This document shows positions 1 through 55,336 of a stretch of 55,336 nt of DNA, one piece after another. A model generated the notes under the pieces. The model saw only the letters and a list, made by a program, of their open reading frames with translations, had not been told where the DNA came from and did no database searches. The position numbers and the translations under genes are program-made. How positions within the stretch are numbered: position 1 is the stretch's first letter; each line of letters begins with the position of its first letter. The DNA comes from Patescibacteria group bacterium. Its GTDB lineage: Bacteria > Patescibacteriota > Saccharimonadia > Saccharimonadales > UBA4665. The stretch is from the NCBI GenBank assembly GCA_030271625.1, contig JARXKN010000004.1, positions 1-55,336 on the forward strand, written 5' to 3'.

Positions 1-3000
1 ACACCAATATCACTGGCTCGATTGCTGGCAATGTCCTCACCCTCGGCTACACCGGCACCCTCAGCGTCGCTCGTGGTGGTACCGGTGCTGGTACGGCGGC
101 TGGCGCTCGGACTAATCTTGGGGCAGCCGCCTCTGGCGCAAACTCTGACATCACTAGCTTAACTGGCTTAACCACCGCCCTCAGCGTTGCCCAAGGTGGT
201 ACTGGGGCTGCAACCTTTACTAGCAACGGCGTACTATTCGGCAACGCTGCTGGTGCCTTGCAGGCGACCGCCGCCGGCACTACTGGCCAGTGTCTCATTG
301 GTAACACTGCCTCAGCCCCAACCTTTAGTAGCTGTAGTGCGGCAGCAGCTGGCGCTACACCTGGTGGTGCCGCTGGTGGCGACCTAACTGGCACCTACCC
401 GAACCCAACCATCGCCAAGATCCAGGGCACGACCGTTACTACTAGCTCAGTTGCCAGCGGCAACATCTTGCAGTACAACGGCACCGCCTTTGTGAACCAA
501 AGCTTATCTGGCGATGTAACGCTCAGCAGTACTGCTGTGGCTACCATTGCTAACGCGGCTGTTACCGGTACCAAGATTGCCAGCGCCACGATTACCGGCG
601 CCAACATTGCAGCTAATACCGTTGCCAACGGTAACTTAGTCAATAGTGCTGTTACCGTCACCGCTGGCACTGGCCTCAGTGGCGGTGGCTCGGTGGCTCT
701 CGGCGCTAGTACTACCGTCAACATTGCCAACACGACTGTGGCTGCTAACAGCTACGGCTCTGCGTCCAGCGTCGCTACCTTTACCGTTAACGGCCAGGGT
801 CAGTTGACGACCGCAGCTAGCACGGCTATCGCGATTGCCGCCACTCAAATTACTAGCGGCAACTATGTGGCTACCCTCGGCGCTTTAACTGGACTTACTA
901 CTACCGGCAACAGCGGTACTGGTAGCACGCCAACCCTAAGCGTGACCTACGGTTCTGGTGCTAACACCGCCGCCCAGGGTAACACCAGCCTCAGCTTTAC
1001 TGGTACCGGTAATCTAACCGGTGCTATCTCCGGTACGGCTGGTGGTGGCTTCACCACTACGACCTTAACGGTTGTCAGCAACCCAAGCTTCAGCGGCTTA
1101 GTATCAGCTAATGGTGGCCTCAGCGTCGCTACTGCTACTAGCTTCACTAACGCTGGTAGCACACTTAACACGGCTATCGCTATTAGTGATAAAGCTGCCG
1201 GTGGCGCCATTGGTACTGCCGCCGCTACGGTTGATGCCTCCACGACCTTTAACGTTAACCAGACTACCGCCGCCCAAACATTGAGCTTGCCAAGCCCAAC
1301 CACCACTACCGCTGGCCGCATCGTTTACGTCAACAACGTCGGTACTAGTAGCTTCAGCATGGGTGGTTTGACCATCAACACCGCCCAGAGCCAAGGCTTT
1401 GAGTGGAACGGTACGGCTTGGGTACAGATGAATGCTACCTTGGCCGGCACAGGCTTAACCCAAAGCGGCAACATTATCAATTCTAGTGCTGCCACTAGTG
1501 TCACCAACGACACCAACATCACTGGCTCGATTAGCGCTAACGTCCTGACCCTTGGCTTTACTGGCACGCTCAGCGTCGCCCGTGGCGGCACCGGCTCTGG
1601 CACGGCTGCCGGAGCTCGAACTAACCTCGGTGCCGCCGCTTCTGGCGCCAACTCTGACATCACCAGCTTGACCGGTCTGACCACCGCTTTGTCAGTCGCC
1701 CAAGGCGGTACCGGCGCGACCAGCTTTACCAGCAACGGTCTCTTATACGGTAACGGCACTGGCTCCGTGTTAGTTACGGCCGCCGGCACCACTGGCCAGT
1801 GTTTAATCGGTAACACCGGTGCGGCGCCAAGCTTCAGTAGTTGTAGTGCCGCCGCTGGTGGCGCATCACCTGGTGGAGCTGCCGGTGGTGACTTAACCGG
1901 CACCTACCCCAACCCAACCATCGCCAAGTTACAGGGGACTACCCTCACTACCAGTTCAGTTGCCAGTGGCAACATCTTGCAGTACAACGGCACCGCTTGG
2001 GTTAACCAATCTGTTTCTGGCGACATTACGCTCAGCTCAACCGCCGTGGCTACCATCGCTACCGCTGCCGTGACTGGTGCCAAAATTGCTAACAACACTA
2101 TTACCAACACTAACTTGGCGAGCGGCTCGTTCACTAACATCACCGGTGTTGGTGCTTTGACGGTTGGTGTCTGGAACGCTACCGCTGTTGGCTTGCTCTA
2201 CGGTGGTACCGGCGCCACGACTGCTGCCGGCGCTCGCACCAACTTAGGCGCGGCTGCCTCAGGTGCTAACTCTGACATCACCAGCCTGAGTGGTTTAACA
2301 ACGGCTTTATCAACCGGGCAGGGCGGTACTGGTGTAACCACCTTAACTGCCAACGGTGTTGTTTACGGCAACGGCAGCGGCGCTCTGGGCGCAACTGCCG
2401 CTGGTACTACCGGCCAATGTTTGGTAGCTACGACTGGTGCCGCTCCTAGCTTCGGCTCTTGTGCGGCGGCGGCTGGTGGCGCTACCACGGTTGGTACTAT
2501 CGATACTGGTACTTATAGTGCTAACGGTGGTAGCATCGCCAGTGGTTCACTATACTTGCAGACCGCCTCTGCCACGGCTGTCGGTTTAGTAAATACTGGC
2601 GCTCAGACTTTCGCCGGTGCTAAGACCTTTAACGGCACATTAACTGTTGCGGCCACCGGTAGCAACGCACTGGCACTCAGCGGCGCCCCAGCGGCTAGCG
2701 CCACCAGTTCATTAGCACAGCTCGGCAACACCTTGGTTGGCGGCAACGCCGTCGCTAACGGTGGTACCTTCCTTAGCGTCAACGCCGCTGGATCTGGCGC
2801 CGGCTCAGCTGCTGATTTCTTGAACTTCCAACTCGGCGGCACCACTAAATTATTAGTTACCAACACCGGTGCCGTAACGGCTACTAGCTTTGCTGGTGAT
2901 GGCTCAGCCCTTACCAACCTCAACGGCTCTAACATCGCCACTGGCACCGTTGCCAACGCTCGCTTAACTAATGCTGGCGCGCTAACAGTTACTGCCGGCA

Positions 3001-6000
3001 CTGGCCTGAGCGGTGGTGGTTCGGTGGCTTTGGGTGCTACTACTACCCTTAACTTAGCTAACACCACTGTCGCTGCTAACTCGTACGGATCAGCTTCCAG
3101 CGTCGCGACCTTTACGGTAAACGCCCAGGGTCAGCTAACTACCGCGGCCAGCACAGCAATCGCGATTGCCGCTACCCAGATAACCAGCGGCAACTACGTT
3201 GCTACCCTTGGCGCCCTAACCGGCCTAACCACTACTGGCAACTCCGGTACCGGTAGCACGCCTACCTTAAGCGTCACCTACGGCTCTGGTGCCAACACCG
3301 CCGCCCAGGGCAACACGGCGTTAAGCTACACCGGTACTGGCAACTTAACTGGTGCCATTAGTGGTACGGCTGGCGGTGGCTTTACCACGACCACCCTTAC
3401 CGTCGTTAATAACCCAAGCTTCTCCGGTTTAGTTTCGGCTAACGGTGGCCTAACGGTCGCTACGAGCAACACCTTCACCAACGCTGGTGCCACCCTCAAC
3501 ACCGCTATCGCCATTAGTGACAAAGCTGCTGGTGGCGCTATCGGCACCGCTGCCGCTACCGTTGATGCCGCCACAACCTTTAACATCAACCAGACGACTT
3601 CTGGCCAGACCCTCTCACTGCCAAGCCCAACCACGACCACAGCTGGTCGCATTGCCTACGTCTCAAATGTTGGTACTACCAGCTTCTTGCTGAGCGGCGT
3701 AACGGTTCAAGCGGCAACCACGCAGAGCTTTGAGTGGAACGGTACCGCTTGGGTAGCCATGAATAACCCGGTAGCTGGCACTGGCCTTACCCAAAGTGGC
3801 AATGTTATTAACTCTAGCGCTGCCACCAGCGTTACTAACGACACCAATATCACTGGTTCGATTAGTGCCAATATCTTAACGCTTGGCTTTACCGGCAACT
3901 TGAGCGTCGCTCGTGGCGGCACCGGTTCTGGTACGGCAGCTGGCGCCCGAACTAACCTCGGTGCAGCCGCCTCTGGCGCTAACTCTGATATCACCAGCCT
4001 AACCGGCTTAACGACTGCCCTCAGTGTTGCCCAGGGCGGCACCGGCGCTACTAGCTTTACCAGCAATGGCCTGCTTTACGGCAACGGCGCTGGCGCAGTC
4101 TTAGTAACCGCCGCCGGCACCACTGGCCAATGTCTAACAGGCAACACCGGTGCGGCACCAAGCTTCGTTAGCTGTGCTACCTCCGCATCTGGCGCCACAC
4201 CTGGTGGTGCCGCTGGTGGCGACCTAACTGGCACCTACCCGAACCCAACCATCGCCAAGATCCAGGGAACTACCGTAACGACTGCCTCAGTTGTCAGCGG
4301 TAACATCTTACAGTTCAACGGTACGGCCTTCGTAAACCAGAGCCTCAGCGGTGATGTAACGCTCAGCAGCACCGCCGTCGCTACTATCGCCAACAGCGCC
4401 GTTACGAGCGCTAAAATTGCCGACGGCACTATTACCGGTACCGACATTGCTGCCACCACCGTTACCAACGGCAACCTGGTTAACAGCGCCGTTACGGTTA
4501 CTGCCGGCACCGGTTTGAGTGGCGGCGGCAGCACTGCTTTGGGTGCCTCAACTACCCTCAACTTAGCTAACACCACCGTTGCTGCTAACTCCTACGGCTC
4601 AGCCTCCAGCGTCGCTACCTTTACCGTGAACGCGCAGGGTCAACTAACCACGGCTGCCACGACTGCCATTGCCATCGACACCAGCCAGATCACCAGCGGC
4701 ACACTGGCATCAGCCCGCATTAGCGGCGCTTACAGTGGCATTACTGGTGTTGGCACCTTGACCGGCCTAACCGTTAGCGGCACTAGCTTCTTACAAGGCG
4801 CTGCCACCGTTGGTTCTACCAGCGCTAACGGCCAACTCAAGTTCCTCGACGGCACCGCCGACGGCTTCACCGGCAGCGTTCAGCTCGCTGGCGCAATTGC
4901 CGCCAACCAAACCTACACCCTGCCAACTACCGGTGGCACGTTCTGTTTGAACACTAACAACTGTAACTACCAGACCAGTGGCAGCTACGCCCTGACCACT
5001 GATACCACCAACTTCATTCGTAATCAGTCTAGCCAACAGGCCAGCTCTAACTTCAACATCTCTGGTACTGGTACCGCTGCCACTAGCTTGTTAACGCCAA
5101 CCCTCGATGTTGCCGTTGCTGGTGCGCTTGGTCTCGGCGGTAGTACTGCTACCAGCGTTACTATTGCCAAGGCTGGTGTGGCTACCACCGTTGCCGGCTC
5201 GCTGAGCGTAACCCAAGCAAGTACCTTTACCGGTTTAGTTACTGCTAACGGTGGTCTAACTGTCGCCGGTGCTACCAGTATCACTGGCGCTACAACTATC
5301 AACACCACCGGTACTGCCAATACTTCTATCGGAAATGCCACCGGTACAGTAGGCATTACTGGTGCAACTACTATCAACGGCAACACTAGTGTTGCCGGCA
5401 CCAACACCTTCACTGTTGGAACTGGCGCTACAGCGCTTGGCGGCACGCTTGCGGTTACTGGCACGACTGGCTTAACTGGTGCTTTGACAGCCAACGCAGC
5501 TACTTTCAACGGTGCTGTCAGCATAAGCAGTACTAACACCTTTACGGTTGGTACTGGCGCTACAACTTTGGGTGGCACCTTAGCCGTTACTGGCGCACAG
5601 ACCTTTACTGGTGCAACTACCCACAACGGTAGCGTGACAATTTCTGGAACAAATGCCTTAACCACTGGCACAGGAGCCGTTACCTTAGGTGTCCTAGGAG
5701 CTGGAATAGTCCAGTCTACTAGCGGTGGTCTGCTTAGCTCGGGGGCTGTCGATCGCAATAGCGCCAGTCTCCTAAGCGGTACACTCTCAGTTGCTAATGG
5801 TGGTAGTGGTAATACTAGCTACACCAATACCGGCGTGTTGTACTACAACGGCACTAACTTTGTTAGCACCGCTGCTAGTACCGGTGCGCAGTGTCTTATC
5901 ACAACTGGTTCGGGCGTTGCACCTACCTGGGGTAGTTGTACGAACGGATCGAGTGCCGTGAGCTCAGTCAACACCTTCAATGGTGCAATCAGCATTGTTG

Positions 6001-9000
6001 GCACAGCTAATCAAGTTAACGTTTCTAACGCTGCTAACACCATAACCCTAAGTACGCCTCAAGACATTAACACCACAGCTGCCGTTCAGTTCGGTAAAGT
6101 GTTCGTATCTACTGCTACCAACCCGGGTGTGGGTACGGCTCTTATTTACGCCAACAACACCAACGCTGGTCCAACAGGGAACTTAGCAGATTTGCAGACG
6201 AATGGCACGAGTAAGTTTAGCGTTAGCACAGCCGGTGCAGTTACTGCAGCCAGCACTATTACCGCAGTCGGCGTTAATGGCGGCACCGGTCTAATTCAGG
6301 GAACGGGTGGCTTAACGATTGGTGGAACGGTTACGCTGAGCAACCTTAACACTGCCGGCGTCGTCCACACCAACGGCTCAGGTGTCCTCAGCACCAGCGC
6401 TGTTGTTCTGGGTACCGACACCAGTGGCGCTTACGTCCAAAGTGTCGGAGCTGGTACTGGTACAACCGTTGGCGGTACGGCTTCAGTACCAACGGTTAAC
6501 GTCACCTATGGTGCCGGTGCCAACAACGCCGCCGCTGGTGCTAACACCTTTACCTGTCCTTCTGGCGGCAGTAACTTATCTGGTGGTGGCACCGTCGTCA
6601 CCATTGGTGCTTCTGGTACTACCTGTGCAGCCCTGGCTGTTGTGAACAACCCGACTTTCTCAGGACTGATTACTGGCCAAGCTAATACAACTGGCTTCGC
6701 CCTCACCGGCACCCCAGTTGCCGGTACCGGTATAACGTCACTCCTCCAAGTTGGCTCTGCTATTGCCGGTGGTAACACCGCTGCTAATGGTGGTACCTAC
6801 TTTGGTCTTAACGCTCCGGCTGCCGGTGCCGGTTCGGCTGCTGACTTCCTGAACTTCCAGTTGAACGGCACTACCAAATTATTGGTTACTAACGCTGGTG
6901 CCGTCACCGCTACCAGCTTCGCCGGCGATGGTTCCGCTCTGACAAACTTAAATGGTTCTAACATTGCAACCGGTACGGTTGCCAACGCTCGCCTAACCAA
7001 TGCCGGTGCCCTGACAGTTACCGCCGGCACTGGTCTATCTGGCGGCGGTAGTGTCGCCCTTGGTGGTACCACGACGGTAAATCTAGCTAACACAACAGTT
7101 GCAGCTAACAGCTACGGCTCAACTTCCAGCGTCGCGACCTTTACCGTGAACGCGCAAGGCCAGCTGACCACGGCTGCCAGCACAGCTATTGCAATCTCTA
7201 CCGCTCAAGTTACTAGCGGTAACTACGTGGCTACTCTCGGCGCTTTGACCGGTTTAACCACCACTGGTAACACCGGTACTGGCAGTACGCCAACCTTGGC
7301 AGTTGCCTACGGTTCTGGTGCCAACAACGCCGCCGCTGGTGCTAACACCTTTACCTGTCCTTCTGGCGGCAGTAACTTATCTGGTGGTGGCACCGTCGTC
7401 ACCATCGGTACTTCTGGTACCACCTGTGCGGCCCTGGCTGTTGTGAACAACCCGACTTTCTCTGGCTTAGTAAGCGCTAACGGTGGATTGAGTGTAAGTG
7501 GCACGGCTGCATTCTTAAAGGGAACCGATTATGTGACTACTGGCACTACCAACGACGTCGCCTTCGGTGCCGGTAGCCTCATCCGCTTAACTGGTGCCAG
7601 TGCTCAGACTATAACTGGTATTGCCGGCGGCACCGATGGTCGTATTCTTACCTTAGTTAACGCCGCCGCTCAGGGCGCAACCATTAGTAACAACAGTGCC
7701 AGCAGTGCAGCCGCTAACCGTATTATTACCGGTACTGGTGCTGATGTGACACTTCCAGCCGGCGCTAGTATTACCTTGGCCTACGATTCGGGAGCCTCCC
7801 TCTGGCGCGTTACCGGTAGCGTTGCCGCTACTAGTGCGGGCGTCACCACTATTGGCGCTCTGGATGGCCAAGCTAAGAACGCTAACGGCGCAGCCATTTC
7901 TGGCGCTAGCCTGTATCTGCAATCTGCGGATGCTACTAACGTTGGTATTGTCACCACGGCCGCCCAAACCTTCGGTGGTGCTAAGACCTTTAACGCACTA
8001 TTAACTGCCAGTGCCGGCGTTACCGCTTCTGGCGGTGCTGTTAGCCTTACCGGTAACGCTGCATCTAGCCTGACAACTTCCGCCGGCGCCTTAACGCTTA
8101 CCAGTGCTGCCGCAGCTACCTGGAGCACCGGTGCAGGGAACTTAACCCTACAAGCTGGCAGCGGCGTCGTTTCTCTTGGCACCAGCACCAGCCTTACGGC
8201 CAACGGCGCACTTAGCGTCACTAGTGGCGGTGCGACAACCTTGAGCATTGATGCCGGCGGCGCAGCTGCCCTCAACCTTGGTACTACCAACGCTAACGCC
8301 GTCAGTATTTCTAAAGCAGGTGTCGCTACCACCGTTAACGGTAGCTTTACAGTTACTCAGGCTACAACGCTTAGCGCTCTTAACACTGCCGGCGTAGTCC
8401 ACACCAACGCTTCGGGTGTTCTCAGCACAGGTCTTGTAGCCCTCGGTACCGAAACCAGTGGCGCTTACGTCCAAAGTGTCGGCGCCGGTACTGGTACGAC
8501 CGTTGGCGGCACGGCTTCAGTACCAACGGTTAACGTTACCTACGGTTCTGGCGCCAACACGGCTGCTCAAGGCAACACGGCCTTAACCTTCAACGGTTCT
8601 GGTAACTTAACCGGTTCACTCAGCGGTACGGCTGGCGGCGGCTTTACCACTACCACCCTTGCGCTCGTTAACAACCCGAGCTTCACGGGCCTGGTTACCG
8701 CTAATGGCGGCCTGTCAGTCGGATCGACGACTGTCATTGGCCAAGCTAAATTCCTCGACGGCACCGCCGATGGCTTCACCGGCAGCATCCAGCTAGCTGG
8801 TGCGATTGCCGCTAACCAAACCTACACCCTCCCAACGACTGGTGGCACCTTCTGTCTAAACACTAACAACTGTAACTACCAGGCTAGTGGTTCGTACGCC
8901 TTAACCTCTGATACGACTAACTTCATCCGAAATCAAAGTACATCTCAAACCGGTAACTTCAACGTCTTTGCGACTAGCGGTGTAGCCGGGGTGCTACAAG

Positions 9001-12000
9001 GTGCGTCTGGTCAGGACATAGCCCAATTTAAAAATAATTCGGGAACCGTTGTCGCTAACGTCGATCAATTCGGTAACTTCGCCGCCAGTGCTGGCACTTT
9101 TACCGTCTCCAATGCCTCAAACAACAGTGCTTCTCTGAGCATTAACCGCACCAACACCAACGCCACTGCAAGTGTTATTACGCAGAACGGCGCCAATGTA
9201 GCGCTTACTGGTTCAGCCAACGGTAACGCCAACGCTAACGTTCTGAATGGTGCTAACTTCGCTAACGTTACACCGATTGCTAACAACGCTTTCTACGCTG
9301 TAAACGTCGGCACCGGCTTTAACGATATTCTGCGCTATAACGGCACGCAATTAATTTCCGGTACGGGCATTGTTCAATCAGCTGCCATCTCCGGCACCTA
9401 CGCTAACCTCACCGGTACGGGTGCCTTAGCTACCGGCTCAATTGCATCTGGCTTCGGCACAATTAGTACCGGTAATAACATCACTACTACAGCCGGCATT
9501 CAGGGAGGCACTTTAGCCAACACCGGTTCATCTTTTGCAGTCAACGCATCCGGTAACGTTACGACCGCCCTTAGCGGTACAACTGGTGCAACCCTAGTTT
9601 GTCAGAATGCCAGCAGCGTACTTGCTACCTGTACCAACACCTACGCTCAAACCAACGACACCACCAACTTCATCCGCAACCAGTCTAGCCAACAAGCTAG
9701 TTCGAACTTCAACATCAGCGGCACCGGAACAGCTGCAACCAGCTTACTAACACCTACCTTAGACGTTGCCAGCGCTGGCGCTCTAGGCCTTGGTACCGCG
9801 ACGGCTACCAGCGTCAGTATTTCAAAAGCTGGTGTTGCGACAACAGTAAATGGCAGCTTAACAGTTACTCAGGCTGCAAGCCTCAGCAGCACGCTTGGCG
9901 TTACTGGTGCTACTACACTTAGCAGCACCTTAGCCGTAACCGGCGCCAGCACCTTTACCGGCCTCGCCACCTTCAACGGCGGCGCCACCCTAGCCGCTAA
10001 CCAAAACCTAACCCTCACTACTGGAACCGGTACGATCACTCAGGGTTACACCAACGGCACTACCGGCACTGCCGAAACTAAGACGGTTACTAACTCTAAC
10101 GCCAGCGCAACCACTGCTACTGTAACTGGCCAAAACTTTGCACTCGTCGGTGGTACGAATGCCAATGCCAGCGCCAACACGATTACGGGTATCAACTTCG
10201 CTAACGTCACTGGTGTTGCCAACAATACTTTCAACGGCATTAACTTCGGCACTGGCTTCAATAACCTCATTAACTACAATGGTACGCAGATCTTAAGTGG
10301 TACCGGCATCTTACAAAGTGCTGCCATCTCTGGAACCTACGCCAACCTCACCGGTACCGGCGCACTTGCAACCGGAAGCATCGCTAGCGGCTTTGGTACC
10401 ATCTCAACTGCTAATAACATTACGACCACAACGCAAATCCAAGGTGGTACTTTTGCTAACACTGGCTCAAGCTTCGCGGTCAATGCCAGCGGCAATGTCA
10501 AAACCGCGCTCGATGCAACCAGCGGCACAACCCTTGTTTGTCAGAATGCCAGCAGTAACCTCAGCACCTGTACCAACACCTACGCTCAAACCAACGACAC
10601 CACTAACTTCATCCGTAACCAAAATGGTAGCGCTCAAGCTACTTCTAACTTCTGGATTTCTGGTTCGGGCCGCGCTGACACTAGTATCCTGACCCCATCA
10701 ATTGATGTTGCTACTGCTGGTACGCTAAGCCTTGGTACGGGTACAGCAACAGCCTTAACTGTTGCTAAAGCTGGCATTGCTACGACTGTGGCCGGTAGCC
10801 TAAGTGTTACCCAAACTAGTACCTTTACTGGCTTGCTTACAGCCAATGGTGGTATCACTGTGGCCAACAACAGTGCCTTTAGTCAGACCGGCAGCGGTAC
10901 TTTCAGCACCGGTACTGGTGCAGTTAGCGTGAATGGTGCAACTACCGTTAAACCCGCCAACAGTTCAAGCGCCTTCTCTGTACAGACTAGTACCGGTGGT
11001 AGCTTAGTAAACGTCGACACTACCAACAATAACGTGGCACTTAACAGCACTAACAGCGGTCAATTGGCTCCATTTGCAACTAACACCAATGCTTTAACAG
11101 TCGGCCGAAACCACATGGGTCAGGTGTACTACAATGGCTATATTTATGTGGTAGGTGGCTCTAATGGTTCAGTCTTTACAAATACCGTATCATACGCCAG
11201 GGTTAACGCTGATGGCAGTACGGGTACCTGGACTACTAGCGGCAGTACCATGCCAGCTATTATGGAGGAAAATAAAGTTGTTGTTGTTAACGGCTACCTG
11301 TACGTCCTGGGTGGTTACAATAGCTCTAACTTTGTAGTCAGTAGTGTTTACTACTCTAAGATAAACAGCGACGGCTCCTTAGGTGCCTTTGCAACTTCTT
11401 CCAACCCATTGCCATCTACAAGATGGCAGGGTTCGGCCTTCACCTACAACGGCTACATCTATTACCTCGCCGGTGCTGATGACGCGAACGGCTTCTTCTC
11501 AACCTTGTACTACGCTAAAGCTAACCCAGATGGAAGCACCGGCGCCTGGACCACCAGTGCTAACTCGTTGCCAACGGCGCTGCTCCAAATAACTACTGCT
11601 GTATCTAACGGATATGTTTATGCTTTGGGTGGCTTGCCATCATCTGGCCCTCCGGTAGCAACGATTTACTACGCTAAATTAAATGCAGACGGTTCGAACG
11701 GTGCTTTTGCTACCACAACTACCCCGTTACCGACTACTCTTAGAGCCGGAACAACTGTCGTCGCCAATGGTACCATCTACTACCTTGGTGGCTCGACTAC
11801 TGCTGCATCTAGTCCAACATCGACCGTCTACTACGCTTCACTTGGGGCGAATGGCGACATCAGCGGAACCTTTAAAACTAACACCAACGCTCTACCTGCC
11901 AATCGACAGTTTGCATCTTCGGTTATAGCTAACGGTTATGTATACGAAATTGGTGGGTCAGACGGTACTTCATGGTTATCTACCGTCTACTACGCTTCAA

Positions 12001-15000
12001 CCAGTAGAATAGCGATTAATGGCTCAGTTGACCTAGTAGGCAATAGCGGCACAAACTTGGCCGAAGGCGGAACAGGCGGCAGTCTAACTGCCGGTAATAC
12101 TAGTATTGTTGGGACCTTTAATGTTCAAGACGCCGCCAGCTTTAATGGTTCGGTATCCGTTGCTAATGCTTTTGCAGTCCAAGGTGCCAGTGCTTTCTCG
12201 AGCACAGCCGGCTTTACCGGAGTAGTCACTCTAGGGGCTGCAAGCTCCACCACTGGCCAGCTTAAGTTAGCTAACGCTGGTAGTGCCTTTACAACAACTA
12301 TCCAAAGTGCCGCCTACGCTCAAAACAGTACATTAACTATTCCAGCAGCCAGTGCATCTGACACCTTCTGTCTACAGACCCTTAATAACTGTGTCGGTAC
12401 GGCTGCCACCAGCATCGGCGCTTTAGATGGCGGCACCGCAAACGTTAAGGGCGCCACTCTGGCCAGTAACGTATTCTACCTGCAGTCTGCCAGCGCTAGC
12501 TTTGCTGGCTTGGTTAATACCACCGCCCAAACCTTTGCGGGCGACAAGACCTTCACCGGCTTTGTAGCATCGACTCACTTTGAGGCGATCGCGACATCCA
12601 GCTCAAATACACCGCTTTACGCCCAAGGCGCCGCCAGCGCCACGGCTGCGACGCAAGTTAACCGTGGTGCCACTGGCCAAATCGGTGACCTCCTCCAATT
12701 CCAAGACGTAAATGGCTACACACATGGTTCATTTAATGCCAACGGCTCGCAGCTGATTCTTGGTCGCGTCACCAGTTCCAATGCCACCTCTCAAGGTAAA
12801 TTACTATTTGCCGATGGCACCCTCGATAACTTTAGCGTCACCGTTCAGCCAGCGACTATTACGGGCTCGAGCAAGGTTTACACCATACCAAACAGCTCAG
12901 CTGGCACTGATACGTTCTGTCTTCAAACCTTCAATAACTGTGTTGGCACGGCTGCGACCAGCATTGGCGCGCTCGATGGCGGCACTGCCAATGCGACGGG
13001 CGCCACAATTACTAGCAATGTCTTTTATCTGCAATCGGCGAGCACCAGCTTTGCCGGCCTGGTAAATACTGCTGCTCAGAGTTTTATTGGGCCCAAAACC
13101 TTTACCACCGCAGCAACCGCCGGTGGCGCCAGCACGCTGACGGTGGCGCCAGGCGCTCACACCGCAGTTACGGTTGAAGTAAACAATACCAATATTCAGG
13201 GAAACACCCAGACTATCACCGGTGCAATTGCAACCCAGCGCTTCAACCTTTTTGGGCAGAGCACGATTACCGCGGGTTCGGCGTTGGCAGTGACTGATAC
13301 TGCAACGGTCGCTATCGCCGGCGCCCCAATTAAAGCGGGTAGTGCAACGATTACGAATACGAGCGCACTCCTCATTCAAGGTGGTGCAGTTGGCGCCGCA
13401 ACCAACAGCTACGGCTTGAACGTGAACGCTCAAACTGGTGCAACCAACAACTATGCTGCTATCTTCCAGGGCGGCAGTGTAGGCATCGGCACTGCGGCAC
13501 CAGGCGCTTCACTCGATGTCACCGGAGCCGCCTCAATTGCGGCGCAGCTTAAGACCACTTCGACATCTGGCACGGTGCTCAAACTTCTTGGTAGCGGCGG
13601 AGCTGGAATTACGAGTACTCAAACTGGAATTTCACTGCAGGGCGTCGACTCAGCAGGAGCCATCGGCATCAATCTTGGAGTAGTCAATAACAATGGTGTT
13701 GGATTGCAGTTTTCGGCTGGTGCAGCGACGACGGGGATTAAAGGCATCTTTAGCGGCGGTGCTGGCCTCAGTGGTAGCTATATCAACTTGCAACAGACAG
13801 GTGCGGCAACTGGAACCGGTACAAATTCCGAAAACCTTATCTTGCTCAACCGCAACCAAACCGTCTCAACAGGCACGTTGACCGAGACGGGTAACATTAT
13901 CGACATTACCAATAACTGTAGTGGCGCGGGTACATGTACTGATACGTCGAGCATCATCAACATCAACCAGCAGTATGCGAATGCCTCTGGCACGGTGCTA
14001 AAAGTGACGAGCGCTGGTAGCGGTAACCTGTTCCAGGTCACCGACTCGACAGCCACCGCAGCTGACGTATTTACAATTGCCAATGGCGGTTCTACCACAG
14101 TCAAGAGTCAAACTAACTCAGGCACAGCGTTTGTGGTCCAGAATGCATCCGGTGTAAACTTGCTGGCTTCCGACACAACTAATATGCGTTTGAGTGTTGG
14201 CTCGATCGGAACGCAAACCTCACAGCTGTTTGTGAGCGGCAACATCCCGACCAGCACGATTGCCAACCTGGGTACTGCGACGGCACCTCGCGACATTGTT
14301 GTCCAGGGGCGATATGCCTACATCGCGCTTTCATCAAGCCCTTATGGTATCGCCGTCTACGACATCACGGTTCCAAGTAGTCCGACATTGGTCGGTAGCT
14401 CCAATGTGGGCAACGGCTCAAGTGGTATAGCCGTGGCCGGGAATTACGCATATGTAACGAACTTCTTAAACTCGACTGTCAGTATCTTTGACATTACTAA
14501 TCCTGCGGCACCAACTTCCGTTGGTACAGCTACTGTTGGAGGTGGGCCGACGGACATCGTCGTTTCAGGGAAATACATCTATGTTACGAATAACAGTGGT
14601 AACAGCTTTAGCGTTGTCGACGTCAGCAATCCGACTGCACCTGTTACCCTGGCAGCCACTGCGACGAACACTGGTCCAAGTGGCGTCACTGTCCAAGGGA
14701 AGTACCTGTATGTCACCGATAAAAATGCCAACAACTTGCAGATATACGACGTTAGCAATCCAGCTACGCCGGTCTTAACAACTGCAGCTGGTAGTTATGC
14801 CGGCGCCAACCAACCTGTCATTACCAGAGTGGTCGGACGCTACGCCTACATTGTTAACAGCGGCAACAACACGTTGAACATCGCCGATATTTCAAACCCA
14901 ACGACTGTAACTTCCGTTGGTAGCGTCACTGTCGGCACAACTCCACACAGTGTGTCGGTCAACGGTCGCTTCGCCTACGTCACTAACTTCGGCGGGACTA

Positions 15001-18000
15001 CCATCAGTGTGGTTGACATCAGTAACCCGGCTTCACCTACCATCGTTGGAACCATAACAACGCCAAGTGCGCCATATAGCTTAGCTGTTTCTGGACGATA
15101 TCTTTTCGCAACGGGTGGTAGTGCAAATACGCTGCAGGTGTACGACATAGGCGGGGCTTACGTGCAGCAGTTGGAGACAGGCTCAATCGAGGCCGCATCT
15201 GCATCAGTAACCGGTGCTGCCAACATTCAAGGCGCACTCACCACCCAGTCTTCCGCAACAATTGGCACCAACCTCCAGGTGGGAAGAGACCTCAGTGTCT
15301 ATGGCAACGTTAACCTCGGTGGAGCAACCTCTACCTCCGCGGCTGCAACACCAGCGTTTGTGAAACAAACCACTACACAAACCAGTACGGCAAAGTTAAC
15401 ACAGACGATGGCCGTAACTTCCACAAGCGGTAACTTGTTAGTTGCGACGGTGGGCACGAACTCGACGACATCGCCTAAGGTAAACAGTATTACCGATACC
15501 GCCGGCAACACATGGCTGCTGGCATCCCGAGGTTACTCCAATGGTCCAAGCGGTCGTATAGAAATCTGGTATGCCGCCAATGCGCAGGCCATTACCTCTG
15601 TATCTGTTAACTTCGATGCAGCGTCACCGTATACGATTAACGTCAGTGAATACAGCGGTGTTGCGGCCACCGATCCGCTCGATGAATTTGCTGGTAACTC
15701 GGATGGTGTCACTTCTACGAACGTGACAACCCCGGGTATCACCACGGCAGTTAATAATGAGTTGGTTATTGCGGCGATTGGTCGCGGCAACGGTGCCACC
15801 ACCACTGCAACACCGGCAGGTTTCACAAACCTTAACACTCAACTGACCGTGACGCCAAATACCTACCAAAACTCGGCCTACCTCGTAAAAGCCGCAGCTG
15901 GTGCGGTGAATGCCAGCTGGACGCTGAGCTCAACATCGCTTTCAGGCGCGGCAATTGTGGCATTTAAGCCGGCTGCAGCAGTGACGATGCCAACACGCAC
16001 TAACATTACTGGTAACGTTGGCATTAACACTGCTACATCGGATATCAACTCTGCGCTAACTGTAGTTGGCAACCCCAATAGCTTGAGTACACCAGTTGCC
16101 ATTTTCCAAGCTGCCCCAGGCCAGACTGGAAATATCTTCCAGGTCCAAGACGCTAATGCCAACCAAACGCTCACTGTGAACTCTCGTGGCTCGGTCATTG
16201 CCGGGGTTATACCCCAGAACATTACGTATACAGATGGTTTTGAATCTGGTTCGACAGCAGCTTACGGCGTCAATGGTAGCGGTGGTGCGATTGACAGTGT
16301 CCAAAAACACAGTGGTAACAATGCTCTTCATATAAACATAACAACCGGCTATAACAACTACAATAAATATGTCCCGGCGACTGATATGATCGACGCCGTG
16401 GCGTATGTGTATTCAACATCATCCGCCACCAACGGCAACCCAAACATCTTTGAAATCGGGACCGGGCAATTTGCAGGCATCACGTTTACCAGAAATGACG
16501 CTAACGGAGGCTTTAGTCTCTACGACCGTGCCACTGTCACGTCGCTAGCTACTACTGCAACGACATTCCCCCTGAACCAATGGAACAAAGTCGAGATGAA
16601 ACTATCGATGAAGGGCAGTATCCTGACCGTAACCGCATACCTGAACGACGTCCAAATCATGACAGCCAGTGAGTATTTCTCGTCCACAACTCTCTTTTAC
16701 ATTCAGCTGGGTGACACTGACAGCAATATTACGACAAATATGTGGTGGGATGACTTTACCTATACACTGAGTCCAACGGTCAATTCGGCTTTCCAGGTGA
16801 ATGGCGTTACCTCCCTGCAGGCAGTTGCAGGCCAGACTGGTAATCTCCTTGATTTCTTAGATTCCAACGGAAATAGTAAAGCGCGTGTTGATCAATATGG
16901 TAACGCCTCCTTCACTGACTTCAACGCCGGTGACATAACGGTGAGGCCTTACGGCGATTCGATCCTTGGCCTTGATATTAGGCAAAACTCAGGCACCCAA
17001 AGTGCCGATTTGCTACGGGTGACTGATAACGCCGCCAGCAACTATTTGTTTGCCGTCAACGGTAATGGCAAAGTGGCAATTGGCCAGACAACCGCTACCT
17101 ACAACCTCGATCAGCTGTCTAGCGCCAACACCTATATAACGCGCATCAAGAACAGTAACACCGGTACTGCTGCGGGCGGCGTGCTGATTGATCTGCCAAC
17201 CACTGCCACCAGTGGCCGCTACATCGGCTTCGCCCATGGCGGCACAGTCGGTGGTAACATCGGTGTCGTTAACGGTACGACTGTAGCCTACAGCACTACC
17301 GGAGCTGACTACTCTGAATACTTTGCGGCTGACCCAGGCAATGTGCCTAGCGCCGGCGAGCTGGTCGCGCTCGACACCACGAACGATAAAACTGTGATGG
17401 CCGGTACTACTGGCATGAAGACGGCCGTTGGAGTTGTTTCGACCGCCCCTGGCTTTGTTGGTAATAGCCCTGTTTGTTTAGCCGACGACCCTGACTGTGA
17501 TGCTCACTATCGTGAGTACAATGCGATTGTAGCTTTGAGCGGGCAGGTGCCGGTTAAGGTCAGCGTGGCCGGCGGCGCCATCCACGCCGGTGACGCCATT
17601 GGCTTCTCAACGGTGGCCGGTATTGGTCAGCGCGTTACCAGCGGTCCAATTGTGGGCTACGCCCAACAAGCTACCAGCGTCGACGGCACTATCCAGGTCT
17701 TGATCCGTCCGGGCAGCCTTGGCCAAGATGGCGGCGACTTGCAGGCTTCTAGTATTTCTGGCAACTCATTGCAGGTCAGCGGCGATGTCAATATCGGTGG
17801 ATCTACGTCCATTGCAGCTGACTTGAACGTTGGCGGTACCACTACTCTCAACAAGCTCGTGGTTACAGGCGACACCATCTTGAAGGGTGCACTCAACGTC
17901 ACTGGCAACGCCAGCTTTGCAGCCGACCTGACCGTGGCAGGTACAACTACGGTGGCCGATATTACGGTAAATGGCAAGATTGTTAGCAAGGGCAGTGCAC

Positions 18001-18350
18001 CTGTCCTGGTCGTTGGTACCGCTGCCGGCACCAGCACTACGACCCAGCCAGCGCCAAGTGCCTCAGTTGACGGCACCGATACGGCCGGTACTATAACCGT
18101 TACGAGTGGCATGACCGTTACCGATCCAGGCGTCCTAGCCGAACTAACCTTTGCCAAGGGCTACCCAGCTGGAACAAACTTCAAGGTTTCCTTAACGCCT
18201 ACCAACGGCAACGCCATCGACATTCATGTTTACGTAGAAAAGACTGCTACAGGCTTCAAGCTTGTCAGCAAGGATAAGATTCTAGCTGGTACCAGCTACA
18301 GCTTTGACTACATTGTTATCGGTGCTCAGCAAGTTGCTACTACTCCTTAG
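1..18350 (+). CDS. Giant tail-fibre-like repeat protein, 5' end outside window (giant 1)
   Basis: The frame is open from base 3 to the TAG at 18348-18350 (6,115 residues visible), so the true start lies upstream; the first in-frame TTG at 258 is not a credible start. Composition is Gly/Thr/Ala/Ser/Asn-rich with few charged residues. The first ~11 kb is made of phage-tail-fibre-like modules (GGTG..TAAGARTNLG, GGDLTGTYPNPTIAK, GQCLIGNTG). Then follow six Kelch repeats (~11,070-12,015; motif YNGYIYVVGG), more fibre modules, seven LVIVD-type repeats (~14,245-15,155; motif GRYAYVTN..V.DISNP), a beta-sandwich-like region (~15,340-15,985), a LamG/concanavalin-like region (~16,215-16,780), a domain with DYSEYF (~17,300-17,720) resembling tail-spike/Peptidase_G2-like domains, and a ~95-residue C-terminal domain shared with the next giant gene. 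It is probably a secreted, anchored fibre or adhesin; no enzyme motif was recognised. Function is inferred from architecture only. Confidence 0.85.
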   Translation, partial: TNITGSIAGNVLTLGYTGTLSVARGGTGAGTAAGARTNLGAAASGANSDITSLTGLTTALSVAQGGTGAATFTSNGVLFGNAAGALQATAAGTTGQCLIGNTASAPTFSSCSAAAAGATPGGAAGGDLTGTYPNPTIAKIQGTTVTTSSVASGNILQYNGTAFVNQSLSGDVTLSSTAVATIANAAVTGTKIASATITGANIAANTVANGNLVNSAVTVTAGTGLSGGGSVALGASTTVNIANTTVAANSYGSASSVATFTVNGQGQLTTAASTAIAIAATQITSGNYVATLGALTGLTTTGNSGTGSTPTLSVTYGSGANTAAQGNTSLSFTGTGNLTGAISGTAGGGFTTTTLTVVSNPSFSGLVSANGGLSVATATSFTNAGSTLNTAIAISDKAAGGAIGTAAATVDASTTFNVNQTTAAQTLSLPSPTTTTAGRIVYVNNVGTSSFSMGGLTINTAQSQGFEWNGTAWVQMNATLAGTGLTQSGNIINSSAATSVTNDTNITGSISANVLTLGFTGTLSVARGGTGSGTAAGARTNLGAAASGANSDITSLTGLTTALSVAQGGTGATSFTSNGLLYGNGTGSVLVTAAGTTGQCLIGNTGAAPSFSSCSAAAGGASPGGAAGGDLTGTYPNPTIAKLQGTTLTTSSVASGNILQYNGTAWVNQSVSGDITLSSTAVATIATAAVTGAKIANNTITNTNLASGSFTNITGVGALTVGVWNATAVGLLYGGTGATTAAGARTNLGAAASGANSDITSLSGLTTALSTGQGGTGVTTLTANGVVYGNGSGALGATAAGTTGQCLVATTGAAPSFGSCAAAAGGATTVGTIDTGTYSANGGSIASGSLYLQTASATAVGLVNTGAQTFAGAKTFNGTLTVAATGSNALALSGAPAASATSSLAQLGNTLVGGNAVANGGTFLSVNAAGSGAGSAADFLNFQLGGTTKLLVTNTGAVTATSFAGDGSALTNLNGSNIATGTVANARLTNAGALTVTAGTGLSGGGSVALGATTTLNLANTTVAANSYGSASSVATFTVNAQGQLTTAASTAIAIAATQITSGNYVATLGALTGLTTTGNSGTGSTPTLSVTYGSGANTAAQGNTALSYTGTGNLTGAISGTAGGGFTTTTLTVVNNPSFSGLVSANGGLTVATSNTFTNAGATLNTAIAISDKAAGGAIGTAAATVDAATTFNINQTTSGQTLSLPSPTTTTAGRIAYVSNVGTTSFLLSGVTVQAATTQSFEWNGTAWVAMNNPVAGTGLTQSGNVINSSAATSVTNDTNITGSISANILTLGFTGNLSVARGGTGSGTAAGARTNLGAAASGANSDITSLTGLTTALSVAQGGTGATSFTSNGLLYGNGAGAVLVTAAGTTGQCLTGNTGAAPSFVSCATSASGATPGGAAGGDLTGTYPNPTIAKIQGTTVTTASVVSGNILQFNGTAFVNQSLSGDVTLSSTAVATIANSAVTSAKIADGTITGTDIAATTVTNGNLVNSAVTVTAGTGLSGGGSTALGASTTLNLANTTVAANSYGSASSVATFTVNAQGQLTTAATTAIAIDTSQITSGTLASARISGAYSGITGVGTLTGLTVSGTSFLQGAATVGSTSANGQLKFLDGTADGFTGSVQLAGAIAANQTYTLPTTGGTFCLNTNNCNYQTSGSYALTTDTTNFIRNQSSQQASSNFNISGTGTAATSLLTPTLDVAVAGALGLGGSTATSVTIAKAGVATTVAGSLSVTQASTFTGLVTANGGLTVAGATSITGATTINTTGTANTSIGNATGTVGITGATTINGNTSVAGTNTFTVGTGATALGGTLAVTGTTGLTGALTANAATFNGAVSISSTNTFTVGTGATTLGGTLAVTGAQTFTGATTHNGSVTISGTNALTTGTGAVTLGVLGAGIVQSTSGGLLSSGAVDRNSASLLSGTLSVANGGSGNTSYTNTGVLYYNGTNFVSTAASTGAQCLITTGSGVAPTWGSCTNGSSAVSSVNTFNGAISIVGTANQVNVSNAANTITLSTPQDINTTAAVQFGKVFVSTATNPGVGTALIYANNTNAGPTGNLADLQTNGTSKFSVSTAGAVTAASTITAVGVNGGTGLIQGTGGLTIGGTVTLSNLNTAGVVHTNGSGVLSTSAVVLGTDTSGAYVQSVGAGTGTTVGGTASVPTVNVTYGAGANNAAAGANTFTCPSGGSNLSGGGTVVTIGASGTTCAALAVVNNPTFSGLITGQANTTGFALTGTPVAGTGITSLLQVGSAIAGGNTAANGGTYFGLNAPAAGAGSAADFLNFQLNGTTKLLVTNAGAVTATSFAGDGSALTNLNGSNIATGTVANARLTNAGALTVTAGTGLSGGGSVALGGTTTVNLANTTVAANSYGSTSSVATFTVNAQGQLTTAASTAIAISTAQVTSGNYVATLGALTGLTTTGNTGTGSTPTLAVAYGSGANNAAAGANTFTCPSGGSNLSGGGTVVTIGTSGTTCAALAVVNNPTFSGLVSANGGLSVSGTAAFLKGTDYVTTGTTNDVAFGAGSLIRLTGASAQTITGIAGGTDGRILTLVNAAAQGATISNNSASSAAANRIITGTGADVTLPAGASITLAYDSGASLWRVTGSVAATSAGVTTIGALDGQAKNANGAAISGASLYLQSADATNVGIVTTAAQTFGGAKTFNALLTASAGVTASGGAVSLTGNAASSLTTSAGALTLTSAAAATWSTGAGNLTLQAGSGVVSLGTSTSLTANGALSVTSGGATTLSIDAGGAAALNLGTTNANAVSISKAGVATTVNGSFTVTQATTLSALNTAGVVHTNASGVLSTGLVALGTETSGAYVQSVGAGTGTTVGGTASVPTVNVTYGSGANTAAQGNTALTFNGSGNLTGSLSGTAGGGFTTTTLALVNNPSFTGLVTANGGLSVGSTTVIGQAKFLDGTADGFTGSIQLAGAIAANQTYTLPTTGGTFCLNTNNCNYQASGSYALTSDTTNFIRNQSTSQTGNFNVFATSGVAGVLQGASGQDIAQFKNNSGTVVANVDQFGNFAASAGTFTVSNASNNSASLSINRTNTNATASVITQNGANVALTGSANGNANANVLNGANFANVTPIANNAFYAVNVGTGFNDILRYNGTQLISGTGIVQSAAISGTYANLTGTGALATGSIASGFGTISTGNNITTTAGIQGGTLANTGSSFAVNASGNVTTALSGTTGATLVCQNASSVLATCTNTYAQTNDTTNFIRNQSSQQASSNFNISGTGTAATSLLTPTLDVASAGALGLGTATATSVSISKAGVATTVNGSLTVTQAASLSSTLGVTGATTLSSTLAVTGASTFTGLATFNGGATLAANQNLTLTTGTGTITQGYTNGTTGTAETKTVTNSNASATTATVTGQNFALVGGTNANASANTITGINFANVTGVANNTFNGINFGTGFNNLINYNGTQILSGTGILQSAAISGTYANLTGTGALATGSIASGFGTISTANNITTTTQIQGGTFANTGSSFAVNASGNVKTALDATSGTTLVCQNASSNLSTCTNTYAQTNDTTNFIRNQNGSAQATSNFWISGSGRADTSILTPSIDVATAGTLSLGTGTATALTVAKAGIATTVAGSLSVTQTSTFTGLLTANGGITVANNSAFSQTGSGTFSTGTGAVSVNGATTVKPANSSSAFSVQTSTGGSLVNVDTTNNNVALNSTNSGQLAPFATNTNALTVGRNHMGQVYYNGYIYVVGGSNGSVFTNTVSYARVNADGSTGTWTTSGSTMPAIMEENKVVVVNGYLYVLGGYNSSNFVVSSVYYSKINSDGSLGAFATSSNPLPSTRWQGSAFTYNGYIYYLAGADDANGFFSTLYYAKANPDGSTGAWTTSANSLPTALLQITTAVSNGYVYALGGLPSSGPPVATIYYAKLNADGSNGAFATTTTPLPTTLRAGTTVVANGTIYYLGGSTTAASSPTSTVYYASLGANGDISGTFKTNTNALPANRQFASSVIANGYVYEIGGSDGTSWLSTVYYASTSRIAINGSVDLVGNSGTNLAEGGTGGSLTAGNTSIVGTFNVQDAASFNGSVSVANAFAVQGASAFSSTAGFTGVVTLGAASSTTGQLKLANAGSAFTTTIQSAAYAQNSTLTIPAASASDTFCLQTLNNCVGTAATSIGALDGGTANVKGATLASNVFYLQSASASFAGLVNTTAQTFAGDKTFTGFVASTHFEAIATSSSNTPLYAQGAASATAATQVNRGATGQIGDLLQFQDVNGYTHGSFNANGSQLILGRVTSSNATSQGKLLFADGTLDNFSVTVQPATITGSSKVYTIPNSSAGTDTFCLQTFNNCVGTAATSIGALDGGTANATGATITSNVFYLQSASTSFAGLVNTAAQSFIGPKTFTTAATAGGASTLTVAPGAHTAVTVEVNNTNIQGNTQTITGAIATQRFNLFGQSTITAGSALAVTDTATVAIAGAPIKAGSATITNTSALLIQGGAVGAATNSYGLNVNAQTGATNNYAAIFQGGSVGIGTAAPGASLDVTGAASIAAQLKTTSTSGTVLKLLGSGGAGITSTQTGISLQGVDSAGAIGINLGVVNNNGVGLQFSAGAATTGIKGIFSGGAGLSGSYINLQQTGAATGTGTNSENLILLNRNQTVSTGTLTETGNIIDITNNCSGAGTCTDTSSIININQQYANASGTVLKVTSAGSGNLFQVTDSTATAADVFTIANGGSTTVKSQTNSGTAFVVQNASGVNLLASDTTNMRLSVGSIGTQTSQLFVSGNIPTSTIANLGTATAPRDIVVQGRYAYIALSSSPYGIAVYDITVPSSPTLVGSSNVGNGSSGIAVAGNYAYVTNFLNSTVSIFDITNPAAPTSVGTATVGGGPTDIVVSGKYIYVTNNSGNSFSVVDVSNPTAPVTLAATATNTGPSGVTVQGKYLYVTDKNANNLQIYDVSNPATPVLTTAAGSYAGANQPVITRVVGRYAYIVNSGNNTLNIADISNPTTVTSVGSVTVGTTPHSVSVNGRFAYVTNFGGTTISVVDISNPASPTIVGTITTPSAPYSLAVSGRYLFATGGSANTLQVYDIGGAYVQQLETGSIEAASASVTGAANIQGALTTQSSATIGTNLQVGRDLSVYGNVNLGGATSTSAAATPAFVKQTTTQTSTAKLTQTMAVTSTSGNLLVATVGTNSTTSPKVNSITDTAGNTWLLASRGYSNGPSGRIEIWYAANAQAITSVSVNFDAASPYTINVSEYSGVAATDPLDEFAGNSDGVTSTNVTTPGITTAVNNELVIAAIGRGNGATTTATPAGFTNLNTQLTVTPNTYQNSAYLVKAAAGAVNASWTLSSTSLSGAAIVAFKPAAAVTMPTRTNITGNVGINTATSDINSALTVVGNPNSLSTPVAIFQAAPGQTGNIFQVQDANANQTLTVNSRGSVIAGVIPQNITYTDGFESGSTAAYGVNGSGGAIDSVQKHSGNNALHINITTGYNNYNKYVPATDMIDAVAYVYSTSSATNGNPNIFEIGTGQFAGITFTRNDANGGFSLYDRATVTSLATTATTFPLNQWNKVEMKLSMKGSILTVTAYLNDVQIMTASEYFSSTTLFYIQLGDTDSNITTNMWWDDFTYTLSPTVNSAFQVNGVTSLQAVAGQTGNLLDFLDSNGNSKARVDQYGNASFTDFNAGDITVRPYGDSILGLDIRQNSGTQSADLLRVTDNAASNYLFAVNGNGKVAIGQTTATYNLDQLSSANTYITRIKNSNTGTAAGGVLIDLPTTATSGRYIGFAHGGTVGGNIGVVNGTTVAYSTTGADYSEYFAADPGNVPSAGELVALDTTNDKTVMAGTTGMKTAVGVVSTAPGFVGNSPVCLADDPDCDAHYREYNAIVALSGQVPVKVSVAGGAIHAGDAIGFSTVAGIGQRVTSGPIVGYAQQATSVDGTIQVLIRPGSLGQDGGDLQASSISGNSLQVSGDVNIGGSTSIAADLNVGGTTTLNKLVVTGDTILKGALNVTGNASFAADLTVAGTTTVADITVNGKIVSKGSAPVLVVGTAAGTSTTTQPAPSASVDGTDTAGTITVTSGMTVTDPGVLAELTFAKGYPAGTNFKVSLTPTNGNAIDIHVYVEKTATGFKLVSKDKILAGTSYSFDYIVIGAQQVATTP
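660..1941 (+). repeat. Long internal module of giant 1, copy A
   Basis: This ~1.28 kb module runs from TAGTGLSGGGSVALG to GTYPNPTIAKLQG. It recurs at 2991-4269 with an offset of 2,331 bp at the left end and 2,328 bp at the right end, i.e. a one-codon net indel. Its second half also occurs at 3-427. Protein sequence is nearly the same while many third codon positions differ. Confidence 0.85.
2991..4269 (+). repeat. Long internal module of giant 1, copy B
   Basis: Second copy of the module at 660-1941. Bases 4201-4267 are identical to 361-427 (67 nt, offset exactly 3,840), the longest exact repeat I noticed; the rest differs mainly at synonymous positions. Confidence 0.85.
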
Positions 18351-18378
18351 TACTTGGCACGGTAATAGTTACGCAACC

Positions 18379-18387
18379 TGTGGATAA
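18379..18387 (-). promoter_or_regulatory. Perfect DnaA-box 9-mer upstream of giant 2
   Basis: TGTGGATAA on the plus strand is the exact complement of the DnaA-box consensus TTATCCACA. It lies 304 bp before the ATG of the giant gene at 18691. The same 9-mer, again preceded by CC, lies 320 bp before the third giant gene (48189-48197). A single site could be chance; the matched placement is what makes it notable. Confidence 0.4.
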
Positions 18388-18622
18388 GTATCGTTGTAGT
18401 TATTAATAAGTTCTTGATGTATAAAGCAGATGAAGCTTGTTGTTATTCTTACTATGTAAAATACTTCAGAGCATTCTCCCTGTCTGGTAAGCCATAAACG
18501 GTATCAAGTAGAGCGAGCTATTGATAATTCCAAATAGCCCAAAAAAAGCTGTAGCAACAACAACATATTTATGACGGCTTCTTTTTAAAGGCGTGTTTTG
18601 GGCGTTACCCCTGTTAATATGC
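18388..18622. other. AT-rich intergenic stretch before giant 2
   Basis: No ORF or tRNA is seen. There is a weak hairpin (GCTATT 18517-18522 with AATAGC 18533-18538), not followed by a T-run. No convincing terminator for the upstream giant gene is visible in 18351-18622. Confidence 0.5.
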
Positions 18623-18651
18623 TTGTGCTAATGATGTTTAGAGCGTAAAAT
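18623..18651 (+). promoter_or_regulatory. Sigma70-type promoter of giant 2
   Basis: TTGTGC (18623-18628), 17-nt spacer, TAAAAT (18646-18651). The -10 ends 39 nt before the ATG. The leader is A-rich with no Shine-Dalgarno. The promoter of the third giant gene has the same layout (TTGTGT-17-TATACT, 37 nt to ATG). Confidence 0.7.
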
Positions 18652-18690
18652 CACGGGAGAGTTACGTAAAATAAAAAGAACAAAACAAAG

Positions 18691-21600
18691 ATGGAACAAG
18701 ACAAATACGGTGTTATGGAAAACTTGGAATCCCCCCAAGCTATTCCCGCTCAACCTGTTTACCGAGAGGGTGACAGTGTCTTGGGGCCGTTAGCTTCTAC
18801 CTATCGTTCGCATACCGTATTGCTGTCACTTATTGTCCTGGCTATCATCATTTTACTGGGCTATGGTACATGGGCACTCGTTCGGGAACGGCACTATAAC
18901 CCAGCAGTAATGGCGTCCACCAATGATGCTCAACTCGAGAAGCAAATAGTGGTTATCCCTGGTACTAATCAGGTCATAACAATTCATTCAAAACTTATAG
19001 TTGAGCGGGGCGTAGCGATAACGGGTGATCTGGCGGTAACTGGTAACGGTAATTTTACTGGTGATGTCACCGCTGATAACATTACCGCTAAGAATATCCG
19101 CGGTACCTTTACAGGCTCGTTTAGCGGTAATGGTGCCGGCCTAACAGGGGTTAATGCGCGAGCCATCACCGGCAGTATTGCCGATAGCCAGCTGAGTGGC
19201 CGCGTTACCTTGCAGGGTAATGCTTTTAACGGCGCTGGTGAGCTAGTTCAGCTGAGCGACAATGGAGCACTGCCAGCTCTTAACGGTAGCAAGTTAACGG
19301 GCGTTAACGCTACTTCTCTTAATGGCCAGAGCCCGAGCTACTTTACCAATGCTAGTAATCTCAGCAGCGGCACAGTGGCTGATAATCGATTGAGTACAAA
19401 TGTTGCCGTCCTCAATGGCACTAATACGTTTTCTGGAGCGAACACATTTACGAGTGGGGCAACGGTGCAGGGTACAATATCTGGCCAATCGGCTATTTTT
19501 AGTAATGCCGTTAGTGCACTTTCCTTAACTCAGAATGGCAATGTTGTTTGTGACGCCAGTGGTAACTGTAGTGGCGTTGGTGGAGCTATTAGCGGCGCCG
19601 GCACAACAAATAATTTAGCACTGTTTACCTCCAGCGGTACAATTGGGAACTCCATCATATCCCAGAGCGGTACCAGCATTACGGTTGCCGGCAGCTTTAC
19701 GGCTACCGCGCTGCAGGGGGATGGCTCGGCGCTTACCAGCGTCAATGCCACGCAACTTAATAGCCAGCCGGCTAGTTATTACCAAGATGCTACCAATCTT
19801 ACGGCCGGTACCATTAGTGCTAGTCGCTTGCCAGCTACTGTAGTTCTCACTACCGCCAACAACAGCTTTAGTGGTACCAACGATTTCACCAGTACGTTAA
19901 GCCACAACGGCAATGCTGTCTGTGACACCACTGGAAACTGTAGTGGCGTTGGTGGTGGCGTCACTACACCGGGTGGGACTGCCGGAAAACTAGCTAAATT
20001 TACCGCCGGCCAAACTATCGCCGATTCTTTGCTTTCCGAATCAGGTTCAACTGTCACTGTTGGCGGCACCTTAGCTGTTAATTCAATTGCCCCAACCGCC
20101 GCCTTATTATTAGGAGTCACGGCTCAGAACGTAACGGTACAGGGTGCCAGTGTCGCTCTAACGTCAACCAGCGGTGCTAACACTAATACGCTTAACTTTG
20201 CTGCTCCGGTCGGTTCCAGTCACACCGTTACTTTGCCCAACGCGAGTGGAACAGTAGCCGTTTCGGCCAGCGGCCCACTAGCTCTCGATGCTAACGGCAA
20301 CCTCACCTGTGCCAGCTGTACGGTCGCTGGCGGCGCAGTCGACTCACTTAACTCAATTAATGGTGCCGTCACAGTGCAGGGAACTGCCAATCAAGTTATT
20401 GTCACTAACAACGGCGGTACGAAGACGATTACCCTGAGCACTCCGCAAGATATTAACACCACGTCTAATGTCACTTTTGGATCGGTAACAGTGACTAACG
20501 CAGTCAGCGCCGGCAGCCTAAGTACGGGCGGTACTTTAGCGGTGACGGGCGCCGCCACAGCCGCTTCCTATAACGGCCTGTCATTAACTGCTACTGCCAA
20601 TGGCTTCACCGTCGCCGGCGGCACCGCCGTGAAGACCCTAACCGTAACCGCCAACGTCAGCCTCGACCAGAATTTAGCGACTACCAGTAGCCCTAGTTTT
20701 GCGGGATTATCGACAACGGGAGTATTAGCGGTCAGTGCCGGCACCGGCATAGTTGGTACCTTTAGTGGCCGCGTTAGCGGTGGCGATGCCGTCGGTAATA
20801 ATGAGTTTGCCACCCTGGGCCAAGTGAGTGGTGCGGTGTCTGGAGTAGCCGGTAACTACATTGCCAACAATACGAGCCTACAAGCCGGTGCGAACTTTAA
20901 CATCTCTGGTAATGGCACGCTTGGGGGCAGCTTAAGTGTCGCCAGCAGCACCAACCTGGTGGGTGCCGTAACGCTCGGTACAGCCAGCACGGCTACAGGC
21001 CAGCTCAAACTCGCTAATGCCGGCAGCGCCTTTTTGGCAACTATCCAGGGTGCTGTTCTGGCGCAGAACACCACGTACACCCTGCCAGCCAGCACCGGTT
21101 CAGCCGACACGATTTGTTTAGTAACGCTTAATAACTGCGTTGGATCGGGCGCCTCCAGTATTGGTGCTATCGACAGCCAAACCCCGAATGCCAACGGTGC
21201 CGTGATCGCCAGCAACACCCTCTACCTACAGTCCGCCAGCGCTTCCAACCCGGGACTAATTAATACCACCACCCAAACCTTTGCCGGCGCCAAGACCTTC
21301 AACGGTGGCGTCACTGTGGCTGCGAGCCAAAGTATAAGACTAGTTGGTGGTATCACCAGCACCCGGCCGGCCAGTCCAACAGCTGGCATGCTCTACTATG
21401 ATTCAACCACCAACCAGATGCTGCAGTACAACGGTAGTAAGTGGGTATCTGACCGCAACACGAGTACTAAGATTGTCGCCGCTTCCAATTCATCACAAGC
21501 CACCAAAGACTCAGCAGACTACGTTGCTACCGGTACTGGTGACCAGGCCACAATTAACACGGCACTCACCGCAGCAGCCGGCGGGAGTGTCTATCTCGCC

Positions 21601-24600
21601 GAAGGAACGTACACTGTATCAGCTGCTATTTCCATCCCGAACAACACTACGCTCTTCGGAGCTGGGGCAGGGACGCTTATCACGATTCCAAATGCCCAGA
21701 ATGGTAGCTACAACCTGATCGAAAACACCGACCAATCAACTGGTACTCGTGCGTTCGTCCACGATCTCCAGATTGATGGTAACAAGGCCAACCAAACCAG
21801 CGGTTCGATGAACGGCATTTACTTCATCGGTATGGGTAGCGGCTCCGGTACGAGCGCCGTTGAGGGAACCAAGATTACTAATGTTATAGTCCGGAAAGTC
21901 TTTGGAGGTAAGGGCATAGGTTTCAGTGGCTCATCGAACGGCACTATCACCGGTAACACCGTCGACGGCAACAGTATTGGCATCTACACAACCAACTCGA
22001 ACTACAACACGTTCGCTGGAAACATGACACAGGGCAATAGCTTATACGGCATCTGGCTCGTCAACGGCGGCAACAGCACCATCACCGGCAACACCGTCCA
22101 GGCCAACACGAGCCACGGTATTTATATCACCAGCTCCAACGGCAACACCATCGGTGGCAACACTATCTTCGCCAACGGCGGGCAGGGCGTCTTTGTGACA
22201 TCCGCCAACAATACTACTATCACCGGCAATACTTCCTCCGCCAATAACTATGGTTTCTACGTCTCAACCTCCTCTAACATCACCATCACCGGCAACTCCG
22301 CACTCGCCAATAACATAAACGGTATTATTCTCGCCAACTCAGTCTACGTCACCATCACCGGCAACTCCGTCCAAAATAATGCCTCTACCGGCATCTACCT
22401 GACCACCGCATCCAACAACACAGTCGGCAGTAACAATCTATATAACAACGGTGGTGCCACGCTCAACAACAGCATCTACCTGGATACCACCTCTACCACC
22501 AATACCATTACCGGCAACGACATCACCGACACCAGCTGTACTACAACGTGTTACGCCGTCAACATCAGCGATGCAAGCTCGAGCGCTAATTACTTAGCCA
22601 ACAACCGCTTCAGTACCAGTTCGGGCACGGCGACTATCAACGACGCAGGGACCGGCACGGTGTATGCCAACCAATCAAATGGTGCCAACGGCGCCAAGCT
22701 GGTCACGCGCACCGCCAATGACACCGCTGCCTTTAGTGTCCAGAACGCTGCCGGTTCAGCCCTGCTAACGGTCGATTCGACTAACGGCAAAGTTATCGCC
22801 GCGGCGCTCGACGTTACCAACGCCGCCGTCTTGAACGGTACGCTCAGCGTTGCCAGCACCTCCAACCTCGTCGGCGTGGTTACTCTCGGTACCGCTAGCA
22901 CCACAAGTGGTCAGTTGAAGTTTTATAGTGCCACAAATACTGGTTCAATCACGCTCCAGGGCGCCAGCACCGCCGGCAACTACACCTTGTCTGTGCCTGG
23001 CACGATTGCTGCAAACGACACGCTCTGTCTTCAGACTCTAGCTAACTGTAGCGGAGCAGGGGCCAGTTCAATCGGCGCATTGGACGGTGGCACGGCTAAC
23101 GCCAACGGCGCCACGATTACTAGCAATACCCTCTATCTACAATCTGCCAGCGCTTCCAACCCGGGACTGGTCAACACCACAACCCAGACGCTAGCTGGTG
23201 CTAAGACCTTTAGTAGCGCGGCCACCTTTAGCGCCGGCGTCACCGTCGCTGCTAGCCAAAGCATCTCGCTCGTCGGCGGCATTACCAGCACTCGTCCAGC
23301 CTCACCAACCGAAGGCATGCTCTACTACGACACCACCACCAAGCAGCTATTGGTATACGCCAATGGTAAATGGCAGGCCGACCGCTCCGTCGCCACTAAG
23401 ATTGTTGCCGACGGCAGCACTAGTCAAAACCCCGAGGCTGCTGACTTTGTTGTCCCGGCCGCTGGCACTAGTGCCCAAACTACCATTAACGCCGCTATCG
23501 CTGCTTTACCAGCAGCTGGCGGCACCATCTACTTGCGTGAGGGTACCTACACTGTGGATGGCGCGATTACGCTTCCAAGCAACGTTACGTTGATTGGTGC
23601 CGGGGCCGCCAGTCGTATTCTTGCTAAAGCCAGCTTGGCAGCAAGTATAAACATGATCACTAGTACTAGCACCGACCACGTCACCGTATCCAACCTAAAA
23701 CTTGACGGTAACTCAGTTAACCAGGGCTCATTTGGTGCGTACGGAATTTCTATGACGCTCGTAGGTTCAGGTAGCGGCAACACCGGTAAGACTGGCGCCA
23801 AGATTATGAATGTAGTAGTGGTAGAAACCGACAGAGACGGCATTCAGCTGGCTAATAATCGTAACTCTCTCATTTCCGGATCGACGGTCATACATAGTGG
23901 CCTTGGTGGCTACGCCGGTATTTATCTGAATGGTTCACTGTACACCACGGTAACGGGAAACCTCGTTGAGGGCGGCGGCAGTCAGGGCATTTATCTTGTT
24001 GGTTCGACCTACAACACGCTTATCGGCAATACCACCCAAGGTGGAGCCCGGCCATTCAACCTAGCTCTCAACGATAATTACAATGTGATTACGGGAAACA
24101 CCATTACTGGTGGTAGTATCGGCAACTTATTCCTCGCCACCAGTTCCAATAACAGCGTTACGGGTAACACGATTAGCTCGTCTGGTGGCAACGATGCGTT
24201 CCAGCTAACGTCCGGCGCAAGTCGTAACACTATTTCTGGCAACAACTTCTACGATAATGGCTCGTCGGGGGCTACTAGCACCATTTCAATCGATGGCACC
24301 TCAAACGCTAATTTACTAACAGGCAACACCATAACCGACACGGCCGGTACCGGTTATGCGATTAGCATTGCGAGCGGCTCAGCGGGTAATTACCTCTCCA
24401 ATAACGTCTATTCTGGTACTGGGGCGACCAGCATTAGCGACGCCGGCGCCGGCACAATTTACGCCAATCAACTAAACGCTTCCGGCGATTTGATTCTTAA
24501 GTCTACTAGCGGCAAAGTCGGCATTAATACCCTAACCCCTACCGAAGCCCTTAACGTCTACAACGGTAACCTCCAAGTCGACTACGGCAACATTAAGTTC

Positions 24601-26205
24601 AACCAAGTCACCGCACCGACCGCCCCAACGGTCGCTGTTAACGCCACGGCTGGAAACCTGACTGGCCCACTGTACTACGTCATCACCTTCGTTACTGGCA
24701 CTGGTGAAACCGATGCTGGGACCGAGTCGGCTAGTGTTAATCCAACTGCTCAGCAGGTTAACCTCAGTGCTATCCCTACCGGTACCAGTGGTGTTGTGAC
24801 CGCTCGTAAAATATACCGCGGTACGCTCAGCGGCGGCCCCTATAAATTAGTGACCACACTTGCCGATAACACCACGACCACCTATACCGATAACATCAGT
24901 GCCGGCTCGTTAACTACCAGCGCTACCGTTACTAATAGCACTGGCGGGCTCTATGTAGTCAACAACAGTCGGTTAATCAACATTTCTGCTAACTCGGCAG
25001 TGGCCAACACATTCGTGGGACTCCAGAGTGGCTCGGCTAATACGAGCGGCATCTACAACAGCGCGCTAGGGCAGGGAACGCTTCAGAGTAATACCACCGG
25101 TTATGCGAACACAGCTACCGGCTATGATAGTTTATTTTATAATTCCACCGGCATCTACAACACCGGCAATGGTTTCTTTTCACTGCTGAACAATACTTCC
25201 GGACAGCGAAACAGCGCAGTGGGTTACTATAGCCTTGGCAATAACTCAACCGGCTCATATAACACTGCCATGGGTTCGTTTGCATCATATGTTAATAGCA
25301 CCGGTAGCCAGAATACGGCATCCGGCTATCACTCGCTTTTCAACAATGGTACAGGGTCAAATAATACCGTGTCCGGTTACCAGGCTGGCTTTGGCAATGG
25401 TTGTGTCAGTCTAATTACCTGTGCAATTAGCGGCGAAACCGTGTCCGGCTACCAAGCTGGTTACAGCTTACAGGCTGGCTCAGATTACAGCACCCTTATC
25501 GGCTACCAAGCTGGCTTCTCTACCACCACTGGTGGCTACAATACGAATCTGGGCTACCAAGCCGGATACAGTAACTTAACTGGTTCTGGTAATGTCTTAA
25601 TAGGTAAGCAAGCCGGCTACAATGAACTCGGCAGCAACAAGCTCTACATCGCCAACAGCAATACCGCGACCCCACTTATTGGTGGTGACTTCAGCGCCGG
25701 TACGGCCACTATTAACGGCACGCTATTAGTTAAGACGGCTTCTAACAGCGCCACTGCCTTCCAAGTCCAGGATGCTAGTGCCGTCGCCGTACTGTCGGTA
25801 AATACTTCCACCCAGACCGTAACGGTGAAAGCCTTAGTTATTAATGTCAGTCTGACGGTCAACGGACACATTATTACTGGCAACAGTAGCGGTAGCACCA
25901 CGGCAGCCGCTGGTGCTAATGCTGGCACTGGCGCCACAGCTGTTATTACTGGCAACGATACTAGCGGTAAAATCGTCATAACTACCGGCACTGGTGCGAC
26001 CGCCGGCGATCTAGCCGACATTACCTTCGCCAACGCCTTTGGCAGCGCTCCTAATATAGTCCTGACATCTGGCGATGCTAATGCTGCTATACTCCAACAC
26101 TACGTTAGTCCAACCACCACAACCTTCAGCATAAATGCGCCGGCTGGTGGGGCAGGGCTCAGCAGTAGTACTAGCTATACCTTCTACTATCACGTCCAAC
26201 AGTAA
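18691..26205 (+). CDS. Giant membrane-anchored fibre protein with two beta-helix domains (giant 2)
   Basis: 2,504 residues, complete. The N terminus is ~40 hydrophilic residues, one TM helix (~42-64, no signal-peptidase site obvious), then a stalk start VVIPGTNQVITIHSK followed by ITGDLAVTG, shared with the gene at 48517. The body carries tail-fibre-like repeats with paired cysteines (CDASGNC). Two right-handed parallel beta-helix domains of the NosD/pectate-lyase type follow (DNA ~21,460-22,620 and ~23,395-24,410; ITGNTV..N ladder), each preceded by STRPASPT(A/E)GMLYYD. Then come a fibronectin-like segment (~24,600-24,950), YadA-head-like GYQAG/N repeats (~25,000-25,670) and a C-terminal domain similar to the end of giant 1. 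It is likely displayed outside the membrane. No catalytic residues are recognised, so adhesin or glycan binder is inference. ATG at 18691 gives the hydrophilic-TM-stalk order also seen in giant 3. Confidence 0.88.
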   Translation: MEQDKYGVMENLESPQAIPAQPVYREGDSVLGPLASTYRSHTVLLSLIVLAIIILLGYGTWALVRERHYNPAVMASTNDAQLEKQIVVIPGTNQVITIHSKLIVERGVAITGDLAVTGNGNFTGDVTADNITAKNIRGTFTGSFSGNGAGLTGVNARAITGSIADSQLSGRVTLQGNAFNGAGELVQLSDNGALPALNGSKLTGVNATSLNGQSPSYFTNASNLSSGTVADNRLSTNVAVLNGTNTFSGANTFTSGATVQGTISGQSAIFSNAVSALSLTQNGNVVCDASGNCSGVGGAISGAGTTNNLALFTSSGTIGNSIISQSGTSITVAGSFTATALQGDGSALTSVNATQLNSQPASYYQDATNLTAGTISASRLPATVVLTTANNSFSGTNDFTSTLSHNGNAVCDTTGNCSGVGGGVTTPGGTAGKLAKFTAGQTIADSLLSESGSTVTVGGTLAVNSIAPTAALLLGVTAQNVTVQGASVALTSTSGANTNTLNFAAPVGSSHTVTLPNASGTVAVSASGPLALDANGNLTCASCTVAGGAVDSLNSINGAVTVQGTANQVIVTNNGGTKTITLSTPQDINTTSNVTFGSVTVTNAVSAGSLSTGGTLAVTGAATAASYNGLSLTATANGFTVAGGTAVKTLTVTANVSLDQNLATTSSPSFAGLSTTGVLAVSAGTGIVGTFSGRVSGGDAVGNNEFATLGQVSGAVSGVAGNYIANNTSLQAGANFNISGNGTLGGSLSVASSTNLVGAVTLGTASTATGQLKLANAGSAFLATIQGAVLAQNTTYTLPASTGSADTICLVTLNNCVGSGASSIGAIDSQTPNANGAVIASNTLYLQSASASNPGLINTTTQTFAGAKTFNGGVTVAASQSIRLVGGITSTRPASPTAGMLYYDSTTNQMLQYNGSKWVSDRNTSTKIVAASNSSQATKDSADYVATGTGDQATINTALTAAAGGSVYLAEGTYTVSAAISIPNNTTLFGAGAGTLITIPNAQNGSYNLIENTDQSTGTRAFVHDLQIDGNKANQTSGSMNGIYFIGMGSGSGTSAVEGTKITNVIVRKVFGGKGIGFSGSSNGTITGNTVDGNSIGIYTTNSNYNTFAGNMTQGNSLYGIWLVNGGNSTITGNTVQANTSHGIYITSSNGNTIGGNTIFANGGQGVFVTSANNTTITGNTSSANNYGFYVSTSSNITITGNSALANNINGIILANSVYVTITGNSVQNNASTGIYLTTASNNTVGSNNLYNNGGATLNNSIYLDTTSTTNTITGNDITDTSCTTTCYAVNISDASSSANYLANNRFSTSSGTATINDAGTGTVYANQSNGANGAKLVTRTANDTAAFSVQNAAGSALLTVDSTNGKVIAAALDVTNAAVLNGTLSVASTSNLVGVVTLGTASTTSGQLKFYSATNTGSITLQGASTAGNYTLSVPGTIAANDTLCLQTLANCSGAGASSIGALDGGTANANGATITSNTLYLQSASASNPGLVNTTTQTLAGAKTFSSAATFSAGVTVAASQSISLVGGITSTRPASPTEGMLYYDTTTKQLLVYANGKWQADRSVATKIVADGSTSQNPEAADFVVPAAGTSAQTTINAAIAALPAAGGTIYLREGTYTVDGAITLPSNVTLIGAGAASRILAKASLAASINMITSTSTDHVTVSNLKLDGNSVNQGSFGAYGISMTLVGSGSGNTGKTGAKIMNVVVVETDRDGIQLANNRNSLISGSTVIHSGLGGYAGIYLNGSLYTTVTGNLVEGGGSQGIYLVGSTYNTLIGNTTQGGARPFNLALNDNYNVITGNTITGGSIGNLFLATSSNNSVTGNTISSSGGNDAFQLTSGASRNTISGNNFYDNGSSGATSTISIDGTSNANLLTGNTITDTAGTGYAISIASGSAGNYLSNNVYSGTGATSISDAGAGTIYANQLNASGDLILKSTSGKVGINTLTPTEALNVYNGNLQVDYGNIKFNQVTAPTAPTVAVNATAGNLTGPLYYVITFVTGTGETDAGTESASVNPTAQQVNLSAIPTGTSGVVTARKIYRGTLSGGPYKLVTTLADNTTTTYTDNISAGSLTTSATVTNSTGGLYVVNNSRLINISANSAVANTFVGLQSGSANTSGIYNSALGQGTLQSNTTGYANTATGYDSLFYNSTGIYNTGNGFFSLLNNTSGQRNSAVGYYSLGNNSTGSYNTAMGSFASYVNSTGSQNTASGYHSLFNNGTGSNNTVSGYQAGFGNGCVSLITCAISGETVSGYQAGYSLQAGSDYSTLIGYQAGFSTTTGGYNTNLGYQAGYSNLTGSGNVLIGKQAGYNELGSNKLYIANSNTATPLIGGDFSAGTATINGTLLVKTASNSATAFQVQDASAVAVLSVNTSTQTVTVKALVINVSLTVNGHIITGNSSGSTTAAAGANAGTGATAVITGNDTSGKIVITTGTGATAGDLADITFANAFGSAPNIVLTSGDANAAILQHYVSPTTTTFSINAPAGGAGLSSSTSYTFYYHVQQ
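20935..22670 (+). repeat. Beta-helix module of giant 2, copy 1
   Basis: The module starts at LSVASSTNLVGAVTLGTAS, passes through LYLQSASASNPGL and GGITSTRPASPT, a beta-helix, and ends near GTVYANQ. It is paralogous to 22848-24470; the copies are diverged in the helix coils. Confidence 0.8.
22848..24470 (+). repeat. Beta-helix module of giant 2, copy 2
   Basis: Second copy, starting LSVASTSNLVGVVTLGTAS and ending GTIYANQ. Conserved landmarks are in the same order as copy 1 (LYLQSASASNPGL, STRPASPTEGMLYYD, EGTYTV, GNTI ladder), consistent with an internal duplication of about 1.7 kb. Confidence 0.8.
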
Positions 26206-26250
26206 CGCGCGCCCCTGATATAGTGTTGCAACTAAAGCTACATCTAGCTG

Positions 26251-26279
26251 TTGACCGCCCCTGTTATAAATGATAAACT
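26251..26279 (+). promoter_or_regulatory. Promoter of the 23S-5S rRNA unit
   Basis: TTGACC (26251-26256), 17-nt spacer, TAAACT (26274-26279), placing the start near 26286, about 330 nt before mature 23S. It is the best promoter between the end of giant 2 and the rRNA. Confidence 0.65.
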
Positions 26280-26285
26280 TGTTCG

Positions 26286-26612
26286 AGTTGCTTGAGTTTA
26301 GGTAGAGGCGTTAGTCAAATAACACCAGCACACCACCGGCACCGTACGAAGAATGGCATAAAGCTTCCATCGTAAACTCAAGTTTCAAGGGTCCTCACTG
26401 TTATATATGCCTGGCATCTGTACTATGAGACTAAACCCCTTAGAGTTTCGGCCTTTAACAATTTAGAATGTAAATGAGATTGACAGTAAGCAACCGCGGT
26501 GCACGCCGTATGGAGCTTACAAAACCGTACTGAGCAATCAGTACAAACAAACGACCAGTTGTTGGCCTGTATTGTTCTACAAGCAATAACAGATACCAAT
26601 AACTAGTCAATT
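26286..26612 (+). other. 23S rRNA leader with long-range hairpin and boxA-like site
   Basis: CTTGAGTTTA (26291-26300) is perfectly complementary to TAAACTCAAG (26373-26382), closing a 72-nt loop right at the predicted 5' end. CTTTAACA (26453-26460) matches the core of the rRNA antitermination boxA. A small hairpin GTACTG/CAGTAC sits at 26527-26544. No 16S gene or tRNA is present. This is presumably the precursor leader removed during maturation. Confidence 0.5.
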
Positions 26613-29860
<3,248 letters not shown>

Positions 29861-30034
29861 ACCTTAAGTTTGTTGCTGTTTACAGCACAAGCTTGAGGTA
29901 GCAATTGACTAGTTATTGGTGTTTGTTAAAAACACTATGACCGTTTGTTTAAAACCAAACTCATTTACGTTCAATCCGTCATTTTGTAATACGAAATGGA
30001 CATCAACACGGTAATTTGTTTACCAGATTATTCG
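29861..30034 (+). other. 23S-5S internal spacer
   Basis: No tRNA gene is seen. A hairpin lies directly after 23S (CCTTAAGTTTGTTGCTG with CAGCACAAGCTTGAGG, 29861-29897, one bulge plus G-U pairs), and a small stem GTGTTT/AAACAC near 29920-29936. These are probably processing structures; there is no T-run, so they are not terminators. Confidence 0.55.
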
Positions 30035-30147
30035 TTGGTGCCCATAGCACGAGGGAAACACCTGTTCCCATGCCGAACACAGCAGTTAAGCCTCGTAGCG
30101 GTTACAATACTTGGTTTTTAAGCCTGGGAAAATAGCACGGTGCCAAA
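30035..30147 (+). rRNA. rrf: 5S ribosomal RNA
   Basis: About 113 nt. Contains CATGCCGAACACAGCAGTTAAG, written here in parts as CCATGCCGAACACAG followed by CAGTTAAG, the conserved loop A/helix III region. The 5' end TTGGTGCC pairs with 3' GGTGCCAA, setting both ends. It lies 174 nt after 23S and just before a strong terminator, so it is cotranscribed with 23S. Confidence 0.93.
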
Positions 30148-30156
30148 TTATACAAT

Positions 30157-30188
30157 AAGACCTCCTTCACGGGAGGTCTTTTGTTTTT
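30157..30188 (+). terminator. Terminator of the rRNA unit
   Basis: Perfect stem AAGACCTCC (30157-30165) with GGAGGTCTT (30172-30180), loop TTCACG, followed by TTGTTTTT. Confidence 0.9.
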
Positions 30189-30204
30189 ACATGATTGCCC
30201 TGAT

Positions 30205-30233
30205 TTGACGTTACAGAGGTCATCCCGTACAAT
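30205..30233 (+). promoter_or_regulatory. Promoter for the small membrane protein gene at 30279
   Basis: TTGACG (30205-30210), 17-nt spacer, TACAAT (30228-30233); a ~40-nt leader leads to an AGAGGAG Shine-Dalgarno and the ATG at 30279. Confidence 0.75.
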
Positions 30234-30278
30234 TTAGGATAAGCAAACATAAGCAAAATACTTTTAGAGGAGTGTGGG

Positions 30279-30917
30279 ATGTCTGAGATAGATGTTAAAG
30301 ATCAAACAAGTGAGCCAACTGAAGTGGCCGAGACAACTGCGCCCGTAGCAACTACAGCCACCGAAAACGCACCGGCCGCCGAGACGTCAGTGCCTAAGTC
30401 TACCGAAGTTGAGACAGCAAAGCCTGTCGAGACGACGTCGGCACCAGTCGTCGACGCTCCTGTCGTTAAGAAGTCACGCGCTAAGTATGGCCACTACGCG
30501 GCCGAAGCTATCCTACTACTGGCAGTTGTCGTGCTCGGCTTGCAAGTAGCCAGCGCTAAATCAGATACTAAGAACTTACAGACTCAGCTGGCTACCGTGC
30601 AGCAGAACCCGCAGGCCTTAGTTCAGAAGCAGTCTGATGATCTAATTGCTCGGGTTGGTTCACTCATGAAGTTACCGACTGGCGAGACGCCAACCGTAGC
30701 CGCCGTCAGCGACGCCGCCGCCGCTGCCAAGCAATCAGCTTTCTTTGCCAACGCCCAAAATGGCGACAAGGTGTTAATGTACGTCAAAGCTGGCGAAGCC
30801 ATCTTGTACCGGCCAACAACCAACAAGATTATCCTCGTAGCACCGCTGACATTTAACAATGCGCAAGCTACCAGCACCACTCCAGCACCTAGCACCGCCC
30901 CAGCTACCAAAAGATAG
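30279..30917 (+). CDS. Single-pass membrane protein with Thr/Pro/Ala-rich tail, unknown function
   Basis: 212 residues. Residues 1-65 are a low-complexity Thr/Ala/Glu/Val/Pro segment, a TM helix spans ~73-93 after a basic KKSRAKYGHY, a short coiled-coil-like stretch covers ~95-120, and a compact C-terminal part (~144-190, FFANAQNGDKVLMYVKAG then AILYRPTTNKIILVAPL) precedes a Pro/Thr tail. The C-terminal part is the likely functional, probably extracytoplasmic, region. I do not recognise a named family; similar short anchored proteins are common in CPR genomes. It has its own promoter, a good Shine-Dalgarno (AGAGGAG) and a terminator, so it is monocistronic. Confidence 0.85.
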   Translation: MSEIDVKDQTSEPTEVAETTAPVATTATENAPAAETSVPKSTEVETAKPVETTSAPVVDAPVVKKSRAKYGHYAAEAILLLAVVVLGLQVASAKSDTKNLQTQLATVQQNPQALVQKQSDDLIARVGSLMKLPTGETPTVAAVSDAAAAAKQSAFFANAQNGDKVLMYVKAGEAILYRPTTNKIILVAPLTFNNAQATSTTPAPSTAPATKR

Positions 30918-30937
30918 CCGCTCGGTTTAGTTAATTA

Positions 30938-30968
30938 AACCCGCTACCCAGAGGTGGCGGGTTTTTTT
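30938..30968 (+). terminator. Terminator after the 30279 gene
   Basis: Stem AACCCGCTACC (30938-30948) with GGTGGCGGGTT (30953-30963), loop CAGA, one G-U pair, then a T-run to 30968. Confidence 0.88.
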
Positions 30969-31098
30969 AGTGCTAACGGTTAAAAATTTTACAGTCACCA
31001 TCTTTAATAAAGGTTATGCTGTAAATCGCGTCTGGGGCACTGGCAAGTATGTCGCTTAATTACTATTAAGCCCCACGTGGATGAAGAAGGAGGCCATG

Positions 31099-31293
31099 AT
31101 GGCAGGAACAGCAAAGGGCGGTCGTTTAGCCGCACAACAGAACAAGAAGAAGTACGGTAGCGATTTTTACTCAAAGATCGGCCGCAAGGGTGGTCAAATG
31201 GGTCATACCGGTGGTTTTGCAGCTGGTGAAGAAGGTCGCAAGCGCGCTTCTGAGTATGGTGCAGTGGGCGGCTCTAAGTCGCGCCGCAGCTAA
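31099..31293 (+). CDS. KGG-repeat mini-protein, paralogue 1
   Basis: 64 residues, very basic. It has the KGG stress-protein pattern: KGGR, YGSDFYSKIGRKGG, HTGGF, ending GGSKSRRS. Start choice: AAGGAGG at 31087-31093 places ATG 31099 at 5 nt spacing and gives MAGT, matching the MAGT start of the paralogue at 31465; the in-frame ATGs at 31081 and 31096 fit worse. The leader has a perfect 7-bp hairpin (31054-31060 with 31065-31071), overlapping an alternative TGGGGC/GCCCCA pairing (31033-31038 with 31070-31075). A weak -10 TATGCT is at 31015-31020. KGG proteins (GsiB-like) are linked to stress and desiccation in other bacteria; DNA or RNA binding is possible given the charge. Role here is inferred. 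Confidence 0.82.
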   Translation: MAGTAKGGRLAAQQNKKKYGSDFYSKIGRKGGQMGHTGGFAAGEEGRKRASEYGAVGGSKSRRS

Positions 31294-31336
31294 CAAGCTC
31301 ACTTAGACACACGTAAAAATTGTAAGTATAACCTTA

Positions 31337-31365
31337 TTGACTTATAAACAATAGCGTGATATGAT
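31337..31365 (+). promoter_or_regulatory. Promoter for KGG paralogue 2
   Basis: TTGACT (31337-31342), 17-nt spacer, TATGAT (31360-31365). One of the closest matches to consensus in the window; start expected near 31372. Confidence 0.8.
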
Positions 31366-31390
31366 TAGTCTAATTTCGAGAAGAAATTGA

Positions 31391-31423
31391 GGGTTTCCCC
31401 GGCAACGGGGAGGCCCTTTTTTT
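31391..31423 (+). terminator. Terminator hairpin inside the leader of KGG paralogue 2
   Basis: Stem GGGTTTCCCCG (31391-31401), GCAA tetraloop, CGGGGAGGCCC (31406-31416), then TTTTTTT. It lies ~20 nt after the predicted start of transcription and 42 nt before the ATG, so it is downstream of this gene's own promoter. This suggests attenuation or a short terminated RNA. A second small hairpin (AATTTC GAGAA GAAATT) lies just upstream at 31372-31388. Confidence 0.75.
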
Positions 31424-31464
31424 ATCCTCGAGAGAAACTAATAAGTGTTAAGGGAGTCCTCACA

Positions 31465-31662
31465 ATGGCTGGAACTAAAGCAGGCGGCCAAGCCGCTGCA
31501 GCAACCAACAAGCAGAAATACGGTAGCGATTTTTACTCTAAAATCGGTGCTAAGGGCGGTAAGCTCGGTAAGACCGGTGGCTTTTACGCTAACCGTGAAT
31601 TAGCTCGCGCCGCTGGCGCTCGTGGTGGCCGTGTTAGCCGCCGCACTAAAAAAGCTGAATAG
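31465..31662 (+). CDS. KGG-repeat mini-protein, paralogue 2
   Basis: 65 residues, basic, starting MAGTKAGGQAAA, with YGSDFYSKIGAKGG, KTGGFY and a tail ARGGRVSRRTKKAE. Shares MAGT, KYGSDFYSKIG and TGGF with the gene at 31099, so the two are a local duplication. ATG 31465 is preceded by AGGGAG at 8 nt spacing; an upstream ATG at 31387 would lie inside the leader terminator and is unlikely. KGG family proteins are described as general stress proteins. The 5' leader carries a complete intrinsic terminator, so expression probably depends on read-through. Confidence 0.82.
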   Translation: MAGTKAGGQAAAATNKQKYGSDFYSKIGAKGGKLGKTGGFYANRELARAAGARGGRVSRRTKKAE

Positions 31663-31689
31663 TATGCGCTTGCTTGGCAAACGCTGCTA

Positions 31690-31726
31690 CGACTGGACCG
31701 TAACGGTCTGTCGCTACTACTTTTTT
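31690..31726 (+). terminator. Possible weak terminator after KGG paralogue 2
   Basis: Imperfect stem CGACTGGACCG / CGGTCTGTCG with TAA loop (31690-31713) followed 8 nt later by TTTTTT (31721-31726). Weak because the T-run is not adjacent. Confidence 0.4.
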
Positions 31727-31802
31727 ACGCCGCGACCAGTGTTAGAACGTGAAGTTCTAGCCCTGGCTCAGTCTCGTAACGATTAGCAGTTTCACCTTCT
31801 GT

Positions 31803-31832
31803 AAATAACCGTCTGGCAACAGGCGGTTATTT
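31803..31832. terminator. Bidirectional terminator between converging genes
   Basis: Stem AAATAACCGTCTG (31803-31815), GCAA loop, CAGGCGGTTATTT (31820-31832), with A/T-rich ends on both sides. It serves the KGG genes (rightward) and the metallopeptidase gene (leftward), whose stop codon it overlaps. Confidence 0.85.
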
Positions 31833-32322
31833 ATTTGGCCAGATGGAAGGTCGCTGGCTGCTGGATATTCTTGGTCGAGCGATAGGCCCGGCAGAAGCGC
31901 GAAGGGGTGACGCGCCAGGTAGTATGACAGTTAAAGCAGCGGTAGTGAACGAAATCGTTCTGTTGCAAACACTTAGTCCGGCAGGTGGGGCAGATGCTGC
32001 GTTTATACAGCCAGTCGCGGTAGGTATCGAGACAATCTTGAATATGATTTTCATCAATGGTGACACCAATGGTGGCGGCAACAGCTTTAGCCTTATCCCA
32101 GGCGGCAACTTCTAACCGCACTAACTGAAAGTCAGCCTGGTAGCTGCTGTGATCTAACAGGGCATGGCCGGTTTCGTGGAGTAGTGACCAGATAGCCGCG
32201 TCGCCCGTAGCACTGCGCTTATAACTAATTTCATGGTTCTCTGGTGACCAGCAGAATTGATGGGCCGGCTTAAAAGACAGCCCAGGGTAAGCGAGTTTAA
32301 GCTGCTTAAGCGTGCTTTCCAT
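31831..32322 (-). CDS. Putative zinc metallopeptidase (HExGH) with C-terminal zinc ribbon
   Basis: 163 residues. HETGH at residues 49-53 in the context LLHETGHALLDH is a gluzincin/ImmA-IrrE-like zinc site, and Glu71 in EVAAW is a good third ligand. A C-terminal zinc ribbon has Cys111, Cys114 (CPTC), Cys118, Cys129 and Cys132 (CFNCH). Domain order peptidase then zinc finger suggests a regulatory protease or a protein that recognises nucleic acid or protein; the substrate is unknown. Its start overlaps the 3' end of the ROK kinase gene by 17 nt, so the two are translationally coupled. Part of the ImmA/IrrE family cleaves repressors, which is not shown here. Confidence 0.8.
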   Translation of the reverse strand: MESTLKQLKLAYPGLSFKPAHQFCWSPENHEISYKRSATGDAAIWSLLHETGHALLDHSSYQADFQLVRLEVAAWDKAKAVAATIGVTIDENHIQDCLDTYRDWLYKRSICPTCRTKCLQQNDFVHYRCFNCHTTWRVTPSRFCRAYRSTKNIQQPATFHLAK

Positions 32323-33121
32323 AGACCTGTTTCGCTAAGTCGTAACAGCCGTAGACCACAGCTTCCTCGGGGCGCTGGGCTTGGGTTATTTTCGGTATGG
32401 CAATAACGGGTACGGCCCGTTTATCGAGCTCGGCCTGGAGTAAATGGCCCCAGCGATCAAAATAGGTGCCAATACTGCCACCAATAATAATCAGATCCGG
32501 TTGGTAGACGGCAATCAGCTCAAAAAAGCCGAGTGATAAGTTGCGGACAATGTGTTTCCAATCGGCTTCATCGTGAATATCGGCAGCTTTTTTACCAAAG
32601 TGATTATAGATAGCGCGGCCTGAGCCAAAGGTTTCCCACTTGGTTAACTGGCCTTTAAAGGGTAGCATTATATGGCCACCTTCGCTATCCAACATGCCGG
32701 GGTCAAGCTGCTGTTGGTAGACAAAACCAGTGCCAATACCGGTGCTAATGGTTACGTACAACACCTTAGCTTGATCGCGATGCAGTAAAGCTTCTGACAG
32801 TCCAGCAAGATTGGCGTCATTTTCAATTACCACCGGACAGCGCAAAATCTTCTCACAGTCGGCTTGGAGCGGGAAGTTGGTCCATCCTAGATTACCAAGC
32901 TCGACTACGCGACCATGCTTGCGATCAATCCGCCCCGGCGCGGCGACACCGCCGGCGACAAAGTCTTGGTGCTCCAGATGGTGAACGGTATGGGCTAGTT
33001 CCAGCAAAAAATTACTGTATTTTGCAGGGGTAGGGAACTTAATGGACTCCACAATTTTGCCATCATTAGTAAGGACCGCCACCAAGGTCTTAGTGCCTCC
33101 AATATCAATCCCCACGTACAT
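32306..33121 (-). CDS. ROK-family sugar kinase (glucokinase-like)
   Basis: 271 residues from the ATG at 33121. N-terminal phosphate loop GIDIGGTKT (residues 4-12), catalytic Asp102 in ENDANLAGL, glycine-rich STGIGTGFV, and EGGH (147-150) of ROK kinases. Expected reaction: ATP-dependent phosphorylation of glucose or an N-acetylated hexose, feeding sugar into metabolism. Oddity: the CxCGxxGCxE zinc motif normally following EGGH is absent (here IMLPFKG..WETFGSGRAI). Start choice: an upstream in-frame ATG at 33133 sits inside the -10 TATGAT (33129-33134), whereas ATG 33121 is 7 nt beyond it and gives the canonical MYVGIDIGG start. First gene of a leftward pair with the metallopeptidase. Glucokinase is more likely than a transcriptional ROK repressor because no HTH is present. 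Confidence 0.88.
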   Translation of the reverse strand: MYVGIDIGGTKTLVAVLTNDGKIVESIKFPTPAKYSNFLLELAHTVHHLEHQDFVAGGVAAPGRIDRKHGRVVELGNLGWTNFPLQADCEKILRCPVVIENDANLAGLSEALLHRDQAKVLYVTISTGIGTGFVYQQQLDPGMLDSEGGHIMLPFKGQLTKWETFGSGRAIYNHFGKKAADIHDEADWKHIVRNLSLGFFELIAVYQPDLIIIGGSIGTYFDRWGHLLQAELDKRAVPVIAIPKITQAQRPEEAVVYGCYDLAKQVYGKHA

Positions 33122-33128
33122 ACCAATA

Positions 33129-33134
33129 ATCATA
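33129..33134 (-). promoter_or_regulatory. -10 element of the ROK gene, leaderless layout
   Basis: TATGAT on the minus strand ends 7 nt before ATG 33121, so transcription would begin at or next to the start codon. The -35 is poor. Confidence 0.5.
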
Positions 33135-33180
33135 CACTGGCACTAGCTGCAGGGCCAGCAGTTTAAGAAAGACTTGTGAG

Positions 33181-33282
33181 GGGATTGGGTATTTGAATTC
33201 AAGGGGCTAATGCTTAGGGCAACCCGAGCGGCCAAAGGCCACCCGGCGAGAACCGGCCCCTTGAGTTTAAATACCCAATCCC
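33181..33282 (+). ncRNA. Candidate structured RNA: 26-bp helix closing three hairpins
   Basis: Arms 33181-33206 and 33257-33282 pair along all 26 positions: 24 Watson-Crick plus two G-U when read as plus-strand RNA. On the minus strand those two become A/C mismatches, which favours plus-strand transcription. The 50-nt interior folds into three hairpins: GCTTAGGGCAACCCGAGC (33212-33229, one bulged A), GGCC-AAA-GGCC (33230-33240) and CCGG-CGAGAA-CCGG (33243-33256). It sits upstream of the rpsA promoter, so it is not part of the rpsA leader. It does not match tmRNA, RNase P, SRP or 6S RNA motifs that I know. No clear promoter was found. A palindromic mobile element is the main alternative. Confidence 0.6.
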
Positions 33283-33296
33283 TTTAACAGGGCAGC

Positions 33297-33325
33297 TTGC
33301 CTATCAGAGGCCCATCAGATATACT
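33297..33325 (+). promoter_or_regulatory. Promoter of rpsA
   Basis: TTGCCT (33297-33302), 17-nt spacer, TATACT (33320-33325); leader of about 105 nt to ATG 33437. Confidence 0.75.
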
Positions 33326-33436
33326 AGTAAGCAATCTTGGAAACAATTTAATCGAGGGCGCTCAAGGGTCATCCTCTTCGTTAGCGCGCAGTATTAGTTG
33401 CCACAGGAAAATACACTACAAGGAGGCATGAGGAAC

Positions 33437-34498
33437 ATGTCAAAAGAACTTACTATGGATGAGCTGCTAGCCGGCTCAGAGATTACAGCGCTCGCTACTG
33501 GCGACGTTATTGAAGGGGTTATTACCTCGGTCCGAAAGAATGAAGTATGGGTTGACCTCGGTGCCCGCGGTGTCGGCGTAGTTATGCGCCGCGAGATTGG
33601 CCATGGCCAAGCTCTCGAAGACGGCGCTAGTATCACCGTTAGCGTCATCGACCCAGAAATGGAAGAAGGCCACGCGCTACTTTCCATGAAACGAGCCGTC
33701 AAAGATCGCGGTTGGGACGAAGTCCAACGCTTATTTGATGCTCAGGAAATCGTCGAAATTAGCCCATATGACGCCAACCGTGGTGGTTTATTGGTTGAGC
33801 TCGAAGGTATTCGCGGTTTCTTGCCAGTTTCACAACTTGCCGCCGGCCACTACCCACGGGTATCTGGTGCTGACAAGGATGAAATCTTGCAGAAGCTAAA
33901 CGCCCTTACTAGCGAAACCTTACGGGTCCGCATCCTCGATGTTAGCCGCAAGGACAACAAGCTGATTTTCTCTGAAAAAGAAGCTGTTAAAGACGACATG
34001 CAGGCTCGTTTCTCCGAACTCACCGTTGGTGATGAAGTTGAAGGCGTTGTGACTGGTGTTATCGACTTCGGTGCCTTTGTAAACGTTGATGGTATCGAAG
34101 GACTCATCCACATTTCCGAGATTTCTTGGGAACGCGTTGATAACCCTCGCAACTACGTTAAGGTTGGCGATAAGCTCAAGGCTAAAATCATTGCTATCGA
34201 TAAGGATCGTTTGAGCCTGAGCTTGAAGCAAATGAGTGAAGACCCTTGGTTGTCCGAAGTAAAATCCTTTAAAAAGGGCGACGTCGTTGAGGGTAAAGTA
34301 ACCCGCATCACACCTTTTGGCGCCTTCGTTCAACTCAGCGCTAGCGTTGAAGCTTTAGTCCACGTTTCAGAAATGAGCGATGACGAAACCGTTGATCCCG
34401 AACAATTGTTCCAGCTCAACGAAAAGAAGCAGTTTAAAGTGCTCGATATCGACACTGACAACCGCAAAATTGCCCTCAGCCTCAAAGACGCTAAGTAA
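33437..34498 (+). CDS. rpsA: Ribosomal protein S1-like, four S1 domains
   Basis: 353 residues with four OB-fold S1 domains at about 20-87, 102-171, 196-264 and 279-350; domains 3 and 4 carry the classic VGD..EG.VTG(V/I)..FGAFV pattern. In the ribosome S1 binds mRNA upstream of the start codon and helps unfold it. Four domains is the short form compared with six in E. coli. Start choice: AAGGAGG (33420-33426) is only 1 nt from the ATG at 33428, so ATG 33437 (MSKELTMDELL) is preferred; the upstream ATG at 33398 lies before the Shine-Dalgarno. infB follows after 47 nt in the same direction, a plausible translation operon. Confidence 0.9.
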   Translation: MSKELTMDELLAGSEITALATGDVIEGVITSVRKNEVWVDLGARGVGVVMRREIGHGQALEDGASITVSVIDPEMEEGHALLSMKRAVKDRGWDEVQRLFDAQEIVEISPYDANRGGLLVELEGIRGFLPVSQLAAGHYPRVSGADKDEILQKLNALTSETLRVRILDVSRKDNKLIFSEKEAVKDDMQARFSELTVGDEVEGVVTGVIDFGAFVNVDGIEGLIHISEISWERVDNPRNYVKVGDKLKAKIIAIDKDRLSLSLKQMSEDPWLSEVKSFKKGDVVEGKVTRITPFGAFVQLSASVEALVHVSEMSDDETVDPEQLFQLNEKKQFKVLDIDTDNRKIALSLKDAK

Positions 34499-34545
34499 GC
34501 AAACCCCTAAAGGCCGTACCCGGCCAGAAAGTACCACGGATATTC

Positions 34546-36339
34546 ATGGCAGACACAATCAATCCAGAAGCAGACATTACGACTATCGAAATTGAAGACA
34601 TGATTACTGTTGGTACTCTGGCCGAACGGCTGACTATCCCCGTATCACGCTTGATCGGGGAGCTTATGAAGAACGGGGTTATGGCCACCGTCAACGAACG
34701 GATCGATTTCGATACCGCTCAAATTATTGTTGAAGAACTTAAGCTTGGCGTTGCCCTAGCTAAAAAAGTTACCAAAGAGTCCGACGCCCCCGTGCGGGTC
34801 AAGGCTGCTAACAGCGACCACGCTTCCTCACGACCACCAGTCGTGGCCGTGATGGGGCACGTTGACCATGGTAAAACTAGTCTGCTTGATGCCATTCGTG
34901 GTGCCGCTGTCGCCAAGGGCGAAGCCGGTGGTATTACCCAGCACATTAGCGCCTACCAGGTGACGCATAAAGACCGCGTCATCACCTTCCTCGACACACC
35001 CGGCCATGAAGCCTTTGCCGCTATCCGGGCCCACGGTGCCTTGCTAACCGATATCGTTATTATCGTTGTGGCGGCCGATGACGGCATTAAGCCACAAACT
35101 ATTGAAGCAATCCGATTTGCTCGTAAGGCTGGCGTCAAGATTATCGTTGCTGCCAACAAAATTGATAAAGAGGGTGCTGATATCAACATCCTTTACAGCC
35201 AACTCAGCGAGCACGGCTTGATGTGGGACGGCTGGAAGGGTGGTGATACGCCCGTTATTCCTGTGTCTGCCAAAACCGAGCAGGGCATACCAGACCTTTT
35301 GGATATGCTGCTGCTGGTAACTGATGTTGAAGAACTGAAGGCTGACACCGATGTACCGGCCCGCGGTCTGATTATTGAAGCCCACGTCGAGCAGGGTCGC
35401 GGCCCGGTGGCGCACGCCCTGATTGAAGCTGGTGTGTTGAAGCCCGGTGCTTTTATTGTGGCTGGCTCCAGCTACGCCAAAGTGCGCAACCTGGAAACCA
35501 CCGACTTTAAGCCGCTCAAAGAAGCTGGCCCGTCAACCCCAGTTGCCATCACCGGCTTTAAGACACTGCCAGAATTTGGTGATGAATTTACCGTCGTCGC
35601 TAACGAAAAGCTGGCCCGCGCCGCTTCCGCCGCTAGTGCTAACGACAAAAATGCCAGTGGTAGTCGCATGGATATCGGCTCCAGTGAGCTGATCCGCCTA
35701 ATTAACCGCAACAACGAAGTTAATGAGCTAAACATTATCGTTAAAGCCGACGTGCAAGGCTCGCTTACATCCGTTATTGATAGCTTGAAAGCTTTGGACA
35801 CCGGTGAAGTAGCGGTGCGAATTGTTTCGTCTGGCGTTGGCGCTATTTCCGAAAACGACCTACACCTGGCACACTCCGGTCACGCCATTATCTACGGCTT
35901 TAACGTTGAGCTTTCGACTAGCAGCCGCCAACAAGCGGCCCGCGATAAAGTCTCTGTCAGACTCTATAAAATTATCTACGAACTGATAGATGACGTTAAG
36001 TCTGAGCTGTCTGACCTACTGAGCCCAGAAATCATTGAAACCGAAGTTGGTCGCCTGGTTGTCCGCGGTATCTTCAATACCACAAAAACCGCGGTGATTT
36101 GTGGGGGTGAAGTTACTAAAGGTAAGTTAGTGGCCCCAGCCTTGGCGCGCGTCATACGTGACAAAGAACTACTTGGCGAAGTCGAGATTACTGGCCTAAA
36201 GCGTGGTCCAGCCGAAACTAAAGAAGTTTTTGAAGGCGAAATGTGTGGCCTTAGCTTTACTACTACCAAACGCCTCGATTTGCTCGAAGGCGATCACATC
36301 GAACTCTTTACCCGCGAAGCTAAGCAACGTACCCTCTAG
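34546..36339 (+). CDS. infB: Translation initiation factor IF-2
   Basis: 597 residues. IF2_N module at ~19-68 ([20 protein letters not shown]), then the GTPase domain: G1 GHVDHGKT (104-111), G3 DTPGHEAF (150-157), G4 NKID (204-207), G5 SAK (241-243); then domains II-IV ending [10 protein letters not shown]. It places initiator fMet-tRNA on the 30S subunit using GTP. It is shorter than the 740-890 residue forms because the long N-terminal linker is missing, which is common in reduced genomes. No Shine-Dalgarno is evident; the ATG 47 nt after rpsA suggests an operon. fmt and def lie 2 kb downstream on the other strand, so start-codon chemistry genes are clustered here. Confidence 0.97.
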
Positions 36340-36341
36340 TA

Positions 36342-36370
36342 TTGCGGTAACTGTTACTTTATGGTAAAAT
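36342..36370 (+). promoter_or_regulatory. Promoter of the 36378 gene, leaderless layout
   Basis: TTGCGG (36342-36347), 17-nt spacer, TAAAAT (36365-36370), followed 7 nt later by the ATG at 36378. It starts immediately after the infB stop codon. No Shine-Dalgarno can exist on such a transcript. Confidence 0.7.
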
Positions 36371-36377
36371 ACTGATT

Positions 36378-37895
36378 ATGTCTTTACCTATGCTTAATGA
36401 AACGGCCCCTAAACCAGAACTGCCACCATTACCGGCTAGTCCGGAAGTGGCGCCCTTGCCACACCGTCACGAAGCCGAACCGGACGCTAATGAAGCGGCA
36501 GCCGCCGATGGCCTAATTGGTGGTTTCGAATTTAAAGAAGAGCCGCCGACTCGTTTAGAGCAAGCTGCCGACCGTATCAAGAATTTATTACCGGGCCGCT
36601 CAACTCCGCCTAAGATAGAGCTAGCCACCACCAGTGACACCGAGGCTCAGCCTGCCTTGCCTCGATTAGCACCAGCAGCAGTCGACAAACAACCACTGCC
36701 ACCAGCTCCAGTTGCTAAAAAAGTCAGCGCTCCATTACCAACATTGCCAAAACCGGTAGCAGCCAGCTTGCCACCGCGCAGCGCCGCCGAGCCAGAAGCG
36801 CCAGCGCCAGTCGTTGAACCGGAAGTTCCAGCTCCGGCAGTAGTCAAGCCAGTAGTTGTAGCAGCAGCCAAGCCCGTGCGCCATGCTAGTCCTGCTCCAG
36901 TCGTTACGCCTAAAGCAAGTGCTCAGCGCCGGTCACGAGCCGACGCTTTAGCCAAAGCCGATGAGGGAGCTGTTATCCGTATTCCTAAAGCTCCCAAAGC
37001 ACTCAAGACCCCTAAACCAGCCCGCGAGGCAGCCAAGCCGGTTCGGGCTGAGGCCAAACAACCTCGTGAGCGCCTATCGGGCCGCACCGTATTATTACTG
37101 GGCGGTTTAGCATTAGCCAGTCTGGCTAATAGTCGTAAGGACCGTTTACAAAACTTCCGTGCTCGCCGTCAAGCAGCTAATCGTCCCGGCTTCGCTGCCC
37201 GAGCTGCTCAAATCAAGAACGGCGTCAACGAAAAACCGTTAGAATACTTTACCCGCACCAAGACTCGCTTAATGGTGATGAACGAGAAGGGCAATGACCA
37301 TAAAGGCTTACTAGCCGGCGCTATCGGTGTGGTACTGGTATCAGGCCTGGCCTATGTAGCTTATAAGGGCTTGCACCACAGTTCTGGCACTGAAGTTGCT
37401 GATAACGTACCGAAGGGTAGCGGCGGCGCCGCGGCCCATCATCCAGGCGCAGCGGTTAATCACCCTGGTTCTCAAATTGGCCCACACGTGCCAGCTCATC
37501 CTCATCAAGTTCCTGGTCAGCACACCCCAGTTACCCATGGCCCAGCCCACCATGCACCTGTTAGTCACGCCCCCAGTCACCATACCCCAACGCACCGGTC
37601 AACTGCACTACATAGCGGTAGTGTCGTGACCGTTCGTCACGGTGACGGCTTTACAAATGTCGTTAATAATTACGCCTTACAGCACGGTCAGCACTTATCG
37701 GGCGCTCAGAATTACCGTTTGTACCAACAGCTACACGAGCACTTTGGTAATCACATCCTCAACACTGATGTCTATAATCTGCCGCACGGCGACATTGGTT
37801 TACGCCATGCTGGACCAGCCACCTGGAACCCCCAGGCCCAAGAATTTATGGACGATTTGCTTAAGGCTGCCAAGAAGAAAAAAGGCCTGTCCTAA
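36378..37895 (+). CDS. Pro-rich membrane protein with LysM-like C-terminal region
   Basis: 505 residues. Residues 1-230 are Pro/Ala/Glu/Lys-rich and probably unstructured; hydrophobic segments lie at ~236-250 and ~310-332 (GLLAGAIGVVLVSGLAYVAY), the second being the convincing TM helix. A His/Pro-rich linker (~345-415) follows, then an ordered domain ~416-495 starting VVTVRHGDGFTNVVNNYA and ending AGPATWNPQAQEF. The VRHGDG start and the spacing resemble LysM-like modules placed at the end of membrane-anchored envelope proteins, but the match is loose. Likely topology: disordered part inside, His-rich linker and LysM-like domain facing the wall. Function is unknown. Confidence 0.82.
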   Translation: MSLPMLNETAPKPELPPLPASPEVAPLPHRHEAEPDANEAAAADGLIGGFEFKEEPPTRLEQAADRIKNLLPGRSTPPKIELATTSDTEAQPALPRLAPAAVDKQPLPPAPVAKKVSAPLPTLPKPVAASLPPRSAAEPEAPAPVVEPEVPAPAVVKPVVVAAAKPVRHASPAPVVTPKASAQRRSRADALAKADEGAVIRIPKAPKALKTPKPAREAAKPVRAEAKQPRERLSGRTVLLLGGLALASLANSRKDRLQNFRARRQAANRPGFAARAAQIKNGVNEKPLEYFTRTKTRLMVMNEKGNDHKGLLAGAIGVVLVSGLAYVAYKGLHHSSGTEVADNVPKGSGGAAAHHPGAAVNHPGSQIGPHVPAHPHQVPGQHTPVTHGPAHHAPVSHAPSHHTPTHRSTALHSGSVVTVRHGDGFTNVVNNYALQHGQHLSGAQNYRLYQQLHEHFGNHILNTDVYNLPHGDIGLRHAGPATWNPQAQEFMDDLLKAAKKKKGLS

Positions 37896-37933
37896 CCAAG
37901 AGCTAGTGATGGCCATCGGGCCCGTCAAAATGC

Positions 37934-37939
37934 TACAAT
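37934..37939 (+). promoter_or_regulatory. -10 element of the DUF5663 gene
   Basis: TACAAT, 21 nt before ATG 37961, with AGGAAA as a short Shine-Dalgarno near 37950. The -35 is weak (TGGCCA at 18-nt spacing). Confidence 0.45.
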
Positions 37940-37960
37940 ATGCTTAGATAGGAAACAGAT

Positions 37961-38392
37961 ATGCTCAAGATTGATAACAACCTCCTGCAAGAAATCGGCC
38001 TAGCGGCTTTGCCCGACACTGAAAAGAACAGTTTACTGAAGCATATTTACGAGACGCTGGAAATGCGCGTCGGCATGCGTTTGGCCGACCAAATGACAAA
38101 CGAACAACTTGATGAATTTGAGCGCTACTTTGAAGCCAAAGATGACGCCGGGGCCTTTGCTTGGCTAGAGAGTAACTTCCCCAATTATAAAGATATCGTC
38201 CAGGAAGAGTTTGAAAAGTTGAAGCTTGAAGTTAGTCAGGCGGCGCCACAGATTTTAGCGGCCGCTCAAGCACAGGTCGCGGCAGCACCGGCTCCGGCTC
38301 CCGAGCCAGCGCCTCAACCACAGCAGTATGCGCCACCCCAGCAACAACCATACCCACCCCAGCAACCACCGGCTGGCCCAGCTCAGTACTAA
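37961..38392 (+). CDS. DUF5663-type protein with Pro/Gln-rich tail
   Basis: 143 residues. Residues 1-90 match the DUF5663 pattern I know from CPR genomes: LLQEIGLAALPDTEK, HIYETLEMRVGMRLA, QLDEFERYF and WLESNFPNYKDIV, a small all-helical domain of unknown function. The tail (~105-143) is Pro/Gln/Ala low-complexity. No TM or signal peptide. Its TAA stop shares a 4-bp CTAA with the opposing fmt stop TAG, so the two genes converge with a 4-nt overlap. Confidence 0.85.
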   Translation: MLKIDNNLLQEIGLAALPDTEKNSLLKHIYETLEMRVGMRLADQMTNEQLDEFERYFEAKDDAGAFAWLESNFPNYKDIVQEEFEKLKLEVSQAAPQILAAAQAQVAAAPAPAPEPAPQPQQYAPPQQQPYPPQQPPAGPAQY

Positions 38393-39321
38393 GTTGTAAC
38401 GATTATCGGATAGCCGCGCAGAAAGTCACTGCCCGACATCTCTTTTTTGCCAGCTGGAATAAGGCGATCAATAACTAGCACGCTGTCTTTGGCGTGGATG
38501 CCAAAGCAACCATCGGCCAGCCAAATGGTACCGGGTAAACCGTCGGTGGTAACGGTGTGGGCTTGGGTGATAATAATATCAATTCCGGCAACGACAGTTT
38601 TAACGCGCGGCCAGCCGGCTAAAGCTCGCACCATCCGTTCGATTTCGTAGGCTGGACGGTCCCAACTATCGTGGACTAGTAGGCCGGCATCTTTGGCGAG
38701 CCGTTGGTCGTAACTCACCGTAGCCTCTGGTTGCGGGGTAGGGGCTAAGCTACCGTCCAAGATGGCCGGTAAGTTTTTAAGTAGTAAATCTTTGCCAAGC
38801 GTTAATAGGTTGTCGGCTAATTCTTGCTTGGTCTCGTCACCGCGGAGCGCAACGGTGGCTTGGACATAGGTTGGGCCGGCGTCCATTTCGCGGACCAGTT
38901 GCATTAACGAAACACCGGTTTCTGGGTCGCCGGCCAGAAGGGCGGCCTCAATGGGGATTGAGCCACGGTGGGCTGGCAATAATGACGGATGAATATTAAC
39001 AATACCCTTTTGGAACAGATCAATAACAGATTGCGGCACGAGTTTGCCGAAGGCAACCAGGACGCCAGCGTCAGCCCCGTAAGACTGTAAGCTGTCAGTA
39101 ATCTCGGATAGTTTGGTTGGCGATAAGACGGGAATGGCATGGGCTTCGGCGACGGCTGCCACTTCTAGGGGGCGGCTTTTACGTGATTTGGCCGCTGGCT
39201 CTTGAGCCACGACTACTGCCGCAATCTCGTAGCCGGCAGCAATCAGGGCTTGCAACGTGGGAGCCGTGGTTTCGACGCCAGTGGCGATGCGTTCGTTGCC
39301 AAAAAAGACGAGCTTACTCAT
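38389..39321 (-). CDS. fmt: Methionyl-tRNA formyltransferase
   Basis: 310 residues. N-terminal formyltransferase fold with the family signature VNIHPSLLPAHRGS; the catalytic triad corresponds to Asn109, His111 and Asp147 (MDAGP). The C-terminal OB-like domain from ~205 binds tRNA. It transfers a formyl group from 10-formyl-THF to Met-tRNA for initiation by IF-2. Its ATG overlaps the def stop by one base (TAATG), a classic coupled def-fmt operon. Confidence 0.96.
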   Translation of the reverse strand: MSKLVFFGNERIATGVETTAPTLQALIAAGYEIAAVVVAQEPAAKSRKSRPLEVAAVAEAHAIPVLSPTKLSEITDSLQSYGADAGVLVAFGKLVPQSVIDLFQKGIVNIHPSLLPAHRGSIPIEAALLAGDPETGVSLMQLVREMDAGPTYVQATVALRGDETKQELADNLLTLGKDLLLKNLPAILDGSLAPTPQPEATVSYDQRLAKDAGLLVHDSWDRPAYEIERMVRALAGWPRVKTVVAGIDIIITQAHTVTTDGLPGTIWLADGCFGIHAKDSVLVIDRLIPAGKKEMSGSDFLRGYPIIVTT

Positions 39322-39896
39322 TACGCCCAGAGTTCTTTATTATTCTCGATTTCAGTTTGGTAGTCTAGCTTTTTGAGTTCACCGCTATCGTCGAGGCGGA
39401 AGAAGGCATCACGATTATCACGGATGTGGTCAATAAAAACCAGCCCATTGGTATGATCGATTTCGTGCTGGAAGATACGGGCTAAAAAGCCTTCGGCGGT
39501 GACGCGGAATTCCTGGCCTTTGCTGTCGAGAGCTTTCACTTTAACCTTGCTGTAGCGCGGTACTTTGCCGTAGACATTCGGCACGCTAAGGCAACCTTCG
39601 TAATCGGATTCTAGCTTGCCTTCAAACTTGGTAATTTCGGGATTAATGAAGGCCGTAAAGGTGTGATCCTCTTTGTTTTCGTAGTTATTGCGAACGACCA
39701 CAATCTTGTAGAGCTTATCAATCTGGACAGCTGCCAAGGCAACACCAACTTCGTGGTCCCGGCTGGTGTCCCAACTAATGGTAGCGGCTTCCATTTCGGT
39801 AATTATCTTAACGATTTCATTAGTGACGACGCCTACACGCTTCGATTTCTGACGCAGGTGGGTGTTGGGCAGGGCAATAATATCGTCTTTTGTCAT
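39321..39896 (-). CDS. def: Peptide deformylase
   Basis: 191 residues from ATG 39896. Motif 1 GVALAAVQ (51-58), with Ala replacing the usual second Gly of GxGxAAxQ; motif 2 EGCLS (100-104, metal ligand Cys102); motif 3 HEIDH (144-148, two His ligands and catalytic Glu145). Removes the formyl group from nascent proteins using a Fe/Zn ion. Start choice: ATG 39896 gives MTKDDIIALPN, with -10 TATACT ending 8 nt upstream; the longer GTG start at 39920 would place the promoter inside the gene. Operon with fmt. Confidence 0.95.
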   Translation of the reverse strand: MTKDDIIALPNTHLRQKSKRVGVVTNEIVKIITEMEAATISWDTSRDHEVGVALAAVQIDKLYKIVVVRNNYENKEDHTFTAFINPEITKFEGKLESDYEGCLSVPNVYGKVPRYSKVKVKALDSKGQEFRVTAEGFLARIFQHEIDHTNGLVFIDHIRDNRDAFFRLDDSGELKKLDYQTEIENNKELWA

Positions 39897-39904
39897 GTCA
39901 AAAT

Positions 39905-39910
39905 AGTATA
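39905..39910 (-). promoter_or_regulatory. -10 element of def-fmt, leaderless layout
   Basis: TATACT on the minus strand with 8 nt to ATG 39896. The -35 is weak (TTCGGC at 17 nt). Divergent from the 39983 element, about 75 bp away. Confidence 0.5.
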
Positions 39911-39982
39911 CCGCACCCACCCCCGTTGCCGAAATAGTTGTAAGAAGTACTAATAATGATGTTGAGCCGGGCAGAATAATGC

Positions 39983-39988
39983 TAAGAT
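39983..39988 (+). promoter_or_regulatory. -10 element of the 39996 gene, leaderless layout
   Basis: TAAGAT with 7 nt to ATG 39996; a possible -35 is TTGAGC (39962-39967) at a short 15-nt spacing. No Shine-Dalgarno. Confidence 0.45.
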
Positions 39989-39995
39989 ATGGTTA

Positions 39996-41060
39996 ATGGA
40001 CCAGTTCCGAGACATTCTTCTCCTCAAGCACGTTTATTATCGCTCCACGGTAGCTCAAATCTGCTATAACTATCTATTCTTAATTATTGCGTTTGGCTTT
40101 GCAGCAATGTACGCCATCAACACGCCAGGGCCGTGGTTAACCATGGTCTACCTGGCGGCACCAGTCATACTATTTATGTTGGCGCGGGCCTATGTTCGTT
40201 ACCTGATTGTGGCTGATGTGCTGGCTAGCACGCCAGAAGTCAGCAGTTATTTTACGATGGGCACGTTAGCTGGCGCTTCGTCTATGAGCTATGAACTCAA
40301 TTCGGTTGATAAAGTTCGCTATATAGCCGGTGATACCAGTAATGGTTGGGAGCTTTATACGGCAGTTTTTAACTTTTACAATCAGACAAAGTATGGGCAA
40401 TATCTGTCAAAAGAAGTCTACTATACTGTCTTTGAAGCCAAGCTGACCCGTCCAGCGCCGCACTTAATCTTTGATAGTAAGACCGCGAAGGGCAGTCAGT
40501 TTAAGTTGTTATACTTGCAGACCCAGCGCCTAGCGTTAGAAGGCGATTTTAATAAGTATTTTGATACCTACTCGCCGCAGTTCTATCAGATTGATACCCT
40601 AAGTTTTATTACCCCCGATGTCATGGAAGCCTTAATTGCGCTGCAGGCCTACGATATTGAAATAATCGACGATCACATCCTCTGTTCGGGCCCGTTACTT
40701 AAGGGTGCCGAATTAGACGATTTACTCCAAAAAGGTCTAGCTTTGGTCGAACAGTTGAATCAAAACTTAGACACCTATCACGATAATCGCTTAACGGGTT
40801 CTAAGCGGAAAACCGATGTAACGCCGTTTGGCCGGGTGCTGCTAAAAAGCCCGGTAAAATATCTGCCAATGTTAGTAATTTCTTTTATTGCGTTGTTAGT
40901 TGTGCTGTATCTTTATGTCCGCATGCCAGCAAGTAAAGTTAATATTCGACTGCCGTTGTACGCAGGAATCTATTTTGTGGTCTCGTCTTTCCAGTTTTGT
41001 CGAGTTGTCTACACTAATCGACAGCAAGAAGCCCAGTTCAAGAAATATTATCAGTCTTAG
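39996..41060 (+). CDS. Four-TM membrane protein of unknown function
   Basis: 354 residues. Two N-terminal TM helices (~24-41, ~47-64), a soluble middle of ~215 residues rich in Leu/Tyr/Asp, two C-terminal TM helices (~289-308, ~319-338) and a short basic tail. No catalytic motif recognised. The middle domain (LLYLQTQRLALEGDFNKYF, DDHILCSG) would lie on the same side as both termini, probably the cytoplasm. Its TAG stop overlaps the opposing priA stop by 4 nt (TTAG). I do not recognise a named family. Confidence 0.82.
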   Translation: MDQFRDILLLKHVYYRSTVAQICYNYLFLIIAFGFAAMYAINTPGPWLTMVYLAAPVILFMLARAYVRYLIVADVLASTPEVSSYFTMGTLAGASSMSYELNSVDKVRYIAGDTSNGWELYTAVFNFYNQTKYGQYLSKEVYYTVFEAKLTRPAPHLIFDSKTAKGSQFKLLYLQTQRLALEGDFNKYFDTYSPQFYQIDTLSFITPDVMEALIALQAYDIEIIDDHILCSGPLLKGAELDDLLQKGLALVEQLNQNLDTYHDNRLTGSKRKTDVTPFGRVLLKSPVKYLPMLVISFIALLVVLYLYVRMPASKVNIRLPLYAGIYFVVSSFQFCRVVYTNRQQEAQFKKYYQS

Positions 41061-42997
41061 AGTAAGTCGAGCGGGTCGATATCGTAGGACCAGTTGGCCG
41101 GTAGCTGACTAATTACTTTTAGTAGCTCGCTGCGTTCGGTAGCTTTAATAATTAGTTGCCACTGGAATTTACCTTGGAACTTTTCGTAAAAACAGGGGGC
41201 TGGTCCTTCGACTCGTATTTTTAGGCCGCTGTGTTGCAAGCTGTGCTTGAGTTTGTCGGCGGCGGCTTCGGCCGATTTGACGGTGGCGCGCCGGGCGCTG
41301 AGCTTTAATAAAAAGCAAAACGGTGGGAACAAGAACTGGCGACGACTAACGATCTCGGCGTCATAAAACTGTTGATAATCGTTGTCGATGGCCAGCTGAA
41401 TAATCGGATGATCAGGGTGGTAGGTCTGAATGATAGCTCGACCAGCTACGTGACCCCGACCAACGCGGCCCAGTACCTGGGTTAGGAGTTGGAAGGTCCG
41501 TTCCGAGGCTGAGAAATCGGGCATGTATAAGCTGGTGTCAGCGAGTAGCACACCAAGGACTGATAACTTCGGTAAATCCAAGCCTTTAGCTAGCAGCTGG
41601 GTGCCAACTAAGATATCGACCTCGCCGCCATGGACGGCGTCATAATTTGTTTCAAAACGGTCAGCCTTAAGATTATCGGTATCAAAACGCGCTACCCGGG
41701 CCTGCGGGAATAGTCGGCTCACTTCTTCCACGATGGCTTTAGTACCAGCAGTTTTGAACATAATCGATGGGTGCTTGCAGTCCGGACAGCTAACCGGCGC
41801 TTTGGCATGATAGTCACAGCTGTGGCAGCGCAGCTCAAATCGGTCGCCGTGATATGTCAGTGGCAAGTCGCAGTGCGGACAGGTGGCTTGCCAGCCACAG
41901 TTTTCGCACATGATAAGCCGGGCCGTACCGCGGCGGTTCAGGTATAGTAAGCTTTGTTCGCCGCGCTTTAAAGCGCCTTGCACGGCGGTTATTAGCGGCA
42001 AACTAAGGTGATTGGAACGCGGAAACTGATCACGCTGCTTCATATCAACAATAATTACTTCGGTGGCGGCGGCAATCTTGCCTTCGCGAGCTAGCAGGTT
42101 AAGGCTGATAATCGGCCGCTGCTTTTGCTGAGCCAAATAGTAATCGCTGACACTGGGCGTGGCCGAACCAAGCACTAAACTGGCTCTGGTTAAGCTGGCT
42201 AAATAGGCTGCTACCCGGCCGGCTTGGTACTGCGGTGCTTGCTCTTGTTTGTAAGCCGATTCGTGTGATTCATCGAGAATAATCAGACCGGGGCGGGGAA
42301 TGGGCGTAAACAAGGCCGACCGGGGGCCAATAATAATTAACGGTTCGGTGGCGGTTAGGCAACGCAGCCAGGCTTGGCGCCGCTCGGTGGGGGCTTGGCC
42401 GGAATGAAGCACCACTACTCGCTCGCCGTATACAGCTCGGAAGTTGGTAGCTAGCTGCGAAGTGAGGCTGATTTCTGGGGTCAGGATAACAGCCGATTTA
42501 TTTTCAGCAAGACTGCGCTGCGCGAGCTCAATGTATAATCTGGTTTTGCCGCTACCAGTTTTGCCGTGGACGACGTAACTACCGCGCTCGGTCATGGCCG
42601 TTAAGGCGGCCGTCTGTTCACTGGTTAAGGGCGGTAAGGCCGCAACATTGGGTTCGGTATACGTCGGTTGAGCGGGCAGGGCCAGTTGCTTAGCGCTCAA
42701 CCCGGCCGGCAGTAACTGCTGCGTCAAAATACCAAGCGGCGCCGGGTAGTAGGTTTGCAACCAGCTAATTAGCTTCAGTAAATGGCTTGGAATGGGTGGC
42801 AAGTCAAACACGGTTTCTATAGCTTTAGTTTTAAAGCGCGGTTGCGGGGCCGGACCAGTTATAACGCCCATGACAATTTCTTTTTGCAATTGAATTTGAA
42901 TAATACTGCCAGTTGGCAGGGCTTGGTCGGCTTGATAGGTCAAGGCCTCCTGGCCGTGATAGCGACTGCTGCGGACCCAGACGTAATAAAAATGCAT
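41057..42997 (-). CDS. priA: Primosomal protein N' (PriA helicase)
   Basis: 646 residues from ATG 42997 (MHFYYVWVRSS). N-terminal 3'-DNA-binding domain; Walker A GKTGSGKT (145-152); DEAH-box variant DESH (242-245); helicase C-terminal region; and eight zinc-binding cysteines at 364, 367, 373, 376, 391, 394, 404 and 407 inserted between helicase motifs as in all PriA. It restarts stalled replication forks by 3'-to-5' unwinding and primosome loading. The upstream start at 43048 is rejected because a -10 TATACT (43004-43009) lies between it and ATG 42997. Confidence 0.96.
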   Translation of the reverse strand: MHFYYVWVRSSRYHGQEALTYQADQALPTGSIIQIQLQKEIVMGVITGPAPQPRFKTKAIETVFDLPPIPSHLLKLISWLQTYYPAPLGILTQQLLPAGLSAKQLALPAQPTYTEPNVAALPPLTSEQTAALTAMTERGSYVVHGKTGSGKTRLYIELAQRSLAENKSAVILTPEISLTSQLATNFRAVYGERVVVLHSGQAPTERRQAWLRCLTATEPLIIIGPRSALFTPIPRPGLIILDESHESAYKQEQAPQYQAGRVAAYLASLTRASLVLGSATPSVSDYYLAQQKQRPIISLNLLAREGKIAAATEVIIVDMKQRDQFPRSNHLSLPLITAVQGALKRGEQSLLYLNRRGTARLIMCENCGWQATCPHCDLPLTYHGDRFELRCHSCDYHAKAPVSCPDCKHPSIMFKTAGTKAIVEEVSRLFPQARVARFDTDNLKADRFETNYDAVHGGEVDILVGTQLLAKGLDLPKLSVLGVLLADTSLYMPDFSASERTFQLLTQVLGRVGRGHVAGRAIIQTYHPDHPIIQLAIDNDYQQFYDAEIVSRRQFLFPPFCFLLKLSARRATVKSAEAAADKLKHSLQHSGLKIRVEGPAPCFYEKFQGKFQWQLIIKATERSELLKVISQLPANWSYDIDPLDLL

Positions 42998-43003
42998 ACT
43001 AGT

Positions 43004-43009
43004 AGTATA
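43004..43009 (-). promoter_or_regulatory. -10 element of priA, leaderless layout
   Basis: TATACT on the minus strand with 6 nt to ATG 42997; a possible -35 CTGTCA at 17-nt spacing. Confidence 0.5.
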
Positions 43010-43218
43010 TCCCGAAAGCCGGTACCTGACAGCGCTAACTGAAAACAATTTTTGCTAAAACTGAATTTAGGCTTAAAAACAGCTGTAAAATCGTATACAT
43101 TTTTTGTATCATAGTGGCTGGCCCAGCTAGTCGCAGGCCGTCAAATTTGTTAAAACAATAGCACCAAAAACCGACCGCCATGGCTGGTCAAATGTTGTAT
43201 TTTGGCCGTACAAATTTA
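43010..43218. other. Divergent priA-ftsZ intergenic region
   Basis: No gene or tRNA is seen. Contains a near-palindrome GACCGCCATGGCTGGTC (43173-43189, one unpaired base) about 30 bp upstream of the ftsZ -35, which could be an operator; no known regulator motif matches it. Confidence 0.4.
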
Positions 43219-43247
43219 TTGAACTACAGAGCCGGCTAGGGTATACT
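43219..43247 (+). promoter_or_regulatory. Promoter of ftsZ
   Basis: TTGAAC (43219-43224), 17-nt spacer, TATACT (43242-43247); ~35-nt leader with AAGAGGGAAG as Shine-Dalgarno before ATG 43288. Confidence 0.78.
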
Positions 43248-43287
43248 GGCTGTAAAGAGTTACTTAATATAAGAGGGAAGCCACCTA

Positions 43288-44625
43288 ATGCCACAAGTAG
43301 TTGAACCAGCAATCGAGACTTTTGCCCAGATTAAAGTAATTGGTGTCGGCGGCGCCGGCGGCGCAGCCATCAACCGCATGGTTGAAGCCGGTATCGAAGG
43401 CGTTGAATTTATCGCCATTAACACCGATGCCCAGGCACTGCACCACTCGAAAGCTTCCAACAAGATACACATTGGTAAGGACACGACTCGTGGTCTTGGC
43501 GCTGGTGCTGATCCGACGGTTGGTGAGTCAGCCGCCCTGGAGTCCAGTGAAGTCATTAAGTCCGCTATAGAAGGTGCCGATATGATCTTTATTACCATTG
43601 GTGCCGGTGGTGGTACTGGTAGTGGTGCTGGTCATGTAGTGGCTAAGATTGCTCGTGACATGGGTATTTTGGTGGTTGGTTTTGCGACCAAGCCGTTTGC
43701 CTTTGAAGGCGAGAAGCGCCGCCACAACGCTGACCTAGCAATCAGTAAATTACGCGCTGCCGTTGATACCCTAATTATTATTCCAAACGATCGACTGCTG
43801 CAGACAATAGATCGCCAGACGCCACTCATGGAAGCCTTTAAAGTCGCCGACGACGTTTTGCGACAAGGCGTTCAAGGCATCTCCGACCTCATTACGGTCC
43901 ATGGTTTAATCAACCTCGACTTTGCAGATGTTAAGACAGTGATGAGCAATGCCGGTTCAGCCTTAATGGGTATTGGTCGCGCTAGCGGCGAAAACCGCGC
44001 CGTGGCTGCCGCCCAACAAGCTATTGAATCACCATTACTAGAAGTTTCGATTGATGGCGCTCGCGGCATCCTGTTTAACATTATTGGCGGCAACGACTTG
44101 GCCATGCACGAAATTAACGCTGCTGCTGAAACCATTACGACAGCGGCTGACCCCGAAGCTAACATCATCTTTGGTGCCACTATTAGCCCTGACCTAGAAG
44201 GCGAAGTCATCATTACGGTTGTCGCTACCGGCTTTGACGAATCCTACTACGCTAAGCGTGACGCTGACACCGGTCTAGTTGAAACTAGTGCTCCAGCCTT
44301 GGCACCAGCGCCAGTCGTGACGGCCGGCCAAGAAGAAGAAACCTTAGCTGGTATGGATATGACCCTCGATGACCCAGTAGCCGCCAGTGACTTTAGTAGC
44401 GACACACCAATGCCGAATATTTGGACTATCGACGATAAGTCTGATGACGACGACGCCAAAGCCTCGAAGCATGATGACAAAAAAGACGCTACTGATAAGC
44501 ATGACGACGACGATGATGAGCCCACTACTCGTATCATTAGCGGCGATGGCCAAGATGACGACCTAGAGCGACCGTCGTTCCTGCGCCGTTTAGCGAAGCG
44601 TCACAAAGACGAGAATAAAGACTAA
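43288..44625 (+). CDS. ftsZ: Cell division protein FtsZ
   Basis: 445 residues. GTP-binding region with [13 protein letters not shown] (~19-31) and the tubulin signature GGGTGSG (107-113); synergy-loop region follows. Forms the Z-ring at mid-cell. The C-terminal tail (~340-445) is an acidic Asp/Lys-rich linker ending in [12 protein letters not shown], matching the conserved FtsZ C-terminal peptide (PxFLR) that binds FtsA-type anchors. No ftsA or ftsQ is adjacent, unlike the dcw cluster of most bacteria; the gene stands alone between its promoter and a strong terminator. Confidence 0.97.
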
Positions 44626-44650
44626 ACACAGTTAAAATCTACAACCTTGT

Positions 44651-44692
44651 AAAAAATACCCCTGCTTTACTACTCTGTAACAGGGGTATTTT
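44651..44692. terminator. Terminator after ftsZ
   Basis: Perfect 12-bp stem AAAATACCCCTG (44653-44664) with CAGGGGTATTTT (44681-44692) around a 16-nt loop. Symmetric A/T ends mean it could act in both directions. Confidence 0.85.
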
Positions 44693-44719
44693 GTATTAAA
44701 TAATACAGCGGGTAGTGTA

Positions 44720-44748
44720 TTGCAAAACGCTATAGCTAGGGCTATAGT
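44720..44748 (+). promoter_or_regulatory. Promoter of nrdR-nrdJ
   Basis: TTGCAA (44720-44725), 17-nt spacer, TATAGT (44743-44748); start near 44755, leader ~70 nt. Confidence 0.75.
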
Positions 44749-44773
44749 TATGGGTCAAGGCACTATATAGAGG
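44727..44773 (+). promoter_or_regulatory. Tandem NrdR boxes
   Basis: Two sites resemble the NrdR box acaCwAtATaTwGtgt. The core CTATAGCTAG (44730-44739) matches 8/10 and CACTATATAG (44761-44770) matches 9/10. Their cores are exactly 31 bp apart, the usual three-helical-turn spacing of NrdR box pairs. Box 1 lies in the promoter spacer and box 2 just after the start, fitting repression by dATP-bound NrdR. Confidence 0.72.
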
Positions 44774-44822
44774 GGGTGTCGGCACCTTAAACGAACAATA
44801 CTAAACAAAGACGGGGGCAGCT

Positions 44823-45293
44823 ATGAAGTGCGGTCAATGCCATGGCGACGATATCAAAGTAATTGAGTCACGTGATGTCGCAGACGGACAAGCCATTCGC
44901 CGTCGTCGTATGTGTAACGCTTGTGGAGCCCGCTTTACAACCTATGAACGTCTAGAACGACCACAATTAATTGTCGTCAAAAATGATGGTACACGGGAAC
45001 TGTTTAATCGAGCTAAGCTTATGGCTGGACTGTACCGCGCCTGTGACAAAACACCAGTCACCAGCCTGCAGCTCGACAAAGTTGTTAATCAAATAGAGCA
45101 GGACCTCTATGATTGCAGCGAGCCAGAAATCAAGTCGAGCAAAATCGGCGAACTAGTAATGGACCAATTGGCAGTTTTAAACGACGTTGCGTACGTCCGA
45201 TTCGCCAGCGTCTATCGTCGGTTCAAAGATATCGCTAGCTTCGAAAAAGAGTTAAACAACATACGACAACAGCGTCAGACAACCGGCCAATAG
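44823..45293 (+). CDS. nrdR: Transcriptional repressor NrdR
   Basis: 156 residues, usual length. Zinc ribbon Cys3, Cys6, Cys31, Cys34, followed by an ATP-cone (~48-138; LIVVKNDGTRELFNRAKL, SVYRRFKDI). Senses ATP/dATP and represses ribonucleotide reductase genes. First gene of an operon with nrdJ (41-nt gap), and its own promoter carries two NrdR boxes, so autoregulation is likely. Confidence 0.96.
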   Translation: MKCGQCHGDDIKVIESRDVADGQAIRRRRMCNACGARFTTYERLERPQLIVVKNDGTRELFNRAKLMAGLYRACDKTPVTSLQLDKVVNQIEQDLYDCSEPEIKSSKIGELVMDQLAVLNDVAYVRFASVYRRFKDIASFEKELNNIRQQRQTTGQ

Positions 45294-45334
45294 GCGGTTA
45301 TACGAGAGCAAAACAATAAAAGAGGAGTACTACT

Positions 45335-48106
45335 ATGGGACAATCAACAGCAATCGGAACAGCACGCCTGTTTACGCCTAAAAAATCGAAGGCTTACGAC
45401 CAACTTACTTGGGAACAGCGTGACTCAGTTATTACTAATCCAATGACCGGTAAGCCGGTGTTTGAGCAGCTTGGTGTTGAGTTCCCGAGTGGTTTTTCGC
45501 AGAATGCGATTAACATCGTTGCCCAGAAGTACTTTAGTGGTACCCCCGGAACACCGGAGCGTGAAAGCTCCATGAAGCATCTGATTGATCGGGTAGTTGA
45601 TACTGTTACCAAGCATGGCCTCCAAGAAGGCTACTTCACCTCCGAAGCCGAAGCCGAAGATTACCGCGAAGAGTTAAAGTACGTCCTAGCCACGCAGCGA
45701 GCGGCTTTTAACAGCCCGGTTTGGTTTAATATTGGCGCCAAAGGCCGGGCCCAGCAGGCTAGCGCTTGTTTCATCTTGGGAATTGATGACACGATGCCAG
45801 CAATTTTACAGTGGTACGTTGACGAAGGCATGATCTTTAAGGGCGGTTCCGGTTCTGGTATTAACATCAGTCCGATCCGTTCCAGTATGGAAACCCTTGG
45901 CAAGTCAGCCGGTACGGCATCGGGCCCACTTAGCTTTATGCGTGGTGCCGACGCTAGCGCCGGGGCCATTAAGAGTGGCGGTAAAACCCGTCGCGCTGCC
46001 AAGATGGTGATTTTAAATGTTGATCACCCCGATGTTGAAGAGTTCATTTGGAGCAAGGCAATAGAAGAGCGCAAGGCTCGTGTTTTGCAACAAAATGGCT
46101 TCGATATGAACCTCGATGGCAAAGACTCCTTTAGTGTGCAGTACCAAAATGCTAATAACTCCGTCCGGGTCACCGACGAATTTATGCAGGCCGTGGAAGC
46201 TGACGCCGACTGGAACCTTAATGCCGTCACGACTGGTAAACCAGTTAAGACCGTTAAGGCCCGCCAATTGTTCCGCCAGTTTGCCGAAGCCGCTTGGGAG
46301 TGTGCCGACCCTGGTATGCAGTTCGATACCGTCATTAACAAATGGCACACCACCCCGAACGCCGGCCGTATTAATGGTTCAAACCCATGTTCGGAATACA
46401 TGCACCTCGATAACTCAGCCTGCAACTTAGCGAGCCTCAACCTTTTGAAGTTCTTGAAAGACGATGACACCTTTGATATCAAAGCCTTCATCCACACCGT
46501 TGAGTTAATCTTTACGGCTCAAGAAATCTTAGTCGGCTACAGCGATTACCCAACCGAAAAAATTGGTAAGAACGCCAAGGCCTACCGCGAACTTGGTATC
46601 GGCTACGCTAACCTCGGCGCTCTGTTAATGGCCCTTGGTCTGCCATACGATTCTACCGAAGGTCGCGCCATTGCCGCCGCCATTACTGCTTTGCTGACCG
46701 GTCAAAGCTACGCTACCAGCGCCCGCATTGCCGGCCGCGTTGGTCCATTTGCTGGTTACCACAAAGACCGCGAAGGCATGCTAAATGTTCTTAAGATGCA
46801 CCGGGCTGAAGTCTCTAAGATTGATGCCTCACTGGTGTCCGAAGAGCTACTAAACGCTGCTGCCAGCGCTTGGGACGAAGCTGTTGAGTTGGGTGAGCAA
46901 TTTGGTGTTCGCAACTCTCAAGCTAGTGTCTTAGCGCCAACCGGTACTATTGGTCTGATGATGGACTGTGACACCACCGGTATTGAACCTGACCTTGGCT
47001 TAGTTAAGGTTAAGAAATTAGTCGGTGGTGGCACGATGCACATCGTTAACCAAACCGTACCGCGAGCTCTTAAAAACCTCGGCTACAGCCAGGCGCAGAT
47101 TGATGCCATTGTTAGTTACATCGACGTCGAAAAGACCATTATTGGTGCCCCGGCCCTAAAGCCAGAGCACAAGAATGTCTTTGCCTGCGCCATGGGCGAC
47201 AACTCCATCCACTACACTGGTCACGTTAAAATGATGGCCGCCGTGCAGCCGTTCTTATCGGGTGCAATTTCTAAGACCGTAAATATGCCCGAAGAAGCTA
47301 CCGTTGAAGACATCGAGCAAATTCACATCGATTCTTGGAAGCTAGGCCTCAAGGCTGTTGCCATCTACCGCGACAACTGTAAAGTTGGTCAGCCGCTCAG
47401 CATGGGCAAGAAGGAAGGCAGCGAAGACAAAGCGCCAGCTGCTGCTGCTGCGACTATCGATGACAAGATTGTCATTAGGGGAGCTATGCGACGTAAACTA
47501 CCACGGGTTCGTAATAGCCGCACCTACCGCTTTGCGATCGCCGATCTTAAGGGTTACTTCACGGTCAGCGAATATGAAGACGGCACACCTGGTGAGTTGT
47601 TCATTAACGTCTCCAAGCAAGGCTCTACATTGTCAGGCCTAATGGACTCGTTTGCGATTAGCGTCAGCCATGGTTTGCAGTTTGGTGTCCCACTCAAGAG
47701 CTACGTTAAGACGCTCCGCGGCACTAGCTTCGCACCAAGTGGTATTACCGATGACACTGAAATCCGGACCGCTAGTTCGATTACCGACTACATTGTCCGT
47801 CGCCTAGCCTTAGACTACTTAAGCTTTGACGATCGATTAGAGCTCGGCCTAGCTAATCTAGAAGATATGCCAATGTTCGAGGCCCAAACCAGCTTAATTG
47901 AGACTGAGGAAACAGCAGCGCCAGCCCAACCGGCCGCTGTTATCGAGTCACCGCCCGTTAGTGAGGCGCCAGCAATTGCTACCGCTGACGCTAAGCTGAC
48001 CGGTGATAGCACCGCTCCACTGTGTTACAACTGTGGCAATCAAACCCAGCGTTCAGGCAGTTGCTACGTCTGCACCAGCTGTGGTTCGACTACCGGTTGT
48101 AGTTAG
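45335..48106 (+). CDS. nrdJ: Adenosylcobalamin-dependent (class II) ribonucleoside-diphosphate reductase
   Basis: 923 residues. By motif alignment to class II NrdJ, the active-site cysteines are Cys145 (SACFILG) and Cys363 (NSACNL) as redox pair, Cys352 in NPCSEY as thiyl-radical site, with Asn350 and Glu354 as partners; the spacings match Thermotoga NrdJ. The C-terminal part has a TSCPD-type segment (LKGYFTVSEYEDGTPGELF) and a Cys-rich end (CYNCG...CYVCTSCG) that re-reduces the active site or binds zinc. Makes dNTP precursors without oxygen dependence but needs vitamin B12. Shine-Dalgarno AGAGGAG. No B12 synthesis gene or cobalamin riboswitch is seen in the window. Confidence 0.96.
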   Translation: MGQSTAIGTARLFTPKKSKAYDQLTWEQRDSVITNPMTGKPVFEQLGVEFPSGFSQNAINIVAQKYFSGTPGTPERESSMKHLIDRVVDTVTKHGLQEGYFTSEAEAEDYREELKYVLATQRAAFNSPVWFNIGAKGRAQQASACFILGIDDTMPAILQWYVDEGMIFKGGSGSGINISPIRSSMETLGKSAGTASGPLSFMRGADASAGAIKSGGKTRRAAKMVILNVDHPDVEEFIWSKAIEERKARVLQQNGFDMNLDGKDSFSVQYQNANNSVRVTDEFMQAVEADADWNLNAVTTGKPVKTVKARQLFRQFAEAAWECADPGMQFDTVINKWHTTPNAGRINGSNPCSEYMHLDNSACNLASLNLLKFLKDDDTFDIKAFIHTVELIFTAQEILVGYSDYPTEKIGKNAKAYRELGIGYANLGALLMALGLPYDSTEGRAIAAAITALLTGQSYATSARIAGRVGPFAGYHKDREGMLNVLKMHRAEVSKIDASLVSEELLNAAASAWDEAVELGEQFGVRNSQASVLAPTGTIGLMMDCDTTGIEPDLGLVKVKKLVGGGTMHIVNQTVPRALKNLGYSQAQIDAIVSYIDVEKTIIGAPALKPEHKNVFACAMGDNSIHYTGHVKMMAAVQPFLSGAISKTVNMPEEATVEDIEQIHIDSWKLGLKAVAIYRDNCKVGQPLSMGKKEGSEDKAPAAAAATIDDKIVIRGAMRRKLPRVRNSRTYRFAIADLKGYFTVSEYEDGTPGELFINVSKQGSTLSGLMDSFAISVSHGLQFGVPLKSYVKTLRGTSFAPSGITDDTEIRTASSITDYIVRRLALDYLSFDDRLELGLANLEDMPMFEAQTSLIETEETAAPAQPAAVIESPPVSEAPAIATADAKLTGDSTAPLCYNCGNQTQRSGSCYVCTSCGSTTGCS

Positions 48107-48130
48107 CCAGTACGCAACTACGACCTAAAA

Positions 48131-48156
48131 GGGGAGCCTACGGGCTCCTCTTTTTT
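48131..48156 (+). terminator. Terminator after nrdJ
   Basis: Stem GGGGAGCC (48131-48138) with GGCTCCTC (48143-48150), loop TACG, then TTTTTT. Confidence 0.9.
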
Positions 48157-48188
48157 GTGTCCAGAATCTCGACAGTTTTTAGCTAGCC

Positions 48189-48197
48189 TGTGGATAA
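48189..48197 (-). promoter_or_regulatory. Perfect DnaA-box 9-mer upstream of giant 3
   Basis: TGTGGATAA, complement of TTATCCACA, 320 bp before ATG 48517; context CCTGTGGATAAATA parallels CCTGTGGATAAGTA at 18377-18390. Confidence 0.4.
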
Positions 48198-48450
48198 ATA
48201 GTAGTGTAAAAAATACGTAGATAAGAACCAGAGCATGACCTTTAGCACAACGTAGTACGTAGTGATAAAAACAACTATTTATTGTCTGCTATCTGTTAGT
48301 GTCAATAACTTTTAAACTGATTATGGTTTTAAGGAAATGCGACGTCTAAAAAATTCGTAATAAAAATCATAAAAAGTAATAATATTTACAACATATAAAA
48401 TAACCGCCTCAAAAATGGCTGCAAAAGCCCTTTTTCTTCGGTCAAGCTGC
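48198..48450. other. AT-rich stretch before giant 3
   Basis: No ORF, tRNA or strong hairpin seen; strongly A/T-rich compared with the surrounding genes. Confidence 0.5.
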
Positions 48451-48479
48451 TTGTGTTTACAGTGGTAGGCACCTATACT
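48451..48479 (+). promoter_or_regulatory. Promoter of giant 3
   Basis: TTGTGT (48451-48456), 17-nt spacer, TATACT (48474-48479), then a 37-nt A-rich leader without Shine-Dalgarno. Confidence 0.75.
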
Positions 48480-48516
48480 TATGCGTACTTAAGAGTAAAC
48501 AAAGAGCAAAAAATAA

Positions 48517-51500
48517 ATGGAACAGAGAGACGACGAGAATTCGTTGGAGAATTTGCCGGAAGCGGAAGAGCTGTCGATCGATAACGTTAGCGCGTTTGAG
48601 GATAGCTCGTTACAGCGTGCCAAAAAGCAGGGCCGTCATTTCTGGAATGGCACCGACGCGTACTTGTCTCACGGCAATCTCATAGCTGCCGCCCTGTTAG
48701 TGCTACTGCTGTTAGCTAGCTATGGTGGCTGGGGCTTAGTCCGCAATCAAAAAGCGGCCGCTAAAACCTACCAGCAAGCCCAAGCTAGCGCCGCTTTACA
48801 GGGGCAGAAGCTGATTGTGGTCGTCCCCGGTAACCGCCAGCTGATAACCTTCAACTCCAAGGTAAAAGTTAACAACGATGTCCAGATCACCGGTAACCTC
48901 GAAGTGCAGGGTGTTGCCACTATCGGCAGTCTTGACCTTAAGGGGGCGTTAACTTCTACCAGTGGCGGTACGTTTGCTGGTGATTTACGGGCCAATAACA
49001 TTTCTGCCAACAACTTCTATGGCGTATTCCGGGGTAGTTACTTCGGCACCGGCACCGGCCTAACTGGTGTTAACGCCCAAAGTTTAGTTGGTCAGCCAGC
49101 TAGTTTTTATCAAAACGCTAGCAACCTAACCTCCGGACAACTAGCTGATAGTCGCCTTAGCCCCAATGTGGCGTTGCTTTCAAACGGTCAGTTGAGCGAT
49201 GCTCAGCTGAGCACAAATGTTGCCTTGCAGAATGCTGCCAATACCTTCACGAACACAAATACTTTCAACGCCAGCAACAACTTTACAGCTGGGAATAGCT
49301 TCTCGGGTGCCAACTCGTTTAGCGGCAACAACCTCTTTTCCGGAGCCAACAGCTTTACTGGCAACAACAGTTTTGGTGGCACGACAACCGTTAATGACCT
49401 GAATGTCCAAGGAACGGTGAGCGGTACTTCGGCAGTCTTCACGAACCAAGTGTCAGCCTTGCAGTTTACGCAGAACGGTAATGTAGTCTGTGACGCGAGT
49501 GGTAACTGTGCCGGTGCTGGTGGCGCCATTGTTGGTAGCGGTACGGTAAATACGCTTGCCTTGTTTACAGCCAGTGGTGCGATTGGCGATTCGGCTATTA
49601 GCCAATCAGGCAGCACGATAATCGTTAACGGTGCTTTGAGCGCCACAGCGCTACAAGGTGATGGTAGCGCTGTTACTAACGTTGACGCCGCTTTGCTTAA
49701 CAGCTTGCCAGCCAGCTTCTACGTCAACGCCGATAACCTATCGGCCGGTACGCTGAGCGACGCCCGTTTATCAGGCAATGTGCCATTACTGAACGCCGCT
49801 ACCAACATCTTTGTTGGTACGGTTACAGCTAATAACTTTAGCGGTAATGGATCAGCCGTCACTAATGTTGATGCCGCCAAATTGAACGGTCAAAACCCAA
49901 CCTTCTACACCGACGCCACCAACTTGTCGACGGGAACTTTGAGTGATGCTCGGCTTAGCACTAACGTTACCTTGCAGGGCAACGCTTTTAACGGTGCTAG
50001 CCAGTTGGTTCAGTTGACGGCCACCGGCACTCTGCCAACCCTCAATGGTAGCAATGTTACTAACGTTAACGCTGCCACCCTCCAGGGGTATGCAGCCAGT
50101 TATTTCACTGATGCCAGCAACCTCTCTGCCGGTACACTTAGTGACGGTCGTCTATCCAGTAATGTACCGTTACTGAACACCAACAACACCTTTACCGCGG
50201 CTTCTAACAGCTTCCAGAATGTCAGCGCCACGACCTTATTACAAAACGGTAACAGCGTCTGTGACACCAGCGGTAACTGTAGCGGTGTGGGTGGTGGTGT
50301 TACGACCGCTGGTGGCACGAGCGGCACGATTGCCTTGTTTAGCGGCGGCCAGGCAATTGCTAACTCGATTATTACCCAAGCCGGTACGACAATTACCGTC
50401 GCCGGTACTTTGAGCGCTACAGTTCTACAAGGTGCTGGCTCGGCTATTACCAATTTGAATGCCAGCAACCTAACCAGCGGCATCGTGAGTGTTGGCGTGG
50501 GTGGTACGGGCGCCAGCAGCTTTACTACTAACGGCGTGCTCTACGGGAACGGCGGCGGGGCGCTTGGCGTTACAGCCGCTGGTGTTACGGGTGACTGTTT
50601 AACAGCAGCTTCTGGTAGCGCACCAACCTGGGTAAGCTGTGCCACGGCCAGCGCCGGTGCTACTCCAGGCGGCCCAGCCGGTGGTGATTTAAGCGGCACC
50701 TATCCTAACCCCACCGTTGCCAAATTGAACGGTACAAGCCTGCTGACCAGCAGCTTGAGCAGCGGTAATTTCTTGGTTTACAACGGCACTAACTGGGTTA
50801 ATACCTCAGTTAGTGGTGACATTACTGTTGATGGTAACGGCCTCGCTACCATCGCTAACAGTGCCATCACTACGATTAAAATTGCTGACAGCGCCGTCAC
50901 CAATGCTAAATTAGCTAATAGCAGTCTTACGGTCACTGCCGGCCCCGGCTTAACTGGCGGCGGCGTAATCAGCCTTGGCAGTTCAGCGATTATCAGCGTA
51001 GCTTATGGCTCAAGCTCAAGCACCGCAGTGCAGGGAAACACGACTTTGGTTTGCCCAAGCGGCACCGGCAATTTAACGGGCGGCGGTAACACCGTAACGC
51101 TTGGTGCCGGTGGCGCTTGTAACGGCATTACCATTATTACGACACCCACGTTTGATGGCCTGACGCTTAACACGGCGCTATCAGTTGCCAGCGGTGGTAC
51201 TGGCGCCACGACTGCCGCTGGTGCCCGCAGTAACCTCGGCGCCGCTGCGGCCGGCGTTAACAGCGACATTACCAGTTTGAGTGCTCTGAACTTAATTGAT
51301 AACGGTGGCAGCGGCCTGAGTATTGGCAACGCCGGTGGCGCTCTAACTTTGGTCGGTAATGGCAGCACAACACTCACCGCCTCAAATGGCGGTTTTAGTA
51401 CTTCGGTTGGATTTGCGTTACCGACCACCAACATTAGCTACCTATTCCCAACTGCTGCCGCTGGGACGTATAACATATGTACGACGGCTGCTAACTGTTC

Positions 51501-54500
51501 GTCGGTTGGCGGTGGCGTTACTACAGCCGGTGGCACAAGCGGCACAATTGCCTTATTCACGGGTAGCCAAACAGTTGGTAACTCCTTGTTAACGCAAGCT
51601 GGTGGTACGGTTACCGTTGGCGGCAGTTTAGCCGTTAATACTATCAGCCCGACAGCCGCTTTATTACTAGGTGTTAGCGGCCAAGATGCCACCCTACAAG
51701 GAGCTAATCTAACCTTGTCAGCTAACGCTGCCGGCTTCACAAATAGTTTGACCTTCGTAGCACCCGTTGGTGCAAACCACACTATTACGGTGCCTAATGC
51801 GGGTGGTACTGTTGCCGTTAGCGCTTCCGCACCATTGAGCTTAGACGCGGCTGGTAATATCAGCTGTGCTGGCTGTTTGGTCAGTGGTGGAACTGGCTAC
51901 GTAGCTTCCTTAAATAGCCTCGATGGTGCGCTCCAAATTCAAGGTACGGCTAACCAGGTGATTGTAACTACTAACGGCGGCACCGGCGTCATAACTGTTA
52001 GCACGCCACAAGACATCAATACTAGCTCTAGCCCAACCTTCTCGTCGTTAACACTTACCGCCGGCCTTAGTGTCGCCGGCCTTGGTAGCTTTGGTAGCCT
52101 GAATAGCGATTCAACTTTGACTGTCACTGGCGCTGCGACAGCGGCTAGTTTCAATGGGGTGGCGCTGACCGCCAATGCCACCGGCTTTACGATTGCTGGT
52201 GGCACGGCTGGTCGATCCTTAAGTGTGACCAGCAACGCCGTTATCGATCAGAACTTAAGTACGGTTTCGACACCGACCTTCGACGGCTTGACCTTAACCA
52301 CCGCCCTCAGTGTTGCTAACGGCGGTACCGGTGCCACCACTGCCGCTGGTGCCCGCAGTAACCTCGGCGCCGCTGGCGCTGGTGGCAACACTGACATTAC
52401 CAGCTTAAACGGTCTAACCACCGCCCTTAGTACCGCTCAAGGTGGTACTGGACTCAATGGCTCAACTGCCAGTAATGGCCAGATCTTGATTGGTAACGGC
52501 AGTGGCTACACCTTAAATACCATCACGGCTGGCATTGGGGTCGTGGTGACTAACTCGGCTGGTAGTATTACTGTTAGCTCAAGTGGCGCAACGGGTAACG
52601 CTGGTGGTGACCTAACGGGAACCTATCCTAACCCAACCATCGCCAACCTACAGGGAACTTCGCTCCAAACCTCTGCCTTAGCGCCGGGGAATTTCTTGCA
52701 ATACAACGGCACTGCCTGGGTAAACCAGAGTGTCGCTGGCGACATTACGATTAGCGGTGCTGGCATCGCCACTATTGGTAGCGCTAAGGTTACCAACGGT
52801 AATTTAGTAAATAGCTCAGTCACAATTAATCCGGGCACTGGCCTCAATGGCGGCGGCAATGTAGCTCTAGGTGGAACCACCTCACTCAGCGTTGTTTACG
52901 GCGCCGTAACGGGCAGTGCAGTGCAGGGTAACACGACCATAACCTGTTCCAGCGGTAGCGGTAACTTAACGGGTGGCGGTAACACCGTTACGCTTGGTGC
53001 CGGTGGCGCTTGCGGCAGTGTTAACACAATTAACAACCCAACCTTCAGTGGCCTTATTACCGCTTCTAGCAACAACACCGGCTTAGCCATAACCGGTGTC
53101 CCAACCAGCAACGCTACCGTTTCCTTAATCCAGGTCGGGGCACCAATTGCCGGCGGTAATACCAGCGTTGATGGTGGTACTTACTTTGGCCTTAACGCTC
53201 CAGCTGCTGGCGCTGGTACAAACGCCGACTTCTTAAACTTCCAAGTCGGCTCAGCCACCAAATTACTTGTAACCAGTACTGGTGCTCTAACGGCTGCCGG
53301 TGCTTTGACTGTTCAGAGTGGTGGTTTAACTGTCGCTAGTGGCGGGGTAACCGTCAGCGGCGGCGGCATTACTGTCAGTGGCAACAGTACTATTACTGGT
53401 ACCTTAGGCAGCCTAACTGGCTTGACCAGCAGCGGCACTGTCACCTTTAGTAGCATAGGCGGCGCTGGCATCGTCCAAAGTTCAGCTGGCGGCGCTCTTA
53501 GCTCTGGAAGCATTGATCGCAACAGCGCTACCTACCTAACCGGTACCTTAACCGTCGCTAACGGTGGTACTGGTTCAACCACAGCCGCTGGCGCTCGCAC
53601 TAACCTCGGTGCTGCAGCGGCTGGCGCAAACAATGACATTACCAGTCTGTCTGGTTTAACGACTACCCTCAGTGCTGGGCAGGGTGGTACCGGCGTCAAT
53701 GGCAGCGCGGCTGCTAACGGTACTCTATTAATAGGCAACGGCAGCGGCTACAGCCTAGCTAACTTAACGGCCGGCACCGGCATCACGATTACTAATGGCT
53801 CGGGCACCATTTCGATCGCTTCTAACGGCGCAACCGGTAACGCCGGCGGTGACCTAACGGGCACCTATCCTAACCCAACCATTGCCAAGCTTCAGGGTGT
53901 GACGGTCAGTGTTTCCACGCTGACCCCCGGACAAATGCTGCAGTACAACGGCACAGCTTGGGTCAATCAGACGATTAGCGGTGACATTACTATCAGTAGC
54001 ACCGGTGTCGCGGCGCTGGCTGACAACACCGTTACGTCTCTAAAAATTGTCGACGGCAGCGTAACGGGCACTGACATCGCAGTTAACAGTATTACTAATG
54101 CCAACTTGGCAGCCGGTACATTCACTAACATTACCGGTGTTGGTACACTGACTACTGGTACCTACCAGGCAAGTACGATTGCTGTTCCTTACGGCGGCAC
54201 TGGCGCCACGTCGTTTACTAGTAATGGCATACTATATGGCAGTGGCACTGGCGCAATTGCTGCAACGGCCGCAGCTGCTAATAGCGTTTTGGTTACTGAC
54301 GGCACATCTATACCTTCTTTGAGCGCTACATTGCCGACGGCCGTGCAGGGGAACATCACATCGACTGGCGTACTGACTAGCGGTTCAATCGCCAATGGCT
54401 TTGGGGCTATTAATACGACAAACGCAATTGCTACCACTTCAGCCTTTCAGGGTGGCAGCATCAGTATTGCTAGCAATGCCTTCGTAGTTAATGGCAGTGG

Positions 54501-55336
54501 TACAATTACTGCCGCCACTGGAATTACCAGTAGCGGGGCCATTACATTCAGCGGTCTTGGTGCTGGCTTACTGCAGGCGAGCGCCGGTGGGGTTGTAAGC
54601 TCCGGCACCGTCGATCGCAACAGTGCTACCTACCTAACCGGTACCTTAACCGTCGCTAACGGTGGTACTGGTTCAACCACAGCCGCTGGCGCTCGCAGCA
54701 ACTTAGGCGCCGCTGCCTCGGGTGCTAACAGCGACATTACTAGTCTTTCCGGTTTGACCACTGCCTTAAATGCGGCTCAGGGTGGTACTGGTATCAACGG
54801 CGCCACGGCGGCCAGCGGCCAGCTCTTAATTGGTAACGGCAGCGGCTACACGCTCGCTAACTTAGCTCAAGGCTCTGGCATATCGATAACTAACGGTGCT
54901 GGGGCAATTACCGTTGCTGTTGATAACACCGTCTGTACGACGGCTGGTAACTGTGCGGCTGTCGCTGGCGGTGTCACAACCACTGGCGGCACCACTAATA
55001 AGATTGCGCTCTTTACCGGTGCCCAAGCTATCGGCGATTCTATTATTAGCCAAAGCGGTACAACCATTACGGTTGCCGGCACGCTCGCCGCTACCGCTTT
55101 ACAGGGTGATGGCTCACTGATTACTAACCTGAACGCCTCCAACCTGGCTAGTGGTACCGTTCCAAGTGCTGTTGTTAGCGGCAGCTACAGTGGCATTACC
55201 GGCACCGGCATTTTGACTACTGGTTCGATTACGACCGGCTTTGGGGCTATTAATACCACCAATGGAATTACCACCACGGCTGCGCTCCAAGGCAACACCC
55301 TCAGCATCGGCAGCGGTACGTTCACCGTTAACTCAT
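48517..55336 (+). CDS. Giant membrane-anchored fibre protein, 3' end outside window (giant 3)
   Basis: Opens at ATG 48517 (MEQRDDENSLENLPEAEE) and stays open to the last base; 2,273 codons visible. N terminus: ~50 acidic hydrophilic residues, TM helix ~54-74 (LIAAALLVLLLLASYGGWGL), then the stalk start VVVPGNRQLITFNSK and ITGNLEVQG as in giant 2. The body has modules of both other giants: NGNVVCDASGNC and GDGSAVTNVDA as in giant 2, and GGDL(S/T)GTYPNP, GGTGATTAAGAR.NLGAAA and ITSL.GLTTAL as in giant 1. Spaced cysteine pairs (CTTAGNC) recur. No enzyme domain is visible in this part. Likely a surface fibre; the missing C terminus would tell which head domains it carries. Confidence 0.88.
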   Translation, partial: MEQRDDENSLENLPEAEELSIDNVSAFEDSSLQRAKKQGRHFWNGTDAYLSHGNLIAAALLVLLLLASYGGWGLVRNQKAAAKTYQQAQASAALQGQKLIVVVPGNRQLITFNSKVKVNNDVQITGNLEVQGVATIGSLDLKGALTSTSGGTFAGDLRANNISANNFYGVFRGSYFGTGTGLTGVNAQSLVGQPASFYQNASNLTSGQLADSRLSPNVALLSNGQLSDAQLSTNVALQNAANTFTNTNTFNASNNFTAGNSFSGANSFSGNNLFSGANSFTGNNSFGGTTTVNDLNVQGTVSGTSAVFTNQVSALQFTQNGNVVCDASGNCAGAGGAIVGSGTVNTLALFTASGAIGDSAISQSGSTIIVNGALSATALQGDGSAVTNVDAALLNSLPASFYVNADNLSAGTLSDARLSGNVPLLNAATNIFVGTVTANNFSGNGSAVTNVDAAKLNGQNPTFYTDATNLSTGTLSDARLSTNVTLQGNAFNGASQLVQLTATGTLPTLNGSNVTNVNAATLQGYAASYFTDASNLSAGTLSDGRLSSNVPLLNTNNTFTAASNSFQNVSATTLLQNGNSVCDTSGNCSGVGGGVTTAGGTSGTIALFSGGQAIANSIITQAGTTITVAGTLSATVLQGAGSAITNLNASNLTSGIVSVGVGGTGASSFTTNGVLYGNGGGALGVTAAGVTGDCLTAASGSAPTWVSCATASAGATPGGPAGGDLSGTYPNPTVAKLNGTSLLTSSLSSGNFLVYNGTNWVNTSVSGDITVDGNGLATIANSAITTIKIADSAVTNAKLANSSLTVTAGPGLTGGGVISLGSSAIISVAYGSSSSTAVQGNTTLVCPSGTGNLTGGGNTVTLGAGGACNGITIITTPTFDGLTLNTALSVASGGTGATTAAGARSNLGAAAAGVNSDITSLSALNLIDNGGSGLSIGNAGGALTLVGNGSTTLTASNGGFSTSVGFALPTTNISYLFPTAAAGTYNICTTAANCSSVGGGVTTAGGTSGTIALFTGSQTVGNSLLTQAGGTVTVGGSLAVNTISPTAALLLGVSGQDATLQGANLTLSANAAGFTNSLTFVAPVGANHTITVPNAGGTVAVSASAPLSLDAAGNISCAGCLVSGGTGYVASLNSLDGALQIQGTANQVIVTTNGGTGVITVSTPQDINTSSSPTFSSLTLTAGLSVAGLGSFGSLNSDSTLTVTGAATAASFNGVALTANATGFTIAGGTAGRSLSVTSNAVIDQNLSTVSTPTFDGLTLTTALSVANGGTGATTAAGARSNLGAAGAGGNTDITSLNGLTTALSTAQGGTGLNGSTASNGQILIGNGSGYTLNTITAGIGVVVTNSAGSITVSSSGATGNAGGDLTGTYPNPTIANLQGTSLQTSALAPGNFLQYNGTAWVNQSVAGDITISGAGIATIGSAKVTNGNLVNSSVTINPGTGLNGGGNVALGGTTSLSVVYGAVTGSAVQGNTTITCSSGSGNLTGGGNTVTLGAGGACGSVNTINNPTFSGLITASSNNTGLAITGVPTSNATVSLIQVGAPIAGGNTSVDGGTYFGLNAPAAGAGTNADFLNFQVGSATKLLVTSTGALTAAGALTVQSGGLTVASGGVTVSGGGITVSGNSTITGTLGSLTGLTSSGTVTFSSIGGAGIVQSSAGGALSSGSIDRNSATYLTGTLTVANGGTGSTTAAGARTNLGAAAAGANNDITSLSGLTTTLSAGQGGTGVNGSAAANGTLLIGNGSGYSLANLTAGTGITITNGSGTISIASNGATGNAGGDLTGTYPNPTIAKLQGVTVSVSTLTPGQMLQYNGTAWVNQTISGDITISSTGVAALADNTVTSLKIVDGSVTGTDIAVNSITNANLAAGTFTNITGVGTLTTGTYQASTIAVPYGGTGATSFTSNGILYGSGTGAIAATAAAANSVLVTDGTSIPSLSATLPTAVQGNITSTGVLTSGSIANGFGAINTTNAIATTSAFQGGSISIASNAFVVNGSGTITAATGITSSGAITFSGLGAGLLQASAGGVVSSGTVDRNSATYLTGTLTVANGGTGSTTAAGARSNLGAAASGANSDITSLSGLTTALNAAQGGTGINGATAASGQLLIGNGSGYTLANLAQGSGISITNGAGAITVAVDNTVCTTAGNCAAVAGGVTTTGGTTNKIALFTGAQAIGDSIISQSGTTITVAGTLAATALQGDGSLITNLNASNLASGTVPSAVVSGSYSGITGTGILTTGSITTGFGAINTTNGITTTAALQGNTLSIGSGTFTVNS

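What the first reader, a model, noticed from the sequence alone, without database searches (positions are those of the whole stretch)
33181..33282. Strong unassigned RNA structure upstream of rpsA
A 26-bp uninterrupted helix closing a three-hairpin junction is unlikely by chance. Two G-U pairs on the plus strand would be A/C mismatches on the minus strand, so selection on a plus-strand RNA is indicated. It lies between the divergent ROK and rpsA promoters and matches no RNA class I recognise.
Basis: partly seen in the sequence, partly recalled or inferred. Interest (0 to 1): 0.68.

Follow-up and report, generated by a model that had tools for sequence, protein, structure and literature searches.

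The report
Mobile hairpin with a new stem
The structure is one copy of a repeated DNA hairpin scattered through the genomes of tiny parasitic bacteria (Saccharibacteria); copies share the same folded head, but nearly every copy sits on its own, perfectly self-matching stem, which no known kind of mobile hairpin explains.

Summary
In detail: window 33181-33282 folds into a 27-pair helix (2 G-U) around a branched core (z -10.1, 0 of 200 shuffles). It is not a regulatory RNA peculiar to rpsA. It is one copy of a dispersed Saccharibacteria hairpin family: 39-40 copies in CP025011 (G008), 6 in its congener G069, 3 in G002 (two between the same ROK and rpsA genes), 1-3 in about ten others. The ~50-nt core is conserved and covaries. 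The outer 20-25 bp of stem is perfectly paired but unrelated between copies, even when cores are identical. At three filled/empty gene pairs both arms arrived with the core; no target-site duplication was seen. So the stem comes neither from the parent copy nor from the target. Rfam finds no match; Y1 transposase and reverse transcriptase are absent from most carriers; REP, MITE and attC criteria fail. Best reading: a hairpin element mobilised in trans whose stem is built anew in each copy, probably by fold-back copying of a new arm. The dispersed family with per-copy stems is well supported (about 0.9); the stem-making step is inferred (about 0.4). One genome (G055) has two copies that share stem sequence.

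The parts
33181..33207 (+). left arm of the stem (GGGATTGGGTATTTGAATTCAAGGGGC); the outer ~22 nt are peculiar to this copy, the inner AGGGG belongs to the family core
   Evidence: unique in own genome
33208..33255 (+). conserved core (CTAATGCTTAGGGCAACCCGAGCGGCCAAAGGCCACCCGGCGAGAACCG with its flanking bases), a folded head homologous to dozens of copies in other Saccharibacteria
   Evidence: covariance models R1 and R2; covariation
33256..33282 (+). right arm of the stem (GCCCCTTGAGTTTAAATACCCAATCCC), complementary to the left arm with 2 G-U pairs
33297..33325 (+). predicted rpsA promoter TTGCCT-17-TATACT, seen at the same place in G002; outside and downstream of the element (context, not part of it)
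   Evidence: sequence comparison with L028
33434..34498 (+). rpsA-like S1 domain protein gene (context)
   Evidence: near full-length orthologues in most of 60 relatives
32306..33133 (-). ROK-family kinase gene, divergent neighbour (context)
   Evidence: the neighbourhood is conserved in many relatives

Best explanation
The feature is one copy of a non-coding hairpin element dispersed in Saccharibacteria. A unit is a conserved folded core of about 50-80 nt, ending in a short conserved stem (GAG...CTC in G008, AGGGG...CCCC in the window's genus, GAGAC...GTCTC in G069), on a 20-25 bp outer stem that is perfect but different in nearly every copy. SHOWN: dispersed copies with a covarying core; unrelated stems on identical cores; insertion of the whole unit, both arms included, at comparable gene pairs; no target-site duplication; no second match of the arms in G008. 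INFERRED: the folded single strand (DNA, or a DNA copy of RNA) is moved by a trans-acting factor not yet identified. During or after insertion one end receives 20-25 nt of new sequence (untemplated or captured short DNA), and the other end of the hairpin folds back and copies it, making a perfect new stem. In the window the copy lies between two divergent promoters and is probably a passenger.
For: Dispersal: R1 finds 39 copies in G008, 3 in G002, 2-3 in G003, G013, G021 and G055, and 1 in the window genome; R2 adds 6 in G069. New stem per copy: in G008 at least six core sequences each occur in two copies; the pairs printed have unrelated arms, arm identity over the outer 19 nt is 33%, as in shuffled columns, and does not follow core similarity (rho -0.07). 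Copies with an identical apical hairpin, which also only needs to pair, still have unrelated arms (31%, 39 pairs), and 639 of 646 outer-stem pairs are Watson-Crick. In G069 three copies with the same ~70-nt core have unrelated stems. Both arms inserted: G069 copy L293 is intact between ...TAG and GCGTATGGTACACT..., where G008 has TAG directly followed by GCGTATGCTACACT; L292 leaves 5 nt and L283 17 nt between convergent stop codons, against 3 and 8 nt in G008. The G008 copy at 1123448 leaves 59 nt without both arms, against 51 nt in G069, in a poorly alignable spacer. Gene 3' ends abut arm tips (18 within 27 nt; 3.8 expected) with 1 inside an arm. Direct repeats at the tips: none of 3 nt or more. 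Arms have no other 18-nt match in G008.
Against: No enzyme is linked to the element: Y1 transposase and RVT_1 are missing from most carriers. The source of the arm sequence is unknown; three arms were sought in IMG/VR without a match. Arms have positional preferences (AAGTA next to the core and C-rich in G008, G/T-rich in the window's genus), which purely random synthesis does not predict. In G055 two copies share the outer stem CTGACCCACACTCACTTTTT, so stems can be inherited there. Filled/empty pairs are species about 70% identical in DNA, not strains. The window genome has one copy only.
Confidence: 0.5

Rival explanations
1. Copies inherit their stem, but the stem is rewritten very fast afterwards: mutations in one arm are copied into the other by template switching in the hairpin, so the stem stays perfect while its sequence drifts and the core is held by selection.
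For: Template switching creates and repairs perfect hairpin stems (PMC8794818). Only 7 of 646 outer pairs are not Watson-Crick, as expected under correction.
Against: Copies with identical cores, including the apical hairpin that would drift too, have unrelated stems in two genomes. L105 and the plus-strand rpsA copy in G002 differ only around the apical hairpin of the core yet share no stem. This would need a rate far above neutral, confined to the outer stem.
Confidence: 0.2
2. Insertion makes an inverted duplication of the target: one arm is native DNA and the other its reverse-complement copy.
For: It explains unique perfect stems simply. Arms show a weak positional motif like a target preference. 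The right arm of L105 matches the G000 empty site slightly (p about 0.05).
Against: Empty sites in G008 hold neither arm. Gene ends lie outside, not inside, the arms. Second-family hairpins have unique stems between conserved outer flanks.
Confidence: 0.06
3. A structured RNA (small RNA or leader) acting on rpsA or the ROK gene, conserved for its RNA fold.
For: Strong covariation; very stable plus-strand fold.
Against: Copies sit beside unrelated genes in any orientation. The element lies upstream of the predicted rpsA promoter. Most relatives lack a match while keeping the gene pair. No significant G-U strand bias.
Confidence: 0.08
4. An ordinary REP or REPIN, or a MITE, moved by a Y1 (RAYT/IS200) transposase.
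For: Extragenic, dispersed, near gene 3' ends like REPs (PMC3733652). G008 cores contain GTAG and G008 has two Y1 genes.
Against: No GTAG or CGTC tag in the window copy. No Y1 match in G000, G002, G003, G013, G021, G015, G032 or G069. No shared terminal repeat, no target duplication. REP stems measure mostly 6-9 bp and are family-conserved (PMC3733652).
Confidence: 0.12

Closest known systems
REP / REPIN elements (GTAG- and CGTC-tagged extragenic palindromes, RAYT-associated)
   Same: Short dispersed extragenic hairpins, often just downstream of genes, imperfect stems with bulges, non-autonomous (PMC3733652)
   Different: REP stems are mostly 6-9 bp and conserved within a family; here the outer stem is 20-25 bp and unrelated between copies; no tag in the window copy; no RAYT in most carriers
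MITEs
   Same: Small palindromic non-coding units in many copies
   Different: No terminal inverted repeat shared by the copies and no target-site duplication
Mitochondrial repetitive hairpin or double-hairpin elements
   Same: Dispersed hairpins of unknown mobilisation, mostly intergenic (PMC10085805)
   Different: In sponge RHEs stems are conserved and loops vary (PMC2800124), the reverse of the pattern here
Integron attC sites
   Same: Single-strand hairpins with extrahelical bases and variable sequence on a conserved fold (own knowledge)
   Different: No RYYYAAC or GTTRRRY box in the window element; dispersed singly, not in cassette arrays

Membership tests
Rfam families (any) | score at or above the gathering threshold | tested here: not met
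   window; G008 loci
REP (GTAG/CGTC) | GTAG or CGTC tag at the hairpin foot | tested here: not met
   none in 33171-33292 on either strand; G008 cores do contain GTAG
REP (GTAG/CGTC) | RAYT/Y1 transposase in the genome | tested here: not met
   no PF01797 match in G000
MITE | terminal inverted repeats shared by the copies | tested here: not met
   outer arms at chance identity between copies in G008; exception: two copies in G055
MITE | target-site duplication | tested here: not met
   no direct repeat of 3 nt or more at the tips of 32 G008 copies
attC | R'' (RYYYAAC) and R' (GTTRRRY) boxes | tested here: not met
attC | integron integrase in the genome | not tested
Intrinsic terminator | G+C stem followed by a T run | tested here: not met
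   no terminator-like site at 32900-33600; only TTT after the right arm
Saccharibacteria hairpin family described here | match to a core covariance model | tested here: met
   R1 89.8 bits (a seed sequence); R2 71.3 bits, E 7.6e-14 in its own genome; the window copy is in the training set of both models, so the independent support is that a model seeded by it finds the same architecture elsewhere

The most novel reading that the evidence does not exclude
Each time the element copies itself it makes a new 20-25 bp stem: an arm of sequence taken from neither the parent copy nor the target is added, and the hairpin folds back to copy it, giving a class of mobile DNA with a conserved head and a newly synthesised stem in every copy.
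Probability: 0.4. Interest if true: 0.9.

Novelty: new variant of a known kind. Interest (0 to 1): 0.7.

Why it matters
Dispersed extragenic hairpins are a known kind, but their stems are normally family-conserved. Here copies with identical heads stand on unrelated perfect stems, and filled/empty sites show that both arms came in with the head. That points to a copying process that makes new perfect palindromes, or to extremely fast rewriting of palindromes; either would be new and testable. It also offers a marker of recent activity in host-dependent Saccharibacteria, whose mobile DNA is little described in the literature I could search.

Tried and rejected
blastn of the element in relatives gave only short matches near chance level. 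Caldilineaceae matches to the strict core pattern are chance hits in coding DNA. A split, gene-carrying autonomous version was sought in G008: none. IMG/VR, phage and plasmid collections hold no core match (the hits there are a glmS coding flank). I first took the L105/G000 comparison as proof that arms are new, then as support for inverted target duplication; the test was inconclusive and the G069/G008 pairs settled it better. The arms were not copied from elsewhere in G008. Host-gap lengths and palindromic extension into the flanks gave no signal for a native arm. A further comparison in genus g62 was too diverged.

Full report
OBSERVATION. The inverted repeat is as described: arms 33181-33207 and 33256-33282, 25 Watson-Crick and 2 G-U pairs on the plus strand, 48 nt between them. 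The fold of 33171-33292 is far more stable than shuffles (z -10.1; minus strand z -6.6), and no other perfect arm of 14 nt or more exists in the window. Rfam finds only 23S and 5S rRNA in the window and nothing credible at the element.

CONTEXT. The element lies between a ROK-family kinase gene (32306-33133, minus) and rpsA (from 33434, plus). The gene pair is adjacent in many relatives. A promoter-like site at 33297-33325 recurs in the nearest relative, G002, at the same place (L028). The element is upstream of that site, so rpsA transcripts from it would not contain the element.

HOMOLOGUES. blastn finds no second copy in the genome, but the same intergenic region of G002 holds two hairpins with the same kind of core and quite different stems. 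A covariance model from these three finds copies in 12 of 99 relatives, 39 of them in G008, which is CP025011.1, Candidatus Saccharibacteria bacterium YM_S32_TM7_50_20. A second model adds G069, of the same genus as G008, with six copies of a longer-core subfamily. The window's genome has one copy. G008 copies are intergenic, beside unrelated genes, in any orientation (two lie inside short ORFs with no support as genes), and gene 3' ends often abut the stem tips (18 within 27 nt, 3.8 expected).

THE CORE. In 52 aligned copies, 18 of 23 consensus pairs show changes on both sides that keep the pair, including pairs inside the core such as columns 27-83 (A-U, G-C, G-U) and 30-78. The alignment was fitted to a model with a related structure, which favours that structure somewhat. 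The fold is selected, in RNA or in single-stranded DNA.

THE STEM. The outer stem is nearly always perfect (639 of 646 pairs Watson-Crick in 34 G008 copies), yet unrelated between copies: mean identity 33%, equal to column-shuffled expectation, and not correlated with core similarity. At least six G008 core sequences each occur in two copies, with entirely different stems in the pairs printed. The apical hairpin serves as a control, since it too needs only to pair: it is shared among copies while the outer stem is not. In G069 three copies share the same ~70-nt core and have unrelated stems. Arms have no other 18-nt match in G008. Composition is skewed differently in different lineages: C-rich 5' arms in G008 and G069, G/T-rich in the window's genus and G013.

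WHERE THE ARMS COME FROM. If one arm were native target DNA, empty sites should hold it. In G069, copy L293 sits between a stop codon TAG and GCGTATGGTACACT; in G008 the same two genes are joined by TAG-GCGTATGCTACACT with neither arm. L292 leaves 5 nt between convergent stop codons where G008 has 3, and L283 leaves 17 where G008 has 8; keeping one arm would leave 25 and 38. The reverse comparison, G008 copy 1123448, gives 59 nt against 51 in G069 (86 with one arm), though that spacer aligns poorly. No direct repeat of 3 nt or more flanks 32 G008 copies. So the unit, both arms included, was inserted, and the stem is neither the parent's nor the target's. An earlier comparison in the window's own genus (G002 L105 against G000) shows core and stem absent from the empty site but could not exclude that the right arm is native (p about 0.05).

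MECHANISM. Shown: dispersal, covarying core, per-copy stems, insertion of the whole unit. Inferred: movement as a folded strand by an unidentified factor, and construction of the stem by adding new sequence at one end and fold-back copying at the other. Y1 transposases and RVT_1 reverse transcriptases are absent from most carriers, G000 included, so neither is a general explanation. Rewriting of inherited stems by template switching, a process known to create and repair perfect stems (PMC8794818), is the main rival; it would need a rate confined to the outer stem and far above that of the apical hairpin. A caution is G055, a more distant genome, where two copies share the outer stem CTGACCCACACTCACTTTTT.

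SECOND FAMILY. G008 also has hairpins with another core (GAGGACTGTTTGAGC...GCGAGTTCCGCAG) and unique perfect stems of about 18-26 bp nested between conserved outer flanks; two of its copies share one stem. There the variable segment is internal to a conserved unit, so stem renewal may not be peculiar to one family.

COMPARISON. REPs share location and size class, but their stems are mostly 6-9 bp and family-conserved, they carry a GTAG or CGTC tag, and GTAG REPs are linked to RAYTs (PMC3733652); the window copy has no tag and its genome no RAYT. MITEs need shared terminal repeats and usually target duplications; neither is seen. attC boxes are absent. Sponge mitochondrial hairpin elements conserve stems and vary loops (PMC2800124), the opposite pattern.

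VERDICT. The finding as titled, an unassigned RNA structure upstream of rpsA, is only partly right: it is a dispersed hairpin element. That it belongs to this family with per-copy stems I hold at about 0.9; the fold-back origin of the stem at about 0.4; the combined explanation at 0.5.

Noticed in passing
G008 (CP025011.1) near 1, 5383, 36939, 37103, 503615, 685066, 685403, 725083, 725393, 900851: A second dispersed hairpin family with core GAGGACTGTTTGAGC...GCGAGTTCCGCAG; unique perfect stems (two copies share one stem) between conserved outer flanks, T runs next to several, some in inverted pairs 200-400 bp apart.
   Followed up: partly
L096 and L104 (genome G055), around position 1455-1630 of each locus: Two copies of the element share the outer stem sequence CTGACCCACACTCACTTTTT, unlike copies elsewhere; stems appear inherited there.
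   Followed up: no
L295 (genome G069): Core same as in L292 and L289; next to the core the right arm starts TCGTT as in L292 while the left arm does not match it, then a new perfect stem follows: possibly a trace of the parent's arm at the junction.
   Followed up: no
window 26615-29860: The 23S rRNA match spans 3246 nt against a 2925-position model, suggesting about 320 nt of insertion; no 16S rRNA match and no tRNA gene were found in the window.
   Followed up: no
G003:C1:202936-203742: The ROK gene of this relative is reported with an in-frame TGA, perhaps a broken gene.
   Followed up: no
G008 inverted repeats at e.g. 176361, 242443, 366977, 999348: Long terminator-like hairpins with A-rich 5' arms and T-rich 3' arms, distinct from the element.
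   Followed up: no
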